Part shown: one piece after another, positions 1 through 64,000 of the stretch
Layout: each line of letters opens with the position of its first letter
Position numbering within the stretch: position 1 is the first letter of the stretch
Assembly: GCA_030694365.1 (NCBI GenBank)
Contig: JAUXYM010000004.1
Span: 1 to 64,000 of the forward strand
DNA from: Nevskia sp.
GTDB taxonomy: Bacteria; Pseudomonadota; Gammaproteobacteria; Nevskiales; Nevskiaceae
Length of the DNA: 64,000 nucleotides
Reading direction: 5' to 3'
Translations under genes and position numbers: made by a program
The notes under the pieces: model-generated
Databases searched by the model: none
The model's input: the letters and a program-made list of their open reading frames with translations, nothing else
Told to the model about the DNA's origin: nothing

Positions 1-156
1 ACCGCCCTGATGCACGGCCTGTTGTGTCGGGCCTTAACCCCCGCGCTCAAGCTCTCGGACGTCCTCAACCAATGGCTTAGCGTCCAATACTGGCTGGCTG
101 AGCCGCCACGCAAACGAATCCCTCCATCCGTTCAAGCCGCACGGCTTTTAGGTTAG
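1..156 (+). CDS. C-terminal end of a CDS truncated by the window edge (unknown product; transposase possible but unproven)
   Basis: Frame 1 is open from base 1 to TAG at 154-156 (TALMHGLLCRALTPALKLSDVLNQWLSVQYWLAEPPRKRIPPSVQAARLLG*). No diagnostic motif. Confidence 0.35.
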   Translation, partial: TALMHGLLCRALTPALKLSDVLNQWLSVQYWLAEPPRKRIPPSVQAARLLG

Positions 157-282
157 CGCATATGCGCGCAAGCGGGACCTATTCGCCGGGAGCGAATCGG
201 AGCGCCAGTCTGCGCAAGCAGGTTGAGCGCAGGGACGCGCTCAACAATCCAGTTCTGATGCGGCGCTCAAGGCCAAAACTGG

Positions 283-302
283 ATGCCCGCCTGCGCGGGC
301 AT
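283..302. repeat. Short intergenic palindrome ATGCCCGC-CTGC-GCGGGCAT (REP-like)
   Basis: Perfect 8-bp stem with a 4-nt loop in the context CTGGATGCCCGCCTGCGCGGGCATGACGGG, a sequence type common as dispersed intergenic repeats in proteobacteria. Confidence 0.6.
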
Positions 303-331
303 GACGGGCTTTATCTAACTTAAAGATGCCC

Positions 332-1723
332 CTAGTAGTTCCACTGCAGCTGCATGCGCAGCAGGCTGCCGTCGACGACGCTGTACGGCGCGGCGGTGAC
401 GTTGGTGCGCTCCATGTGCGCATAGGCCATGGTCAGTTCCAGTTCCGGCCAGAACTGCCATTCCAGGCCGGCTTCGATTTCCTCGACATCGAAATGCGGC
501 GCATTGGTGTCGAATTTGGCGCCGCCATCGTAGGTCTGGTACTTCACGTAAGGCGTCAGCATGCCGATCGGGCCGGGCGCGCGGTACATCGCCTGCAGGT
601 AGCCACCGCTCAGGGACTGCACGTCGACACGCTTCTGGCCGAGGTCCAGTTCCGGGCCCTTGCCGACGGTCCACTCGCCCTGCAGGCCGAACGGCTGCGG
701 GTAGATGATGAAATGCGCGGCGATGCGCTGATCCTTGAACCCGCGCGGCCGAGTATTGGTGGTCGGCGTGAAGGTCTCGCCGTTGACGCTGATCGAGCCG
801 GAGCTGGTCCGGTAATAGCCGTTGTAGCCATCGAGGCCGAGTTCGACGATCTGGCCGGAGTCGAACTTGAACGGATAGCTGATGTGGGCGACGGTATGCA
901 GGCTGTTGTTGGCTTCGAGACGGTTGGCGCCCTGGCCGTTATAGACGCCGAGGCCGAACAGGCCGTAGTCGCCTGAACCCTTGAGCCCGTCCCGGACCAG
1001 CATGCGGAAGCGATCGGCGATTTCCACCGGCGAGTAGTAGAAGATCAGCCCAAGATCGCGCTCGTCACGCACGGCGCTGTTGAGCGCATCCGTGCGGTCC
1101 AGGGTCAGACGGTTCTGGCTGGACTGCAAGTTTTCCCAACCATAGGGAATCTTCGACTGGCCGGCACGCAGGCGGAATTCCCGCTTTTTATCGAAGAAGA
1201 TATCGGCGTAGAGATCGCGCAACTGGGCGAAGTTGCCGGTGCTCGATCCGGTCGGCATGCTGGCAAAGTCCGGCTGCAAGTAGAGCGAAAGATGCTCGCT
1301 GACATCACCACTGAGGATGACGCGCGCACGGCGAATGCCGAGGCTCTGGTTGTCGCCGATGAAACGATCGCCGGGTGCCCGCAGCTCCTTGGCCGTAGCG
1401 TCCAGACCCTGATCGAAGCGCAGCTGGGTGTAGCCGCGCAGCGCCAGCCGGTCGTACCACTTCTTGTCTGCCAGCTTCGCGGCTGGCGCAGGAGCCGCAG
1501 CGACGACGGCCGGAGGCGGAGCAACGGGTGCGGGCGGTATCGCGACGGGAGCAGCGTCCTTCGGCTCGTCCACCTGGACGAAGGTGCCGAGCTTGGAACG
1601 ACCGGGGCCTGGCTCGGCAAATATTTGCCCAGTCTTCTGATCGACGAACAGATCAAGCGTCGCCGCAAAGCTGGGGAGAACGGCAGTCAAGGAGAGCACA
1701 GCAGCGAGCGACGCTTTTTTCAT
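332..1723 (-). CDS. Porin of the phosphate-selective OprO/OprP family
   Basis: 463 aa, signal peptide, RGYTQLRFD...RRARVILSGDVSEHLSLYLQPDFA and C-terminal aromatic beta-strand LQWNY. Confidence 0.75.
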   Translation of the reverse strand: MKKASLAAVLSLTAVLPSFAATLDLFVDQKTGQIFAEPGPGRSKLGTFVQVDEPKDAAPVAIPPAPVAPPPAVVAAAPAPAAKLADKKWYDRLALRGYTQLRFDQGLDATAKELRAPGDRFIGDNQSLGIRRARVILSGDVSEHLSLYLQPDFASMPTGSSTGNFAQLRDLYADIFFDKKREFRLRAGQSKIPYGWENLQSSQNRLTLDRTDALNSAVRDERDLGLIFYYSPVEIADRFRMLVRDGLKGSGDYGLFGLGVYNGQGANRLEANNSLHTVAHISYPFKFDSGQIVELGLDGYNGYYRTSSGSISVNGETFTPTTNTRPRGFKDQRIAAHFIIYPQPFGLQGEWTVGKGPELDLGQKRVDVQSLSGGYLQAMYRAPGPIGMLTPYVKYQTYDGGAKFDTNAPHFDVEEIEAGLEWQFWPELELTMAYAHMERTNVTAAPYSVVDGSLLRMQLQWNY

Positions 1724-1911
1724 GGGCTTGTAACAATTGGAAAGTATATTTTGTGTGAATGTTTTGCTTATATTCTCCGATTTGACGTTTCTACTCAGGT
1801 AGAACGGCAGATCGGCAATGAAAACCCGAAGATTTTAATTTCCTATAAATACAGTTTGATGACACTGCCTAAACCTGTTTGATACCGGTTGGCTCATGTG
1901 CTGCTCAGCGT

Positions 1912-3489
1912 TCAGGCGGCCTTGCGCGCCGCTTCCGGTACCGCCATGCGGATCAGGTGATCGAAGGCGCTCAGCGCCGCCTTCGAGCCTTCGCCCATCG
2001 CGATGATGATCTGCTTGTACGGCGTGGTGGTGACGTCACCGGCCGCGAAGACGCCCGCCATCGAGGTCGCACCGCGTGCATCGACGATCACTTCGCCCCG
2101 CGGGCTGAGGTCCACCGAGCCCTTCAGGAAGTCGCTGTTCGGCAGCAGGCCGATCTGCACGAAGACGCCTTCCAGCTCGACCGTGTGGATGTCACCGGTA
2201 CCGCGATCCTTGTAGTTCAGGCCGTTGACCTTGGCTCCGTCGCCGAGCACTTCGGTGGTCTGCGCCGAGGTGATCACGCGGACATTCGACAGGCTGTTGA
2301 GCTTGCGCTGCAGCACGGCGTCGGCCCGCAACTGGCCATCGAACTCGATCAAGGTTACGTGGCGGACGATGCCGGCGAGGTCGATCGCCGCTTCGACGCC
2401 GGAGTTGCCGCCGCCGATCACCGCCACCCGCTTGCCCTTGAACAGCGGCCCATCGCAATGCGGGCAATAGGCCACGCCCTTGTTGCGGTACTGGTCTTCG
2501 CCGGGCACGTTCATCTGCCGCCAGCGCGCGCCGGTGGCAATGATCACGGTCTTCGATTTCAAGGTGGCACCGCTGGCCAGAACCACGTTGACCATGTCGC
2601 CATCGCTCGAAATCGCATCGGCGCGCTGCAGCTTCATCACGTCGACGTCGTATTGATTGACGTGGTTCTCCAGCGCCGCGACCAGCTTCGGACCTTCGGT
2701 TTCCGGGATCGAGATCAGATTTTCGATGCCCATCGTGTCGACCACCTGGCCACCGAAGCGCTCGGCGACGATGCCGGTACGAATACCTTTGCGCGCGGCG
2801 TAGATCGCCGCTGCCGCACCCGCCGGGCCGCCGCCGACAATCAGCACGTCGTAGGGCGCTTTCTCTTTCAGCTTGTCGGCTTCACGTGCAGCCGCGCCGG
2901 TATCGAGCTTGGCGAGGATTTCATCGACGCCCATGCGGCCGGCGGCGAACACTTCGCCATTAAGGAAGATGCAGGGCACCGACATCACCTGGCGCGCTTC
3001 GACTTCGGCGGGATAAGCGCTGCCTTCGATCGCGACATGCTCGATGTTCGGGTTCAGCACCGCCATCAGGTTCAGCGCCTGGACGACGTCCGGGCAGTTC
3101 TGGCAGGACAGTGAGAAGAAGCTCTCGAACTTCAGCGGCCCCTTGAGGGCTTTGATTGCGTCGATGGTCTCGGCGCTGACCTTCGGCGGATAGCCGCCGG
3201 CCTGCAGCAGCGCCAGCACCAGCGAGGTGAATTCATGGCCGAGCGGCAGGCCGGCGAAGCGCAGGGAAATCTGCTCGCCCGGGCTGCCGATCGCGAACGA
3301 AGGCGCGCGGGTCGCGGCGTCCTGGGTTTCGCGGACGGTGATCTGGCTCGACACCCCGGTGATGTCGGCGAGCAGCGCGAGCATTTCGCGCGAGCCCTCC
3401 GAGCCATCGGTATTGGCAACGATCTCGAGCGGGCGGGTGAGGCGCTCGAGGTAGCCCTTCAATTGTTCCTTCAGGTCCTGGTCAAGCAT
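1912..3489 (-). CDS. ahpF: Alkyl hydroperoxide reductase subunit F
   Basis: [17 protein letters not shown]..., [48 protein letters not shown] redox motif. Internal ATG at 3489 chosen over the longer ORF start. Confidence 0.95.
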
Positions 3490-3541
3490 GGAAATACTCC
3501 GTTCGAAATCGGCATCGAAATGGGTGCTACTGAAAACAGAA

Positions 3542-3574
3542 CGCCCTACCGCCACGAGTGGCAGCGGCAGGGCG
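3542..3574 (-). other. Intercistronic hairpin in the ahpC-ahpF spacer
   Basis: CGCCCT (3542-3547) pairs with AGGGCG (3569-3574), with GCCA/TGGC inside. Confidence 0.5.
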
Positions 3575-3602
3575 CCGGTACTGCAGGTCCGTGTCTGGTT
3601 TG

Positions 3603-3669
3603 ACCAGGCACGCTCGCCTTGCCGGCGATCCCGAGGCCGATGCAACTGGCCTCGGGTCCCTCGCCTGGT
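3603..3669 (-). other. Nested intercistronic hairpin in the ahpC-ahpF spacer (attenuator/processing-type structure)
   Basis: Outer stem ACCAGGC (3603-3609)/GCCTGGT (3663-3669). Inner perfect 9-bp stem CCCGAGGCC (3630-3638)/GGCCTCGGG (3648-3656). Confidence 0.6.
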
Positions 3670-3680
3670 GGCTCGGTGCC

Positions 3681-4244
3681 TTAGATCTTGCCGACGAGGT
3701 CGAGCGACGGCTTGATCGTCTTCTCGCCTTCCTTCCACTTGGCCGGGCAGACCTGGCCCGGGTTGGCAGCGGTGAACTGCGCAGCCTTCAGCTTGCGCAG
3801 CGTTTCCGACACGTCACGAGCGATCTCGTTCGAGTGGATTTCCAGCGTCTTGATGACGCCTTCCGGGTTGATGATGAAGGTGCCGCGCAGGGCCAGACCT
3901 TCTTCGTCGATATGGACGTCGAAGGCGCGGGTCAGTTGGTGGGTCGGATCGCCGACCAGCGGGAACTTGGCCTTGCCGACCGCCGGCGAGGTCTCGTGCC
4001 AGACCTTGTGCGAGAACTGGGTGTCGGTGGTGACGATGTAGACCTCGGTGTTCGCCTTCTGGAATTCGGCGTAGCTGTTGGCGGCGTCCTCGACTTCAGT
4101 CGGGCAATTGAAGGTGAACGCGGCCGGCATGAAGATCACCACCGACCACTTGCCCTTCAGCGAAGCTTCGGTGACCTCAATGAACTTGCCATTGTGGAAG
4201 GCGTTGGCCTTGAACGGCTTGACGGCGGTGTTGATCAGCGACAT
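3681..4244 (-). CDS. ahpC: Alkyl hydroperoxide reductase subunit C (peroxiredoxin)
   Basis: [29 protein letters not shown] peroxidatic Cys, [25 protein letters not shown]. Confidence 0.96.
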
Positions 4245-4337
4245 GGGCAATTCCTATTTCGGGAGGGATGAAGACTCTGCGGGAGCATATTGAACATTCA
4301 AAAGACTTTCGCCAAATTGATTGTTAAAACCTGATAG

Positions 4338-4352
4338 ATAGATTTTCTCTAT
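4338..4352. promoter_or_regulatory. Possible OxyR half-dimer site upstream of ahpC
   Basis: ATAG-N7-CTAT (ATAGATTTTCTCTAT) about 95 nt upstream of the ahpC ATG. The second half of the extended OxyR motif is not evident. Confidence 0.4.
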
Positions 4353-4391
4353 CGCTGAGCCGGAGGTTGCGCGGGCACGGACGCCTCGCGG

Positions 4392-5321
4392 CTACAAGTC
4401 TCGCACGCTGTCGAACTGCCTAGACCTGCCGCTGATCGGGTCCGTGAACGCCAGCCTGCGAGCCAGCAATTTCAGCGGCAGTGCGTAGTTGTCCTCGGCA
4501 TCAGCCGCCACTTGCAGGGTCGGATACCAATCGTCATTGACGATAGGAATACCGAGCCCAGCCATCTGCACCCTCAACTGATGCTTGCGGCCGGTTACCG
4601 GCTGCAGGCGATACAGGCTCAAGTCGTCGCGCCGCTCGACGACCTCGATCAGCGTTTCCGCGTTCGGTTCACCATCGACCTCCCGCTGCCGAAAGAACGG
4701 CTCCCCGGCGACGATGCGACTGCAGCGGCGCAACGGGAACTGAAGCGCAGGCTGGGTCGGCGCCAGCGCTTCGTAGGTCTTGACGATCTGCCGGGCCGCA
4801 AACAGCGCGCTGTAGACACCCCGGGTCTGCGGATTGACCGAGAACAGCACCAGCCCGGCAGTACCGCGATCGAGCCGGTGCAGCGGCACCAAGTGCTCGA
4901 TGCCGGTGTCGCGCCTCAGCCGGCTGAGCAGCGTTTCCTGCACGAAACGGCCGGAAGGAATTGTCGCCAGGAAGTGCGGCTTGTCGGCGACCAGCAGCTG
5001 CTCGTCCTGATGAACGAGCGACGCCTCGAACGGGATCGACGTTTCCGGCGGCAGTTCGCGGTAGTAGTGAATCAGCCGGCCGGCGGCGAAAGCAGCGTCC
5101 GGCGAAAGCCTTCCATATTCGGCATCGCTGACCTTGCCCTCCGCCAGCCTTGCCTGCCAGACCGAGCGGCCGACATCCGGGAAGCGCTGGTCGAGGAAAT
5201 CGAGCAGCAGCGTCCAAGCGCCGGGCGACAGACGGACGCTGCTAGCGCCGACGCCCACAAGCGCAGGCGGACGACCGGTCGCATCCTTCGGCATCTGGTG
5301 ACCGCTCACGGGTGAAAACAC
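4392..5321 (-). CDS. RluA-family pseudouridine synthase
   Basis: HRLDRGTAGLVLFSVNPQTRGVYSALFAARQIVKTYEAL and TGRKHQLRVQMAGLGIPIVNDDWYP motifs. Confidence 0.9.
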   Translation of the reverse strand: MFSPVSGHQMPKDATGRPPALVGVGASSVRLSPGAWTLLLDFLDQRFPDVGRSVWQARLAEGKVSDAEYGRLSPDAAFAAGRLIHYYRELPPETSIPFEASLVHQDEQLLVADKPHFLATIPSGRFVQETLLSRLRRDTGIEHLVPLHRLDRGTAGLVLFSVNPQTRGVYSALFAARQIVKTYEALAPTQPALQFPLRRCSRIVAGEPFFRQREVDGEPNAETLIEVVERRDDLSLYRLQPVTGRKHQLRVQMAGLGIPIVNDDWYPTLQVAADAEDNYALPLKLLARRLAFTDPISGRSRQFDSVRDL

Positions 5322-5459
5322 CGGCCGTTATCGAATCGGCATCAACAGAATACGAACACTGATCAGGTGCCGTGACGCGACCCGCGCAAAGTCGCAGACA
5401 ACTCGGCGCATCATCGAGTCCAGCTGAATTCGGCGGACTGACTCGATTTACGGCGCACT

Positions 5460-6884
5460 CTAGAACTGGAAGTACAGGAACGCCGAATAACCCTGGGCAG
5501 ACAACTTCATTATCGACAAGAAGAACAACGGTAACAAAACACCCAACACACAAGTCATACGAATGCGTTCAGAAGGCATTTTTACTCGTGGCCCGAACTC
5601 ACGAAGTCCCTCGATCAACACGAATAGAATTGCCACTAGCAGCATGCAGATCTGGAGACCAGAGATCTTCGTCAGCATAGGATCACTGAATCCACCGATA
5701 TTCTTTAGAAAAAACATGGCTTGATACATGCGCCAGGCATCATCGATGCTCGCGGCGCGAAACACGGTCCAACTCACCATAACCAGCACAAGCGTGATCA
5801 ACCAGCGGAACGGCCGAAACCGCTTGGCTGTACCACTGATCCCGAGAATCCGCTCGACGAAGATCATGAAACCCTGCAACGCACCCCAGAACAGGAACGT
5901 CCAGTTAGCGCCATGCCACACTCCCCCTAGGAAGAATGTGATGACCACGTTGCGGTGCGTCGCCATACTGCCGTTACGGTTACCCCCGAGCGGTATATAC
6001 AAATAGTCGCGCAACCAACTCGACAAACTGATGTGCCAGCGACGCCAGAATTCAGTGATACTTTGCGAAATATACGGAGCTCTGAAATTTTCCATGAATC
6101 GGAAGCCGATCATTAAGCCCAAACCGATGGCCATATCGCTATAACCGGAAAAATCAAAATACAACTGGACGGTGTAAGCAAATGTACCCAACCATGCATC
6201 TGCTGTCGATGGATTCGTCAGCGAAAAGCAATAGTCAGCGAGTGGCGCAACCGTGTCCGCCACGATCACCTTTTTTACGAAGCCCTGCATGAATCTCGTC
6301 GCCCCGCGTCCAAACAACTCGACTGAATGCTCGCGCTGTTCAAACTGATCAGCAAGATCTTTGTAACGGAATATCGGTCCAGCAATAAGATGCGGGAACA
6401 AGGAAACGAAGGTAGCAAAATCCACCGGATGCTTGGTAGCCTGTGCATCGCCCCTATAAACATCGACGATGTAGCTAATTGATTCAAAAATATAAAACGA
6501 AATTCCAATCGGTAAAAGCACCGCCGTCATCGCGAACGGCTCAAACCCGAGGCTGGTGACCAGATCGTTAAAACTGGACACTCCAAAGTTCGCATACTTG
6601 AAATAACCCAACACTGCAAGGTTGACGACGACTCCGAGCTTTGTCCACCGCAACGCACGCAGTTGCCCAACACCAGCGCTACCTATGGCAGCGCCAATAA
6701 AATAATTAAATATAGTAACTACAGCGAACAGCACCAGAAAATCAAGACGCCACCAGCCATAGAAAAAATAACTTCCTGCAAGAATGGCGTAATTGCGTAG
6801 CCGCCGCTTGTTCGGTGTCAGATAATAAATCGACAAGAACAAAGGGAGGAATAACAGCAAAAACACATTTGACGAAAAAACCAT
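5460..6884 (-). CDS. algI: MBOAT family O-acyltransferase AlgI (copy 1, distal)
   Basis: MVFSSNVFLLLFLPLFLSIYYLTPNKRRLRNY..., FWRRWHISLSSWLRDYLYIPLGGNR, GGVWHGANWTF catalytic His. Confidence 0.9.
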   Translation of the reverse strand: MVFSSNVFLLLFLPLFLSIYYLTPNKRRLRNYAILAGSYFFYGWWRLDFLVLFAVVTIFNYFIGAAIGSAGVGQLRALRWTKLGVVVNLAVLGYFKYANFGVSSFNDLVTSLGFEPFAMTAVLLPIGISFYIFESISYIVDVYRGDAQATKHPVDFATFVSLFPHLIAGPIFRYKDLADQFEQREHSVELFGRGATRFMQGFVKKVIVADTVAPLADYCFSLTNPSTADAWLGTFAYTVQLYFDFSGYSDMAIGLGLMIGFRFMENFRAPYISQSITEFWRRWHISLSSWLRDYLYIPLGGNRNGSMATHRNVVITFFLGGVWHGANWTFLFWGALQGFMIFVERILGISGTAKRFRPFRWLITLVLVMVSWTVFRAASIDDAWRMYQAMFFLKNIGGFSDPMLTKISGLQICMLLVAILFVLIEGLREFGPRVKMPSERIRMTCVLGVLLPLFFLSIMKLSAQGYSAFLYFQF

Positions 6885-6936
6885 TGACCTGGGTACCCGT
6901 TAATTACTTCCCGCTAGCCGAGATGGGGATTACTTT

Positions 6937-8367
6937 TCAGAACTGGAAGTACAAGAATGCTGAATATCCCTGCGCCGACAACTTCGTGATCGCCAAAAAA
7001 AACACCGGGGCGAGTAAAAGCAGCGACGAAGCGATCCGAACGCGCTCGCTTCCCAATTGAATCTTAGGGCCGTACTCCCTCAGGCCCTCAAGCGCCACAA
7101 GTGAATAGGCCAGCAATAACGTCACAACCTGCATCATGGTGATAGCACCAGCAAACGGCTCGCTAATCCAGCCAACATTTTTCATGAATAACATTGGCTG
7201 ATACATCTCCCAAGCCCTCGAAACTGTCTCAGACCTGAACAACACCATACTCAGGGTGACCGCAACAAGAAACGTTGGTAACCAATGACGAAACTTGAAT
7301 CCCGTCGGGTTTCCCGAAACGCCCAGTACGCGCTCTGCCAACAGTAAACCGCCCTGCAGAGCTCCCCAAAGAACGAATGTCCAACTCGCTCCGTGCCAGA
7401 TCCCCCCAATCAAGAAGGTACCGAACGTCATCATATGCAGACGCATCCTGGTCTTGCGGCCAGAACCACCCAAAGAATAAAACACATAATCTCGTAACCA
7501 GTTGCTGAGACTGATATGCCAGCGCCGCCAGAACTCGGTCACGCTCTGGCTGATGAAAGGCTTGTTGAAATTCTCGACAAATTTGAATCCCATCATCAAA
7601 CCGAGTCCGATGGCCATATCGCTGTAGCCAGAGAAATCGAAATAAAGTTGTACTCCATATGCCAACACGCCAATCCAGACATCTGCCGTGCTCGGCTCGG
7701 GCATCGCGAAGCAATAATTTACGAGCGGCGCTAAAGTATCGGCAATAATGATTTTCTTTATGAAGCCCTGCATAAAGCGAACAGAACCGCGACCGAACAT
7801 ATCCATCGAATGTAAGCGCTGCTCGAACTGCGGAGCGAGCTCTTTGTATCGGAACAATGGACCAACGATTAAATGGGGAAAAAGTGTAATGAACGTGGCG
7901 AAATCTACAGGATGCCGGGTCGCTTTAACGCTTCCACGATAAACGTCGATGACGTAACTTATTGACTCAAATATGTAGAACGAAATACCGATCGGCAACA
8001 ATAGTTCAGATAAGCCGAAGGGCTCCAATCCAGTCGCAGAAATGATTGAATTGAAGCTTTCAATCCCAAAGTCCCGGTACTTGAAGTACCCGAGTACGCC
8101 AATATCAACCGCCACACCGAACCGCATCCAGTTACGCGCCTTTTCCGTCCTCGCGCCAGCGGCACCAATACTCTTCCCTATGAAATAATTGAAGAATGTA
8201 ACAAACACTAACAGCGCCAGAAAATCGATGCGCCACCAGCCATAAAAAACATAGCTGGCCGAAAGAATAACGTAATTACGCAAACGCCGAATATTCGGAG
8301 TAAGGTAGTAAATTGACAGAAACAACGGTAGAAACAAAAACAGGAAGGCGTTCGAGGAAAAAACCAC
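6937..8367 (-). CDS. algI: MBOAT family O-acyltransferase AlgI (copy 2)
   Basis: MVFSSNAFLFLFLPLFLSIYYLTPNIRRLRNY..., FWRRWHISLSNWLRDY, GGIWHGASWTF; C-terminus KLSAQGYSAFLYFQF identical to copy 1. Confidence 0.9.
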   Translation of the reverse strand: MVFSSNAFLFLFLPLFLSIYYLTPNIRRLRNYVILSASYVFYGWWRIDFLALLVFVTFFNYFIGKSIGAAGARTEKARNWMRFGVAVDIGVLGYFKYRDFGIESFNSIISATGLEPFGLSELLLPIGISFYIFESISYVIDVYRGSVKATRHPVDFATFITLFPHLIVGPLFRYKELAPQFEQRLHSMDMFGRGSVRFMQGFIKKIIIADTLAPLVNYCFAMPEPSTADVWIGVLAYGVQLYFDFSGYSDMAIGLGLMMGFKFVENFNKPFISQSVTEFWRRWHISLSNWLRDYVFYSLGGSGRKTRMRLHMMTFGTFLIGGIWHGASWTFVLWGALQGGLLLAERVLGVSGNPTGFKFRHWLPTFLVAVTLSMVLFRSETVSRAWEMYQPMLFMKNVGWISEPFAGAITMMQVVTLLLAYSLVALEGLREYGPKIQLGSERVRIASSLLLLAPVFFLAITKLSAQGYSAFLYFQF

Positions 8368-8371
8368 GGCT

Positions 8372-9559
8372 TTATCTCTGGTTCAGCATCTTCAGTTTGG
8401 ATAGCAAATCTTCTGGCAAAGAAATTCCATCAAGAGCAGCTTTTCCAAGCAATGAACGTTCCGGAATTTCCCAGATTACCAGTCGTGGTTTGTGCGTAGC
8501 ATAATCTTTGCCAGTCAGATACTGCGCCATCGGTGGAAAAGGTCCAATGCCCTCTTTTGAATAATCAGCGAGTGGTTCGTTGAGAAATTCGCTGAGATAA
8601 CCCTCAAAATTCCAATGCTCATTAGCGGTATAACTGGTACCCACCAGTGAAATCTCCGGCAGCGACTCATCGCTGAGCAAATCTGCTTCGTCGATGGGCT
8701 TGCTGACCGCTTTTGTGACTACTGGCGTATAAATGTCAGACGGAATCATCATCTTCGGAAACATGGGTTCGAGCGGAAGAAACGACAGCAAGTCGCCTTT
8801 TAACGATGTCTGCGCACGTTCCTCCGTATAAAAAACTTTTGCGTTACTCGCCTTCGGCGCAAGGCCTTTTGCGACAAGCGCCGCGGTTATAGCCCGGGCA
8901 GCAACCTGCGTTCCTAACGGAGTCCAATGGGTGTCGGTACGAAAATACACATCACCCACAGACTTTTTCTGCTTCAGAAGATCATCGATTCGCACAAGGA
9001 CAGTCTCGCTGTCATCAATAGAAGCGGAAAGTTGACTAGCGACTAATGAATGAGCGCTTGCCTGCTGTCTACCATCGGTGAACTCTGGATAGATGTGCGC
9101 CTTCTCAGGAACTAAAACAATAACAAGAGGGATGGAATCGGCGGCTAACTTCGCTTGAACCCAGCGGATAAACTCCAGATTCGAATCAAGAATATTCGAC
9201 CATCTTGGCAGGACATGAAATTCTTCATTGGAATACAGCCAACCATCTGTTCCTAGGAGAACTCCAAACTTGCCTTCATTAAAGAGTACTAGCTGCAAAG
9301 CTGTCCAGAGATTAATGCTCGCTGTACGTAAAGGAAACTCCTTATCGAAATGAGCTTCAAAGCTTCTTACAAGAGCTCCATTGAGTAAGGGCACCGGAGG
9401 CGCTCGGTAAGAAAGCACCGCAGGCATGCTAAGTATTGACAATGTCGCCACCATCAAAGCAAAGACAACACCGACTATCGCGTATCCATACCCGGACTTA
9501 ATTGCTTCAGACTGCTCTGATGAATTACGTTGGCTCATTGATGTTTCCTGATTGCACAA
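8372..9559 (-). CDS. algJ: AlgJ/AlgX-type SGNH O-acetyltransferase
   Basis: 395 aa; YFRTDTHWTPLGTQVAARAI (DxH) and LVGTSYTANEHWNFEGYLSE (Ser) motifs. Confidence 0.8.
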   Translation of the reverse strand: MCNQETSMSQRNSSEQSEAIKSGYGYAIVGVVFALMVATLSILSMPAVLSYRAPPVPLLNGALVRSFEAHFDKEFPLRTASINLWTALQLVLFNEGKFGVLLGTDGWLYSNEEFHVLPRWSNILDSNLEFIRWVQAKLAADSIPLVIVLVPEKAHIYPEFTDGRQQASAHSLVASQLSASIDDSETVLVRIDDLLKQKKSVGDVYFRTDTHWTPLGTQVAARAITAALVAKGLAPKASNAKVFYTEERAQTSLKGDLLSFLPLEPMFPKMMIPSDIYTPVVTKAVSKPIDEADLLSDESLPEISLVGTSYTANEHWNFEGYLSEFLNEPLADYSKEGIGPFPPMAQYLTGKDYATHKPRLVIWEIPERSLLGKAALDGISLPEDLLSKLKMLNQR

Positions 9560-9568
9560 ACAAACTTC

Positions 9569-10468
9569 CTAATTAGGCGCACTGGGCTTAGGCTGAGAAA
9601 TTTTTACCTCATCCGAATCCAACTTACTCAAGAGCATTCTGATTTCCACTACCTCGGCTACCCTTGAAGAATCATTCTCAACCAGCTTTAAAAACTGCTG
9701 GTAGAAGCCACGAGCGTCACCAGTATTACCGAGACTTTCCGAAATCCAACCCATACGACGAAGCGCAATCGCCATGTACTCAATGCTTTCCGGCATAGCT
9801 GATGCGGTATCTGACAAGCGATGATAGGAAGCCATAGCCCCAACATATCGACTCTGTCTTTCAAATAATTCCGCGTAATGTAGCTGAGTGCGCAATAAAA
9901 CAGGGCGATGATCTGTCCGCTCCAAATCAAGCTTTTCGAACGCTGAAAGATAGCCTTGCATCGCAGCTCTCGGCTGGCCAAGTGCAACGAGTATATCTGC
10001 GTGCTTGGACAACAAATCAGCCTCTTGAAGTACGTCCTTCGGTACTGAGGCTTGCTGTCTCCTTAGTGCGTCCCTCATCAAGATTTCAGCATCAACTGAC
10101 TTACCACGAAACATTTCTGCATCTGCCTGACGTACGCGTAAATTTTTTAGCTGAGCCTGATCATTGAGAACTTCCGCAACATCTGCAGCCTCAGTGTAAA
10201 GATAAAACGCGTCGGGATACTTGCCCTGAATCCACTCTAGTTCAGCTTCGTTGATAATGCTGCGTAGATATAGCTGTGATGGCCCTAAAAGGTTCTTAAC
10301 ATTTTGGCTGACACGTCGACAGACTTTTCCCGCCTGCTCGTAGTTTTTTGTTACGTTTATCTCGTACTCGCAATACGAGATAAACTGTAAGGCTTGTCGC
10401 TCGTTTGAATAAGCAGCCGAGGAGTAAACCATCAGAACATAACCCAAAAGCGATATCACCTTTTTCAC
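9569..10468 (-). CDS. Exported tetratricopeptide-like protein embedded in the alginate operon
   Basis: 299 aa, N-terminal signal sequence, TPR-like helical repeats. Overlaps the algL stop (10465-10468). Confidence 0.7.
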   Translation of the reverse strand: MKKVISLLGYVLMVYSSAAYSNERQALQFISYCEYEINVTKNYEQAGKVCRRVSQNVKNLLGPSQLYLRSIINEAELEWIQGKYPDAFYLYTEAADVAEVLNDQAQLKNLRVRQADAEMFRGKSVDAEILMRDALRRQQASVPKDVLQEADLLSKHADILVALGQPRAAMQGYLSAFEKLDLERTDHRPVLLRTQLHYAELFERQSRYVGAMASYHRLSDTASAMPESIEYMAIALRRMGWISESLGNTGDARGFYQQFLKLVENDSSRVAEVVEIRMLLSKLDSDEVKISQPKPSAPN

Positions 10469-11583
10469 TTGGTCAGCCCCTTGGAGAACATTGCAGTCAG
10501 ATCACCCCCCATCCGGGTTGATTGCAATGGACGTCGCTTGTCGACCTCAAACAACATTGCCGTCGAACAAGTCGCAACAGCGCAATATGGCTCGAGCCAG
10601 GCATAATTTGTCGCAGAATTCAAACTGATCTCTTGTTTAGCGCCCGTAAGAGATTCAAAGCTTTTCGGATCGCTTAATCCGTGAAATACCGTCTCTGCCA
10701 ATTTGGTCAACGCCGAATTTTTTCCAGTTGAAACGGAAACTTCATTGTAATGAGCGAAAGCCGCAATCATTACGAGCGGAGACAATGCATAAGCATGATA
10801 ATTTAAAGCTCTAGAGCGACGGAGCAACTCGTTCGGCAACAGCCCTTCCTCAGTAATCTGATTCTCAAACAGGTGATAAATGGATAATCCATACTCAAAG
10901 TATTTTCTATCGTCAACAGCCAAGCCAGACGCAACAAGTGACCAAGCTGCCCAATAATAATGATTATTAATTTTCTTGGTGGCAACGTCGACTGGCCACT
11001 CTTGTATAACAAGGTCAGCAATTGTTTTTATCCATGATTCAATTATCTTTTGATCAGATTCCTGACCATGAAATAGATCTGGTGATTCGTGTTTGACTCG
11101 AAAATAAGCTGCGCTAATCGACGCAAGAGCCCACTTTCTCACAGACTTGCCTGTGTGCGTCGTCGATTGCCCAAGCAAGGCACCATCACGAGCCCATTTT
11201 CTTAACCAAACAACGAAACATCTTCCAGTGCTATCAGACCGTGACTTAACATATCGATTAGCAATGGCGACGAGTCCTTTCTCATACCCTGTAATGGCAT
11301 CAGTAGCATCCTTATATCGCTCATTTGCATCGCTGTTCAGTTCATCACGTGCAGCACCAGAACCCTCATATTTGCTTGGAAAATCGAGCTTCGACACGAA
11401 CGAAACTGGAACTGACGCACAATCACGGCCGACGACGGCCTCACCATTGGACCCTGCGTCGTTTGCTGCTACCAAATATGTTTGTAACTGATCTGCGCTG
11501 GCGCAACCGTAAGTACCAGCAATGAAAAGAAGCAGCAGCATCCTTAGCATCTTGCGAATCATGTTGTTCGTCGCCCTAATCAT
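10465..11583 (-). CDS. algL: Poly(beta-D-mannuronate) lyase (alginate lyase)
   Basis: KKINNHYYWAAWSLVASGLAV and RRSRALNYHAYALSPLVMIAAFA motifs of family PL5 AlgL. Confidence 0.88.
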   Translation of the reverse strand: MIRATNNMIRKMLRMLLLLFIAGTYGCASADQLQTYLVAANDAGSNGEAVVGRDCASVPVSFVSKLDFPSKYEGSGAARDELNSDANERYKDATDAITGYEKGLVAIANRYVKSRSDSTGRCFVVWLRKWARDGALLGQSTTHTGKSVRKWALASISAAYFRVKHESPDLFHGQESDQKIIESWIKTIADLVIQEWPVDVATKKINNHYYWAAWSLVASGLAVDDRKYFEYGLSIYHLFENQITEEGLLPNELLRRSRALNYHAYALSPLVMIAAFAHYNEVSVSTGKNSALTKLAETVFHGLSDPKSFESLTGAKQEISLNSATNYAWLEPYCAVATCSTAMLFEVDKRRPLQSTRMGGDLTAMFSKGLTK

Positions 11584-12970
11584 GAGAGCACACGGTAGTA
11601 GTTACTTCCGTGCTTGGCGGCGTTGGCGTATTACTTTTGATTCTTACCGAGACTATTGATTGACTTTCAGTATCTGGCAGATAGTTTGTCTCAAGAACAA
11701 ATCGGCCATTCATATTTGTGTATGCGTTGTACTGGCTATTAATAGTTTGAAATCTTCCGTCGGCGTACCAAACTTCAGCTTGTATTTCTCTTATGTTTGG
11801 GTCGGAAAACTGAAAATCGAACCACAAATTTTGTGCCGGAACGGTAACAAAGCTTCCATTTCCGTTAACAACCGCCTCAACAAGTTCTGTATTTACACCC
11901 AGTTTGGTACTGCCTTTAATCAGAGGTTGCTTGCTAGCGCAACCATTACCAACCAAAGGCAACAGCCGACGCATGACAGTAGTTGTTGTTCTTTGTATCT
12001 GCTGATAGGGAAATTCCCAAATAATGAATTTAGGAGGGCTTTGTTGGTAGAGATCAGAAACGAGATATTCAGACATGGCTCCATCGAACCCGCCGCCAGA
12101 TTTTGCAGCCTGATATAAATCGGTTCCCAGCGTTTCTCTCAGAAAGCCGATAAAATTATATGCAGGCGTTGCGCTGAAACTTGTTCCCACAAGGGCCACT
12201 TCAGGTGCGGACGCGTCACTAAACAGATCATCGGTCGCTGGAGCTTTCGTCTGATACGCTGGGCCATACTCCACCGGGTATCTAATGCCGCACAGAGTGT
12301 CGACAACTTGGGTCATAGTCCCCCTAGAAGCCGTCAGACCCGTTTGAAGTGTCTTGAAATCTTTGGGAGTGAATGTAAATCCAGCATCACGAATCTGCGT
12401 TGCAATCATTTGCGCCGCCCGCTTCGAACCCGCTGATACCCAATGACCATCTCGCTTATAAAAATATTGAGGGCCTTGGTCATTACTGAAAACACTGCCA
12501 TCGGCAACTATTGCACCCGCATTCTTTAGGTTGCTAACAAGTTCGCTGTACCGACGTTGCAGTTCCACGAAATCAAATTTCGCGCGGGTTTCTGGCGGGA
12601 GCATTGCTGACTCAACCAAGCCCCGCGGAGGCTGCGGGAACATCAAAACCGTTGTTCCTCGTGCTTTCAATGCATCAATAAAGCGTTTAAGTGACAGCCA
12701 AAGATCCGGATCATTCGCTTCAAACCATTGCAGTTCCGCCTCGGTTCGAAACAGCCAGCCATCTTTGCCTTCGACTACAGTACGGTACCCTCGCATATAC
12801 TCGCTGACGTAAGCAGAAGGATCTTCAGCTCGCGGACACACCGAACAACAAATCTTCGCGTTGTATTCTGGAATGCTAACCATGGATGCTTGGGCCGTTG
12901 CCTCAGTCGAGACAGCCCAAGCACTCAAGACAAAAGCGCCTTGAACAAGCGTTAGAAATTTGTTGCTCAT
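11576..12970 (-). CDS. algX: Alginate biosynthesis protein AlgX (SGNH + CBM)
   Basis: GKDGWLFRTEAELQWF, YFYKRDGHWVSAGSKRAAQ, ALVGTSFSATPAYNFIGFLRE; start MSNKF inside the longer ORF. Confidence 0.85.
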   Translation of the reverse strand: MSNKFLTLVQGAFVLSAWAVSTEATAQASMVSIPEYNAKICCSVCPRAEDPSAYVSEYMRGYRTVVEGKDGWLFRTEAELQWFEANDPDLWLSLKRFIDALKARGTTVLMFPQPPRGLVESAMLPPETRAKFDFVELQRRYSELVSNLKNAGAIVADGSVFSNDQGPQYFYKRDGHWVSAGSKRAAQMIATQIRDAGFTFTPKDFKTLQTGLTASRGTMTQVVDTLCGIRYPVEYGPAYQTKAPATDDLFSDASAPEVALVGTSFSATPAYNFIGFLRETLGTDLYQAAKSGGGFDGAMSEYLVSDLYQQSPPKFIIWEFPYQQIQRTTTTVMRRLLPLVGNGCASKQPLIKGSTKLGVNTELVEAVVNGNGSFVTVPAQNLWFDFQFSDPNIREIQAEVWYADGRFQTINSQYNAYTNMNGRFVLETNYLPDTESQSIVSVRIKSNTPTPPSTEVTTTVCSHD

Positions 12971-12996
12971 GCGTTGCCCTATATCCCTTGATAGAC

Positions 12997-13620
12997 CTAC
13001 TTCTGCTCGTCCCAAGTTAGAACTGGAACCGCTGAGGTTCCACCAACGATTAGACTGGAAGCCTTTCCACGTTCGAAAGTAACCGGTGGGACATCCATGA
13101 TTTTTTTGTCTCCTTCAAAGAGACCAAGCGAAACCGACAACGGATTGATCTCCCGCTGCCCTGCCGTGAACGGTTGAACAGCATCAAGGACAGTCACTTT
13201 TCCATCGGCAGTCTTTAGAGACAAAACTTTGTCTGGGAACAAATTCATCATCACCACCATTGCTTTTAATTGGCTTTTGAAGCCTTCAAGCACAAAACTT
13301 TTCATAGAATCTGGTAGGAGAGCGATACTGTAAAATCGATCGGCCTCCAACTTAAAGGATTCTTTTCTAGAACCGACCTGAACCGGATACTCGCCCGGCG
13401 GTAGGAACGAAAAGCGTCCCGCAGTAAAAGCCGGGAGAGATGCTTGCGCAACATCTCCGACGAAGCCCGCAGGACTTTGCGCCGGAGTCGCATTCAGAAT
13501 TCTTACAAACGCCGAACCAGGAGGAGCCCCTTTCGCGTAAAGTTGTGCGTGGGCGTGAGTTGGAACTACCAACACGAAAATAGCTGCGAACAACGGAAGC
13601 ATCTTTCTGACACTGAACAT
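12997..13620 (-). CDS. algF: Alginate O-acetylation protein AlgF
   Basis: Signal peptide + AQLYAKGAPPGSAFVRILNATP...FYSIALLP architecture of AlgF. Confidence 0.8.
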   Translation of the reverse strand: MFSVRKMLPLFAAIFVLVVPTHAHAQLYAKGAPPGSAFVRILNATPAQSPAGFVGDVAQASLPAFTAGRFSFLPPGEYPVQVGSRKESFKLEADRFYSIALLPDSMKSFVLEGFKSQLKAMVVMMNLFPDKVLSLKTADGKVTVLDAVQPFTAGQREINPLSVSLGLFEGDKKIMDVPPVTFERGKASSLIVGGTSAVPVLTWDEQK

Positions 13621-13662
13621 TGGACTCTCCTGGTGAATATAAATTGAATTGGGTCAGTGCAC

Positions 13663-15312
13663 CTATTTTGTTTCAAGCACTGCAACTTTTTTCTTGTTGA
13701 GAACGATATCGAGAAACTCAACCTGAAACGTGTGCAGCATGCCTCCCAATCTAAATCCCAAATCACGCTGTGGCGTGCGAAGATCAACATTGAAGTAAAT
13801 TACCTTGGTAGGCAGATCAATTCCAAACGGGCCACTGCCGTTTGATGTGTACTGCCCACCTACTACCGTTATCCCCAGCTCTTTCTGATACGGATCAGTG
13901 ACAAAATTTCTCGCCGTTCCAGTTAAATCTACAGACGCACCGTATATACCCGTCAATCCGTTAGCCAAAGAAACATTATCTCGGACTTGTACATCAGTAC
14001 TATTTCGAATACGAATCCCATGATTGATATTCCCAGAAAGCACATTGTTCCAGACCAAATTCTTTGAACTTTCTGATATGACAATTCCATCCGAGCCATT
14101 CTTGGTCGCAATGTTGTTAGCAATAACGTTTCCGCTGCATTGGCGATCCAATACAATTCCCGCCTTGTGATTGTCATGCGTCCTGTTCCCAAATATCCAA
14201 CTGTCGCTTACTTCACGGGAAATAATGATACCGTGCTTGACCTTTGTTCCGTACACATCATTATTCGCAATTATTAACCGGCGCGAACGATCGTGCGGAT
14301 CGAATCCATAAAGAATATTATTTCTCATAATATTGGAATGCATCACGACATCGTCGGCTTCCCAAGTGTACAGGCCATACCACAAGTCTTCGATCGTACT
14401 TTCAACAATCCAACCGGTTGGCCGCGGCCAAACCTTGGATTGCATCTGAGTCTTACTGTAGTGTGATAGCGACAAGCCATAGGCTTTTGGTGCTGCATAT
14501 CCGAGATGAGCAATTCTCGATCTGGCTACATAGAGCTGCGAGCCTCCCCAACAGACAATAAACGGGCGATATTGTTTGGGGTCTTTTAACTCGGCAGGTG
14601 AACGCCTTGCTTCGCTCCAACCGATAATTGTTGAGTCCAATAGGGCTAACTGCCCTTCTACAGCCAGCAGCGCCCCCTTTTCGATACCTAGACGCAGTTC
14701 TTTCGTCGTTTTATCGATCAGCAATGTTGAACCATGCCTGACCAGGATTGGCAGCCGCGAAATGTATGTTCCAGCAGAAACCTCTTCAAAGAACTCACGC
14801 GGAATCGACCGAGCAATTTCTCCAGGTGTCACAAGTCCATCTCGAATGATGATTGCCTTCAGCGCACCACCTTGAAGCTTGGCGAACGTCTCAAGCCCAA
14901 CTGAAAATTTGTTTGTGAGCGCTTTAAACCCCGGCTCTCCAACCAACGTTCCCAAAAAAGCTACGCCTTTTCTCGAACGATTAATCTTCTTTGAGATGTT
15001 TGAATAATTATAGGCACTCAGATCTGGAAGCTTTGGTGCTTCGAAAGCGGGAAGCATAGTTGGATCAGATTCCTTCACGAGATACGATGCGCGAATCTCG
15101 GCTTCCGTGAGTTTGCTTACCTTGACTAAATTGGAGCTGTCATCAGCACCGTCTTCGCCATAAGACTCATCGTTCAACAAAACATCTGCTTCCGGCGCAT
15201 CGTCCTCGAGCGTCGTCAGTTGTGCGTACGCGCAGCAACAACAAGTAGCTGCCACGATATGGAGAACGAGAAATGCTGACTGCAAGTGCTTCAAGAGCTT
15301 TAGAACCACCAT
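13663..15312 (-). CDS. algG: Mannuronan C5-epimerase AlgG
   Basis: Right-handed beta-helix repeats with the catalytic DPHDRS motif (YGFDPHDRSRRLIIANN). Confidence 0.92.
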   Translation of the reverse strand: MVVLKLLKHLQSAFLVLHIVAATCCCCAYAQLTTLEDDAPEADVLLNDESYGEDGADDSSNLVKVSKLTEAEIRASYLVKESDPTMLPAFEAPKLPDLSAYNYSNISKKINRSRKGVAFLGTLVGEPGFKALTNKFSVGLETFAKLQGGALKAIIIRDGLVTPGEIARSIPREFFEEVSAGTYISRLPILVRHGSTLLIDKTTKELRLGIEKGALLAVEGQLALLDSTIIGWSEARRSPAELKDPKQYRPFIVCWGGSQLYVARSRIAHLGYAAPKAYGLSLSHYSKTQMQSKVWPRPTGWIVESTIEDLWYGLYTWEADDVVMHSNIMRNNILYGFDPHDRSRRLIIANNDVYGTKVKHGIIISREVSDSWIFGNRTHDNHKAGIVLDRQCSGNVIANNIATKNGSDGIVISESSKNLVWNNVLSGNINHGIRIRNSTDVQVRDNVSLANGLTGIYGASVDLTGTARNFVTDPYQKELGITVVGGQYTSNGSGPFGIDLPTKVIYFNVDLRTPQRDLGFRLGGMLHTFQVEFLDIVLNKKKVAVLETK

Positions 15313-16703
15313 AGTGTGGCCTCGACAATCACCCGGTAATTGATATCAGAGCCTCGCGCATACGCCCGACCCGGGTTGAATAGCGATGCTCTGAGTCGAA
15401 CGGCCGATCGAGGATCTTCTATGACATCACCACCGTCATCATCTTGGCTGGTCGATAAGATACCTTTTGACAAAAAATGGCTCGCAATGAAATCGATACC
15501 GTAGCCGACATCTCCGGAAATGTTGTTCGTTATAGCCGACACATTGTTTGTGATGATCGGAACTCGCTTGTCATCTTTCTCAAACTTCTGGGCTACAACG
15601 GCGAACTCGTCTGATTGCATCGTGTATGACGCATAGACACTTGCGATTCGAAGGTTACCGAGCTGCGCCCGCAACGCTTCGTTATACCTGTATACGCTCG
15701 TGGTTATGCCGGTGAACTGAACTGCGTTTCCTTGCAAACCGCTTTGCCTGTATTGACTTTTACCTCCTCCTCCGCTGTATGAGTACTCGGCACCGAATGA
15801 AACAGGGGCAATGAATGGCCGCCAACGGAGGGCTGCAGTGCTGGCTACGGCCCCGATTTCCTGCTTACTGAAGCCGGAAACAAATTTATTTGGACTTAGG
15901 CTCGCATTGGTGGTGTTTCCGAAAAGATAAGTTACGTCACCCCAATATTTCAACGATGCCGGATTTTTTGCATTCAAATATCCGTTGCTAAAATAAAGTC
16001 CGAGCCAAGTCAAATCCACTTCTTCAAGCTTCGGATCGGACCCAACTGCTCTTTGCAAAGATGGAAATCCCCCAATGTCCCTTGCATGCAGCGCGCGGAA
16101 ACCAACCTGATGCTCCGGCTTCCAGTCCGTAGCTATGTTTGCGTGGCCATAAATGCGATCTCGCAACTCGGATTGCAGATCGATTCCGTCTGATCGATAT
16201 GCTGAAAACTGGTGAGAGACACCCGCGCTGGACGTCAACTGTGTCGTGTTGAACACCCAATAAATGGCATCTAGATCCCGACCGAGCCAGGTACGGTCAT
16301 TCTCTCTTATGATCTGATGACCGAAACGAACAGACTCTCCTGGATAGCTTGTAAAACCACCGTACTTCAACCAGGCCTCATCAAGCTTTACAAAGCTTTT
16401 TGTCTGTCGTTGAAGAGTCGTTTGAGTTTCGTCATTGTCAAGCACATCTCCCGTCGGGAAGAAAGCGCGCCCGCGGAAATAGAAAGTCCATTCTTTGTTT
16501 AATTCAACGGAAACGCGAGGAGAAACGTTGAGATAAAGCACCTCGTTGCTCGACAAATCTCCTTGTCCGAGGTCCCGCGAACCATCCGCCTGCCCGCCGA
16601 TCGCCGTACGCAGTGCAGTGCTCACCTCTATCGCTCTTGCGTTCCCGCTGGCGATAAGTACACCGTTAACCATTAACACTACCCAAAGGGGTTTCCTTGT
16701 CAC
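15300..16703 (-). CDS. algE: Outer-membrane alginate export porin AlgE
   Basis: 467 aa beta-barrel, signal peptide, KEWTFYFRGRAFFPTG..., C-terminal VIVEATLWWF; position between algK and algG. Confidence 0.88.
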   Translation of the reverse strand: MTRKPLWVVLMVNGVLIASGNARAIEVSTALRTAIGGQADGSRDLGQGDLSSNEVLYLNVSPRVSVELNKEWTFYFRGRAFFPTGDVLDNDETQTTLQRQTKSFVKLDEAWLKYGGFTSYPGESVRFGHQIIRENDRTWLGRDLDAIYWVFNTTQLTSSAGVSHQFSAYRSDGIDLQSELRDRIYGHANIATDWKPEHQVGFRALHARDIGGFPSLQRAVGSDPKLEEVDLTWLGLYFSNGYLNAKNPASLKYWGDVTYLFGNTTNASLSPNKFVSGFSKQEIGAVASTAALRWRPFIAPVSFGAEYSYSGGGGKSQYRQSGLQGNAVQFTGITTSVYRYNEALRAQLGNLRIASVYASYTMQSDEFAVVAQKFEKDDKRVPIITNNVSAITNNISGDVGYGIDFIASHFLSKGILSTSQDDDGGDVIEDPRSAVRLRASLFNPGRAYARGSDINYRVIVEATLWWF

Positions 16704-18460
16704 TGCGAGCGTCCTCGTGAGTAAATGTCCGCAGGAAGCGGTTGCTGCAGGTTCGGCCGCAGTGCTTTTTCCAACTGGTATAGCTTTTCCGCTTGATCAA
16801 CCTCAGCAATGGTCATCTCTGTCACGATTTGATCGAGCAACCTAATCTGCAATACTTCAAACATGTCCGCAGGTGCGAGATTGAGTTGCAATTTTTCAAA
16901 CTGCTTCAGCTTTTTGAATTTCAGAACTAGCGGCTTCCGGCCATCAGCAGCTCTCTTCGAAAATACATATGCGTTGACTCGGTTGACCTGTATTCCCGGC
17001 ATCCCGGCGAACATCTGGGCGAGGCTGGCGTAAGCTTTTGCCGACCCCGCCCTGGCAGACTTGAGGTAATATTTCATCGCAAGCTGAGGATCTGGGTTCC
17101 CAAGCATTCCCATCCCATAGATTCGTCCCAACTTCGAACCGGCTCTTAGCTCGGTTGCCGTGTACTCGAGACACTTCCGGTACAACTCGATAGATTCCAA
17201 CGGCCGGCGCCGTTCTATTCTTGTGCTGCTGAAAAGAAGATCAGCCAGTGCTGACGTTGCGAAGGGCACACCTTTGCTCGCAGCAGGCTTCAACGCTGCC
17301 TCAAGATCGAGCTCCGGGAGGAGGAACGGATACCGGGTCGCTGTGATGGCAGCTTCAGTCGAAAAGTCATGCCCCTGCTTCAACATCCAACGAAGAATTT
17401 TATCTGCCAAGTCGACGACTTGCAGAGCTTGAACTTCAGGCACTGCATCGGCCGGCGCTTTTCCTTCCGACGCCGCTTTTTCCTCAATTACCACTTCACT
17501 TGTGACTGCTCCTGGCGCGACGTCTCCCTCGAAATCATCGTCTTCGAAATCAAGATCTGCTGGATTAGCGTTGGCGGTCTGCTGACCGTCGTCGTCGAGC
17601 TCTTCATTGATCTGGTCGACCATCGCAGTGGCCAAACGACCGGAGATGGCGGCGTATTGAACTGGGGGGGCGTAAAGCCTGGCAGTATCCGCTGGTCGTG
17701 CGGCGACAAACCCTGCTGCAAATGCCGTCAACGCTTCATCAACCAATTTGTCGAGTCGTTCCCGTTCTTTGCGATAGCGATAGAAATGCGCAAGGTCTAC
17801 GAAGCAGCCCGGTTCTTCCTTCACTAGCTTTCTGCAGTTCGACTCAAGCAGAGCGGCATTGTTTCCCGTAGCGATGTTATGCCGGAACCAGCTGAGAGCC
17901 TGAATCTGTAACGACGGAAGAGCTGAACGCATTGCTCGCTGGGCAATTCGGTCGCCGTCGTTGTTTTCATCGAGGTCCGTAAACTGGATATATCGCTGGA
18001 TTCGAACAGAATCTACTTCCTCGTCTCCACGGCTGTCGGCGGCTGAAATCAGTGACTCGATTTCAGGCAACAGATCTCGCCTACCGTAACCGACCAAGAG
18101 TTTCGCCAGCGATAGCCCGACCTCAGGACGCGTCTCGAGCGCTGCGCGATACCAGCGCTCAGCTTCCGCGCGCCCAGCTACCGTGCCCGCGTCGAGGTAG
18201 GTAGCAGCGAGCAGTGTCATCGCTTCCGGATAGCCCCGCTCGGCAAGCGGCTTCAGATCCTTTAGCGCTTGTTCGGAGTTCCCGGATATGCGCGCCTGCC
18301 GCCCGCGCTCAAGGTCAGGCAGGCCTTCGGTTTCACTGATCAGCAGGCCATCACCGCCTTTGGTTAATACCGGAAGACCTGCATTGAATCCCACTGAGGA
18401 ACAACCGAACAACAGTGCAGTTGCTGATGCTGTGGCAACGCTGACGACGAAGCGTTTCAC
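16700..18460 (-). CDS. algK: Alginate export lipoprotein AlgK (Sel1/TPR repeats)
   Basis: Lipobox ATALLFGCSS, Sel1-like repeats. GTG start at 18460 preferred over the longer ORF. Confidence 0.85.
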   Translation of the reverse strand: MKRFVVSVATASATALLFGCSSVGFNAGLPVLTKGGDGLLISETEGLPDLERGRQARISGNSEQALKDLKPLAERGYPEAMTLLAATYLDAGTVAGRAEAERWYRAALETRPEVGLSLAKLLVGYGRRDLLPEIESLISAADSRGDEEVDSVRIQRYIQFTDLDENNDGDRIAQRAMRSALPSLQIQALSWFRHNIATGNNAALLESNCRKLVKEEPGCFVDLAHFYRYRKERERLDKLVDEALTAFAAGFVAARPADTARLYAPPVQYAAISGRLATAMVDQINEELDDDGQQTANANPADLDFEDDDFEGDVAPGAVTSEVVIEEKAASEGKAPADAVPEVQALQVVDLADKILRWMLKQGHDFSTEAAITATRYPFLLPELDLEAALKPAASKGVPFATSALADLLFSSTRIERRRPLESIELYRKCLEYTATELRAGSKLGRIYGMGMLGNPDPQLAMKYYLKSARAGSAKAYASLAQMFAGMPGIQVNRVNAYVFSKRAADGRKPLVLKFKKLKQFEKLQLNLAPADMFEVLQIRLLDQIVTEMTIAEVDQAEKLYQLEKALRPNLQQPLPADIYSRGRSQ

Positions 18461-18464
18461 GCAA

Positions 18465-19640
18465 TCACCGGAAGTATTTGTGGAGCGGGTCGACAAAGAT
18501 TTCGACCGGCTGATCGATCCGAGAAGTTTCCAGTGCAATGTCAGGCGTGATCACAACGATGATGTCGGTGATTGCCGCGCTAGTATCCAAACCATTGAGA
18601 TCGTTTAAGCCGTTGCTATCGATTGTCGGCGCTGGCAACACTCGCAGACCAGTCACCTTGCCGGTCATAGTGTCTTCTATACCGTTGACGCGAAGCACCA
18701 CCTCACGGCCGATGGGCAGGCGATTCATCTGATCATAGTGGAAGCGCGCGAGAATGTAGGGCTTGGTATCTTCCGGAATAAGTTCGAGCAACGACTGGTT
18801 GCGCAAGACGTACTGTCCGGGGACCACGAACGACTTCTGCACGACACAATCGCAGGGGCTGGCGATGGAACCGCGGAGCTGTTCGCCGACCAGTTCCGTT
18901 AATTGCTGGGCGGTCAGCTTGAAAGATCCCGAAACACCCTCCACAACCTGAAGGAGTGCGGTTTCGAACTGGCCAACGGCCTGCCCTTTTTTGATGACAC
19001 CGTCTTGCTGAGTTAAAGGAAAAAAGGTGCCGTCGCGAGGCATCGTGATAGTGAACGTAGTCGCAGCAACTTTAGCCGCAGTTGCATGCGTGACGAACAC
19101 CAGATCATACAACTTTATCGACGCGTAGGAAAAGGCGACAGCACCGATGACCAATGCCACCAATGTCCCGATCACGGCCCTTACTTTCCCACCGCCAGTC
19201 AATCCGCTGCCAGCATTGCGCGCCCGGACAAAGTTCTCACGAGACAACGTAGTGAGCATCTCGCCGGTGCTGACCAGTTCACCACCGAGGAAAGAGGTGA
19301 TGACCTGACGTAATGCGGAAACCTCCTTGACGCCCAACTCCTGAAATACGCAACCAAGCCGGTTCGTCTGCTCGTCAATGGTGCGCACGTCAAAAGTGAC
19401 TGGAATCGTGAATCCGACGGAGTCAACGTTCAGCAGCACATGACCTACAAACACCGATCCGACCTTGAAAGTCTCCTTTCCCGGATCAAAGCTGAATCCG
19501 CCGGCGGAGATGTCATGCAATTGGAACTGCTTCTTCTCCCCGTCAGAGGTGAATTGAATCGTAGATGGCAACTTTACTCTGACGAACTGACGTTGCGCTT
19601 CGGACTCGTGGACTATCCGGGGGGGGCTGGTTTGAGCCAT
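18465..19640 (-). CDS. alg44: Alginate polymerisation c-di-GMP receptor Alg44 (PilZ + HlyD-like)
   Basis: PilZ RxxxR (RQFVR) and DxSxxG (DISAGG) motifs; periplasmic HlyD-like C-terminus. Confidence 0.92.
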   Translation of the reverse strand: MAQTSPPRIVHESEAQRQFVRVKLPSTIQFTSDGEKKQFQLHDISAGGFSFDPGKETFKVGSVFVGHVLLNVDSVGFTIPVTFDVRTIDEQTNRLGCVFQELGVKEVSALRQVITSFLGGELVSTGEMLTTLSRENFVRARNAGSGLTGGGKVRAVIGTLVALVIGAVAFSYASIKLYDLVFVTHATAAKVAATTFTITMPRDGTFFPLTQQDGVIKKGQAVGQFETALLQVVEGVSGSFKLTAQQLTELVGEQLRGSIASPCDCVVQKSFVVPGQYVLRNQSLLELIPEDTKPYILARFHYDQMNRLPIGREVVLRVNGIEDTMTGKVTGLRVLPAPTIDSNGLNDLNGLDTSAAITDIIVVITPDIALETSRIDQPVEIFVDPLHKYFR

Positions 19641-19677
19641 GCAAGTATTTCCGAGAAGAGAGGAGGAGTACGGACGA

Positions 19678-21216
19678 TCAACCGAACGGCGATTTGAAAG
19701 TAACGATGGTCAGCACAATCGCCGCAAATATGCTGCACGCAGAAAACAGCATTGCACGCGATGACATAGCGTTGAAGCGCGCATGGAATGGATCTAGATG
19801 CTTTTTCAATGTGGTTTTCTGGCGAGTCCACGACTGACGATCCGGGAAGAAGAAAACCACAATTTTAATTATTGAACCCAGAATCTGGTTGTAGTACATC
19901 AACGGCGGATACCAGGGCCCGACCCTGTGCCCCGCCACCATTAGCATCACGCACATCAAGCACCGCGTGATTGAGATCCAGACCAAAAACAAGATCAGAT
20001 AGTTGAAGTCAAACCGAATGCTCGCCAGAAGCGCCGCCAGCAAGCCTAGCAAGCCGGTCCACATCTGAACACGTTGATCCTGTAGCACGTAATAGGTGAA
20101 CCAGCCGAGCCGCGACGGCCCTAGCTGCCGAGCACGTCCATTTTGTCTCAGGGAATTTCCATACCACCTGAACATTAGTGTGCGGCTGCTTTTGAACAAA
20201 CTCGGATCGGGCGGATGCTCAATCGTTTCAATGGCTGTGTCAGGGATGTAGAACGTTCTCCATCCGTGGCGCACTACGCTGTACCACGACGACTTATCGT
20301 CGCCGGTCAAGAACTTCACGCGACCCAGACGCCAATGCAACGTTGAGTCGTTCTCAACGTCAGTGATGAAAGACTGCTGAGTGACGATATGCGCACGAAA
20401 TACAGACATACGCCCTGTCAAGGTCAACACGCGGCGACTGAGTGCCATTGAGCACATATTCAGATGCCGTTCGGCAAATCTCAGCTTGTGCCATTCACTC
20501 ATCAACGGCGAACCGAGTACGGTGCAGTATTCGTTCGTCGTCAACGCCCCGACGTCGGGAAGGAGATGGAACATCTGTGCGCTTTTGCGCATCATGCCCG
20601 GCATCAACAACGAGTCACCGTCAATCACGGCGACCAGCGCACGTTCGTCCGGGCAATCCCGTGCGATGGCGCGGAAGCCGTGCGCAAGTCCGTCACGCTT
20701 GCCCGTCCCTGGAATCCGAACAATTCGCAGTGTGACGCGCTCGGGTGGGTTGTAGGTCTCCCACAGGGCTCTCATCAACAGCTCATCGCCGTACTCGACA
20801 ATGGACGCGACAACTGTGCTGCGGTAGCCGCATTCGATCGCCTGCTCAATGATCGCGCGATACACACGAGCGGTGGTTTCGACGTCGATCCTGAAGCTCG
20901 TGACCATGTAGTAGGCATGAGAGGGATCAGCCGCTGCACCAGCTTTTTCAGCCCGCTCACGCAGCATCGGATAAGAGACGTTGAGAAACCACATTGCGCG
21001 GATGAAATGAATACCGCGCAAAGCGTACCGCCAAAGACCGACCACGCCCACGGCAATCAGGAAATGCGACTGGGTCGGGTCGAACGTGAACGTCGGAAGC
21101 AGGAGGGCGAGCCCGCCGATTGCGCTCAGTAAAATCAGCCACCCGCTCAGATCTCGCCAAAACCCCAGCCACGAAGATTGGATCTCCGACCTAACCGCTT
21201 GACTGTGCTGACTCAT
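19678..21216 (-). CDS. alg8: Mannuronan synthase catalytic subunit Alg8 (GT2)
   Basis: [36 protein letters not shown] segments at both ends. Confidence 0.92.
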
Positions 21217-21250
21217 TGAGCGCCCCGACTAAAGACTAGCGAACTGAAAG

Positions 21251-22564
21251 CTACCAGCAGATACCCTGCGCATCTTCTGTCGACGTGGCGCTCATGAATC
21301 CGACGAGGTCAACGAGCTTGACGCCCGGCTTGAGCTTGGCGATGACTTCAGCGAACTCGGAATCCTTGTTGCCCAGTACGATCACATCGGAACTGCCGAC
21401 GACTTCGTCGATCGTCGAATGCAGCAGCTTCGAGACGTGCGGGATTTTCGAGTCGATGTAGTCCTTGTTGGTACCCATGACTCGGGCATGGTCGACGTTA
21501 CGGTCGAAAATCTTCAAGGAGTAGCCCTTGCCGATCAGCAGTTCAGCCAGATCGACCAGCGGACTTTCGCGCAGATCGTCGGTGCCGGATTTGAAGGCCA
21601 GGCCGAGCAGGCCGATGTTCTTCTTGCCGAACGAAGCAATCAGGCTGAACGCACGGTCAACCTGGGCGACGTTGCTGCGCATGATCGCTGCGAGCATCGG
21701 GTTGTCCGACTCCATCTGCGACGACCGGTAGTTCAAAGCGCGCAGATCCTTCGGCAGGCAGGAGCCGCCAAACGCGAAGCCCGGCTTCATGTAATAGGAC
21801 GACAGGTTGAGCTTGTCGTCTTCGCAGATCAGCTTCATCACTTCGCGACCGTCGACGCCGCAAGCCTTGGCAATGTTGCCGATCTCGTTGGCAAACGTGA
21901 CCTTGGTGGCATGCCAGACGTTGCAGGTGTACTTGACCATTTCGGCCACTTCGATCGGGCGGCGGAACACGGCCGCCGGCAGCACCGAGTAGATCGAGGC
22001 CAGACCTTCACCCGAGGCCGCGTCCAACTCGCCGATGACCGTCATCGGCGGCTCCCGGTAATCGTCAATTGCGGTGCTCTCGCGCAGGAATTCCGGATTG
22101 ACGGCAACGCCGAAATCAGTACCAGCCTTCTTGCCGGACGACTGTTCGAGCGCCGGAATCACCACATTCTTGACCGTACCCGGCAGCACCGTGCTGCGCA
22201 CGACGACGGTATGGCGCGCCGTCTTGTTCTTCAGGATCGCGCCGATCTCGCGGCACACCTGATCGACATAGCGCAGGTCGAGATCACCGTTGCGCTTGCT
22301 CGGCGTGCCGACGCAGATCATCGTCAGTTCCGAACCGAGAACGGCTTCTTCGGTATCGATGGTCGCCCGCAGCTTGCCGGAAGCAACGCCCTTGGCGAGC
22401 AATTCGCCGAGACCTGGCTCGACGATCGGCGACTGTCCTGAATTGATCAGCTTGACTTTCAGCGCGGAAACGTCAACGCCGATCACCTCATGGCCGTAAT
22501 CGGCAAGGCAAGCCGCACAGACAGCGCCCACGTAACCCATTCCGAAAATACTGATTTGCACCAT
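21251..22564 (-). CDS. algD: GDP-mannose 6-dehydrogenase
   Basis: MVQISIFGMGYVGAVCAACLADYGHEVIGVDV, NPEFLRESTAIDDY, FGGSCLPKDLRAL. Confidence 0.96.
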   Translation of the reverse strand: MVQISIFGMGYVGAVCAACLADYGHEVIGVDVSALKVKLINSGQSPIVEPGLGELLAKGVASGKLRATIDTEEAVLGSELTMICVGTPSKRNGDLDLRYVDQVCREIGAILKNKTARHTVVVRSTVLPGTVKNVVIPALEQSSGKKAGTDFGVAVNPEFLRESTAIDDYREPPMTVIGELDAASGEGLASIYSVLPAAVFRRPIEVAEMVKYTCNVWHATKVTFANEIGNIAKACGVDGREVMKLICEDDKLNLSSYYMKPGFAFGGSCLPKDLRALNYRSSQMESDNPMLAAIMRSNVAQVDRAFSLIASFGKKNIGLLGLAFKSGTDDLRESPLVDLAELLIGKGYSLKIFDRNVDHARVMGTNKDYIDSKIPHVSKLLHSTIDEVVGSSDVIVLGNKDSEFAEVIAKLKPGVKLVDLVGFMSATSTEDAQGICW

Positions 22565-22901
22565 TTGCTCCCTGAATTCTGGTCGCGTGCTGAGCAGCAA
22601 GAGCACGCGGCATGTGATCGAAGTAGAACGATTTTTTGATTCCGAGCCTGGCGTGACGCGTCCAATGCATAGCGCCTGAACTTATCAATAGCGGCCTGCA
22701 TATTTCGCGCCATCAGCGCATCTCATGCTCGCAACCCTTTGGTCAAACAGCGTAATTTACGCCGTCTGCGGGAGATGAAGCGGCCCCCGCTCGCCAAGTG
22801 ACTGCCGACATCGTTAACGCTGCAGCGCAACAAGTATACGGTGTCGACCTCGCCCGTCACAGGAACAAAAGTGCACTATGGGGAGGCAATCTCGACCCCC
22901 G

Positions 22902-22928
22902 TCACAAAATTGCAGCGTCGACAAGTTT
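22902..22928 (-). promoter_or_regulatory. Putative AlgU/RpoE-like promoter for algD
   Basis: Minus strand AAACTT (22928-22923) - 16 nt - TGTGA (22906-22902), close to GAACTT-N16/17-TCTGA; predicted start about 330 nt upstream of the algD ATG. Confidence 0.45.
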
Positions 22929-23032
22929 TCTGCCTCCGGACCTCCGTCTGCAAGGGTCCGGCCCATTCAGCAATTCGACAGTTTCGGTTTCGGCACCGTC
23001 AAAGTACCGGCCTCGTGCGTCAGCTTGTTGAC

Positions 23033-24103
23033 TCACTCGCGGGACGGTAAAGCCGTAGCTACCGGCAGCGCACCATCGTCAGCTACGCGCTCATCCGCCG
23101 CCCCGCTCTCGCCGGCGAACAGGGTCGCCAGCATGGCCGCCTCGATACCGCGTTCGCGAAGATGGGCGATCAGCGCATCGCCGTGACCATGGGTGACCAG
23201 CACGCGCTTCGCGCCAGTGTCGTCGATGGTGCGCAACAGCGAGTCCCAGTCGGCGTGGTCGCTCATCACGAAGCCGCGATCGTAAGCCAGCCGACGCTTG
23301 CCGCCGCGCACTCTCATCCAGCCGCTGGCGAAGCCGGTGGAACAGGGGTGCAGACGCTTCATCCAAGGCGTGCCGCTGGCACCCGGCGGTGCCAGCACCA
23401 GCTTGCCGGCGAACGAGGTGCCTTTCGGCTGATTGCCGACGGCATCGGTCGGCAGCATCTGAATGCCGGCTTGCCGATAAGCCTTGATCAGGCCGGGCAT
23501 CGCGCCGTGTACATAGACGGTTTCGTCAGTGAACCTCGTCAATTCGGCAAGTACCCGCTGCGCCTTGCCCAGCGAGTAGCAGAACAGCACGGCGGTCTGG
23601 CCGTCCTGCTTGCAGGCCTGCCACCAGGCGAAGATTTCGGCAGCAACCTCGGCGTTGTCGGTCCAGCGGTAGATCGGCAGCGCGAACGTCGCTTCGGTGA
23701 TCCAGGTATCACAGCGGAAAGGCTCGAACGGATCGCAGCTCAAGTCGGCGTCGCGCTTGAAATCGCCGGACAAGCCCCAGACGCGGCCATCGTCGTGCTC
23801 GATGCGGACCTGCGCAGAGCCGAGCACGTGACCGGCCGAGTGCAGCGAGATCGTCACCGCGTTGAAGCGCAGCTTCTGGCCGTAATCGAGCGGGGTGATC
23901 GGCGATTGCTTGCCCAGCCGTTCGCGGAGCAAGCCCAAACCGCGGCTTGCCGCCCAGTAATGCTGGCTGCCGGTACGCGCATGGTCGCCGTGGGCATGAG
24001 TGATGACGGCACGCGGCACGCCGCGCCAGGGATCGATATGGAAATCGCCTTGCGGGCAGTACAGACCCTCCGGCCGCACGATGACGAGGTCGTCCGCGCT
24101 CAT
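23033..24103 (-). CDS. Ligase-associated DNA exonuclease (MBL fold, mRNA 3'-end processing factor-like)
   Basis: VITHAHGDHARTGSQHYWA, SAGHVLGSAQVRIE, VLVTHGHGDAL motifs. Confidence 0.85.
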   Translation of the reverse strand: MSADDLVIVRPEGLYCPQGDFHIDPWRGVPRAVITHAHGDHARTGSQHYWAASRGLGLLRERLGKQSPITPLDYGQKLRFNAVTISLHSAGHVLGSAQVRIEHDDGRVWGLSGDFKRDADLSCDPFEPFRCDTWITEATFALPIYRWTDNAEVAAEIFAWWQACKQDGQTAVLFCYSLGKAQRVLAELTRFTDETVYVHGAMPGLIKAYRQAGIQMLPTDAVGNQPKGTSFAGKLVLAPPGASGTPWMKRLHPCSTGFASGWMRVRGGKRRLAYDRGFVMSDHADWDSLLRTIDDTGAKRVLVTHGHGDALIAHLRERGIEAAMLATLFAGESGAADERVADDGALPVATALPSRE

Positions 24104-24227
24104 CGAGCCATCCTTGGCGCTGCGCCCTGCCAGGCCATCCATGGCCTGGCGCGCTCGGGCAGCGAGCAATGCTCGCTGAAAGCCCCCTCGCGCCCCTCCG
24201 GCTGCACGATGACGAGGTCGTCCGCTT

Positions 24228-25556
24228 TCACGTCAGCGCCGGGGTCTGTGCTTCGATGATCGCCATCAACCGCTTCAGCGCACCGCGATTGCCGGCGACC
24301 GCTGCTTCGCCATGAGCGCCCATCACTTGGCGACGTTCAGGACTGGCGAGCAGCACCGCCAGTTCTTCGGCAAGACGGGCGGCGTCCTCGATCTCGATCG
24401 CCGCATCCCGCTCCAGCAGCAGGGCGCGGGCCGCCTCGAAGTTGTGCATCTGCGGACCGAACAGCACCGGCAGGCCGAGTGCCGCAGGCTCCAGCACGTT
24501 GTGGCCGCCAATCGCCACCAGGCTGCCGCCGACGAAGGCGGCGTCAGCCATTGCCAGATACAGGAACATCTCGCCCATGCTGTCGCCGAGAAAGACCTGC
24601 ACCTCCTCCAGCGCTGGCGGATGACCCGAACGATCGAGCGCCGCCAGCCGCGTGCGGCGTTCGGCTGCAAAGCCGGCGTCCTCGATCAGCAACCACACGG
24701 CATCGAAGCGCTGCGGATGGCGCGGTACCAGCACCAGCAGTGCTTCCGGCTGCAGTTCGACCAAGGCGGCATGGGCCGCGAGCGCAGCGGCTTCCTCGCC
24801 ATCGTGCGTCGAAGCCGCGACCCAGACCGGGCGCTCACCGAAACGCGCACGCAGCGCCACCCCTTCGGCGATCCGGACATCGGGCAATGCGAGATCGAAC
24901 TTCAGGTTGCCGATCACCCGAACCCGTTCGCGCGGCGCGCCGAGCGTGCGGAAGCGGGCAGCATCCGATTTCGACTGGGCAGCGACGCAATCGACATCGC
25001 GCAAGGTGGCCCGCGCGAAACCGTGCACCCGGCCGTAGCCACGGAAGCTGCGCGGCGACAGGCGCGCGTTGGCGATAGTCAGCGGAATGCCGCGAACCCG
25101 GCAGGCGCGAAACAGATTCGGCCACAACTCGGTTTCCATCACCACCAGCTTGGCTGGCCGCACCCGGTTCAGGAACCGGGCGACCGCGTCCGGCAGATCG
25201 TAGGGCGCATAGCAATGATGGACACGGTCACCAAATGCGGCGATCACCCGCGCCGAGCCGGTCGGCGTGGTCGAGGTCACCCAGATGCGCCGTTCACCAT
25301 GGCTGGCGATCAAGGCTTCGATCAGCGGCTGCGCCGCCAGGGCCTCGCCGACCGAAACCGCGTGTACCCAGACGGCGATGTCCTCGGCCGGCCGCGGCAC
25401 CCGCCCGAAGCGTTCACCGAGGCGGCTGCGATATTCGGGCAGCTCGCGGCTTTTCCACAGCAGGCGCAGCAGCACCCATGGTGTCGCCAGATAGAGCAGG
25501 AGGGTGTAGAGCAGTCGCACGGGCCGAAGGATGCGGGGCGATCGACGGGCACGCAA
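24228..25556 (-). CDS. waaA: 3-deoxy-D-manno-octulosonic acid transferase
   Basis: LYLATPWVLLRLLWKSRELPEYRSRLGERFG, VHAVSVGEALAAQPLIEAL, GGHNVLEPAALGLPVLFGP. Confidence 0.95.
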   Translation of the reverse strand: MRARRSPRILRPVRLLYTLLLYLATPWVLLRLLWKSRELPEYRSRLGERFGRVPRPAEDIAVWVHAVSVGEALAAQPLIEALIASHGERRIWVTSTTPTGSARVIAAFGDRVHHCYAPYDLPDAVARFLNRVRPAKLVVMETELWPNLFRACRVRGIPLTIANARLSPRSFRGYGRVHGFARATLRDVDCVAAQSKSDAARFRTLGAPRERVRVIGNLKFDLALPDVRIAEGVALRARFGERPVWVAASTHDGEEAAALAAHAALVELQPEALLVLVPRHPQRFDAVWLLIEDAGFAAERRTRLAALDRSGHPPALEEVQVFLGDSMGEMFLYLAMADAAFVGGSLVAIGGHNVLEPAALGLPVLFGPQMHNFEAARALLLERDAAIEIEDAARLAEELAVLLASPERRQVMGAHGEAAVAGNRGALKRLMAIIEAQTPALT

Positions 25557-25571
25557 CGCTAGACTTGCAGG

Positions 25572-26519
25572 ATGACTGCTCCAGAAGCCCCTAAAGCCGC
25601 TCCCGCCCCGCTACCGCGCGCACTGCTGCATCCTCGTTGGTGGCTCGCCTGGACACTGCTCGGGCTCGGCCGGGCACTGTGCTGGCTGCCAGTTTCCTGG
25701 CTGCTGACGATCGGTTCATCGCTCGGCTGGCTGGTCTGGCGGCTGTTGCCGAGCCGACGCCGGGTGACCCGGATCAATCTGCGGCTGTGCTTCCCGGAGT
25801 TCGACGAAGCGACGATCGTGAGTCTGGTCGAAGCGCATTTCCGGGCGCTGGGTATGGGCCTGTTCGAGACTTTGCTGGCCTGGCTGGCACCGGATACCAA
25901 GCTCAAGGGCCGGCTGGAACTGCGCGGGGTCGAACATCTCGACGCCGCGACCGCCGACGGCTCCGGCGTGCTGCTGATGACCGGCCATTTCACGACCCTG
26001 GAAATCGCCGCCCGCTCGATCTGCCTGGCCGATCGGCCGTTCCATGCGATGTATCGGCCGGCCGACAACGCTTTCGTCGACTGGTGGATGCACCGCTGGC
26101 GCGAGCTGCGCTCGGGCCGGCCGGCGCTGCCGAAGGACGATCTGAAGAACCTGTTGCGCGCCTTGAGAGCCGGCGGCGCGGTCTGGTACGCACCGGACCA
26201 GACGCTGAAAGTGCCAGGCGCGATCTTCGTGCCGTTCTTCGGCGTGCCGGCGCTGACCCTGACCGCCACCTCGCGCCTCGCCCAGCTCGGCCGCGCCAAG
26301 GTGGTGCCGTTCTTCCCGCAGCGCACTGACGACGGCCGCTACATGGTGACCATGGGCCCGGCGCTGGAGAATTTTCCGAGCGGCGACGACCACGCCGACA
26401 CCCGCCGGATCAACGCGTTGATCGAGGACGCGATCCGCATCTGCCCGGAGCAGTATTTCTGGACTCACCGGCGCTTTAAGTTCCAGCCGCCGGGCGCGCC
26501 GGACGTCTACGCCCGCTGA
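25572..26519 (+). CDS. lpxL: Lipid A biosynthesis acyltransferase (LpxL/HtrB family)
   Basis: MTGHFTTLEIAARSI (HX4-like), MYRPADNAFVDWWMHRWRE, FVPFFGVPALTLTATSRLA. Confidence 0.88.
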   Translation: MTAPEAPKAAPAPLPRALLHPRWWLAWTLLGLGRALCWLPVSWLLTIGSSLGWLVWRLLPSRRRVTRINLRLCFPEFDEATIVSLVEAHFRALGMGLFETLLAWLAPDTKLKGRLELRGVEHLDAATADGSGVLLMTGHFTTLEIAARSICLADRPFHAMYRPADNAFVDWWMHRWRELRSGRPALPKDDLKNLLRALRAGGAVWYAPDQTLKVPGAIFVPFFGVPALTLTATSRLAQLGRAKVVPFFPQRTDDGRYMVTMGPALENFPSGDDHADTRRINALIEDAIRICPEQYFWTHRRFKFQPPGAPDVYAR

Positions 26520-26538
26520 GCGCCCCGGCCATGTCCCG

Positions 26539-27561
26539 ATGAGACTCGATGTCGTCAATCCCTGGGGCCGCGATGCGCCGGTCGACTGGCGCGGCGGGCT
26601 GACGCCGCCGGGTGCGCCCAGTCATCCACCGATCAACTACTGGGCCTGGGCCGCCGCCACTGGCGGGCAATTTCACCAGACGCCGGACACCGTCGACGCC
26701 TCGGCCGACGCCGTCGTCGTGCTGCTGCGCCGGCGCGGTCTGGCCAACCTGCGCGCGGTTCGCCAGTTGAAGGCGCGTGGCTTGACCGTGTTGGTCAGCT
26801 GGAAGGAAAGCGGCAGCGCCCAGATCGAGCATCAGTTGCGGTTCCCCTGGCGGCGCTGGCTGCATCGCCGGGTGCTGGCAGCCTGCGACGGCGCGTTCGC
26901 GGCCACCGAACCGGGCTGCGCGCACTACAAGAACTACGGCCTGCCGCCCGAACGGGTGCGCTTCGTCGCCACGCCGTATCCATTCGACGAGCCGAGCTGG
27001 GATTTCGCGCTGGCCATCGAAGCGCGCAGCGGCATCGTCGTCGGCACCCGGCAGTTCGACCCGCCATCGCGGTGCCATACCGAGGCGCTGCAACTGGCCG
27101 GCCGCATCGCCCGCGCCACCGGCACGCCGCTGACCGTGTTCAATCTGGACGGCGAGGCCGGCCGCAGCCGCGCGCTGGCGGCGACCGGCACGGTGCCGGC
27201 GCTGCGCTGGATCGAGCAGCGGCTGCCGTATGCCGCGTTCCTGCAGGAACTGGCGCGACACCGGCTGGTGATCCAGCGCGATGCCGGCTGGGTACCGGGC
27301 CAGATCGCCGGCGATGCGCTGCTCTGCGGCATCGTCAACATCGGCGGCAACGGCGCGGTGCAGCGGCTGGCGTTTCCGGCGCTCGCCGAGCCGGAAGCCG
27401 ACGAGGCCTTGCTCGAAGCGGCGGCGATCCATCTGCTGGGTGATGACGCGGCATATCGGCTGGAAGCCGCTCAGGCCCGGCAGCGTGCCGAGCGCGCCGG
27501 CCTGAGCTACGCCGGCTTCCGGGCCGAACTCGCCGGGCTGCTCAAAGCCTCAAAGCAATGA
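26539..27561 (+). CDS. Uncharacterised, possibly glycosyltransferase-like protein in the LPS-core locus
   Basis: 340 aa ORF between lpxL and waaC with no motif I can assign to a named family. Confidence 0.55.
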   Translation: MRLDVVNPWGRDAPVDWRGGLTPPGAPSHPPINYWAWAAATGGQFHQTPDTVDASADAVVVLLRRRGLANLRAVRQLKARGLTVLVSWKESGSAQIEHQLRFPWRRWLHRRVLAACDGAFAATEPGCAHYKNYGLPPERVRFVATPYPFDEPSWDFALAIEARSGIVVGTRQFDPPSRCHTEALQLAGRIARATGTPLTVFNLDGEAGRSRALAATGTVPALRWIEQRLPYAAFLQELARHRLVIQRDAGWVPGQIAGDALLCGIVNIGGNGAVQRLAFPALAEPEADEALLEAAAIHLLGDDAAYRLEAAQARQRAERAGLSYAGFRAELAGLLKASKQ

Positions 27562-28557
27562 CTGCAGGGGCAATGACTGCAAAACCTCGATCACCCGCTC
27601 GCGGCTGACCGTCAGCGGCCGCTCGCGGTCGATGGTCGCCGGCTGATCGTCGTTGCACAGCCAGTGCTGATCGCGGCCGAGGGCACCGGTCATCTGCGGC
27701 AGGGTCGGGCCGTACAGCGAGAGCCCCGGCGTCCCGAGTGCAGCCGCCAGGTGCATCAGCCCGGTATCGACGCCGACCACCACTTTGGCGTGCGCAAGCC
27801 AGCCGGCGACGGCGGTCAGCCCCAGCTTCGGCAGCACCCGGCAACCCGGCGTGGCGGTGGCGATCCGTTCGGCGTCGGCGCGTTCGGCCTCGCTGCCCCA
27901 GGGCAGCATCACCGCCAGCCCCTGCTGACTGAGCCAGCGCGCCAGCGCCTGCCAGTCGGCGAGTGGCCAGCGCTTGCTCGGCCAAGTGGTGCCGTGCAGG
28001 AACACGGCATACGGCTGATCGATCGCCGGCAACGCGAAGCGGTCGCGATCGAGACCGCTATCCGGCGGCGCATCGAGGTTCGCCGGCAACGGATAGCCGA
28101 GTGCGGCGGCGAACAGCCGCCGGGTCCGGGTGATCGCATGTTCCTGACCATGCGCCGGCACGGTGTGGCGATGGTCGTAGAACAAGGACGCCAGCGGTTC
28201 GCGGGCCGACGTCCAGCCCGGCCCGGCGCTCGGGCCATCGGCACAAAATGCCAGCCAGGCACTTTTTACCAGCCCTTGGGCGTCGAGCACCCGGTCGTAG
28301 CGCGTCTGGCGCAGCGCGGCACGGAAGCGCGCCCAGTCGCCGTCCCGCATGGTCGCCAGCGGGGCCTTGCGCCAGCGCCGCAGATCAGAAGCGATGACCC
28401 GCTGCACGGCTGGATGCCAGCGCGGAATCTCGGCAAACGGCCGCTCTGCCAGCCAATCCACCGCCAACTCCGGCACCGCGCGGGCGGCATCGGTCAAGGC
28501 CGGCAACGTGTGAATCAGGTCACCGAGCGAGGTGGTCTTGACGATCAGAAGCTTCAT
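27550..28557 (-). CDS. waaC: LPS heptosyltransferase I
   Basis: MKLLIVKTTSLGDLIHTLPALTDA, FLHGTTWPSKRWPLADW, VVGVDTGLMHLAAALGTPGLSLYGPT. Confidence 0.92.
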   Translation of the reverse strand: MKLLIVKTTSLGDLIHTLPALTDAARAVPELAVDWLAERPFAEIPRWHPAVQRVIASDLRRWRKAPLATMRDGDWARFRAALRQTRYDRVLDAQGLVKSAWLAFCADGPSAGPGWTSAREPLASLFYDHRHTVPAHGQEHAITRTRRLFAAALGYPLPANLDAPPDSGLDRDRFALPAIDQPYAVFLHGTTWPSKRWPLADWQALARWLSQQGLAVMLPWGSEAERADAERIATATPGCRVLPKLGLTAVAGWLAHAKVVVGVDTGLMHLAAALGTPGLSLYGPTLPQMTGALGRDQHWLCNDDQPATIDRERPLTVSRERVIEVLQSLPLQSLL

Positions 28558-28806
28558 CGGAACACGGCTGGAAAGGGGCAGGAATGCGTTGAAAATGGGG
28601 CGGAAATGGGGGCTGGCGCGGGGCTTGCAGGGCTGTTTCGGTCATGGTCAGCGCGAAACTTGCTGGTATATTCCGGGCCTTCGGAAAGGCAGGGTCGCAC
28701 GCCGCGTGGTCAGCCGGAAACTCGACCGAGATACCGGCCGACGTGCCGCCACCACCATGATCCAGTCCTTAGATTTCATGGAATCGAACCAATTCAGAGG
28801 TCACGC

Positions 28807-29775
28807 GTGAACCGCACAGCAAATCGTAGCGCTGCATTGCTTTTGATGATCGGCCTGACCGCGCTGGCGCTGCCAGCCGCGGCAGCGACGCCGGTCGAGG
28901 AAGCCCAGTCCCTGGTCAGCCAGGGTGATCTCGATGGCGCGCTGAAGCGCATCGATCGTTACCTCGCCGGCAGCCCGCAGGATGCCGAAGGCCGCTTCAC
29001 CCGGGCGCTGATCCTGGTCAAGCAGAACAAGAGCGCCGACGCGATCAAGGCGTTCACCGAGCTGACCCGCGACTACCCCCAGCTGCCTGAGCCGTACAAC
29101 AACCTCGCCGTGCTGTACGCCCAGTCCGGCAACTACGAAAAGGCTCGCGACGCGCTCGAAGCCGCACTGGCCACCAACCCCAGCTACGCCACCGCGCACG
29201 AAAATCTCGGCGATATCTACGCCGCGCTGGCCGGTGCCGCGTACAACCGGGCGCTGGCGCTGGACGCCAACAACGCGACCACCCGCTACAAGCTGTCGCT
29301 GCTCGGCGGCCTGAACAATGGCGGTGCCGGTCGCGCCGCGACGACGGCTGCGGCTGCACCTGCACCGGCAGCCATTACTCCGGTGGCTGCGGCTGCGACC
29401 CCTGCGCCAGCCGTTGCTGAAGCGACCGCGCCGGCAGCCAGCGATGCGGTGCTGAGAGCGCTTGAAGTCTGGGTCAGGGCCTGGTCGGCCCGCGATGTCG
29501 ATGCCTACCTCGCCGCCTATTCGCCCGAGTTCAAGCCCGATGGCGGCCTCGCGCTCGACGAATGGCAGAGCCAGCGCCGGGCCCGCATCGGCAAGGCGAA
29601 AATGATCAATGTCGAAGTGCAGGCACCGGAGGTGCAGGCGATCGACGCCCAGCACGTGCGCGTGCTGTTCACCCAGGACTACTCGTCCGACACCATCTCC
29701 GACAAGGTCGGCAAGATCATCGAACTGGCCGAGGTTGGTGGCAGCTGGAAGATCACCCGGGAAACCACCCGCTGA
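28807..29775 (+). CDS. Exported TPR protein with C-terminal NTF2-like (Cds6-like) domain
   Basis: GTG start at 28807, signal peptide, TPRs, A/P-rich linker, VWVRAWSARDVDAYLAAYSPEF...GGSWKITRE. Confidence 0.75.
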   Translation: MNRTANRSAALLLMIGLTALALPAAAATPVEEAQSLVSQGDLDGALKRIDRYLAGSPQDAEGRFTRALILVKQNKSADAIKAFTELTRDYPQLPEPYNNLAVLYAQSGNYEKARDALEAALATNPSYATAHENLGDIYAALAGAAYNRALALDANNATTRYKLSLLGGLNNGGAGRAATTAAAAPAPAAITPVAAAATPAPAVAEATAPAASDAVLRALEVWVRAWSARDVDAYLAAYSPEFKPDGGLALDEWQSQRRARIGKAKMINVEVQAPEVQAIDAQHVRVLFTQDYSSDTISDKVGKIIELAEVGGSWKITRETTR

Positions 29776-30890
29776 GCCTGAGCTTTGGGACGGGGTTTGG
29801 GCGGGGGCTGGCGGCAGCGCTGGTAGCGACGAGCCTGCTGCTGGCTGCCGCCCCAGTCATTGCCGATGTCATTGCCGATGCCATTGCCGATGAGCCGCTG
29901 GTCAGGGCGGAGATTCATCCGGAAGACCGCCTCTCCGAAGCGCTCGCGGCGATGCGCGACGGCCGTTACGCCATCGCCACCCAGCGGCTGCAACGACTGC
30001 TGGGCATCGAGCCGAACTTCCGCCTCGCCCGGCTGCTGTACGGCCAGGCGCTGGCGCTGCGTTCCGGGGCGCAGCTCGACTCGCCGCTGGCGCACGAGGA
30101 CGATCCGCGCCTCACCGAGCTGCTGGCCGAGTATCGCCAGCGCAGCGACGAACTGCGCGCACTGCCGACGGCCGGCCTGGTGCCGAGCCTGCTGCTGAAG
30201 TTGTCGGACGAGATCGGCAACGTGCTGGTCGTCGATCTCGGCAAGGGCCGCGCCTATCTGATCGACAACAACGGCTCCGGCCAGTACGTGGTCCGCAACC
30301 TCTACGCCGGCATCGGCCGCAACGGCTTCGGCAAGCGTAGCGCGGGCGATCTGCGCACCCCGGTCGGCATCTATCGCGTCACCGGCTGGATGGCCGACGA
30401 CCAGCTGCCAACGCTGTACGGCGCCGGCGCGCTGCCGCTGAGTTACCCGAATTCCTGGGACCGCTCGCTGGGACGCACCGGCTCCGGCATCTGGCTGCAC
30501 GGCGTGCCAACCGATACCTACGTCCGCGGCCCGCGTTCCAGCGAAGGCTGCGTAACCTTCTCGAACAACGATCTGCTCAGCCTGCGCTCGCAGCTCAGGG
30601 TCGGCAGCACGCCAGTGATCCTCGCCGAGCAGCTCGACTGGGTGCCGGCCGCGCAGCTTGTTGCCGAGCGTGAGCCTTTGCTGAAGGCGATCGAGAACTG
30701 GCGCCGCCAGGGCGAAATCACGCTGAGCGATCTGAGCCTGTTCGCCTATCCCGGCGAAAACGGCCTGGTGGTCGCCCAGTTCGTCCAGAATGATGCCAGC
30801 GACAACGGAGCTTCCAGCGCCGGCAGGGACCAGTTCTGGCGGCATCAGGACGATGGCTCCTGGAAGATCGTCCGCGAACTGAACCGCTGA
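29772..30890 (+). CDS. L,D-transpeptidase (YkuD) family protein; start codon uncertain
   Basis: IWLHGVPTDTYVRGPRSSEGCVTFSNNDL (HxxxG/SxGC motif). The signal peptide needs a start near 29772-29778 but no ATG/GTG/TTG is present there. Confidence 0.8.
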   Translation: MSLSFGTGFGRGLAAALVATSLLLAAAPVIADVIADAIADEPLVRAEIHPEDRLSEALAAMRDGRYAIATQRLQRLLGIEPNFRLARLLYGQALALRSGAQLDSPLAHEDDPRLTELLAEYRQRSDELRALPTAGLVPSLLLKLSDEIGNVLVVDLGKGRAYLIDNNGSGQYVVRNLYAGIGRNGFGKRSAGDLRTPVGIYRVTGWMADDQLPTLYGAGALPLSYPNSWDRSLGRTGSGIWLHGVPTDTYVRGPRSSEGCVTFSNNDLLSLRSQLRVGSTPVILAEQLDWVPAAQLVAEREPLLKAIENWRRQGEITLSDLSLFAYPGENGLVVAQFVQNDASDNGASSAGRDQFWRHQDDGSWKIVRELNR

Positions 30891-30934
30891 GCGAGCCGCT
30901 CGCAGCCGAAGCCACCGCAGCCCGGAGCGTCCCG

Positions 30935-31744
30935 ATGAACATGGACCCGATCGAATACCGCATCCACGGCAGCGATCTGCAGTACGTCGAAGTGCGCTTG
31001 GGCCCGGGCCGCTGCGCGGTCTCGGAGCCGGGCGCGATGATGTACGTCGACGACGAAGTGCAGGTCTCCACCGAGATCGGCGACGGCAGCGGCCGCGAAA
31101 CCAATTTCCTCAGCCGCCTGTGGCGAGGCCTGCGCCGCAAGTTCAGCGGCGAATCGCTGTTCACTTCGATCTATCGCAATCAGGCCGGCAGCGATCGCCG
31201 GGTTGCCTTCGCCGCACCCGGCCCGGGGCAGATCGTGCCGATCGACCTCGCAGCCTCGGGCGGCACCTTGATCGTCCAGCGCGGCGCCTTTCTGGCCGGC
31301 GCGCGCGGCGTCGAAGTGGGCCTGGCCTGGCAGAAGCGCTTTCGCGTCGGCCTGTTCGGCGGAGAGGGTTTCATCATGCAGAAGCTGACCGGCGACGGCG
31401 TCGCCTTCGTCCATGCCAGTGGCGCGCTGACCGAAATGCAGTTGGTGCCTGGCCAGAGCCTGAGAGTCGATACCGGCTGCCTGGTGGCGCTGCAAAGCTC
31501 GGTGCGCTACGACATCAAGTACGCCGGCAAGATCAAGACCGCGCTGTTCGGTGGCGAAGGTTTGTTCTTCGCCCAGCTGTCCGGCCCCGGTACCATCTGG
31601 CTGCAGTCGATGCCGCTGAAGCGCCTGAGCCGCACCTTGCTCGGCATGGCGATGACGGCGAATCCGCGCGGCCGGATCGTCTGGTTCCTGATCGCCATTG
31701 CCATTGTGGTGATCAATATCCTGAGCATCAACTCGCCGGTCTGA
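30935..31744 (+). CDS. TIGR00266 / AIM24 family protein
   Basis: FSGESLFTSIYRNQAGSDRRVAFAAPGPGQIVPIDLAASGG..., GGEGLFFAQLSGPGTIWLQSMP. Confidence 0.85.
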   Translation: MNMDPIEYRIHGSDLQYVEVRLGPGRCAVSEPGAMMYVDDEVQVSTEIGDGSGRETNFLSRLWRGLRRKFSGESLFTSIYRNQAGSDRRVAFAAPGPGQIVPIDLAASGGTLIVQRGAFLAGARGVEVGLAWQKRFRVGLFGGEGFIMQKLTGDGVAFVHASGALTEMQLVPGQSLRVDTGCLVALQSSVRYDIKYAGKIKTALFGGEGLFFAQLSGPGTIWLQSMPLKRLSRTLLGMAMTANPRGRIVWFLIAIAIVVINILSINSPV

Positions 31745-31745
31745 G

Positions 31746-32852
31746 ATGAACCCGAGCTTCGCCGCGCTGCTCTATGGACGCGACCTGCCGCCCGCCGGGC
31801 TGAAGGTCAGTGCGCAATTCGTCGGCAATCGCCTGCAGGTTGGCGGCGATCTGCGCTTGGAAGCGGTGGCCGATGCGATCACGATCGAAACCGGCGGCTT
31901 CGATCACGACACGCTCTACCTCGGCTGGACTGATGCCACGCGCGGCCGGCTGTCGCTGGCACCCCTCGATACGGTGGCGCGCGCCACCCTGATCGGTAGC
32001 GCACCGGCCACGCTCGAAGCGGCGCTGCGCCGCCATGTCCGCAGCAGCCGGAACGATCGCGGCAAGTGGCTGCTGCTCGGCGGGCTGGCGGCAAGCCTGG
32101 CCGTGCTGGTGCTCAGCGTGGTGCTCGGCTACGGGCTGATCGTCGACTGGGCGGTGCGGATGGTGCCGACCGAGGTCGAGGCAAAGCTCGGCCAGTCGAC
32201 GATGGCCGAGCTGCGGCAGTCCGGAAAACTGCTCGACACCGGGCCTGCCGTCGATGCGGTCAGCAGCATCGGCAACCGGCTCACCGCCGGCTCGCGCTAC
32301 CACTATCATTGGGCGGTGCTCGAAGACCCGAGCATCAACGCCTTCGCCGCACCCGGCGGTTACGTCGTTGTTCATCGCGGCCTGATCCTCGCCACGAAAA
32401 CGCCCGAGGAACTGGCCGGTGTGCTCGCCCACGAGGTGCAGCACGTCGAGCATCGCCACACGCTGAAGGCGATGGTCAACAGCCTCGGCTGGGCGACGAT
32501 GGCCACCGTGCTGCTCGGCGATGTCAGCGCCATGGCCGGCATGCTCGCCTATCAGGTCGGCACCACCCACTACAGTCGCGATCTCGAAACCGAAGCCGAC
32601 ACCCAGGGGCTGGCGGCGCTGGTTCGCGCCGGCATCGCGCCCGAAGGCATGGCGACGTTTTTCCGGACCCTGGCAAGGCAAGCGCCGCAGATGCCGATCG
32701 CATTGCTGTCCAGCCATCCGGCGACCGAGGAGCGCATTGCCGCGATCGAAGCCGGCATCCAGGCGCTGCCGGCGAAGGACTATCCGCCGCTGGCGATCGA
32801 CTGGGCGGCGGTGCAGGCGAGCGTCAGGAAGAACGACGACGCGGTGCCCTGA
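31746..32852 (+). CDS. M48 family metallopeptidase
   Basis: AHEVQHVEHRH (HExxH), TKTPEELAGVL, SSHPATEERI. Confidence 0.88.
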   Translation: MNPSFAALLYGRDLPPAGLKVSAQFVGNRLQVGGDLRLEAVADAITIETGGFDHDTLYLGWTDATRGRLSLAPLDTVARATLIGSAPATLEAALRRHVRSSRNDRGKWLLLGGLAASLAVLVLSVVLGYGLIVDWAVRMVPTEVEAKLGQSTMAELRQSGKLLDTGPAVDAVSSIGNRLTAGSRYHYHWAVLEDPSINAFAAPGGYVVVHRGLILATKTPEELAGVLAHEVQHVEHRHTLKAMVNSLGWATMATVLLGDVSAMAGMLAYQVGTTHYSRDLETEADTQGLAALVRAGIAPEGMATFFRTLARQAPQMPIALLSSHPATEERIAAIEAGIQALPAKDYPPLAIDWAAVQASVRKNDDAVP

Positions 32853-32867
32853 ACAGCGAAACGGCGT

Positions 32868-32983
32868 TCTCACTCGGAGAACGCAGAGGACGCAGAGAAC
32901 GGCAAAAACGGGAATGCAAAAGCGTTTTCGTTGTTCTATTTTTTCAAGCTTTTCTCTGCGTCCTCCGCGTTCTCTGCGTGAGA
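32868..32983. repeat. Intergenic inverted repeat of the ctctgcgtcctccgcgttctctgcgtga type
   Basis: Left arm 32868-32899 TCTCACTCGGAGAACGCAGAGGACGCAGAGAA vs reverse complement of right arm 32952-32983 TCTCACGCAGAGAACGCGGAGGACGCAGAGAA: 29/32 matches. Confidence 0.75.
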
Positions 32984-33060
32984 CCAGCTTTTTAGCCATC
33001 GCTTGAATCAAAGACGTTCAGCGCATCATAGCGACCAACGCCTACCCGGATTGCCTCGCC

Positions 33061-34896
33061 TTGTCCCCTCCCAGCCGTCGCCGCACACCTGATACCGGCG
33101 ACGCTGCCGAAGACGCCGTCGTCGAACCCTCGCTGGCCAAGGCGCTGGTCGCGTTGAAGCCTTATCTCGCCGAGTTTCCCGGCCGCCTCGCGGTGGCGCT
33201 GAGCCTGCTGTTCATCGCCAAGATCGCCGGCGTCTGGCTGCCGCAGTTGATGAAGCAACTGGTCGATGGTCTTGGCCCGCGTGAAGGCCTGGTGCTGGTG
33301 GTGCCGGCGGCCTTGCTGCTCGCTTATGGTGCGTTCCGCTTCCTGAACGTGTTGCTCGGCGAGCTGCGCGATCTGGTCTTTGGCCGGGTCGCCGAGCGCG
33401 CCCAGCGCCGCGCCGCCCTGAAAGTGTTCGAGCATCTGCATCGGCTCGATCTGGAATTCCATCTGTCGCGGCGCACCGGCGCGCTGAGTCGGGACATCGA
33501 GCGCGGCGTCGATGGCATCAGCTTCCTGCTGCGCTTCCTGACCTTCAACATCGTGCCGACCCTGTTCGAGATCGCGCTGGTCGCCGGCATCCTGTGGAAG
33601 CAGTACGACGGTCGGTTCGCCGCAATCGCCGGCGTTTCGGTGGTGCTTTATGTCGCGTTCTCGGTCTGGGTCACCGAATGGCGCACCAAATTCGTGCGCG
33701 CGGCGAACACCATGGACTCGAAAGCCAATACCCGGGCGATCGATTCCCTGCTCAACTACGAAACGGTCAAGTACTTCGGCAACGAGCGCTGGGAAGCCGA
33801 GCGTTACGACGACAGCATGGCCGCCTGGGAACGCGCGACCTCGCAGAACCGGCTGTCCCTGTCGGCGCTGAACACCGGCCAGGCGATGATCGTCGCCGGC
33901 TCGATCACCGCGATGATGTGGCTGGCGGCGGCCGAAGTGGTCGGCGGCGCGATGTCCGTTGGCGGCTTCGTTGCCGTCAACGCCTACATGATCCAGCTGT
34001 TCGTGCCGCTGAATTTCCTCGGCTTCGTCTACCGCGAGATTCGCCGCGCGCTGACCGACATGCAGAAGATGTTCGGTCTGATCGAACAGCCGGCGAAGAT
34101 CGTCGACGCGCCCGATGCCATGCCGCTGCTGCGCACCAGCAGCGGCAGCCCGGCGATCCGTTTCGACGACGTGCGCTTCGGCTACAGCGCCAGCCGCAAT
34201 ATCTTGAGCGGCGTCAGCTTCGTGATCGCGCCCGGCAAGAAACTCGCGGTGGTCGGTGCCAGCGGTGCCGGCAAATCGACCTTGGCCCGGCTGCTGTTCC
34301 GCTTCTACGATCCCGATCATGGGTCGATCAGCATCGACGGCGTCGACCTCCGTGCGATGCCGCAGGACAGCCTGCGCCGGCTGATCGGCGTGGTGCCGCA
34401 GGACACCGTGCTGTTCAACGATACGATCGAATACAACATCGCCTACGGCCGGCCGGGTGCCACGCGCGCCGAAGTGGAGCGTGCCGCCAAGCTGGCCCAT
34501 CTCGACGGCTTCATCGCCCGGCTGCCGCAGGGCTACGAGACGCACGTGGGTGAGCGCGGCCTGAAAGTGTCCGGTGGCGAGAAGCAGCGCATCGCCATCG
34601 CCCGCGCCCTGCTCAAGGATCCGCCGATCCTGATCCTCGACGAAGCGACCTCGTCGCTGGATTCGCGCGCCGAGGCCGCAATTCTTGATGCGCTGCAGGC
34701 GGCCACCGAGCGACGCACGACCCTGGTCATCGCCCATCGGCTGTCGACGATCACTGATGCCGACACCATCGTCGTGCTCGATCAGGGCGTGGTCGTCGAA
34801 CACGGCTCGCACGCTGGCCTGCTTGCTGCGGACGGCGCTTATGCCCGCCTCTGGAACCTGCAGTTGGGCGAGCAGGGCAGCAGTCTGCCGGGGTGA
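33061..34896 (+). CDS. ABC transporter permease/ATP-binding protein (Atm1/ABCB7-like)
   Basis: TTG start; NTMDSKANTRAIDSLLNYETVKYFGNE, VGASGAGKSTLARLLFRFYDP, LKVSGGEKQRIAIARALL. Confidence 0.9.
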   Translation: MSPPSRRRTPDTGDAAEDAVVEPSLAKALVALKPYLAEFPGRLAVALSLLFIAKIAGVWLPQLMKQLVDGLGPREGLVLVVPAALLLAYGAFRFLNVLLGELRDLVFGRVAERAQRRAALKVFEHLHRLDLEFHLSRRTGALSRDIERGVDGISFLLRFLTFNIVPTLFEIALVAGILWKQYDGRFAAIAGVSVVLYVAFSVWVTEWRTKFVRAANTMDSKANTRAIDSLLNYETVKYFGNERWEAERYDDSMAAWERATSQNRLSLSALNTGQAMIVAGSITAMMWLAAAEVVGGAMSVGGFVAVNAYMIQLFVPLNFLGFVYREIRRALTDMQKMFGLIEQPAKIVDAPDAMPLLRTSSGSPAIRFDDVRFGYSASRNILSGVSFVIAPGKKLAVVGASGAGKSTLARLLFRFYDPDHGSISIDGVDLRAMPQDSLRRLIGVVPQDTVLFNDTIEYNIAYGRPGATRAEVERAAKLAHLDGFIARLPQGYETHVGERGLKVSGGEKQRIAIARALLKDPPILILDEATSSLDSRAEAAILDALQAATERRTTLVIAHRLSTITDADTIVVLDQGVVVEHGSHAGLLAADGAYARLWNLQLGEQGSSLPG

Positions 34897-35159
34897 TCGA
34901 AGCGCTCAGTTCGTCAGTCTCCGAACCTGCTGGCCATTGGCCTTGAGCCCTGCGATGATCCGGCGGAAATCGAGTCACGAGCTTGCAACAACGCTCGCAA
35001 GTGCTTTGATCCGTGGACAAAATCGTTTAGCAGGTTCGGCATCGCAGGCGATGCCGCCTAGAGTGACAGCATGAGCCGGGAACCCTTCAGCAGACACATC
35101 AGCGTCTGGCGCGCACACGGCGCGATGCCAAGACGTTTCGTGCCCGCAAGGCTCTGCGC

Positions 35160-37259
35160 GTGGTGAACGGCAACCCGAAAGTGGTCAGCCTGCTGCGTGG
35201 CAAAGCCAAGCCTGCCGAAGCCACGGTTCAGCTGGTGGAGGCGCTGCGCCTGCAGGTGGTCGACGCACTGCGCGAACGGCTCAACATCATGTTCGAGGGG
35301 GCCGACGATCTGCTGTTCGAGTTCGCCGAGCGTGCCACCAACAACCAGGATCGCCGCCTGTTCTTCGACACCATGCGGGCCGTGCGTCTCGACCGCAAGA
35401 ACATGACCGCGCGGTTCTGCGACAACTACAGTCAAGGCTTCGACGCGACGATTGCCGCTACCGCCAGCCAGCCAGGCGACGACGGCGAACTGCGCCTGCA
35501 GAAGAACGAAGCCGTCGAACTCGACATCGCCGTGTCGAATATGGCGACCAAGGCCGATGGCCTCTACAAGCACACGCTGTGGGACATCGGCGGGCGGATC
35601 AAGACGCTGGTCGAGGATCGTCACGCACCGATGTCGATTGAAGCGCTGGTGCCGCTGACCATCTGCCGTGCGTTTCGCTCGGCAGCGGAGACACTGAACG
35701 TTGGCTCAGATGTCGAGTTGGTGGTGTTCAAGCTGTTCGACCGCCTGGTGATCAGCGAGCTTGCCGATCTCTACCTCAAGGTACTGAATTTCCTGAAGCA
35801 GCACGGCGTGCAGTCCGCCCATCCCGGCTACTCCCCCGGTTACGGGCCGAACGCCCGCCCGGGCGGCGCGCTCAGAGCCGGCGGCGAGGGGCCGGCCGGT
35901 GAAACCCTCCGTACCCAGGCCCCGCGCGGTTTTGCCGATGCTCCGCAGTTCGGCCAGACGGCTACCCAAGTGGATTTCCGCGCACCAGCCGGTCTTGCAG
36001 CGTCGATGATGAGCTCGCCAGCCCTGGACCCGCAGTCGCTGGCCAGCCTGCAGCGTCTCGGTGCGACGCCGGCCGATGCCACGGCCTATTCGAATGCCAG
36101 CCTTGCTGCTGATCTTGCCGCCGCCTCGCAGGGCCTGACGATCATCGGCTGGACGCCACGGCAGAGCGCCGCCTACGTGCAGCGCGCCAGCCTGGTCGGC
36201 CACATGTTCAACGACATCCTCGCCGACCCGCATCTGCCGAACCCGCTGCGCGTGCAGTTCGACGGCCTGCGCCTGTCGACGATGAAAGTGGCGCTCAAGG
36301 ACATCGCCTTCATCTGCGATCCGGATCATCCGGTCAGAGGCCTGATCAACGAACTGGCGACCATGGCTTCGACGGCCAGGACCGGCGGAGCGGAGCATCA
36401 GGCCCGCATCGCCGAGCTGGTGTCGCAGATCCAGCAGCAGTTCGATATCGCGGCCGAATCGCTGCGCAAGCCGCCGCCGGAAATCGAGCTGATCGACACC
36501 GATCAGGCCGAGCGTTTCATCGAGCAGCAGATGGCGCAGACCGCCACCCGCCGTCAGGCGATCGTCGCCAAGGTGCGCCGGATCATCGCCGGGGAACTGC
36601 ACTTGCGGACCTCGGGCACCACCATCAGCGACGAAGTGCGGCCGCTGCTGAATTCGCTGTGGGCACCGATGATGGCGATGCACCTGCTGCATCACGGCCC
36701 TGAAAGCGCCGAATGGAAACACGGCTTCGCCGAGCTCGATCAGATCGTCGCGATGCTCGATCCGGCCCGCGACGATCAGCGTCAAGAGGCGCTGCGGCGC
36801 GAGCTGCGCGCCGAGCTGGAAACCGCGTTCAAGGCCGTCGGCCTCGTCGAAGCCCGCATCAACGAGGCGCTGAACGGTTTCGAATCGGCACTGGCCAAGC
36901 TGCGGCCCGATCAACCACCGGCCGACCCGCTGCCCGACACCGCCGCCGCACCGGTGCTGCATGCCGCCACTGCCGCCGATGCGACCGAAAACGTCACCGA
37001 ACTGCTCGAACAACTGGTGCAGCCCGGCGCCTGGTTCCTGGTCCACGATCACGACCGCAACGAAGGCCGCTGGATGAAAGCGGTGGCCTATTACGCCGGT
37101 CTCGACTGCGCCGCGTTCGCCGAGTTCGATGGCAGCAATACCCTGCTGCTGAAGACGCGGATGCTGCTCGACGATCTGCTCGCCCGGCGCACGGTGCCGG
37201 TCGATCTCGACCCGGCGGCACGCGTCGCGCTCGACCGCTACCTGGCTCGCGCCGCCTGA
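35160..37259 (+). CDS. DUF1631 domain-containing protein
   Basis: LFDTMRAVRLDRKN-type N-terminal region, DHDRNEGRWMKAVAYY C-terminal region; ~700 aa. Start (GTG 35157/35160) uncertain. Confidence 0.8.
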   Translation: MVNGNPKVVSLLRGKAKPAEATVQLVEALRLQVVDALRERLNIMFEGADDLLFEFAERATNNQDRRLFFDTMRAVRLDRKNMTARFCDNYSQGFDATIAATASQPGDDGELRLQKNEAVELDIAVSNMATKADGLYKHTLWDIGGRIKTLVEDRHAPMSIEALVPLTICRAFRSAAETLNVGSDVELVVFKLFDRLVISELADLYLKVLNFLKQHGVQSAHPGYSPGYGPNARPGGALRAGGEGPAGETLRTQAPRGFADAPQFGQTATQVDFRAPAGLAASMMSSPALDPQSLASLQRLGATPADATAYSNASLAADLAAASQGLTIIGWTPRQSAAYVQRASLVGHMFNDILADPHLPNPLRVQFDGLRLSTMKVALKDIAFICDPDHPVRGLINELATMASTARTGGAEHQARIAELVSQIQQQFDIAAESLRKPPPEIELIDTDQAERFIEQQMAQTATRRQAIVAKVRRIIAGELHLRTSGTTISDEVRPLLNSLWAPMMAMHLLHHGPESAEWKHGFAELDQIVAMLDPARDDQRQEALRRELRAELETAFKAVGLVEARINEALNGFESALAKLRPDQPPADPLPDTAAAPVLHAATAADATENVTELLEQLVQPGAWFLVHDHDRNEGRWMKAVAYYAGLDCAAFAEFDGSNTLLLKTRMLLDDLLARRTVPVDLDPAARVALDRYLARAA

Positions 37260-37433
37260 TCGTTGCCGGCGTGGCGGGGCTGGCATTGGTGGTGCACCCC
37301 TGGCAGTAAAGAAAGCCGCCGCGCCATCTTCCCGGCACCCGGCTTTTGCACTAAGTTGATGCGAGTCCACCGCTCAGGGCCTCAAGTCCCCGATCAGGCC
37401 AGCAGGTCGACCGCCAGAACCTCAACCCTCCAC

Positions 37434-38267
37434 ATGCTCAGTCTCGGCTCGCTCGACGTGAAGCAGCGCATTGCCGCCAGGCTGGTCACGGCCGACATCG
37501 AAGCGCTGGTGGCCAGCATTCCGAAGCCGGTCGGCAGCTTCGGCTATGACCCCTGGGGCTACAACGAAGACAGCTTCAAGCTCGCCCTCGGGGCCGCGAA
37601 GCGGCTCTACGATCATTACTTCCGGGTCACCGCCCACGGCCTGGAAAACATCCCCAGCGAAGGCCGGGTGCTGATCGTCGGCAATCACAGCGGCCAGTTG
37701 CCGATGGATGGCGTGCTGGTCGGCGTCGCTGCGGCGACCAACCCGCACGGCCCGCGTCTGGCCCGGGCGATGATCGAGCGCTTCTTCCCCACCGTGCCCT
37801 GGCTCGGCAACTTCCTGAATGCGCTCGGCGGCGTCATCGGCGATCCGGTGAACTGCTCGAAGATGCTCGACATGGATGAAGCGATCATCGTCTACCCGGA
37901 AGGCATTCGCGGCTCCGGCAAGCTGTACCGCAAGCGTTACCAGCTACAGCGCTTCGGCAACGGCTTCATGCATCTGGCGATGAACCACCACGCGCCGATC
38001 GTGCCGGTGGGCATCGTCGGCTGCGAGGAAACCATGCCCGCGGTCATCAACCTGGCGCCGATCGCCAAGCTGCTCGGCCTGCCCTATCTGCCGATCGTCC
38101 CCAGCCTGCTGCCGCTGCCGGCGCGGGTCTATCTGAACTTCGGCAGGCCGATGCATTTCTCGCCGGCGGCGAGCGAGGCCGAAGTGACCGAACAAGTCGA
38201 AACGGTGAAAACCGAACTGCGCCGGCTGATGCAGATCGGCCTCGACGAACGCACGAGCCTCTACTGA
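37434..38267 (+). CDS. PlsC-like 1-acyl-glycerol-3-phosphate acyltransferase family protein
   Basis: VLIVGNHSGQLPMDGVLV (NHxxxxxD), IVYPEGIRGSGK. Confidence 0.85.
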   Translation: MLSLGSLDVKQRIAARLVTADIEALVASIPKPVGSFGYDPWGYNEDSFKLALGAAKRLYDHYFRVTAHGLENIPSEGRVLIVGNHSGQLPMDGVLVGVAAATNPHGPRLARAMIERFFPTVPWLGNFLNALGGVIGDPVNCSKMLDMDEAIIVYPEGIRGSGKLYRKRYQLQRFGNGFMHLAMNHHAPIVPVGIVGCEETMPAVINLAPIAKLLGLPYLPIVPSLLPLPARVYLNFGRPMHFSPAASEAEVTEQVETVKTELRRLMQIGLDERTSLY

Positions 38268-39238
38268 TGGCGACCAGAACCGGCAGCCGCGCCGCGCCGA
38301 AGAAAACCGTGCTGATAACCGGCGCTGCCGGTTCGCTGGCCAAGCGGGTGATCGCCCGTCTGCACGGCCAGTACAACGTCATCGCCGTCGATTTCCGCCG
38401 CCGGGTCGAGACCGATGCCGGCATCCCGAGCTATCTGGTCGAGCTGCACAAGCGCGGCTTCGAGGACATCTTCGCCAGCCACAAGATCGATGCGGTGATC
38501 CATATCGGCCGCATCTTCGCGCACGAAAGAACCCGCCAGCAGCGCTACAACGCCAATGTCATCGGCTGCAAGCGGCTGCTCGATCTGTGCCGCAAGTACA
38601 AGGTCGGCCAGGTGATCATCCACTCGACGTACTACGTCTACGGCGCCAGTGCCTACAACCCGGCGCTGATCGATGAGGACGCGCCGCTGAAGGCCAGCGA
38701 GGTGACTCAGGATCTGGTTGATTCGGTGGAGCTGGAAAGCCTCGCCAACATCTATCTGTGGAAGCATCCGGAGCTGAACATCACCATCCTGCGGCCCTGC
38801 AACGTGCTCGGCCCGGGCGTGCGCAACACCATGTCGATCCTGCTGTCGCGCAGCCTGGTGCCGGTGCTGATCGGCTTCTCGCCGCTGATGCAGTTCCTGC
38901 ATGTCGACGACATGACCGACGCGATGATCGCCGCCTTCGAACAGAACAAGCCGGGCATCTACAACGTCGCCCCGGACGACTACGTGCCGTATCAGGAAGC
39001 CGTGGCCCAGTGCGGCTGCCGCAAGCTGCCGGTGCTGTCGATCCCGCCGTCGCTGCCGAAACTGGTGGCCTCGGTGCTGAACTGGAACGCGTTCTTCCCG
39101 CCGTATCTGGTCAACTACTTCAAGTATCCGGTGATCCTCGACGGTCGCCTGTTCCGCGAAACCTTTTCCTGGCAGCCGCGGCGCAGCCTCAACGACATCT
39201 TCACCTACTACCGGAAGCAGAAGCTCAGCGCGAGCTAG
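38267..39238 (+). CDS. NAD-dependent epimerase/dehydratase (extended SDR)
   Basis: [52 protein letters not shown]. Confidence 0.85.
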
Positions 39239-39324
39239 GCTTTGCAGACCCCGGCCGAACCGAGATCACCGGCTGCGGTCTGAGCGCTACCTTTCCAACC
39301 CGCCCACTCCTGACAGGAACCCCC

Positions 39325-39861
39325 ATGAGCAAGGAAAAGAGCAAACCGAAGGCGCCGAAGCCGGTCCCGGCCCCAAGCCCAACGACCACTGAAGCGACCA
39401 TCGACATCGGCATCAGCAAGGCTGACCGCGCCGCGATCGCGCACGGTCTCTCGCGCCTGCTGGCGGACGAATACACGCTGTATCTGAAGACCCACAACTT
39501 CCACTGGAACGTCACCGGGCCGATGTTCAACACCCTGCACCTGATGTTCATGGGCCAGTACACCGAATCATCGCTGGCGGTGGATCTGGTCGCCGAGCGC
39601 ATTCGCGCGCTGGGCTTCCCGGCACCGGGCACCTATGGCCAGTACGCCAAGCTATCGAGCATCGACGAGGACGAAGGCGTGCCGGCGGCGCTGGAGATGG
39701 TCAAGAAACTGGTCAAGGGCCACGAAGCCTGCGCGAAGACGGCACGTTCGGTGTTCCCGCTCGCCGAAAAGGCCAGCGACGAACCGACCGCCGATCTGCT
39801 GACCCAGCGTCTGCAGTTGCACGAGAAGACCGCGTGGATGCTGCGCTCGCTGCTCGAATGA
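39325..39861 (+). CDS. dps: Dps-family DNA-binding/ferritin-like protein
   Basis: [36 protein letters not shown] ferroxidase motif; Lys/Pro-rich N-terminal tail. Confidence 0.9.
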
Positions 39862-39888
39862 TCGAGCCGCATAAGCCGTAAAATGAAA

Positions 39889-40174
39889 GGGCCGACTAGG
39901 GTCTGTTGACAGCTACTTCGGTCACTGCGGCGGAGGTCGTTTAAGCCCAGTGCAACGAGCGAGGAGCGGCCAATAGTCGACCTATTGGCGCGACGAGCGA
40001 GGCAGCAATGGGCTCAAACGGCCCCGCCCCGAAGGGCTGCGGCCAAAAAGCCGCCAAGACTTCGTTGCGAACCTTGACCATAGGTAGACTATGGCCTGCG
40101 GTCCGCGCCTCGCTTGGCGGCTTTTTGACCTGCAGCGCAGCGACCGAAGTAACTGTCAACAGGCCCGCCGGCCC
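39889..40174. repeat. Structured multi-hairpin intergenic element
   Basis: Terminal imperfect inverted repeats (39889-39923/40142-40174) enclosing CCAATAG-TCGAC-CTATTGG, CCATAG-GTAGA-CTATGG and GGCCAAAAAGCCGCCAAG/CTTGGCGGCTTTTTGACC. Confidence 0.75.
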
Positions 40175-40194
40175 TTTTCTTGCGCATCGCTTTC

Positions 40195-41196
40195 ATGGCC
40201 ACCCCTCCGCTCCTGTCCGTCCGCCGCCTGCGCGTGCTTTATGCCAGGCGCGGCCTGCTTCCCGGGTTTATGTCTTGGGGCCGCGCAGCCGACATCCGCG
40301 CCATCGACGATCTGCACTTCGACCTTCAGCCCGGCGAGACGCTCGGCATCGTCGGCGAATCCGGCTGTGGCAAATCGACCCTGGCCCGCACCCTGGTTGG
40401 CCTGCAGGCAGCCACCTCGGGCTCCATCCGCTACAACGGCCGCGAACTGATCGGGCTGAGTCGAAAGGACTGGCGGCCGCTGCGCCGTGAAGTGCAACTG
40501 GTGTTCCAGGATCCGCTGGCCTCGTTGAGCCCGAAGATGAAGATCGTCGACATCGTCGCCGAGCCGCTCAAGGCGCTGCGGCCGGAGTTCGATGCGGCGG
40601 ATCGGCGCAGCCGCGCGCTGGCGCTGCTCGATCGGGTCGGCCTCGGCCCGGAACTGGCGGACCGCAAGCCGCGCGAGTTGTCCGGCGGCCAGGGCCAGCG
40701 CGTCGGCATTGCCCGGGCGCTGATCGTCGAGCCCAAGCTGCTGATCTGCGACGAACCGGTATCGGCGCTCGACGTCTCGATCCAGGCGCAGATCATCAAC
40801 CTGCTGTCCGACCTGGCCCGCGAACGCAATCTGGCGATGATCTTCATCGCCCACGACCTCGCCGTGGTTCGTCAGCTATCGGACCGGGTACTGGTGATGT
40901 ACCTCGGCAAGGTCATGGAACAGGGCCGCGCCGACAACGTCTACGCCCGGCCGCGCCACCCGTACACGCGGGCGCTGCTCGAAGCCGCGCCGGTGATCGA
41001 AGCCGATGGCAGCAGACCGACGAAGCGCCGGCTGCTCGGCGGCGACACGCCGAACCCGGCACAGCCACCAATGGGCTGCGTGTTCCACCCGCGCTGCCCA
41101 CTCGCCGAACACGCCTGTGTACAGAGCGTGCCGCTGCTGCGGCGGGTTGATGGCGAGCAGTACGCGGCTTGTCATTTTGTGGCGGCGGGCGGCTGA
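40195..41196 (+). CDS. Oligopeptide/dipeptide ABC transporter ATP-binding protein (OppF/DppF type), orphan
   Basis: GESGCGKSTLARTLVGL, LSGGQGQRVGIARALIVEPKLLICDEPVSALDVSIQAQ, C-terminal PHPYTRALLEA and CxxRCP-like FHPRCPLAEHAC. Confidence 0.9.
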   Translation: MATPPLLSVRRLRVLYARRGLLPGFMSWGRAADIRAIDDLHFDLQPGETLGIVGESGCGKSTLARTLVGLQAATSGSIRYNGRELIGLSRKDWRPLRREVQLVFQDPLASLSPKMKIVDIVAEPLKALRPEFDAADRRSRALALLDRVGLGPELADRKPRELSGGQGQRVGIARALIVEPKLLICDEPVSALDVSIQAQIINLLSDLARERNLAMIFIAHDLAVVRQLSDRVLVMYLGKVMEQGRADNVYARPRHPYTRALLEAAPVIEADGSRPTKRRLLGGDTPNPAQPPMGCVFHPRCPLAEHACVQSVPLLRRVDGEQYAACHFVAAGG

Positions 41197-41199
41197 CTT

Positions 41200-41835
41200 T
41201 TAGGCGGACGCCTGCCTGATCAAGGCAGCCATCGGGCAACCCGGCCCCTGGAATTGCGCTTCGAGCCCGGCTATGACGCCGGCCCGATCGGCAGCCGAGC
41301 GGTTCTGGCTGAGCTTGAGCTTGCCGACCATCCGGCTGATTTCGACTTCGAAGCCGACGATCGCCTGCATCAGCCTGGCAATGAATTCGGCGGGAGCATC
41401 GTCGATCTGCCACGGTGCGTCGAACCCGGACTCGTGCTGGCCGGTCAGCGCATCGAGCTGATCGCGCAGCCAGCCGGCGTCATTGACGATTCGCAGGCGG
41501 CCGTAGACGTGCACTGCCTCGTAGTTCCAGGTCGGGACAACGCGGCCGTCGACCGCTTTGGTCGCGTACCAGGAAGGCGAAACATAGGCGTCGACACCCG
41601 TGAACACCACGAGCGTTTCGACACCGGGATCGAAAGTCCGCCAGACCGGATTGGCGCGCGCCACGTGACCACGCAGCGTGCCCAGCCGCGACGCGGCTGA
41701 CTCCAGATGCATCGGGATATGGTTCGCTTCGAGTCCGTCGGCAGTCATCGTCACCAGCGTCGCAAGTGGCTGCGCGCGGATCAGTGCATGAAGAGCTTCC
41801 GTGCCGCTCTCGGCAAAGTGCGTTGGAACGTACAT
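41200..41835 (-). CDS. FMN-binding negative transcriptional regulator (PaiB family)
   Basis: MYVPTHFAESGTEALHALIRAQPLATLVT, ANHIPMHL, FTGVDAYVSPSWYATK, VPTWNYEAVHVYGRL. Confidence 0.92.
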   Translation of the reverse strand: MYVPTHFAESGTEALHALIRAQPLATLVTMTADGLEANHIPMHLESAASRLGTLRGHVARANPVWRTFDPGVETLVVFTGVDAYVSPSWYATKAVDGRVVPTWNYEAVHVYGRLRIVNDAGWLRDQLDALTGQHESGFDAPWQIDDAPAEFIARLMQAIVGFEVEISRMVGKLKLSQNRSAADRAGVIAGLEAQFQGPGCPMAALIRQASA

Positions 41836-41853
41836 CTCTTCACCTTTCGAATT

Positions 41854-42663
41854 TCAACCACACTTCGGCTTCTTCCCCGCCGCCTGCGCCTGCTGATACA
41901 CCGGCAAATCCTGCGGCAAGCGCGCCGCGATCTGGCGGATTCGGGTGTCATCGGACGGATGGCTGGATGCGAATTCCGGTGGCTTCTGGCCGCCGGCCTG
42001 GGCCATGTTCTGCCAGAGCTGCACGGCCTGGCGCGGGTCGAAACCAGCCTTGGCCATGTAGTCGAGGCCGAGCAGATCGGCCTCGCTTTCATGGGCGCGC
42101 GAGAACGGCAGCAGCACGCCGTACTGGGCACCGGCACCGAGTGCCGACATCAGCGCGCCGCCGCCGGCACCACCGCCGACGATCAACTGGGCGACCCCCA
42201 TGCCGAGGCCGGCGACCTGCTGCTGCGATACGCGCTCGTTCGAGTGGCCGGCGATCACGTGGGCAACTTCGTGGCCGATGACGGCGGCGAGTTGATCCTG
42301 CCCCTTGGCCACCTGAAGCAAGCCGGTGTAGACGCCGATCTTGCCGCCGGGCAAGGCGAAAGCGTTGACGTCCTTGGACTCGAACACCTTCACTTCCCAG
42401 ACGCCGCCGACTTCGCGGGTGATGGCATTGGCCACGCAGTTGACATAGGCCGTGGTCTGGCCGTTGCCGGTCACCGGGGTTTCCTTGGCGGTCTGCGCGA
42501 ACGCGGTGACGCCCATCTCGTTGAGGTCGGAATCCGGGTACAGCTTGAGCTGGCTGCGGCCGAGCGGCGAGGTCGCGCAAGCGACGACTGCGGTGGCGGA
42601 CAACAGGCTCAGCAACAGTTTCTGACGGCGTTTCTGACGGCTCGGGTGGCAATTCATGATCAT
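41854..42663 (-). CDS. M48 family metalloprotease (LoiP/YcaL-like)
   Basis: VIGHEVAHVIAGHSNER (HExxH), FSRAHESEADLLGLDYMAKAGFDP, lipoprotein-like N-terminus. Confidence 0.9.
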   Translation of the reverse strand: MIMNCHPSRQKRRQKLLLSLLSATAVVACATSPLGRSQLKLYPDSDLNEMGVTAFAQTAKETPVTGNGQTTAYVNCVANAITREVGGVWEVKVFESKDVNAFALPGGKIGVYTGLLQVAKGQDQLAAVIGHEVAHVIAGHSNERVSQQQVAGLGMGVAQLIVGGGAGGGALMSALGAGAQYGVLLPFSRAHESEADLLGLDYMAKAGFDPRQAVQLWQNMAQAGGQKPPEFASSHPSDDTRIRQIAARLPQDLPVYQQAQAAGKKPKCG

Positions 42664-42736
42664 CGGATGTCTTCGGGAAGTTCTCGGTTCGGGCCGCGCT
42701 ATATTCGGCGCGTTCCCTTGAAACCAGTTTACGAGG

Positions 42737-43243
42737 TTGGCGATGGCTTTGAGACCGCTGCTGCTGCGCATGATTCCTGGCTTTCTTGCGCTGCTGGCCA
42801 TGCTGCCTGGCAGCACGATCGCAGCCGATCAGACCAAGCTGGCGATCGGCCCCGATCCGGCGCTGTCGCCGGCCGCCGTCGTGCAATTGCAACTGGCCGC
42901 ACTGGCCAAGGTCGACCAGCCGGTGCGCGATGCCGGCTTCACGATCGTGTTCGGCTTCGCTTCGCCCGGCAACCGCAGCCAGACCGGGCCGCTGGCGCAT
43001 TTCGCAGCGCTGATCCGCGAAACCTATCCAGCCATGCTCAACCACCGCAGCTCGACCCTGGCACCGCTGATCAGCGAAGGCCGACAGGCGATCCAGGGCG
43101 TCGAGCTGATCGACCGCAGCGGTGTCAGCCACCGCTATGTGTTCGCGCTCAGCAAGCAGACTGACGGCCCGTACAAGGACTGCTGGCTGACCGACAGCGT
43201 CTACCAGGCGGATCAGGACGGCGAGCCGGAAGTGGCGATCTGA
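42737..43243 (+). CDS. Exported DUF4864-like protein
   Basis: Signal peptide; AVVQLQLAALAKVDQPVRDAGFTIVFGFASPGNRSQTGPLAHFAALIR. Family assignment tentative. Confidence 0.6.
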   Translation: MAMALRPLLLRMIPGFLALLAMLPGSTIAADQTKLAIGPDPALSPAAVVQLQLAALAKVDQPVRDAGFTIVFGFASPGNRSQTGPLAHFAALIRETYPAMLNHRSSTLAPLISEGRQAIQGVELIDRSGVSHRYVFALSKQTDGPYKDCWLTDSVYQADQDGEPEVAI

Positions 43244-43276
43244 TGGGGATCTGAAGGGCCATCAGCCGCTGCTGAC

Positions 43277-44077
43277 TCAGCCGCCGAGCGCCTTCTTGAT
43301 GCCGTTGCCCATCGCGGTGACGCCGCCCAGCGACCAGCCGCCGTCGACCGGCAGCACCACGCCGGTGACGTAGCGGGCCAGCGGGCTGGACAACCACATC
43401 GCCGCCTGGGCGATGTCGTCGGTGTTGCCGAAACAGCCCATCGGCACGCTGTCCAGCACCATCTGGTTGGCGCGCTCGTTGGGGGCGAGGCGGCGCATGC
43501 CTTCGGTGCCTTCGATCGGCCCCGGCGAAATCGAATTGACCCGCACGCCGAGCGGGCCCCACTCGATCGCCGCGACCCGGGTGACCATGTCGACACCGGC
43601 CTTGGCGGCGCAGACGTGCATCTGGAATTCCATCGCAATCCAGGCCTGCGGCGCGCTGAGGTTGATCACCGATGCGCCCGGCTTGCTCAGGTACGGAAAC
43701 GCGGCGCGGACGACGTGGAAAGTGCCGAGCAGATCGATATCGACCACTGACTTGAAGCCGTTCGGCGAGATGCCCATCGCCGGCGACGGGAAGTTGCCGG
43801 CAGCGCCGGAGATCAGCACGTCGATATTGCCGAGGCGCAGCGAGCAATCCTTGAATGCGGCATCGACGGCCGCGTAGTCGCGGACATCGGCCGAGTAGCC
43901 GATCACTTCGCCGCCGTGCTGTTTGAGTTCAGCGACCGCCGCGTCGACCTTGTCCTGGCTGCGCGACATCACCGCCAGCTTGGCGCCGGCTTTCGCGAAG
44001 CCGTGGGCGATGCCGAGATTGATGCCGCTGGTGCCGCCGGAAACGAATACCGTCTTGCCGCTGTAGTCGTAGCCCAT
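43277..44077 (-). CDS. SDR family oxidoreductase (2,4-dienoyl-CoA reductase-like)
   Basis: VFVSGGTSGINLGIAHGFAKAGA, ISGAAGNFPSPAMGISPNGFKSVVDIDLLGTFHV. Confidence 0.85.
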   Translation of the reverse strand: MGYDYSGKTVFVSGGTSGINLGIAHGFAKAGAKLAVMSRSQDKVDAAVAELKQHGGEVIGYSADVRDYAAVDAAFKDCSLRLGNIDVLISGAAGNFPSPAMGISPNGFKSVVDIDLLGTFHVVRAAFPYLSKPGASVINLSAPQAWIAMEFQMHVCAAKAGVDMVTRVAAIEWGPLGVRVNSISPGPIEGTEGMRRLAPNERANQMVLDSVPMGCFGNTDDIAQAAMWLSSPLARYVTGVVLPVDGGWSLGGVTAMGNGIKKALGG

Positions 44078-44107
44078 GGTCAGGTCCGAGTGGGAAAAGT
44101 TGGGAGG

Positions 44108-44896
44108 TCAGGCCGTCGGGGTCCAGCGCAGCGTGTCGAGAAGCTGCTGGTGCAGGCCGGGTGTGGCGGCGCAGACGCTGGTGGTGTCGAGGCCGAGCGG
44201 CTGGCCTTCAAGATCGGTGAACACGCCGCCGGCTTCTTGAACGATGACGCTGAGGGCGGCGATGTCGAGGATGTTGACGTCGGACTCGACGACGGCGTCG
44301 ATCTTGCCGGCCGCCAGCAGATGGTAGTGCAGGAAATCGCCGTAGCCACGAATGCGGTGGAGCTTCGGAATCAGCTCGCCGAGCCGCGCCCAGGCCGGGC
44401 TGTTCGCCAGCCGCGCGAGATTGCCGGTCGAGAAGCTCGTCTTCGCCAGCGTGTTGGCCGATGAAACCTGCAGACGCTGGTTGTCGCACCAGGCGCCCTG
44501 GCCCTTCTCGGCAAACATCACTTCGCCGAGCGCGCCATCCCAGCACGGTGCCGAGGACACGCCGAGCACCAGCTCGCCCTTGTGCATCAGCGCGATCTGG
44601 GTGGAGAACATCGGATAGCCGCGGACGAAACTCTTGGTGCCATCGATCGGGTCGATCAGCCACAGGTGTTCGTTATCGCCGGCCTCACGGCCCAGCTCTT
44701 CGCCGTAGAAGCCGTGGTTCGGGAAGTGGCTTTTCAGCACCGCTTTGATGGTCGCTTCGGCGGCGATGTCGGCCTCGGTCACCGGGCTCGAATCGGCCTT
44801 GTAGTCGACCGAAAACTGGCCGCGATAAGCCATGCGGATCACCGCCGCAGCGGCTTCAGCGGCTTCCAGCGCCGCAGCGAGATAAGGACTGGTCAC
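44108..44896 (-). CDS. Inositol-monophosphatase/histidinol-phosphatase family protein
   Basis: YGEELGREAG, LWLIDPIDGTKSFVRGYPMF; GTG start at 44896. Confidence 0.85.
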   Translation of the reverse strand: MTSPYLAAALEAAEAAAAVIRMAYRGQFSVDYKADSSPVTEADIAAEATIKAVLKSHFPNHGFYGEELGREAGDNEHLWLIDPIDGTKSFVRGYPMFSTQIALMHKGELVLGVSSAPCWDGALGEVMFAEKGQGAWCDNQRLQVSSANTLAKTSFSTGNLARLANSPAWARLGELIPKLHRIRGYGDFLHYHLLAAGKIDAVVESDVNILDIAALSVIVQEAGGVFTDLEGQPLGLDTTSVCAATPGLHQQLLDTLRWTPTA

Positions 44897-45018
44897 ACAG
44901 CACTCCGGCAGACCGCGCTTCGCGGGGCGGCGAATGATAAACCGCTGGCTCCCGGCAGGCCGGCGCAGCAACATCCCGGCGGCCAGATCGTGGGTCTTGA
45001 TATCATTTCTCCGTTCGC

Positions 45019-45228
45019 AGGTGCCCGCATCCCCGCTCGACAGGGGATCCGGGTTAAACGGGAAGCTGGTGCGCGTTCGCTGTCATCGAACGCTATTCCG
45101 GCGCTGCCCCCGCAACGGTAGATGGGAGTACTTCGGCCCAACGCCACTGGATCGTGTCTCGATCCGGGAAGGCGTCGAAGGAAGCGGCCGCACGCCGTTT
45201 CACCCATGAGCCCGGAGACCGGCCTGGA
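45019..45228 (+). promoter_or_regulatory. Cobalamin (adenosylcobalamin) riboswitch
   Basis: aggtgcccg...ggGTTAAACGGGAAgctggtg...GCTGCCCCCGCAACGGTA...GGGAAGGcg...gaGCCCGGAGACCGGCCtg immediately upstream of btuB. Confidence 0.97.
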
Positions 45229-45302
45229 ACGGGTCCGTGCGCATCCTGCGCGCGGCGAGTCCGGCTGGTGACCTGCGGGGACGCGGGTCGCAGGAGAAAT
45301 CG

Positions 45303-47165
45303 ATGAAATCCGTGTTGTTGACGGCGCTCTGTGCAGCGCCCTTGTTCTGCTTTGCCCAAACCGCTGCTCCCGACAGCAATGCTGCGGATGACGCCGCCAG
45401 CGTCACCCTCGATCCGGTGCTGGTCACCGCGTCGCGCACGCCGCAGCCGCAATCGCAGACCCTGGCCGCGACCATCGTCATCGATCGCGCCCAGATCGAA
45501 GCTGCCCAGGCCGGTGACCTCGCCGACCTGCTGCGCTTCAACGCCGGTCTCGATATCGGCCGTACCGGCGGCCCCGGCCAGACCGCCTCGGTGTTCATCC
45601 GGGGTGGCGAGTCGAACCACACGCTGGTGCTGATCGACGGCGTCCGCGTCAATCCGGCCACCTCCGGCGGTGCGGCGCTGCAGAACCTGGTGCCGGACAT
45701 GATCGAGCGCATTGAAATCGTCAAAGGGCCGCGTACCACGCTGTACGGCTCGGATGCGATCGCCGGCGTCATCAACATCATCACCCGCTCGCCGGGCAAG
45801 CAGCAGATCGACGCCAGCCTGCGCGGCGGCAGCTATGGCACCGTTGGCGGCAGCGCGCACTACGCCAATACCATCGGCGACTACGGCCTGTCGGTGGAGA
45901 CCGAACAGCAGAAGACCGACGGCTTCCCGGCCTGCGTCGGCACCGATGTCGACAGCGAGTTCCGTAACAATTCCGTGAACGTCAAAGGCACGGCAAAAAC
46001 CGGCATCGCCCGCTTCGAGGCCCGCGCGTTCAACGCCCAGGGCAAGACCGAATACTTCGGCGGCGGTTGTGATCCGACCTTCGGCCTGAACCCGACGGCT
46101 CTGGATTTCCGCAACCAGACCTTGGCGCTGGCCGCCTCGTCGCAGTTGCTGAGCAACTGGGATTCGACCCTGAGCTTAAGCCGCAGCGAAGACCGCAGCC
46201 GCCAGTACAACCAGACCGACAGCGTGCGCACCATCCGCCCGCAACTGGACTGGCAGAACACGGTCACCGTGCTGCCCGGCCTGCGCGCGCTGTTCGGCGG
46301 CCAGGTCAGCCAGGAGCGGGTCGATAGCTACAGCAGTTTCGGCGCGCCGATCAACCAGACCATCGATCTCTACAACGCCTTCCTGCAGGGCCAGTACGAC
46401 AACGACCACAATCACCTGCTGCTGGCCGGCAGCGTGCTGGACCACGATGCCTTCGGCAGCCGCTTGTCCTGGAATGCCGAATACGGCTACGACCTGTACG
46501 TGAAGCCGCTGTACAAGACGACGCTGATTGCCGCCGCCGGCACCGGCTTCCGGGCCCCGGACGCCACCGATCGCTTCGGCTTCGGTGGTGATCCGAATCT
46601 GGCGCCGGAACGCGCGCAGAACCTCGAAGTCGGCGTCCGCCAGCGCTGGGGTGCCAACCAGACCTGGGATCTGCGCGCCTTCCGCACCCGGATCAAGAAC
46701 CTGATCAGCGTCGAATACGATCCGGCCAACAACCAGGACGTCGACTTCGGCTTCCGCGCCGTCAACATCGACCGCGCCAAGAACAGCGGCCTGGAAGCGA
46801 CCTACCGCTACGCCGACGCGCTGTGGAGCGGCACCTTGACCGGCATCATCCAGAACCCGAAGGATCGCAGCGACGACAGCTCGCTGCTGCGTCGCGCCCG
46901 GCGCAGCGTCACCGCGCAACTGCGTCGCGACATCGGCCGCTTCTATGTCTCGACCGACGTGCTCGGCAGCAGCGAACGGGCGGACTTCGGTGCCCGGAAC
47001 GCCGGCTACACGCTGTGGAACCTCGGTGCCGGCGTGCGCCTGCCGCAGGGCTTCAGCCTGTCGACACGGATCGAGAACCTGCTCGACCGCGACTACCAGA
47101 CCGCCGCCGGCTATCGTCAGCCGGGCCTGTCCGCTTATGCGACGCTGCGCTGGCAGTACCTCTGA
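45303..47165 (+). CDS. btuB: TonB-dependent vitamin B12 receptor
   Basis: DPVLVTASRTPQPQSQTLAATIVIDRAQIE TonB box/plug, KGPRTTLYGSDAIAGVINIITR, C-terminal LRWQYL; preceded by a B12 riboswitch. Confidence 0.93.
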   Translation: MKSVLLTALCAAPLFCFAQTAAPDSNAADDAASVTLDPVLVTASRTPQPQSQTLAATIVIDRAQIEAAQAGDLADLLRFNAGLDIGRTGGPGQTASVFIRGGESNHTLVLIDGVRVNPATSGGAALQNLVPDMIERIEIVKGPRTTLYGSDAIAGVINIITRSPGKQQIDASLRGGSYGTVGGSAHYANTIGDYGLSVETEQQKTDGFPACVGTDVDSEFRNNSVNVKGTAKTGIARFEARAFNAQGKTEYFGGGCDPTFGLNPTALDFRNQTLALAASSQLLSNWDSTLSLSRSEDRSRQYNQTDSVRTIRPQLDWQNTVTVLPGLRALFGGQVSQERVDSYSSFGAPINQTIDLYNAFLQGQYDNDHNHLLLAGSVLDHDAFGSRLSWNAEYGYDLYVKPLYKTTLIAAAGTGFRAPDATDRFGFGGDPNLAPERAQNLEVGVRQRWGANQTWDLRAFRTRIKNLISVEYDPANNQDVDFGFRAVNIDRAKNSGLEATYRYADALWSGTLTGIIQNPKDRSDDSSLLRRARRSVTAQLRRDIGRFYVSTDVLGSSERADFGARNAGYTLWNLGAGVRLPQGFSLSTRIENLLDRDYQTAAGYRQPGLSAYATLRWQYL

Positions 47166-47171
47166 CGGCGA

Positions 47172-47265
47172 GAAGCAGTTGCTAGTAGCTAGTGGCTAGT
47201 TTCCAGAGAAGCAAGGCCGCTTCTGCTTCTCTGGAAACCAATAACCAACAACTGGAAACTGCTTC
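47172..47265. repeat. Intergenic hairpin element (copy 1 of a tagtggctagt/ctgaccactgaccac-type repeat)
   Basis: Perfect 14-bp stem TTTCCAGAGAAGCA (47200-47213)/TGCTTCTCTGGAAA (47224-47237) nested in GAAGCAGTT (47172-47180)/AACTGCTTC (47257-47265). Confidence 0.7.
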
Positions 47266-47307
47266 ATCTTCTGACCACTGACCACCCACCACCGGACACT
47301 GCTTTTC

Positions 47308-47853
47308 ATGGGCAACCGACTTTCAAAAATCGTCACCCGCACCGGCGACAAGGGCACCACCGGCCTGTCGAGTGGCGAACGGGTGCCGAAGACCCATCTG
47401 CGCGTGCAGGCGATGGGCGATGTCGATGAACTGAACTGCTGCGTCGGCCTGATGCTGGTGCAGACCCTGCCGGACAGCATCCGCACTCCGCTGGCGCGTA
47501 CCCAGCACGAGCTGTTCGATCTCGGCGGCGAACTGTCGATGCCGGGCTTCGAACTGGTCAAGGAAAGCTATCTGGCGCGCATCGACGGCGAGCTGGAAAC
47601 GCTCAACGAAAGCCTGCCGCCGCTGAAGGAATTCGTGCTGCCGGGTGGCAATCCGGCGGCAGCGGCGGCCCATCTGGCGCGGGCGGTGGCACGCCGTGCC
47701 GAGCGTGCGGTGTGGGCGCTGCATGCCGACGAGGCGATCAGCCCGCTGGTGCCGCAGTACCTCAATCGCCTGTCCGACTACCTGTTCGTCTGCTGCCGGG
47801 TGCTGGCCCGCCAGGACGGTGGCCAGGAAGTCAGCTGGAAGCGCAGCGAGTAG
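47308..47853 (+). CDS. ATP:cob(I)alamin adenosyltransferase (PduO type)
   Basis: GNRLSKIVTRTGDKGTTGLSSGERVPKTHLRVQAMGDVDELNC, ARAVARRAERAVWAL, LNRLSDYLFVCCR. Confidence 0.95.
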   Translation: MGNRLSKIVTRTGDKGTTGLSSGERVPKTHLRVQAMGDVDELNCCVGLMLVQTLPDSIRTPLARTQHELFDLGGELSMPGFELVKESYLARIDGELETLNESLPPLKEFVLPGGNPAAAAAHLARAVARRAERAVWALHADEAISPLVPQYLNRLSDYLFVCCRVLARQDGGQEVSWKRSE

Positions 47854-47865
47854 CTTCAGCGCCGA

Positions 47866-48351
47866 TCAGGGCTTGGCCAGCGGATCCTTGTAGTCGGCCG
47901 GATTGCGGCGCGGCACGCGGGTCGACGCACCGGGACGGGTGACGCCCTTGGCATCCTCGTTTTCGACGGCGGTTTCCAGAAACTGCTGCGAATCGTCGTT
48001 GAGATTGTTCGGGTCTTTGGCCAGATCGCCGTACCACTGCTGCAGCTTTTCGAGGCGATCGAGCTTGTGCTCTTCCTCAGTACCGAGACCCGGCAGCCGC
48101 TTGGCCTGATTGCGGCGCTTACGATCGCCCTTGGTCAGTTGGTCGACCTCGCCTTCAACCTTCACTTCCGGCATTTGGACGACCGGCGAAGTACCGTCCT
48201 TGCCTTTCTCCGGCACCGCTTGCGGCGCACCCGTCAGCCCCTGACCCTCCTTGAGCAATAGCTGGGCGTGGGCAGCGGGCAGCACGGCCAGCAGCGCTGC
48301 CGCCAGCAGCGGAACCAGGACGGCGTGACGCAGCTTGGGCTTCAGGGACAT
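47866..48351 (-). CDS. Hypothetical exported protein
   Basis: Signal peptide and charged low-complexity mature region; no family recognised. Confidence 0.55.
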   Translation of the reverse strand: MSLKPKLRHAVLVPLLAAALLAVLPAAHAQLLLKEGQGLTGAPQAVPEKGKDGTSPVVQMPEVKVEGEVDQLTKGDRKRRNQAKRLPGLGTEEEHKLDRLEKLQQWYGDLAKDPNNLNDDSQQFLETAVENEDAKGVTRPGASTRVPRRNPADYKDPLAKP

Positions 48352-48418
48352 GAACGGCTCCATCGAAAAAAGGTTGATCGGGACTGTAGCTCAGCGCGTC
48401 CCGTCTCACTGACGTACC

Positions 48419-50005
48419 TCAATGACCAGTGGCGGCAGCTTCCGTGCCCGGCCCGGCTCCGGGAGCCGTGCGCGGCGCGCGGATCAACGGCAGGATCAGC
48501 AGCACCGAGGCCATCATCATCGACACCAGCGCGAACATGTCGCCGTAGGTCATCACCGCTACCTGCTGCTGCATCTGCCGCATCAGCAAGGACATCGCGC
48601 CCGCTTCGCTGCCGGTGATGGTCTGGCCGGTGGCGAGCATCTCGCGCACCGGTGCCGCGCCCGGCCGCACGGCTTCGCTGAGCATCTGCCAGTGCAGCCA
48701 GCTGCGTTCGTTGATCAGCGTGTTGATCAGCGCCAGACCGATGGCACCGCCGATGTTGCGCATCACATTGAACAGGCCGCTGGCATTTTTGACCTCGGAC
48801 ATCGGCAAGGTGCCGAGCGCGATGTTGGTCATCGAAAACATGGAGAACAGGAAGCCGCTGCCGCGGAAGATCTGCGGCACGATGAATTCGACGACGCTCC
48901 AGTCGGCGGTCAGCCGGCTGTTCAGCCAGGCGCCGATGCTGACATTGCAGATGCCGATCGCCAGCATGGTTTTCGGCCTGATCAGCTTCGCCAGCCGTCC
49001 GGCCAGCGGCGCGCTGAGGAACATCGCCACGCCCTGGGCGATCATCACGTGGCCGATCTGCAAGCTGTTGTAGCCACGCACCTGGCCGAGGAACAGCGGC
49101 GTCAGATAGATCAGCGTGTACAGGCTCATGCCGACGGCCATCGCCAGCACCGTGCCGAGCGCGAAATTGCGATCGGCAAACGCCCGCAGATTCACCACCG
49201 GATGCTCGGCGGTGAACATGCGATGGAAGAACAGCATGCCGGCCAGCACCGCCAGCACGGCACAGACGGCTACCGAAGCCTGCGAGAACCAGTCGTTGCG
49301 CGGGCCTTCATCGAGCGTGTATTCGAAGCAGCCGAGGAACACTGCCATGAACAGCAGGCCGCGCAGATCGATGACCTTCAGCAGTTCCGGCTGCGGCTGA
49401 TCGATCTCGACCAGGTTCCACACCGCGTAAGCCACCGCGAAGCCCGGCAGCACATTGATCAGGAACAGCCAGTGCCAGGACGCCGACTCGGTCAGCCAGC
49501 CGCCGACGGTAGGCCCGATCGACGGCGCCAGAGTGGCGATCAGGCCGAACAACACCTGCGGCAGCACCCGCCCGGCCGGCGGAAACATCAGGTACATCGA
49601 TGCCGACGTGGTCGGGATCATGCCGCCACCGAGAAAGCCCTGGATGACCCGGAACACGATCATCGATTCCAGATTCCAGGCCGTTGCGCAGGCGACGCTG
49701 GCCAAGGTGAAGCCGAGCGCGGAGATGACGAAATAGACCCGCGTCGACAGCAGCCGCGACAGATAGCCGGACAGCGGAATGGCAATCACTTCGGCGATCA
49801 GATACGAGGTCTGCACCCACTGGATTTCGTCGGCACTGGCCGACAGCCCGGCCTGCAACTGATTGATCGACGAGGCGACGATCTGGATATCCAGAATCGC
49901 CATGAAGGTGCCGAACAGCATGGCGATGAAGCCGAACCAGGCCAGCCGGCTGCGCGCCCGTTCGGCGGCGGTCGGCATGACAGCGGTAGGCAACATTGCA
50001 GCCAC
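48419..50005 (-). CDS. DHA2-family MFS efflux permease (EmrB-like)
   Basis: AILDIQIVASSINQLQAGLSASADEIQWVQTSYLIAEVIAIPLSGYLS, 14-TM layout. Confidence 0.92.
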   Translation of the reverse strand: MAAMLPTAVMPTAAERARSRLAWFGFIAMLFGTFMAILDIQIVASSINQLQAGLSASADEIQWVQTSYLIAEVIAIPLSGYLSRLLSTRVYFVISALGFTLASVACATAWNLESMIVFRVIQGFLGGGMIPTTSASMYLMFPPAGRVLPQVLFGLIATLAPSIGPTVGGWLTESASWHWLFLINVLPGFAVAYAVWNLVEIDQPQPELLKVIDLRGLLFMAVFLGCFEYTLDEGPRNDWFSQASVAVCAVLAVLAGMLFFHRMFTAEHPVVNLRAFADRNFALGTVLAMAVGMSLYTLIYLTPLFLGQVRGYNSLQIGHVMIAQGVAMFLSAPLAGRLAKLIRPKTMLAIGICNVSIGAWLNSRLTADWSVVEFIVPQIFRGSGFLFSMFSMTNIALGTLPMSEVKNASGLFNVMRNIGGAIGLALINTLINERSWLHWQMLSEAVRPGAAPVREMLATGQTITGSEAGAMSLLMRQMQQQVAVMTYGDMFALVSMMMASVLLILPLIRAPRTAPGAGPGTEAAATGH

Positions 50006-50016
50006 GTTCTGGACGC

Positions 50017-51144
50017 TTAGTGCTGGGCCGCGCCGGCTTCAGGCTCGGCTCGTGTATCGACACTGACTTCGACCGACAGCCCCGGCCGCAGCCGGCTGGC
50101 GAGCGCGGCGCGGTCGTCGAGGGCGATGCGCACCGGCACCCGCTGGACGATCTTGGTGAAGTTGCCGGTCGCGTTCTGCGCCGGCAGCAGCGCCCATTCG
50201 GCACCGGAAGCCGGCGAAAAGCTGTCGACATGGCCGTGCAGCAGCAGGCCAGGGAAGGCATCGATGTCGATCTCGACCGGCTGGCCGATGCGCATCTGAT
50301 TCAGCTGGGTTTCCTTGAAGTTGGCTTCGACATAGAGCTGATCGAGCGGCACCAGCGACAGCAGGCGCTGGCCCGACTGCACTCTCTCACCAAGCCGCGC
50401 CGACAAATCACCGACCGTGCCGGCCACCGGCGCGACGATGGCTGTTGAGGCCAGATCGATCTCGGCCAGCTTCAGCTGTGCTTCTGAAGCCGACAGCGCC
50501 GCTTCGAGCCCGGCGCGGCTGCTGTCGCTGAGCGTGGTCAACGCCCGTTCGGCGGCCTGCACGCCGGCAGCGGCGCGAGCCACCGAGGCGACGGCGTTCA
50601 GATGCGCGGCCTCGGCGTTGTCGAGCCGCTGGCGGGTGGCGACGCCATCCTTGAGCAGGCTGCGGGCGCGGTCGAGTTCGCCACGGGTCTGCACTTCGCT
50701 GGCGCGGGCGGCAGTGACCTGAGCCCGCGCTTCGGCGATCGCAGCATCCTGCTGGCCGCGCTGCTGACCGTTGCCGGCCAGCGCCGCCTGCGCTTCGGCC
50801 ACGCTGGCGCGAGCGCTGTCGACACGAGCCGCGTAATCGCGGCGATCGATTTCCAGCAGCAGATCGCCAGCGGCCACGGTCTGGTTGTCGCGCACTTTCA
50901 GGCTGACGATCTCGCCGCCGACTCTCGGCGTCAGCACGCTGATGTCGGCACGCAGATAGGCGTTGTCGGTGGCGATGAAGAAGCGCCCGACCTGCCACCA
51001 GCGCCAGCCCCAGACGGCGGCGGCGATCAGCACGACGAGCAGGATCGCGAGGCGCAGCAGCCGGCGTGATGCGCTTGAGGCCGCCGTGCCGGAGTTGGGG
51101 GCAGGGGCGGGGGCGGGGGCGGGGGAGTCGATCGTGGTGGCCAT
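50017..51144 (-). CDS. HlyD/EmrA-family membrane fusion protein
   Basis: FFIATDNAYLRADISVLTPRVGGEIVSLKVRDNQTVAAGDLLLEID. Confidence 0.92.
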   Translation of the reverse strand: MATTIDSPAPAPAPAPNSGTAASSASRRLLRLAILLVVLIAAAVWGWRWWQVGRFFIATDNAYLRADISVLTPRVGGEIVSLKVRDNQTVAAGDLLLEIDRRDYAARVDSARASVAEAQAALAGNGQQRGQQDAAIAEARAQVTAARASEVQTRGELDRARSLLKDGVATRQRLDNAEAAHLNAVASVARAAAGVQAAERALTTLSDSSRAGLEAALSASEAQLKLAEIDLASTAIVAPVAGTVGDLSARLGERVQSGQRLLSLVPLDQLYVEANFKETQLNQMRIGQPVEIDIDAFPGLLLHGHVDSFSPASGAEWALLPAQNATGNFTKIVQRVPVRIALDDRAALASRLRPGLSVEVSVDTRAEPEAGAAQH

Positions 51145-51216
51145 CGGGTTGCTTCCTGCGGAGGCGGGTGCCTGACTACTTGCGGGCGGCTTGCAGCAGC
51201 GGAAACCGGCTGATAG

Positions 51217-51232
51217 TGTAGTGAACGTTACA
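51217..51232. promoter_or_regulatory. Possible TetR-family operator between the divergent efflux genes
   Basis: TGTA-GTGAACGT-TACA dyad located between divergent emrA-like and tetR-like genes. Confidence 0.35.
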
Positions 51233-51252
51233 TTTCATTTTGTGCCCCCGCC

Positions 51253-52005
51253 GTGGCGAAAGTCAAACCTCCAGCAAAACCCGAAGCAGCGAAACCTGCG
51301 GCTGTGAAAACCAGGCCCCAGGGCCAGCAGAAGGCTGTGCGCGACAAGCGGCAAACCGCGCTGGCGACGGCGGCCGAGCCGGAAGCGCGGGGCGCGCGCG
51401 GCACGGCAAGGCGCGATGCGATGCTCGCCGCCGCACGCGACGTGTTCCTGGAGTCGGGCTATGAAGGTGCCAGCATCGAGGAAGTCATGCGCCGGGTCGG
51501 CGGCTCGAAAGCCAGCTTGTACCGCTACTTCGGCAACAAGGAAGGCCTGTTCGGCGACATCATCGCGGCCCGCTGCGACGAATTCATGCAGGGCTTCAAG
51601 GTGCCTGCGCAGGCCGATGACGACATCGAAGCCACGCTGACCTCGCTGGCGCAGCGCTTCGTCACCGTGTTTCTCGATCCCGAACGGCGCGAGCTGTTCC
51701 GCATCATGATCGCCGAGATGCCGCGCTTCCCGGCACTCGCGCAGCGCTTCTACGAGAGCGGCCCGGCGCGCGCGCACAAGCTGCTTGGCGATTACTTCCG
51801 CCGCCAGCAAGAGGCCGGCCGCCTGGTCTGCCCGGACCCGGAATTCACCGCCGTGCAGTTCATCGAGATGGTCAAGGCCAACCCCCAGCATCGCGCCCTG
51901 CTCGGCTTCGATCCGTTCCTGCCCGGCCGCAGCGCCGCCCAGCACATCGCCGGCGTGGTCAGCCTGTTCCTGCATGGCTGCGCGCGACGCCCTGACTCCC
52001 TGTGA
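51253..52005 (+). CDS. TetR/AcrR family transcriptional regulator
   Basis: RDAMLAAARDVFLESGYEGASIEEVMRRVGGSKASLYRYFGNKEGLFGDII HTH. Confidence 0.93.
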   Translation: MAKVKPPAKPEAAKPAAVKTRPQGQQKAVRDKRQTALATAAEPEARGARGTARRDAMLAAARDVFLESGYEGASIEEVMRRVGGSKASLYRYFGNKEGLFGDIIAARCDEFMQGFKVPAQADDDIEATLTSLAQRFVTVFLDPERRELFRIMIAEMPRFPALAQRFYESGPARAHKLLGDYFRRQQEAGRLVCPDPEFTAVQFIEMVKANPQHRALLGFDPFLPGRSAAQHIAGVVSLFLHGCARRPDSL

Positions 52006-53297
52006 AGAGCCTAAAGATGAACCGCAGCCTCCCCCGCAGCCGCGTCGTGATTGCCGTTTCCCTGTCGTTCGCGGCAGCGCAAGCCGGCGCCACCAGCCTG
52101 CACGAAGCCGCCGAACGCGCGCTCCAGCAGGATCCTCGTCTTGCCGCTGCCCACCTGTCGGCAAGCGGCAGCGCGGCAGAAGTCGAAGCCGCGCGCGCCG
52201 GTTATTTGCCGAGCGTCAATGCCACTGTCATCGGCGGCCGCTCGCGGCTCTATACCGACGCCCAGTTCCCGCAGGCCGGTGCCCGCCAGCCGCTGAGCTG
52301 GGGCCTGGTCGCCAGCCAGCCGCTGTACAGCGGCGGCCTGGTCGCCGCTCAGGTCGACGCGGCGCGGTCCCGACACGAAGGTGCCGAGCAAAACGAGGCC
52401 GCGACTGTCCAGCAACTGCTGTTCGCCGCCGCCGGCGCCTGGCTCGATGTGAAGCGCGACCGCGCCGTGATCGGCCTCAACGAAACCAATGTCCAGCGCC
52501 TTCAAAAGGCGCTGGACGACAGCCGCAAACGCCTCGATGCCGGCGAAGCGACCAAGGCCGACGTCGCCCAGGCCGAAGCGCGGCTGGCCGAAGCCTGCGC
52601 CAGCTTGCATCGGGCCCGCGCTACCGAAGCGGTGAACGCCGCCGCTTACGAGCGCGTGGTCGGTGTGCCGCCGGATCAATTGCCCGGCGACTGGCCGAAG
52701 CCGCTGGTGCCGGCGACGCTCGCCGAAGCGCTGGCGGTGTCAGCCGATACGCCGGCGGTGCGCGCCGCCGATGCCGAGGATCGCGCCGCCAAGTCGCGGA
52801 TCAGCGCCGAACGGGCCGGCCATCTGCCGCGCTTGTCGATCGAAGCGGAAGCCAATGACGCCGACGATTCCACCTTCACCTACGACCGCCAGACCTACTG
52901 GTCGGTGCAGTTGAAAGCGACCCTGCCGATCTACGCCGGAGGTGCGGTGGCCTCGCGGGTCTCGGCCGCGAAAGCCGAAGCCTCGGCCGCCGAAGCCCGC
53001 GCTGCCGACAGCCGTCGTGCCTCGAATGAGGCGATCGCCCAGGCCTGGGCGATGTACCAGTCCTCGGCGCAGGTGATCGCCGCCTACGAAGCTGCGGTGA
53101 AGGCCAGCGAACTGGCGCTGGACAGCGTCCAGCGCGAGCAGGCCGTCGGCACTCGCACCACGCTCGATCTGCTCGATGCCCAGCGCGAGCTGCTGACCGC
53201 CACCGTCAACCTCGCCGCCAGCCAGCACGATCGCTCGCTGGCCGCGCTGCAGTTGCTCGGGGCTACCGGCCGGCTGACGCTGGCGGCGATTCCCTAG
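52002..53297 (+). CDS. TolC-family outer-membrane efflux protein
   Basis: SLHEAAERALQQDPRLAAAHL..., YEAAVKASELALDSVQREQAVGTRTTLDLLDAQRELL; GTG start overlaps the tetR stop. Confidence 0.9.
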   Translation: MKSLKMNRSLPRSRVVIAVSLSFAAAQAGATSLHEAAERALQQDPRLAAAHLSASGSAAEVEAARAGYLPSVNATVIGGRSRLYTDAQFPQAGARQPLSWGLVASQPLYSGGLVAAQVDAARSRHEGAEQNEAATVQQLLFAAAGAWLDVKRDRAVIGLNETNVQRLQKALDDSRKRLDAGEATKADVAQAEARLAEACASLHRARATEAVNAAAYERVVGVPPDQLPGDWPKPLVPATLAEALAVSADTPAVRAADAEDRAAKSRISAERAGHLPRLSIEAEANDADDSTFTYDRQTYWSVQLKATLPIYAGGAVASRVSAAKAEASAAEARAADSRRASNEAIAQAWAMYQSSAQVIAAYEAAVKASELALDSVQREQAVGTRTTLDLLDAQRELLTATVNLAASQHDRSLAALQLLGATGRLTLAAIP

Positions 53298-53359
53298 GGT
53301 CTGAAACGAAAACGGGTGGCCAGCGCTGGCCACCCGTCAGGTCAAGCCGAAACGGCAGC

Positions 53360-54388
53360 TCAGGCGACCTTGACCACCAGCTTGCCGAAGTTCTTGCCGG
53401 CCAGCAGGCCGGTCAGCGCGGCAGGTGCGCCTTCGAGATCGTCGATCAGGTCCTCGCGCACCTTCACCGAACCATCGGCGAGGCGCTTGCCCATCTCGAC
53501 CAGGAAGTTGCCGTAATGGGCGGCGTACTGATCGAAAATGATGAAACCCTTCAGCTCGAGGCGCTTGACCAGCACCGCGAACATGGTGCCCGGCAGGCGA
53601 TCGGCACCGCCAAAACCTTCGCCGTTGTAGTGGGCGATCAGGCCGCAGACCGGCACCCGGGCATTGACGTTGAACAGCGGCATGACGGCGTCCCAGACGG
53701 TGCCGCCGACGTTCTCGAAATAGACGTCGATGCCGTTCGGACAGGCGGCGGCCAGCTGCGCGGCGAAGTCCGGCGCGCTGTGGTCGACGCAGGCATCGAA
53801 GCCGAGTTCCTTGACCGCGTAATCGCACTTGGCGCGGCCGCCGGCAATGCCGACCACGCGGCAGCCAGCCGCCTTGGCCAACTGGCCGGAAATCTGGCCG
53901 ACGGCACCGGTGGCACCGGCAGTGACGAAGGTTTCGCCGGCCACCGGCTTGCCGATGTTGATCAGGCCATGCCAGGCAGTGAAGCCGGGCATGCCGAGCA
54001 CGCCGAGGTAGTAGCTGGGATGAGCCGCGCCGTTCGGCAGCTTCAGGATCACATCGCTGCCATCGGTGATCGCGTAGTCCTGCCAGCCAGCGTAGCTGTG
54101 CACGACATCACCGACCGCGTAGCCCGACAGCTGCGAGGCCTCGACCACCGACACCGTGCCGCCGCACATGACCTCGTTCAAGGCCACCGGATCGGCATAC
54201 GAAGGGCCATCGTTCAGACGGCCGCGCATGTAGGGATCGAGCGACAGCCACAGGGTGCGCAGCAGCATCTGGCCCGGGCCGGGCGAAGGCACAGCGGCGG
54301 TTTCGAGGCGGAAGGTCGAGGCATCCGGCGCGCCGGGCGGGCGCTGGGCCAACACCAGGCGGCGATTGCTGGTCACGGATTGCGACAT
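53360..54388 (-). CDS. NADP-dependent MDR-family oxidoreductase (CurA-like)
   Basis: YLGVLGMPGFTAWHGLINIGKPVAGETFVTAGATGAVGQISGQLAK, YFENVGGTVWDAVM. Confidence 0.92.
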   Translation of the reverse strand: MSQSVTSNRRLVLAQRPPGAPDASTFRLETAAVPSPGPGQMLLRTLWLSLDPYMRGRLNDGPSYADPVALNEVMCGGTVSVVEASQLSGYAVGDVVHSYAGWQDYAITDGSDVILKLPNGAAHPSYYLGVLGMPGFTAWHGLINIGKPVAGETFVTAGATGAVGQISGQLAKAAGCRVVGIAGGRAKCDYAVKELGFDACVDHSAPDFAAQLAAACPNGIDVYFENVGGTVWDAVMPLFNVNARVPVCGLIAHYNGEGFGGADRLPGTMFAVLVKRLELKGFIIFDQYAAHYGNFLVEMGKRLADGSVKVREDLIDDLEGAPAALTGLLAGKNFGKLVVKVA

Positions 54389-54447
54389 CGAAAACTCCTC
54401 GGATTTCGTTCAGGGACGTGCAGTAGACAACAGCCGGGTGGCAAACG

Positions 54448-55083
54448 TCATTGGCGGGCTCGCACTCGGCCAATCACCTTACTGATCGCATGGTCCTGCC
54501 AGCGGGCGAGCAGCAGCATCGCCAGGGTGGCGCCGATCAGCGCCATCAGCATGTCCGACTGGGTATCCCACTGGTCGCCCTGGGTGCCGAGAAAATCGTC
54601 GGCGTTCTGGCCCAGCGCGACTGCCGCCGCCCATTCGATCAGCTCGTAGACCGCGCTGATCGCCATCGCCACGCAGACCGACAGCAAGCCGGCGATGAAG
54701 GCATGGCCAGCGACGATGCGATGGCGGATCAGCAGCTCGCGCGTCGCCAAGGCCGGCACCAGACCCTGCAGCAGATGGCCGAGCTTGTCGTAGGGATTGC
54801 GGGACAGCGCGAACACCTCCTGCACCCAGTTGCCGATCGGCACACGGGCATAGGTCCAGGTACCGCCGCCGATCAGCACCAGCGCGTGCACGGCGATCAG
54901 CACGTACAGCAAGGTGGTCAGCGGAAAACGCCGGCGGCTGAACCACAGCAACGGGGCGACCAGCACCACCGGCAGCACTTCCATGACCCAGGTGAGGCGA
55001 TCAAACGGCGCGATCGCCGACAGGATCAGCGCCACGGCGACCAGCAGGACCAGCGCCGTGTGCAGGCGGGAGTTGGCGTTCAT
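54448..55083 (-). CDS. DUF2238 membrane protein (YjdF-like), possible independent gene from ATG 55083
   Basis: [39 protein letters not shown]...[23 protein letters not shown]...[35 protein letters not shown]. Confidence 0.85.
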
Positions 55084-56934
<1,851 letters not shown>

Positions 56935-56965
56935 GTTTGCTGATCTGCGTCTCTGTCTAATTGAT

Positions 56966-57194
56966 TATTGATTCGGTCACGAAATAGTGGAATAAAGTGA
57001 TACGTCTGAATTTGACGTCCGATCTTCCCAGCGAGACCGACACGTGGCGGAATCAATAATAAAATCAATGTGTTTTTTGTTATTGAGGCGGCCGGCGCGG
57101 TCTAAAACCCTGAGTCACTTCCTGCCACCGTCGGCCTGCTTGTTCAACATTTTGAGGGCCGCCTCAATATTGATTCGGTCACGAAATAGTGGAA
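56966..57194. repeat. Pair of 27-bp direct repeats flanking an AT-rich spacer
   Basis: TATTGATTCGGTCACGAAATAGTGGAA at 56966-56992 and 57168-57194; inverted TATTGAGGCGGCC (57081-57093)/GGCCGCCTCAATA (57157-57169) inside. Confidence 0.8.
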
Positions 57195-57838
57195 CGAGGT
57201 GCTGCGCCGAAATTTGAGACTGAAGTTCTTCCAAGAGGGCAGACGCATCGTCAACAAGCCAGCCACGTCAAGAAGACATCAAACGCTTTCCAATCAATGG
57301 CCTGAGAACCTGTTCGCACCACCTTGGCGGCACACTCGGCCACTGGCACGCTCGATACAGTCACCTAGTCATAACGTCAGGCCAAGACCTGATCATCGGC
57401 ACCGCTGAAAGCGGGCTGTCGCGAAACTGGAGAGAAAGATGACCGTCGTTTCCCCTTTGCCGAGCAGCCCGCCGAGCCCACAGATGCTAGGTGTTTGCCC
57501 CTGCCAACTGATACCGCGTGGGTATCGCAAGAGACGGCGGCGTAACGAACGAGATAGCAATGAGGCGTCGCCTCGGCCTCAGCGCGGATCGGAAGCACGC
57601 CTGGATCGGCAAACGCAGGGCAGCCCGGGAAAAACACGAACCACGGCATTCGGGGGCAGATCGACGGTTCAGGCCAGGCCAAAGCCTTGATTTCAAAAGG
57701 CTCAGGGCCTTGCAGCCCTCGGCCTGTCGCCGGTCGAAGCTCGACTGCGGCGATCAATTATTTTGACGGTTCCGTCAAATATTTTGTGCGTCTGCGACAA
57801 GCGGCTGATTTTCAACGATAAATGGTCGGCCACATTTC

Positions 57839-57867
57839 TTGACCTCGACATCGACCGTGTTTATACT
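57839..57867 (+). promoter_or_regulatory. Sigma70-type promoter for candidate sRNA
   Basis: TTGACC (57839-57844) - 17 nt - TATACT (57862-57867). Confidence 0.7.
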
Positions 57868-57873
57868 GCACCG

Positions 57874-57992
57874 CAACAACAGTCATTCACCGCAGTGCAA
57901 AAGTAGAAAAACTCGATTGCACTGCGGATGTCTCCTCCAGAAAGGCTTCGGCCTTTCTCGCACCTTGCCCCCTGATTCAGGGGGTTTTTTTT
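57874..57992 (+). ncRNA. Candidate small RNA (~119 nt), no coding potential
   Basis: Promoter followed by hairpin CCGCAGTGCAA/TTGCACTGCGG (57890-57900/57917-57927), hairpin AGAAAGGC-TTCG-GCCTTTCT (57939-57958), terminator hairpin and T8. Confidence 0.7.
57968..57992 (+). terminator. Rho-independent terminator
   Basis: CCCCCT-GATTC-AGGGGG followed by TTTTTTTT. Confidence 0.9.
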
Positions 57993-58512
57993 GGGCGTCG
58001 ATATTTCTTGTATTTATTATCGAGCGCTGCCGGAGTCTGCCGCATTCAATTTTCAGATTCAAGCCCCAAAATGCCGTTCGTCGCCTGAATTCCTCGGTTC
58101 CTGGAATGAGCCTCGGTCAAGGCTGGCGATTTGCGCGTGGATAACTGCTCTTGGTCGCGTCTGGCGATGAGCTTTCTTGCAGGCCGATGAGCGCACCGCC
58201 ATTCCGCGCCACAAGCTGTGCCGACGCGCACCGCCGGCCGCCAAACTGCGCGCGACGCCCCGGGAAATCTCATGGAATCCTGGCGAAAATCGGCTTTTGC
58301 CGCGCATGGGATTGCACCTATAACTTGATCAGGCTTGGCACCATAAACGGAACAGGATGACTATCGCCCAAGAGGCCCGATGACCAACGATCGGGAACAC
58401 GTAATTCACCAGATAATTCGAGCTGGCGATTCACTTGCTGCACTTGGCGACTGTGGTTCGGGGACAGGTACATGTCCTGCACGATGATCGTCGGGCCGTC
58501 TGGCCAGTCGAC

Positions 58513-59133
58513 TCAGGGAATCAGCCAGTCCGCCGCCAGGCGGACACCATCATCGCCGTAGCGGAACTGCGCGCGGCGATGGCCGGCGTGATGCAGGTAC
58601 AGCGCTTCGAGCCGGGTGATCTGCGTTTCCAGCGCCACGAAGTTGGCCGCGCCGCGCTCGCTGAAGGCTGGCGTCCAGCGCTCGTCGTCGAGTTCCGGCG
58701 GCAGGCCACCGGTGGCGATCGGGCTGATCGAACTCGGTGGCGCGATGGCGTGGTAGATGCGCCGGCTGTTCAGCGCGGTCGATTCCCAGCGGGCGCGGGC
58801 GACGTCGTCATCGTGATGGACTTTTGCCCGGCCCCAGGCGCGGAACTGAAGGCGCAAGGCTTCGTCGTACAAGGTCCAGGCGATGCGGTTGTCGACGGCC
58901 AGCTCGGCAATTTTCGGCGAGCGGATATCGCTGTGGCACCAGATGCGCCGGCGGGCGCCATCGGCAGATCTGAGGATCACCGTCCGCAGGTTCGGGCCGT
59001 CATCACCGATGGTGCCCAAAGAGCCGGCATGGAACGGTGCCCTGAACGAGCCGCCGCCGGCTTCGAGCAAGGCCCAGGCTTCGGCCTCGATGGCATCGAG
59101 ACTGCCCGGAGGCAGGCGCGCTTCGCCGCTCAC
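58513..59133 (-). CDS. Pyridoxamine 5'-phosphate oxidase-like flavin-binding protein
   Basis: PNLRTVILRSADGARRRIWCHSDIRSPKIAELAVDNRIAWTLYD, C-terminal RYGDDGVRLAADWLIP. Confidence 0.8.
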   Translation of the reverse strand: MSGEARLPPGSLDAIEAEAWALLEAGGGSFRAPFHAGSLGTIGDDGPNLRTVILRSADGARRRIWCHSDIRSPKIAELAVDNRIAWTLYDEALRLQFRAWGRAKVHHDDDVARARWESTALNSRRIYHAIAPPSSISPIATGGLPPELDDERWTPAFSERGAANFVALETQITRLEALYLHHAGHRRAQFRYGDDGVRLAADWLIP

Positions 59134-61655
59134 CCATTGCCCCCGGCAAGCACGCTGCGCGGCGAGGTCTGCAGCACCTTGCGCAGGCTCAGGTATCCAG
59201 CGGCGGCGACGATCAACGCACCGGCGACAGTACCCGCCAGCCACAGCAGCGGCCGCGGGCCGTACGGCAGTTCGAGCACTCGCGCCGCCAGCACCCAGGC
59301 CAGCGCCTGTGCGGCGAACGCGGCGACTGCACCGGCCAGACCGCCGAGCACCAGGTATTCGGCGATCAAGCCCTGGCGGATGGTCCGCGCGGAGGCACCG
59401 AGCGCACGCAGCACGCCGGTTTCGCGAACCCGGTCAGCGCGCGAGCCTTCGATCACCGCGAGCATCACGATCAGCCCGGCGAGCAGGGTGAACAGGAAGA
59501 TGAATTCCAGCGCGCCGACGATGCGATCGACGATGGTCCGCACCTGATTCAGCGCGGCGTCGAGATCGAGGGCGGTGACGTTCGGGAATTCGCGGATCAA
59601 GTCTCGAAGCAAAGCTCGCTGGTCACGCGGCAGATAGAAGCTGGCGATCCACTGCAGTGGCGGATTCAGGCCCTCGGCATCGAGCACGCCGGGCGGCGTG
59701 ACCAGGAAGAAGTTCGGCTTGAAGCTGTCCCACTTGATCTTGCGCACCGCGCGCACTTCCAGGGTCAACGGCGTGCCGGCGAAGTCGATGGTGATGCTGT
59801 CGCCGAGCTTCAGCTTCAGGCGTTCGACGGCGTAGTCATCGACCGCCAGCCAGGGGTGGCCAGCGGCTTCCTCGCCCCAGGGCTGGCCGTCGATGAACTC
59901 GCTGTCCTCGCCGAAGTGGTTGGTCCAGCTCAGGTTGAACTCGCGGTTGATCCAGCGGCGGGTTTCCGGGTCGTCGAAGCTGTCGGCGGTCACCTCCTGG
60001 CCGCGCACCGCTTGCAGGCGGCCGCGGACCATCGGCACCGGATCGAGCGTGGCCACGCCGCGCGTCTTGAAGAAGGCCTGCAGCGGCTCGCGCTGCTCGG
60101 GCAGGATGCCGATCAGGAACTGGTTCGGCGTTGTGGGCGGCAGCTTGTTCTTCCAGGTGGCGAGCAGGTCTTCGCGGACCACGGTGACCAGCAGCAGCGC
60201 CATCAGTGCAACGCCGAGCGCGACGATCTGGGCGACCGCCGCACCCTTGCGTCGAGCAATGTTGCCAAGACCGAAACGCCAGGCGATGCCGCCACGCGAA
60301 CGGATACCGGCCAGACCGCGTACCAGGATCCAGGCGAACAGTGCGAGCATGCCGGCCGTGGCCAGCGCGCCACCAAGCACGAACCCGGCGAGCTTCAGAC
60401 TGCCAGCCTGCAGCCAGAGCAGCGCGGCAATCGCGATGATCGCTGCAGCGAGTCCCCAAGCCGATCCTCGCTCAGGATCAACCGCGCGCTGGAACACCCG
60501 CACCGGCGCGGTGTTCACCGAGGCCAGCACCGGCGGCAACGCGAAGCCGGCGAGCATCAGCAGCACCAGGCCGAGCACCGCCGGCAGCGGCAGCCAGCCG
60601 GGTGCCGGCAGCGCGATGTTCAGCACCGGTGCCGCAAGATTGGCGAGCACCGCCTGTCCGGCAATGCCGATCGCGGCACCGACGCCACCGGCCAGCAAGC
60701 CGAGCAGCAGGATCTGCAGCACCAGCACCCGGCGAATGAAGCCGCGACGCGCGCCGAGCACTTTCAGCAGGGCCACTTCGTCACGCAGCTTGACGCTGTG
60801 CTGGCGCGCCGACAGCGCCACCGCCGCTGCCGCGAGCAGGATGGTCGCCAGCACCGCGATGTTCAGGAAGCTGCGGGCGCGGTTCATCGAATTGCTGATT
60901 TCCGGGCGGCCATTTTCCGGCGTCGTGAACTTGAACTTGTCCGGCAGCTTCAGCGCCTCGGCGGCCGCGAGTTGGTCACGCGTGCCGCCCAGCTGATAGC
61001 TGAGCTGCAGGCGGCTGCCGGGACCGCCGAGCGCCGTGGCGGCAAGATCACCGGCGTTGATGATCAGCGACGGTGCCAGTTCGGCGAAAGCACCGCTGCG
61101 GCCCGGTTCCCCGGCAACGATGCGGCTGACCCGCAGCGTGCTGCTGCCGACCTGCAGCCCGGCATCGAGGCTTAAGGAAAGCACGGTCCACAGCCGCTGG
61201 TCGACCCAGACTTCGCCCGATGCCGGTTGCGGCGGTGCGACTTCGGTGGCGCCATACGGCTCGCGGGCCAGCAGCAGCGCGCAGCGCAAGGGATAACCGG
61301 CTTCGACGGCCTTGATCGTCGCCAACTGGGTTTCCTCGCCATCGATCCGGGCGACGACACTCGGGAAGGTGGTAACGGTGACGATCTTCAGGCCCAGCGC
61401 GCGCAGCTCCGCGAGCGTGGCTTCGGGCAGCGGATCGCGGCCGCTGATGATCGCGTCGGCGCCAAGCTGTTCGCCGGCGCCGGATTCCAGCGCCAGCCGC
61501 ACCCGATCGGTGAACAGGCCGACGGCGATCGCCGCGGCGGCGGCAACAGCGAGCGCCAGCACCAGCACGCGCAGTTCGCCGCTGGTCCAGCCGCGTCGCA
61601 AGCGCAGCCAGGCGAAGCGAATGGCGCTGGCGGGCACGGCGGCGAAATCAGACAT
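59130..61655 (-). CDS. ABC transporter permease, FtsX-like (YbbP family)
   Basis: 841 aa with repeated FtsX domains: SARQHSVKLRDEVALLKVLGARRGFIRRVLVLQ, RVRETGVLRALGASARTIRQGLIAEYL. Confidence 0.9.
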   Translation of the reverse strand: MSDFAAVPASAIRFAWLRLRRGWTSGELRVLVLALAVAAAAAIAVGLFTDRVRLALESGAGEQLGADAIISGRDPLPEATLAELRALGLKIVTVTTFPSVVARIDGEETQLATIKAVEAGYPLRCALLLAREPYGATEVAPPQPASGEVWVDQRLWTVLSLSLDAGLQVGSSTLRVSRIVAGEPGRSGAFAELAPSLIINAGDLAATALGGPGSRLQLSYQLGGTRDQLAAAEALKLPDKFKFTTPENGRPEISNSMNRARSFLNIAVLATILLAAAAVALSARQHSVKLRDEVALLKVLGARRGFIRRVLVLQILLLGLLAGGVGAAIGIAGQAVLANLAAPVLNIALPAPGWLPLPAVLGLVLLMLAGFALPPVLASVNTAPVRVFQRAVDPERGSAWGLAAAIIAIAALLWLQAGSLKLAGFVLGGALATAGMLALFAWILVRGLAGIRSRGGIAWRFGLGNIARRKGAAVAQIVALGVALMALLLVTVVREDLLATWKNKLPPTTPNQFLIGILPEQREPLQAFFKTRGVATLDPVPMVRGRLQAVRGQEVTADSFDDPETRRWINREFNLSWTNHFGEDSEFIDGQPWGEEAAGHPWLAVDDYAVERLKLKLGDSITIDFAGTPLTLEVRAVRKIKWDSFKPNFFLVTPPGVLDAEGLNPPLQWIASFYLPRDQRALLRDLIREFPNVTALDLDAALNQVRTIVDRIVGALEFIFLFTLLAGLIVMLAVIEGSRADRVRETGVLRALGASARTIRQGLIAEYLVLGGLAGAVAAFAAQALAWVLAARVLELPYGPRPLLWLAGTVAGALIVAAAGYLSLRKVLQTSPRSVLAGGNG

Positions 61656-62340
61656 CGAAACGGCCCGCGTTCAGGCGCAGCACGCGATCGCAGCGCTCGG
61701 CGAGCTGCGGATCGTGAGTGACCAGCACCAGGGTCGCACCCCGGTCGCGATTCAATGCGAACAGCAGGTCGATGATCCTGGCGCCGGTGGCGGAGTCGAG
61801 ATTGCCGGTTGGCTCATCGGCAAACAGGATTTCCGGGCCGGCGGCGAAGGCGCGAGCGACGGCGACTCGCTGCTGCTCGCCGCCGGACAGCTGATACGGA
61901 TAGTGGCCGGTGCGGGCGGCGAGGCCGACCTGGGCCAGCGTGTCGCGGGCGAGCTTTTCGGCGTCGCTGCGGCCGGCGAGCTCGGCCGGCAGCATCACGT
62001 TCTCCAGCGCGGTCAATCCTGCGAGCAATTGAAACGACTGGAACACGAAACCGACACGGCCGGCGCGCAATCTTGCGCGGCCGTCTTCGTCGAGGCTTGA
62101 AAGCCGCTGGCCGGCCAGCATGATCTCGCCGGAAGTTGGCGAATCCAGCCCGGCGAGCAGGGACAGCAAAGTGGTCTTGCCGGAGCCGGAAGCGCCGACG
62201 ATGGCCACCGATTCACCCGCCGTGATCGCCAGATTGACGCCGTTCAGGATCGCGATGCGCTCACCGCCGCTGACGATTTGCTGGACGATGTTTTCAGCCA
62301 CAATCACTTTCGATTTCGAATCGCTGGCATCTGCGCTCAT
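61648..62340 (-). CDS. ABC transporter ATP-binding protein (YbbA/LolD-like)
   Basis: VGASGSGKTTLLSLLAGLDSPTSGEI, LSGGEQQRVAVARAFAAGPEILFADEPTGNLD. Confidence 0.93.
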   Translation of the reverse strand: MSADASDSKSKVIVAENIVQQIVSGGERIAILNGVNLAITAGESVAIVGASGSGKTTLLSLLAGLDSPTSGEIMLAGQRLSSLDEDGRARLRAGRVGFVFQSFQLLAGLTALENVMLPAELAGRSDAEKLARDTLAQVGLAARTGHYPYQLSGGEQQRVAVARAFAAGPEILFADEPTGNLDSATGARIIDLLFALNRDRGATLVLVTHDPQLAERCDRVLRLNAGRFDV

Positions 62341-63004
62341 GCGTATACAACTCCCTGTTCGTCTGTTCCTGATGCTGGCGGGCTGGCTGTTCGCCGGCAG
62401 TGTCTGGGCTGCACCGACGCTGCTGGTCTGGGGCGATTCCCTGAGTGCCGGCTACGGTGTGGATACCCGCAGCGGCTGGGTTGATCTATTGGAGCGGAAG
62501 CTCCGAACTCAAGCCGATACCAGCCTGAAGACCTGGAACGTGGTCAACGGTTCGGTCAGCGGTGAAACCACCGCCGGTGGCCTGGCCCGGCTGCCGGCGG
62601 CGCTGGCCCGCCACAAGCCGGACGTGGTGCTGCTGGAACTCGGTGCCAATGACGGCCTGCGCGGCCTCGATCTGCAGCAGATGCAGGTCAATCTCGAAAA
62701 GATGAGCGATCTGGTGCTCGCGACCGGCGCCAAACCGGTGGTCTTCGAGATGCGTATTCCGAACAACTACGGCCCGGTGTTCACCGAACGCTTCCGCCGC
62801 GTGTTCGCCGATGCCGCCAGAGCCAAGCAAGCGCCGCTGATGCCGTTCTTCCTCACCGCGATTGCCGAGGACCGGCCGCGTTGGTTCCAGGACGACGGCA
62901 TCCACCCGCGCACCGAGGCGCAACCGCAGATTCTCGATGCCGTCTGGCCGACCTTGTCACCGTTGCTGAAGGCGGCTGCATCTTCCGCCGCACCGAAGCC
63001 GTAA
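62339..63004 (+). CDS. tesA: SGNH arylesterase / acyl-CoA thioesterase I (TesA-like)
   Basis: LLVWGDSLSAGYGVDTRSGWVDLLERKL, LLELGANDGLRGLDLQQMQVNLEKM, DDGIHPRTEAQPQIL. Confidence 0.92.
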   Translation: MRIQLPVRLFLMLAGWLFAGSVWAAPTLLVWGDSLSAGYGVDTRSGWVDLLERKLRTQADTSLKTWNVVNGSVSGETTAGGLARLPAALARHKPDVVLLELGANDGLRGLDLQQMQVNLEKMSDLVLATGAKPVVFEMRIPNNYGPVFTERFRRVFADAARAKQAPLMPFFLTAIAEDRPRWFQDDGIHPRTEAQPQILDAVWPTLSPLLKAAASSAAPKP

Positions 63005-63016
63005 CAGCAGTGGCTA

Positions 63017-63088
63017 GTGGTCAGTGGCTCGTGGTCAGACAAGGCCACACTCAGGGCAGCCATTTACCAGACACTAGCCACTGACCAC
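63017..63088. repeat. Intergenic hairpin element (copy 2 of a ctagccactgaccac-type repeat)
   Basis: Perfect 13-bp arms GTGGTCAGTGGCT (63017-63029)/AGCCACTGACCAC (63076-63088). Confidence 0.7.
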
Positions 63089-63105
63089 GGACCCCTGCTT
63101 CTCCC

Positions 63106-64000
63106 ATGAAAATCGCTGTCATCGGCTCCGGCATTTCGGGCCTGTCTGCTGCCTATTTCCTTGCGCGCAAGCACGAGGTGACGCTGATCGAGCAGGACGG
63201 TCGCATCGGCGGCCACACCAACACCATCGCCATCAACACGCCGCAGGGACCGGGCGCGGTCGATACCGGCTGGATCGTCTACAACGGCATCAACTACCCG
63301 AACCTGACCGCGCTGTTCAAGGAACTGGAAGTGGCAACCCGGCCGACCAGCATGTCCTTCGCGGTATCGATCGGCGATGGCCGTTACGAATGGAAGGGCA
63401 GCGACCAGATGTGGAGTGTGTTTGCGCAGTGGACGAATCTGTTCAAGCCCGGCCACATCCGCATGCTGCTGGAGATCCTCAAACTCAACAAGCAGTGCAA
63501 TGCGTTGTTGAAAGCCGGCACCCTGCCGAGCGGCTCGCTGGGCCAGTTCCTCGATGACCAGGGCTTTTCGCAGGCGCTGCGCCGCGACTACCTGCTGCCG
63601 ATGGCCGGGATGATCTGGAGCTGCTCGCCGAAGGCCGCCGCCGAGTATCCGGCCGATGACTTCATGCGCTTCTTCGACAGCCACAGCCTGTTCACCGCGA
63701 CCCAGCAGCCGACCTGGCATTCGGTCATCGGCGGCAGCAATACCTATGTCAAACGGTTGATGGCGCGCTACCAGGGTGCCTTGAGCCTGAACACGCCGGT
63801 ACTCGGAATACGCCGTGCGCAGGACGACGGCGTGCTGCTGCGGCTGCCGGGCGGCGAGCAGCGCTTCGATCGCGTGGTCTGCGCCACCCATTCCGATCAG
63901 GCGCTGCGTCTGCTGAGCGACGCAAGCGACGCCGAGCGCGAAGTGCTGGCCGGCATTCCGTACAGCGAATCGAGAGTGGTGCTGCACAGCGACGACAGCT
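63106..64000 (+). CDS. NAD(P)/FAD-dependent oxidoreductase (COG2907-like), truncated at window end
   Basis: MKIAVIGSGISGLSAAYFLARKHEVTLIEQDGRIGGHTNTIAI...GGSNTYVKRL; open to base 64000. Confidence 0.88.
   Translation, partial: MKIAVIGSGISGLSAAYFLARKHEVTLIEQDGRIGGHTNTIAINTPQGPGAVDTGWIVYNGINYPNLTALFKELEVATRPTSMSFAVSIGDGRYEWKGSDQMWSVFAQWTNLFKPGHIRMLLEILKLNKQCNALLKAGTLPSGSLGQFLDDQGFSQALRRDYLLPMAGMIWSCSPKAAAEYPADDFMRFFDSHSLFTATQQPTWHSVIGGSNTYVKRLMARYQGALSLNTPVLGIRRAQDDGVLLRLPGGEQRFDRVVCATHSDQALRLLSDASDAEREVLAGIPYSESRVVLHSDDS

Follow-up and report, generated by a model that had tools for sequence, protein, structure and literature searches.

The stretch of Nevskia sp. DNA analysed here (the window; 64,000 nucleotides) contains a densely palindromic interval between a dps gene and an oppF gene, which raises the question of what this DNA is and how its many inverted repeats remain paired. 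The readings offered by the original prediction were a non-autonomous mobile repeat, a structured RNA and a protein-binding array. The interval holds one copy of a mobile element that is very probably a MITE, i.e. a transposon lacking its own transposase and mobilised in trans by enzymes of the IS5 family, as it is 268 bp long, non-coding, multi-copy and dispersed, possesses 24-bp terminal inverted repeats (TIRs) and TA flanks, and has empty sites in relatives.

Architecture of the element and its insertion site

The boundaries of the element (Table 1) were set from an alignment of 83 copies and the TA flanks, and from empty sites in eight congeners. The span first proposed (39889-40174) includes the element, which runs from GGG at 39899 to CCC at 40166, but its remainder includes most of both halves of a host terminator. 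The terminal inverted pair of the window copy covers 40 nt at 85% (39899-39938 / 40127-40166), the first 13 bases on the left matching the ends of IS5-family elements, and the stems of the two long hairpins, arm A and arm B, are inverted pairs of 19 nt (84%) and 18 nt (94%), respectively. All inverted repeats listed previously are present, including those at the apices (CCAATAG/CTATTGG and CCATAG/CTATGG), and lie far beyond chance. An internal duplication, also suggested at that time, is supported by the mutually inverted arm apices, since GGCGTT...CGCCTTG of arm B is the inverse of CAAGGCG...AACGCC of arm A in the wide consensus. The block CCC...GGGTTG is among the best conserved of the interior (40 non-redundant copies). 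As the two arms are inverted copies around a small central hairpin, the element as a whole forms a single nested palindrome, which may adopt a four-way-junction cruciform.

Folded as RNA, the element has a predicted MFE of -182.5 kcal/mol, compared with -114.4 +/- 5.6 kcal/mol for dinucleotide shuffles (z = -12.1), and none of 100 shuffles equalled it. No credible gene lies within it, and the overlapping entries of the ORF list are mechanical only, in line with the absence of coding potential noted earlier. Recombination sites of the attC type, which have GTTRRRY cores, were considered and dropped on inspection of the sequence.

Table 1. Positions of the element, its parts and its neighbours in the window
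Feature	Position	Strand	Basis or remark
Dps/ferritin-like gene, upstream	39241..39861	+	Pfam PF00210, E 1.4e-25; coordinates are those of the frame searched, stop at 39861
Left half-stem of dps terminator, AAAGGGCCG	39886..39894	+	Comparison with congeners
TA target-site dinucleotide, left side	39897..39898	.	Read from sequence
Whole copy of the probable MITE	39899..40166	+	Canonical orientation, arm A left
Left TIR, GGGTCTGTTGACAGCTACTTCGGT	39899..39922	+	Inverted-repeat search, copy alignment
Arm A, long hairpin	39935..40023	+	Stem 39935-39953 / 40005-40023; fold and covariation
Arm A apex	39970-39976 / 39982-39988	+	Inverted-repeat search, fold
Small central hairpin between arms, CCCC-GAA-GGG	40027..40037	+	Predicted fold
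Arm B, long hairpin, inverted counterpart of arm A	40041..40130	+	Stem 40041-40058 / 40113-40130
Arm B apex	40078-40083 / 40089-40094	+	Inverted-repeat search, fold
Right TIR, reading GGGCCTGTTGACAGTTACTTCGGT on the - strand	40143..40166	-	Inverted-repeat search, copy alignment
Right half-stem of dps terminator, CGGCCCTTT	40169..40177	+	Comparison with congeners
OppF-type oligopeptide ABC transporter ATPase, downstream	40195..41196	+	Pfam ABC_tran and oligo_HPY

The Pfam and NCBIfam matches of the neighbouring genes agree with their earlier identification as dps and an OppF gene, the downstream ATPase reaching E 3e-121 with the NCBIfam OppF model, which is below the cut-off of that model. In the eight congeners with an empty site, three of which (G002, G014 and G010) share more than 90% identity on both flanks, the dps-oppF interval is a plain terminator, AGGCCGAC-loop-GTCGGCCTTTTT. 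The corresponding half-stems of the window (GGGCCGACTA / GCCGGCCCTTTT) are parted by the element, which thus entered the terminator loop. The TA duplication of this copy has decayed on the right, where GC stands at 40167-40168 in the place of the expected TA. The element now probably acts as a dps-oppF spacer or terminator.

Insertion into a loop is a single case, that of the dps terminator. A general preference for hairpin or terminator loops is not supported, as flank pairing over many copies equals that of permuted controls, and this also speaks against the interval being a plain terminator, even though the flanking half-stems form one in relatives. A chance repeat is refuted by the z value of -12, the multiple copies and their covariation, and the probability of either explanation is close to nil.

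Among the Nevskiales copies (n = 83), TA is present on the left in 51, on the right in 51 and on both sides in 32. Of the 124 GTDB copies, which were selected for TA flanks, 118 have C or T before TA and 119 have G or A after it, and the target is thus YTAR. As the far-side base beyond TA is variable, in contrast to the constant bases of the element itself, the duplication would comprise TA and not all four bases. By a crude measure, GTDB copies avoid coding sequence (26% in open frames versus 58% of random points), and there is little such avoidance among Nevskiales copies (53%). In one Nevskia genome (L049:127-2073), a copy immediately precedes infC-rpmI-rplT-pheST and a solitary tip lies directly in front of pheS, showing that copies adjoin translation genes. 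A candidate autonomous element with tips 1.9 kb apart (G012:C49:127-2073) was rejected, as it consists of a 265-bp copy, infC-rpmI-rplT-pheST and a stray tip.

Copies, remnants and candidate mobilisers

The genome of the window contains 19 matching stretches, which resolve into about 15 separate copies or fragments; contig ends truncate several of these. The element is matched in 24 of the 61 genomes searched (the own genome included), mostly of the same genus. The mobile-repeat reading of the original prediction is borne out by this dispersal, by the TIRs and TA flanks, by relatives with empty sites, and by IS5-family elements with matching tips. One copy of the own genome (L002, contig C68) and one from another genus (L041, G028) have flanks about 82% alike on both sides and elements 67% alike, which reflects one ancient insertion common to both or two separate ones at the same position.

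Shorter forms of the element keep one arm or the TIR stem only, and two minimal derivatives (L066:830 and L079:814) consist of the terminal repeats alone, as one short perfect hairpin. Several genomes carry an 18-bp palindrome, YTA-GGGCCTGTTAACAGGCCC-TAR; solo TA-flanked palindromes of this kind are located at L057:712, L058:725, L060:718, L063:689, G070:C3:90057 and G070:C21:52359. As TGTTAACA is palindromic, the tips double as direct repeats, and a slip between them would leave YTA-GGGCCTGTTAACAGGCCC-TAR. The solo palindromes are apparently remains of elements after internal deletion, and the deletion forms would fit hairpin-mediated deletion.

TIR and target are common to the element and to IS5-family transposons of the own genome, G013, G004, Acinetobacter towneri and Acinetobacter sp. 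KCTC 92772. The own genome encodes an 825-bp IS5-family element (G000:C68:141-965) whose ends read GGCCGTGTTAACAATT and which TA flanks on either side. It is frameshifted, its frames match DUF4096, DDE_Tnp_1, DDE_Tnp_1_2 and NCBIfam transpos_IS5_3, and G013 possesses a sister of it. Contigs of the Nevskia genome G004 end inside a repeated insertion sequence (IS) with the tips GGGTCTGTTGACATTTA, which adjoin the codons of the transposase start (MARRSLRNDQWA) and end (ATRYDKLASRFSAFIALVASFVWLA). A. towneri contains a decayed IS whose end, GGGTCTGTTGACATTTCA, equals the tips of Acinetobacter MITEs (up to 18/18, mean 17.6), and strain KCTC 92772 an 858-bp IS with the ends GGGTCTGTTGACATTT, TA on both sides and an intact 248-aa IS5 transposase (E 6e-79). 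Two copies of this intact IS (L333:152-1010 and L332), with the same tips, reside on a 241-kb replicon. The partner transposase, of DUF4096 plus DDE type, may belong to the IS427 group of ISfinder. IS with GGGYCTGTTRACA tips (L089, L300 and L333) share the terminal 13-18 bases and the TA flanks of the element, whereas they are 825-858 bp long, encode a transposase and have no hairpin arms.

The tips of IS closely resemble those of MITEs but show no clean sorting by host, as Nevskia IS ends fit other MITEs about as well as those of Nevskia. No PF13586 transposase was detected in the high-copy hosts Thiodiazotropha, HTCC5015, Undibacterium and Thiohalobacter, and none of their PF01609 transposases has matching tips, suggesting that the mobiliser there is lost or unrecognised; the PF13586/PF01609 search in high-copy hosts gave matching tips in A. 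towneri only. Judged from tips and target, an IS5-family transposase would move the element by recognising the paired GGGYCTGTTRACA tips and inserting them at YTAR with duplication of TA, the non-coding interior would fold as two inverted arms around the small hairpin into a four-way-junction cruciform, and the window copy would have entered the dps terminator by this route.

Transposition via single strands by RAYT (Y1 HUH, IS200/IS605-like), as for REP/BIME-type repeats, is very improbable for this element. REP/BIME with GTAG/CGTC tags are also palindromic intergenic repeats (PMC3733652), and the element shares with them a palindromic, non-coding and dispersed character and a possible fold of single-stranded DNA. 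However, their units measure 20-40 bp and lack a TIR/TA architecture (PMC3733652), whereas the element has 24-bp TIRs and TA, and by-eye comparison with that description revealed no GTAG/CGTC-tagged 20-40-bp units. The TA flanks, the perfect 13-bp terminal inverted repeats and the IS5 partners point instead to a DDE enzyme.

Conservation of pairing and the question of strand

Base pairing is kept through double changes at each level of comparison, namely in 57 Nevskia copies (103 pairs, 96.6% paired, 222 double-change cells versus 18-31 with slid partners), in 83 Nevskiales copies (94.2% of cells paired, 930 versus 109-174) and in 40 non-redundant GTDB copies (89.3% paired, 783 versus 180-276), where the slid-pair controls keep relatedness and the margin is somewhat flattered, as the structure was taken from the same alignments. 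Within a copy, the two ends agree in 91% of tip bases 9-20, compared with 60% between copies of one genome. The element is neither single-copy nor unconserved nor free of covariation, these being the three results that the original prediction had named as telling against it.

Such a strong predicted fold, with massive compensatory change and an intergenic position, could also belong to a repeated structured RNA gene or cis-regulatory RNA, of which one working transcript strand keeps the fold, and the basal helices of both arms show more G-T than A-C in Nevskia copies (67 to 7, 22 to 4 and 69 to 32). This local excess, which accords imperfectly with strand neutrality, is probably due to a few inherited columns; it is gone in the strand test of the whole element, and G-T equals A-C in the terminal stem of the Nevskia copies. 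Selection on one transcript strand would favour the fold and the G-U pairs of that strand, but the mean difference in stability between strands is 0.44 kcal/mol in 83 copies (Wilcoxon p 0.59) and -0.09 kcal/mol in 113 copies (Wilcoxon p 0.92), and the G-U pairs per strand number 4.3 versus 4.5 and 5.0 versus 5.0, respectively. The symmetry is thus a property of DNA and seems to be kept at the DNA level. In addition, Rfam has no family at gathering score, with weak matches to isrG and mir-3926 far below the cut-offs, and TA-flanked insertion and empty sites indicate mobile DNA. The structured-RNA option, weakened by the equality of the strands, is therefore considered unlikely.

The upkeep of this DNA symmetry may be due to arm-to-arm copying, i.e. 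template switching in hairpins, or to selection for a DNA fold used in transposition or replication. That the symmetry is functionless, and that copying from arm to arm, through template switching or through gene conversion within the palindrome, alone preserves it during spread, is a serious possibility, although held at less than an even chance. It accords with covariation that is neutral as to strand and with mirrored nested inserts at equivalent places on different arm strands. Resident copies, however, appear to drift uncorrected, as stem changes in the orthologous pair L004/L023 are mostly one-sided (5 single, 1 double) and the element (identity 0.937) is as diverged as its flanks (0.93-0.94). 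L003/L133 gives a mixed picture (10 single changes, 5 double), and these two are the usable pairs of the comparison. The tight length and the interior blocks conserved over classes also suggest constraint.

The nested insert is about 17 bp long, reads CCAAGTAATGTCTCTGGG or its inverse CCCAGTGAGACTACTTGGG, and replaces the A5/T5 tract in the arm stems on the left of arm B, the right of arm B or the right of arm A. It was observed in L004, L005, L006, L007, L009, L120, L123, L126, L131, L133, L143, L145, L146 and L153, of which L146 has all three. The mirrored placement suggests arm-to-arm copying or a tiny nested element.

Reach across bacteria and relation to described elements

A scan of GTDB representatives for paired tips separated by 225-255 bases found at least 120 stretches, which belong, among the matches listed, mostly to gamma- and betaproteobacteria. 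The genera listed include Acinetobacter, Thiodiazotropha, Undibacterium, Collimonas, Herbaspirillum, Andreprevotia, Zooshikella, Salinisphaera, Solimonas, Dyella and Denitromonas, and the matches listed also comprise alphaproteobacteria, Zetaproteobacteria and a few MAGs nominally from Acidobacteria, Croceivirga or Rhodothermales, which binning may mislabel. Element length is mostly 263-266 bp among the matches listed, with 101 of the 124 GTDB copies at 264-267 bp. Since the tips were the search key, the interior was tested alone with a profile from Nevskia copies only, the 24-base ends removed, which recognises 84 of the 118 listed non-Nevskia loci inside the element at E < 1e-3, with 3 matches outside and none on the reversed-sequence control.

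Judged by the number of tips, Candidatus Thiodiazotropha endolucinida would have about 95 copies, Andreprevotia lacus 55-60, Zooshikella 35 and HTCC5015 25-29. An exact search for the 24-mer tip of the window copy gave no match in GTDB, nor did Nevskia copies against plasmid and phage collections or a Thiodiazotropha copy against E. coli genomes, and an Acinetobacter copy matched five A. baumannii records partially. The full-length element is present on three putative viral contigs of IMG/VR (L295, L296 and L297), which may be a vehicle between hosts.

Like MITEAba12, the element is small and non-coding, with TIRs (~16 bp in MITEAba12) common to a resident IS5-family transposon and the rest non-homologous (PMC6382973). 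In the MITEAba12 / ISAba12 pair, the MITE is 113 bp long and AT-rich, with GGCTTTGTTGCA tips and a 9-bp duplication, and is almost invariant and limited to Moraxellaceae (PMC6382973), whereas the present element has a length of ~265 bp, a TA duplication, GGGYCTGTTRACA tips, a range of several classes and a covarying four-way fold. QMITE1 and QMITE2 of Coxiella are likewise non-coding, with TIRs and a very stable predicted stem-loop (PMC5896051). They are known only in Coxiella, QMITE2 with duplications of 7-9 bp, and the cross-class conservation and covariation seen here are not reported for them (PMC5896051). The tip strings GGGCCTGTTAACA and GGGTCTGTTGACA are absent from the openly accessible literature searched, and the sources searched contain no published description of the element, although an earlier one is possible, e.g. 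in the Polaromonas MITE paper. What sets the element apart from described IS5-family MITEs is its reach, its constant size and its covarying four-way architecture.

A tentative and rather doubtful proposal is that a cosmopolitan old transposon lineage inherits its four-way-junction fold and not its sequence, owing either to a role of the folded DNA in transposition or replication or to mutual rewriting of the arms, while the tips are re-matched to the IS5 transposase of the host. The usual picture of prokaryotic MITEs is that of local, young remnants of a resident IS. In the present case, a single architecture of near-fixed length is recognisable in Nevskia, Acinetobacter, Thiodiazotropha and Burkholderiales and reaches about 95 copies in a genome; dozens of its base pairs are kept via paired substitutions, and there is no preference for an RNA strand. 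This makes it possible to test whether selection acts on the DNA fold of a non-coding parasite, and how diverging terminal repeats remain matched. A curated signature of TIR, YTAR target and interior profile would allow the annotation of repeats which pipelines leave blank and which break assemblies.

Follow-up and report, generated by a model that had tools for sequence, protein, structure and literature searches.

The window, i.e., the whole stretch of 64,000 nt analysed from a Nevskia sp. contig (JAUXYM010000004.1), carries on its plus strand a predicted sRNA of about 119 nt (57874-57992, with a predicted 5' end) that belongs to a conserved family. Its sigma-70-type promoter, TTGACC-N17-TATACT (57839-57867, +), is composed of TTGACC at 57839-57844, a 17-nt spacer and TATACT at 57862-57867, and the form TTGAC-N16..18-TATAcT is kept in most members. 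A PhaR-type operator, ATAC-TGCACCGCA-ACAA (57863-57879), overlaps the -10 box and the start site. The predicted transcript then contains a 5' hairpin (57890-57927, +), which has a perfect 11-bp stem (57890-57900 with 57917-57927) and a 16-nt loop; the exposed segment UCUCCUCC (57931-57938, +), which is complementary to the Shine-Dalgarno (SD) sequence and near-invariant across the order; a second hairpin with an 8-bp stem and a UUCG cap, AGAAAGGC-UUCG-GCCUUUCU (57939-57958, +); the inter-hairpin segment CUCGCACCUU (57957-57966, +), which is also near-invariant, in part owing to the pattern used for extraction; and an intrinsic terminator, CCCCCTgattcAGGGGG, followed by a T run that ends at 57992 (57967-57992, +). 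The original prediction had claimed this promoter, both hairpins, the terminator and an unpaired anti-SD segment, GGATGTCTCCTCC, and all of them were found as described. It had also held that no gene lies here, which agrees with the overlaps being limited to a mechanically called 101-aa TTG ORF and short ORFs, none of them convincing. Upstream of the promoter there is a dyad with perfect 6-bp arms, TTGACG-N4-CGTCAA (57763-57778), which recurs at a fixed distance, 165-174 nt before the core, in 11 Nevskia members of both the window type and the phaR-linked type. It may be the site of a second regulator, which suggests another input, or an old phaR terminator. Farther upstream, the gene-free stretch contains a 50-nt direct repeat (56966-57015 and 57168-57217) whose units share 84% identity at a distance of 202 nt and overlap with inverted repeats, perhaps the remnant of a mobile element.

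The minimum free energy of 57874-57992 was -48 kcal/mol compared with -26.9 +/- 3.4 kcal/mol in shuffled sequences (z = -6.2), and none of the 200 shuffles folded as well. The predicted ensemble leaves UCUCCUCC largely free of pairing, although the unpaired probability falls to about 0.3 at two of its bases, and CUCGCACCUU is mostly unpaired beyond the stem; a second pairing site or an Hfq site is a possible role for the latter. A scan of 1.6 kb gave three promoters (0.8 expected), of which this one is the best; the terminator is one of five (1.8 expected). A promoter or a terminator alone would be weak evidence, and chance is excluded here because they are conserved across the order. No Rfam family reached its gathering threshold at the position of the sRNA, and the matches obtained at low thresholds (RF02348, RF02278, anti-hemB and others) were all far below theirs; the tracrRNA family RF02348 scored 23.0 bits against a gathering threshold of 70 (E 0.19).

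The sRNA represents a real, conserved and previously uncatalogued family. The 119-nt segment was found by BLASTN in 58 of 61 genomes ranging from the genus to the order, and a covariance model that was built from the relatives (R1) matched 80 of the 85 genomes of the order, among them Nevskia, Solimonas and Salinisphaera. When named genomes were scanned with an exact pattern, matches came from Nevskia, Solimonas, Hydrocarboniphaga, Polycyclovorans, Sinimarinibacterium and Salinisphaera. These names point to a Nevskia-like gammaproteobacterium as the source of the window, and a betaproteobacterial origin, to which the weak RF02278 match had pointed, was rejected on their account. Outside the order, R1 found three loci in a sample of 229 genomes of the class. 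The order-wide part is a 3' module that consists of UCUCCUCC, a hairpin, CUCGCACCUU and the terminator and is present in one to five copies per genome; the window-type copy with the 5' hairpin is restricted to part of the genus. For the alignment (A1), 56 distinct members were extracted using a pattern that demanded CTCCTC and CGCACC, so the invariance of both in A1 is partly built in; among the members that were found without this pattern, UCUCCUCC was retained in 12 of 13. Compensatory changes occur in all three stems across the relatives. Overall, 94.1% of the cells in A1 are paired (91.2% in shuffles), and six pairs have changed on both sides compared with a shuffled mean of 1.8. The window-type 5' hairpin was compared in seven distinct sequences, which are few and related; four of its pairs differ on both sides, and 93% of the cells are paired, with slid controls reaching no more than 46%. 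An independently transcribed anti-SD sRNA, as originally predicted, is therefore well supported at the level of sequence by the order-wide conservation, the covariation of the stems, the kept promoter and terminator and the fact that UCUCCUCC is the most conserved segment.

The family is linked to phaR. Of the 61 genomes of the order set, 59 encode PhaR (PF07879), and 50 of the 56 genomes that have both carry a copy of the sRNA directly downstream of phaR, on the same strand and 421-720 nt beyond the DNA-binding domain of PhaR; at the loci examined, pnp usually comes next and is convergent. In at least one genome without a scored sRNA copy (G010), the absence goes back to a contig edge. In the Nevskia genome itself, the phaR-linked copy lies at C26:16340-16409, and the PhaR encoded on this contig scored above the cut-off for PF07879 and TIGR01848 (147 bits, cut-off 109; equivalog). 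Two of the three loci found by R1 outside the order (L265 and L266) are also just downstream of a phaR-like gene, which was recognised by sequence. Around the window copy, conservation spans only about 400 nt and the flanking genes vary between species. The window copy is an additional paralogue, most likely a duplicate that arose later and has a separate 5' hairpin, with the copy that adjoins phaR as the ancestral one. A third copy in the same genome (C67:2055-2123) has no operator-type promoter and forms the 3' end of a small gene that belongs to no known family, in whose promoter region there is a PhaR-type site, TTGTTGCAATGCAGCA; it is possibly a 3'UTR-derived sRNA. The C67 locus (L080, 1412-2127) lies beside ptsI/ptsH/rapZ-like genes. 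In another genome (G030; L042, 2441-3700), a transposase-like gene, IS256-type by inspection, is placed between tandem copies of the sRNA.

Beyond what had been noted earlier at this locus, the new elements are the PhaR-type operator over -10/+1, the paralogue behind phaR and the kinship with RF02278. The PhaR palindrome of R. eutropha is YTKNTGCRNYGCANMAR (PMC12849132), and the palindrome bound by PhaR in S. meliloti contains YGCRNYGCR (PMC12542648). The operator in the window has two mismatches to the R. eutropha sequence and an exact core at 57867-57878. Nearly all of the member promoters read TTGAC-N17-TAtAcTGCAYYGCAACA. When up to three mismatches were allowed within 140 nt upstream, the operator (TGCAYYGCAACA) was found in 49 of the 56 members, with 0.4 expected from mononucleotide shuffles, which served as the control, and 8% in flank windows. 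Its phase is nearly fixed as well: of the 44 promoters that could be scored for it, 43 have the operator starting on the final base of the -10 hexamer. The operator was absent at the phaR-linked sRNA of three Salinisphaera genomes that bear PhaR. It was also absent in the two genomes without a PhaR match, in one of which (G044) the contig edge is just upstream. In the Nevskia genome, two tandem PhaR-type sites cover the promoter of a gene on C99 that encodes a phasin-like protein of 158 aa (L237, G000:C99, 1897-2373, -); its resemblance to phasins is one of composition, and it matched none of the Pfam or NCBIfam phasin models. Among the PF09361 phasins of the order, essentially no PhaR operators were found.

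Two described systems offer precedents for such an arrangement. In R. eutropha, PhaR represses phaP1 by way of sites that cover the phaP1 promoter, and PHA granules titrate this repressor (PMC12849132, PMC12542648). PhaR can also activate, as in the case of phaP3 (PMC12849132). The PhaR palindromes of phaP1 lie over a sigma-70 promoter and start site (PMC12849132) just as in the window; the difference is that the phaP1 promoter drives a protein gene while the window promoter drives a predicted sRNA. In S. meliloti, PhaR (AniA) binds the promoter of the mmgR sRNA and represses it (PMC12542648), and MmgR (alpha-r8) lowers phasin synthesis post-transcriptionally and tunes PHB storage (PMC12542648, PMC8401924). 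The shared feature is an sRNA promoter with a PhaR site, which here is a sequence match in those 49 of 56 members. MmgR differs in being alphaproteobacterial and 77 nt long, with its PhaR site placed otherwise relative to the promoter, and membership in RF00519 (suhB; MmgR) was rejected (13.1 bits against a gathering threshold of 41, E 5).

The nearest Rfam relative is RF02278, the Betaproteobacteria toxic small RNA of Burkholderiales, which comprises the double-hairpin RNAs ncS03, ncS05, ncS27 and ncS62 of Burkholderia cenocepacia. Membership in it was rejected as well, with 20.4 bits against a gathering threshold of 50 (E 0.09 in a 451-base search), and a search of the Nevskia genome for RF02278 gave no match. 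Both RNAs run from a UGUCUCC(UCC) seed through a hairpin to a terminator hairpin with a U run, and both families have several copies per genome and an upstream PhaR-type operator. RF02278 differs in the sequence of its first hairpin, lacks CUCGCACCUU and mostly lacks the longer 5' hairpin; furthermore, its loci did not adjoin phaR in the genomes that were checked. In a sample of one betaproteobacterial family with one genome per genus, PhaR is encoded in all 26 genomes and RF02278 exceeds its threshold in 20 of them. The operator lies upstream of 20 of the 27 oriented RF02278 loci compared with 0.3 in shuffles and 2.4% in flank windows, and one further threshold-level locus (L167) also carries it. 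Among sub-threshold double-hairpin RNAs from other lineages of the class, it was found in only 4 of 26. The distribution of the site marks the PhaR operator as a feature of particular lineages of double-hairpin sRNAs. Sub-threshold RF02278-like double-hairpin sRNAs from other families of the class (L087, L089, L094, L096, L097, L102, L103, L106 and L109), which mostly lack a PhaR site, have a different promoter motif in common, approximately ATATTAGAAAATnCTTACATACTGATT. They may be sRNAs of this kind that have come under a different regulator. In B. cenocepacia, an unidentified motif lies upstream of three of the four RF02278 genes, and three of these genes are induced 4- to 8-fold in glucose medium (PMC5688073). 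PhaR control would fit both the motif and the induction. A literature search, whose coverage lay outside the primary NcS27 (2019), MmgR and toxic-RNA papers, found no link between PhaR and RF02278 or ncS27. Taken together, the window sRNA most likely works like MmgR and the RF02278 RNAs, although it is a sequence-level member of neither.

The sequences themselves show the family and its fold, the operator-like element with its phase and the phaR linkage. From these we infer an order-wide sRNA family in the PhaR regulon that is repressed by PhaR and released when PHA granules form, with the window copy as a duplicate, and give this reading a probability of roughly 0.7. Free PhaR bound to TGCACCGCAACA over -10/+1 would block transcription of the sRNA; when PHA granules form, they would titrate PhaR and the sRNA would be made; the exposed UCUCCUCC would then pair with the SD sequences of its targets and block their translation. 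The repression, its release by granules and the occlusion of the SD are drawn from the analogy with PhaR-repressed phaP1 and MmgR. The sRNA would thus add a post-transcriptional arm to the carbon-storage (PHB) response and would probably turn selected genes off during storage. The predicted duplex between the UCUCCUCC segment and the SD of the phasin-like mRNA has an energy of -12 kcal/mol, which as a target pairing is suggestive only. Perfect GGAGGAGA-N-ATG sites number 13 in the Nevskia genome, and the candidates with GGAGGAGA at their start include a catalase-like protein, a 3-hydroxybutyrate-dehydrogenase-like SDR, a PQQ alcohol dehydrogenase, a response regulator and others, some of these names having been assigned by inspection.

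This reading is weakest with regard to the PHA signal, since the N-domain of PhaC (PF07167) was undetected in 27 of the 61 genomes, the Nevskia genome included, despite the presence of PhaR and mostly of the sRNA. The PF09361 phasins that lack the operator, the three Salinisphaera genomes without it at their phaR-linked sRNA and the ability of PhaR to activate also count against the reading. The Nevskia assembly is 89% complete and the search covered PF07167, with class III synthases lying outside it; no PhaC was seen beside the PF09361 phasin. PhaR that is kept without a detectable PhaC N-domain may reflect either the use of a class III synthase or another role of PhaR. The genomes that have PhaR and the sRNA without PF07167 also favour a different explanation, in which the RNA is an anti-SD sRNA of carbon metabolism like ncS27 that answers to a signal other than PHA; TGCAYYGCAACA would then serve a different regulator or act as a promoter element, and the position of the sRNA next to phaR would reflect no more than old synteny. 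Some phaR-adjacent sRNAs without the TGCAYYGCAACA element, and the dyad upstream of the promoter with its hint of a further regulator, point in the same direction. We nevertheless consider it rather unlikely, as the element fits the experimentally defined PhaR sites of both alpha- and betaproteobacteria and recurs at the phasin-like gene of the same genome and at the RF02278 promoters.

A general brake on translation, in which an abundant CU-rich RNA titrates SD sites broadly and slows growth, would be in line with a seed that is nearly a generic anti-SD and with the growth inhibition caused by overexpressed relatives from RF02278 (PMC4603805, PMC5688073). It is improbable in view of a seed that exceeds the anti-SD core of the 16S rRNA and is conserved over 8 nt, the equal conservation of CUCGCACCUU, the ncS27 effects, which were described as carbon-source specific, and the small number of perfect GGAGGAGA-N-ATG sites given above. 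That the family is merely a spreading terminator or 3'UTR module with no activity in trans, as C67:2055-2123 and a few other copies without their own operator promoter might suggest, is hardly credible given the phased promoter at most copies, conservation that peaks in the unpaired segments and the low copy number.

Under the PhaR-regulon reading, an uncatalogued order-wide sRNA family gains a specific candidate regulator and a signal, and a testable reason is offered for the behaviour of the 'toxic' sRNAs of RF02278. We see about an even chance that PhaR together with an anti-SD sRNA forms a general proteobacterial carbon-storage circuit of at least three very diverged sRNA families (MmgR of alphaproteobacteria, RF02278 of Burkholderiales and that of Nevskiales), which would explain the so far unexplained regulation of the toxic sRNAs. 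If so, translation would be under the control of PHA granules via sRNAs in several branches of Proteobacteria, with a bearing on carbon-storage physiology and bioplastic production.

Elsewhere in the window, a single ORF on the minus strand (54448-56934) joins an XylR_N-V4R-sigma54-HTH_8 activator to a DUF2238 membrane domain, which is either an unusual fusion or the product of a frameshift or assembly artefact, and a cobalamin riboswitch (RF00174) is located at 45002-45240 (+) with a score of 103 bits.
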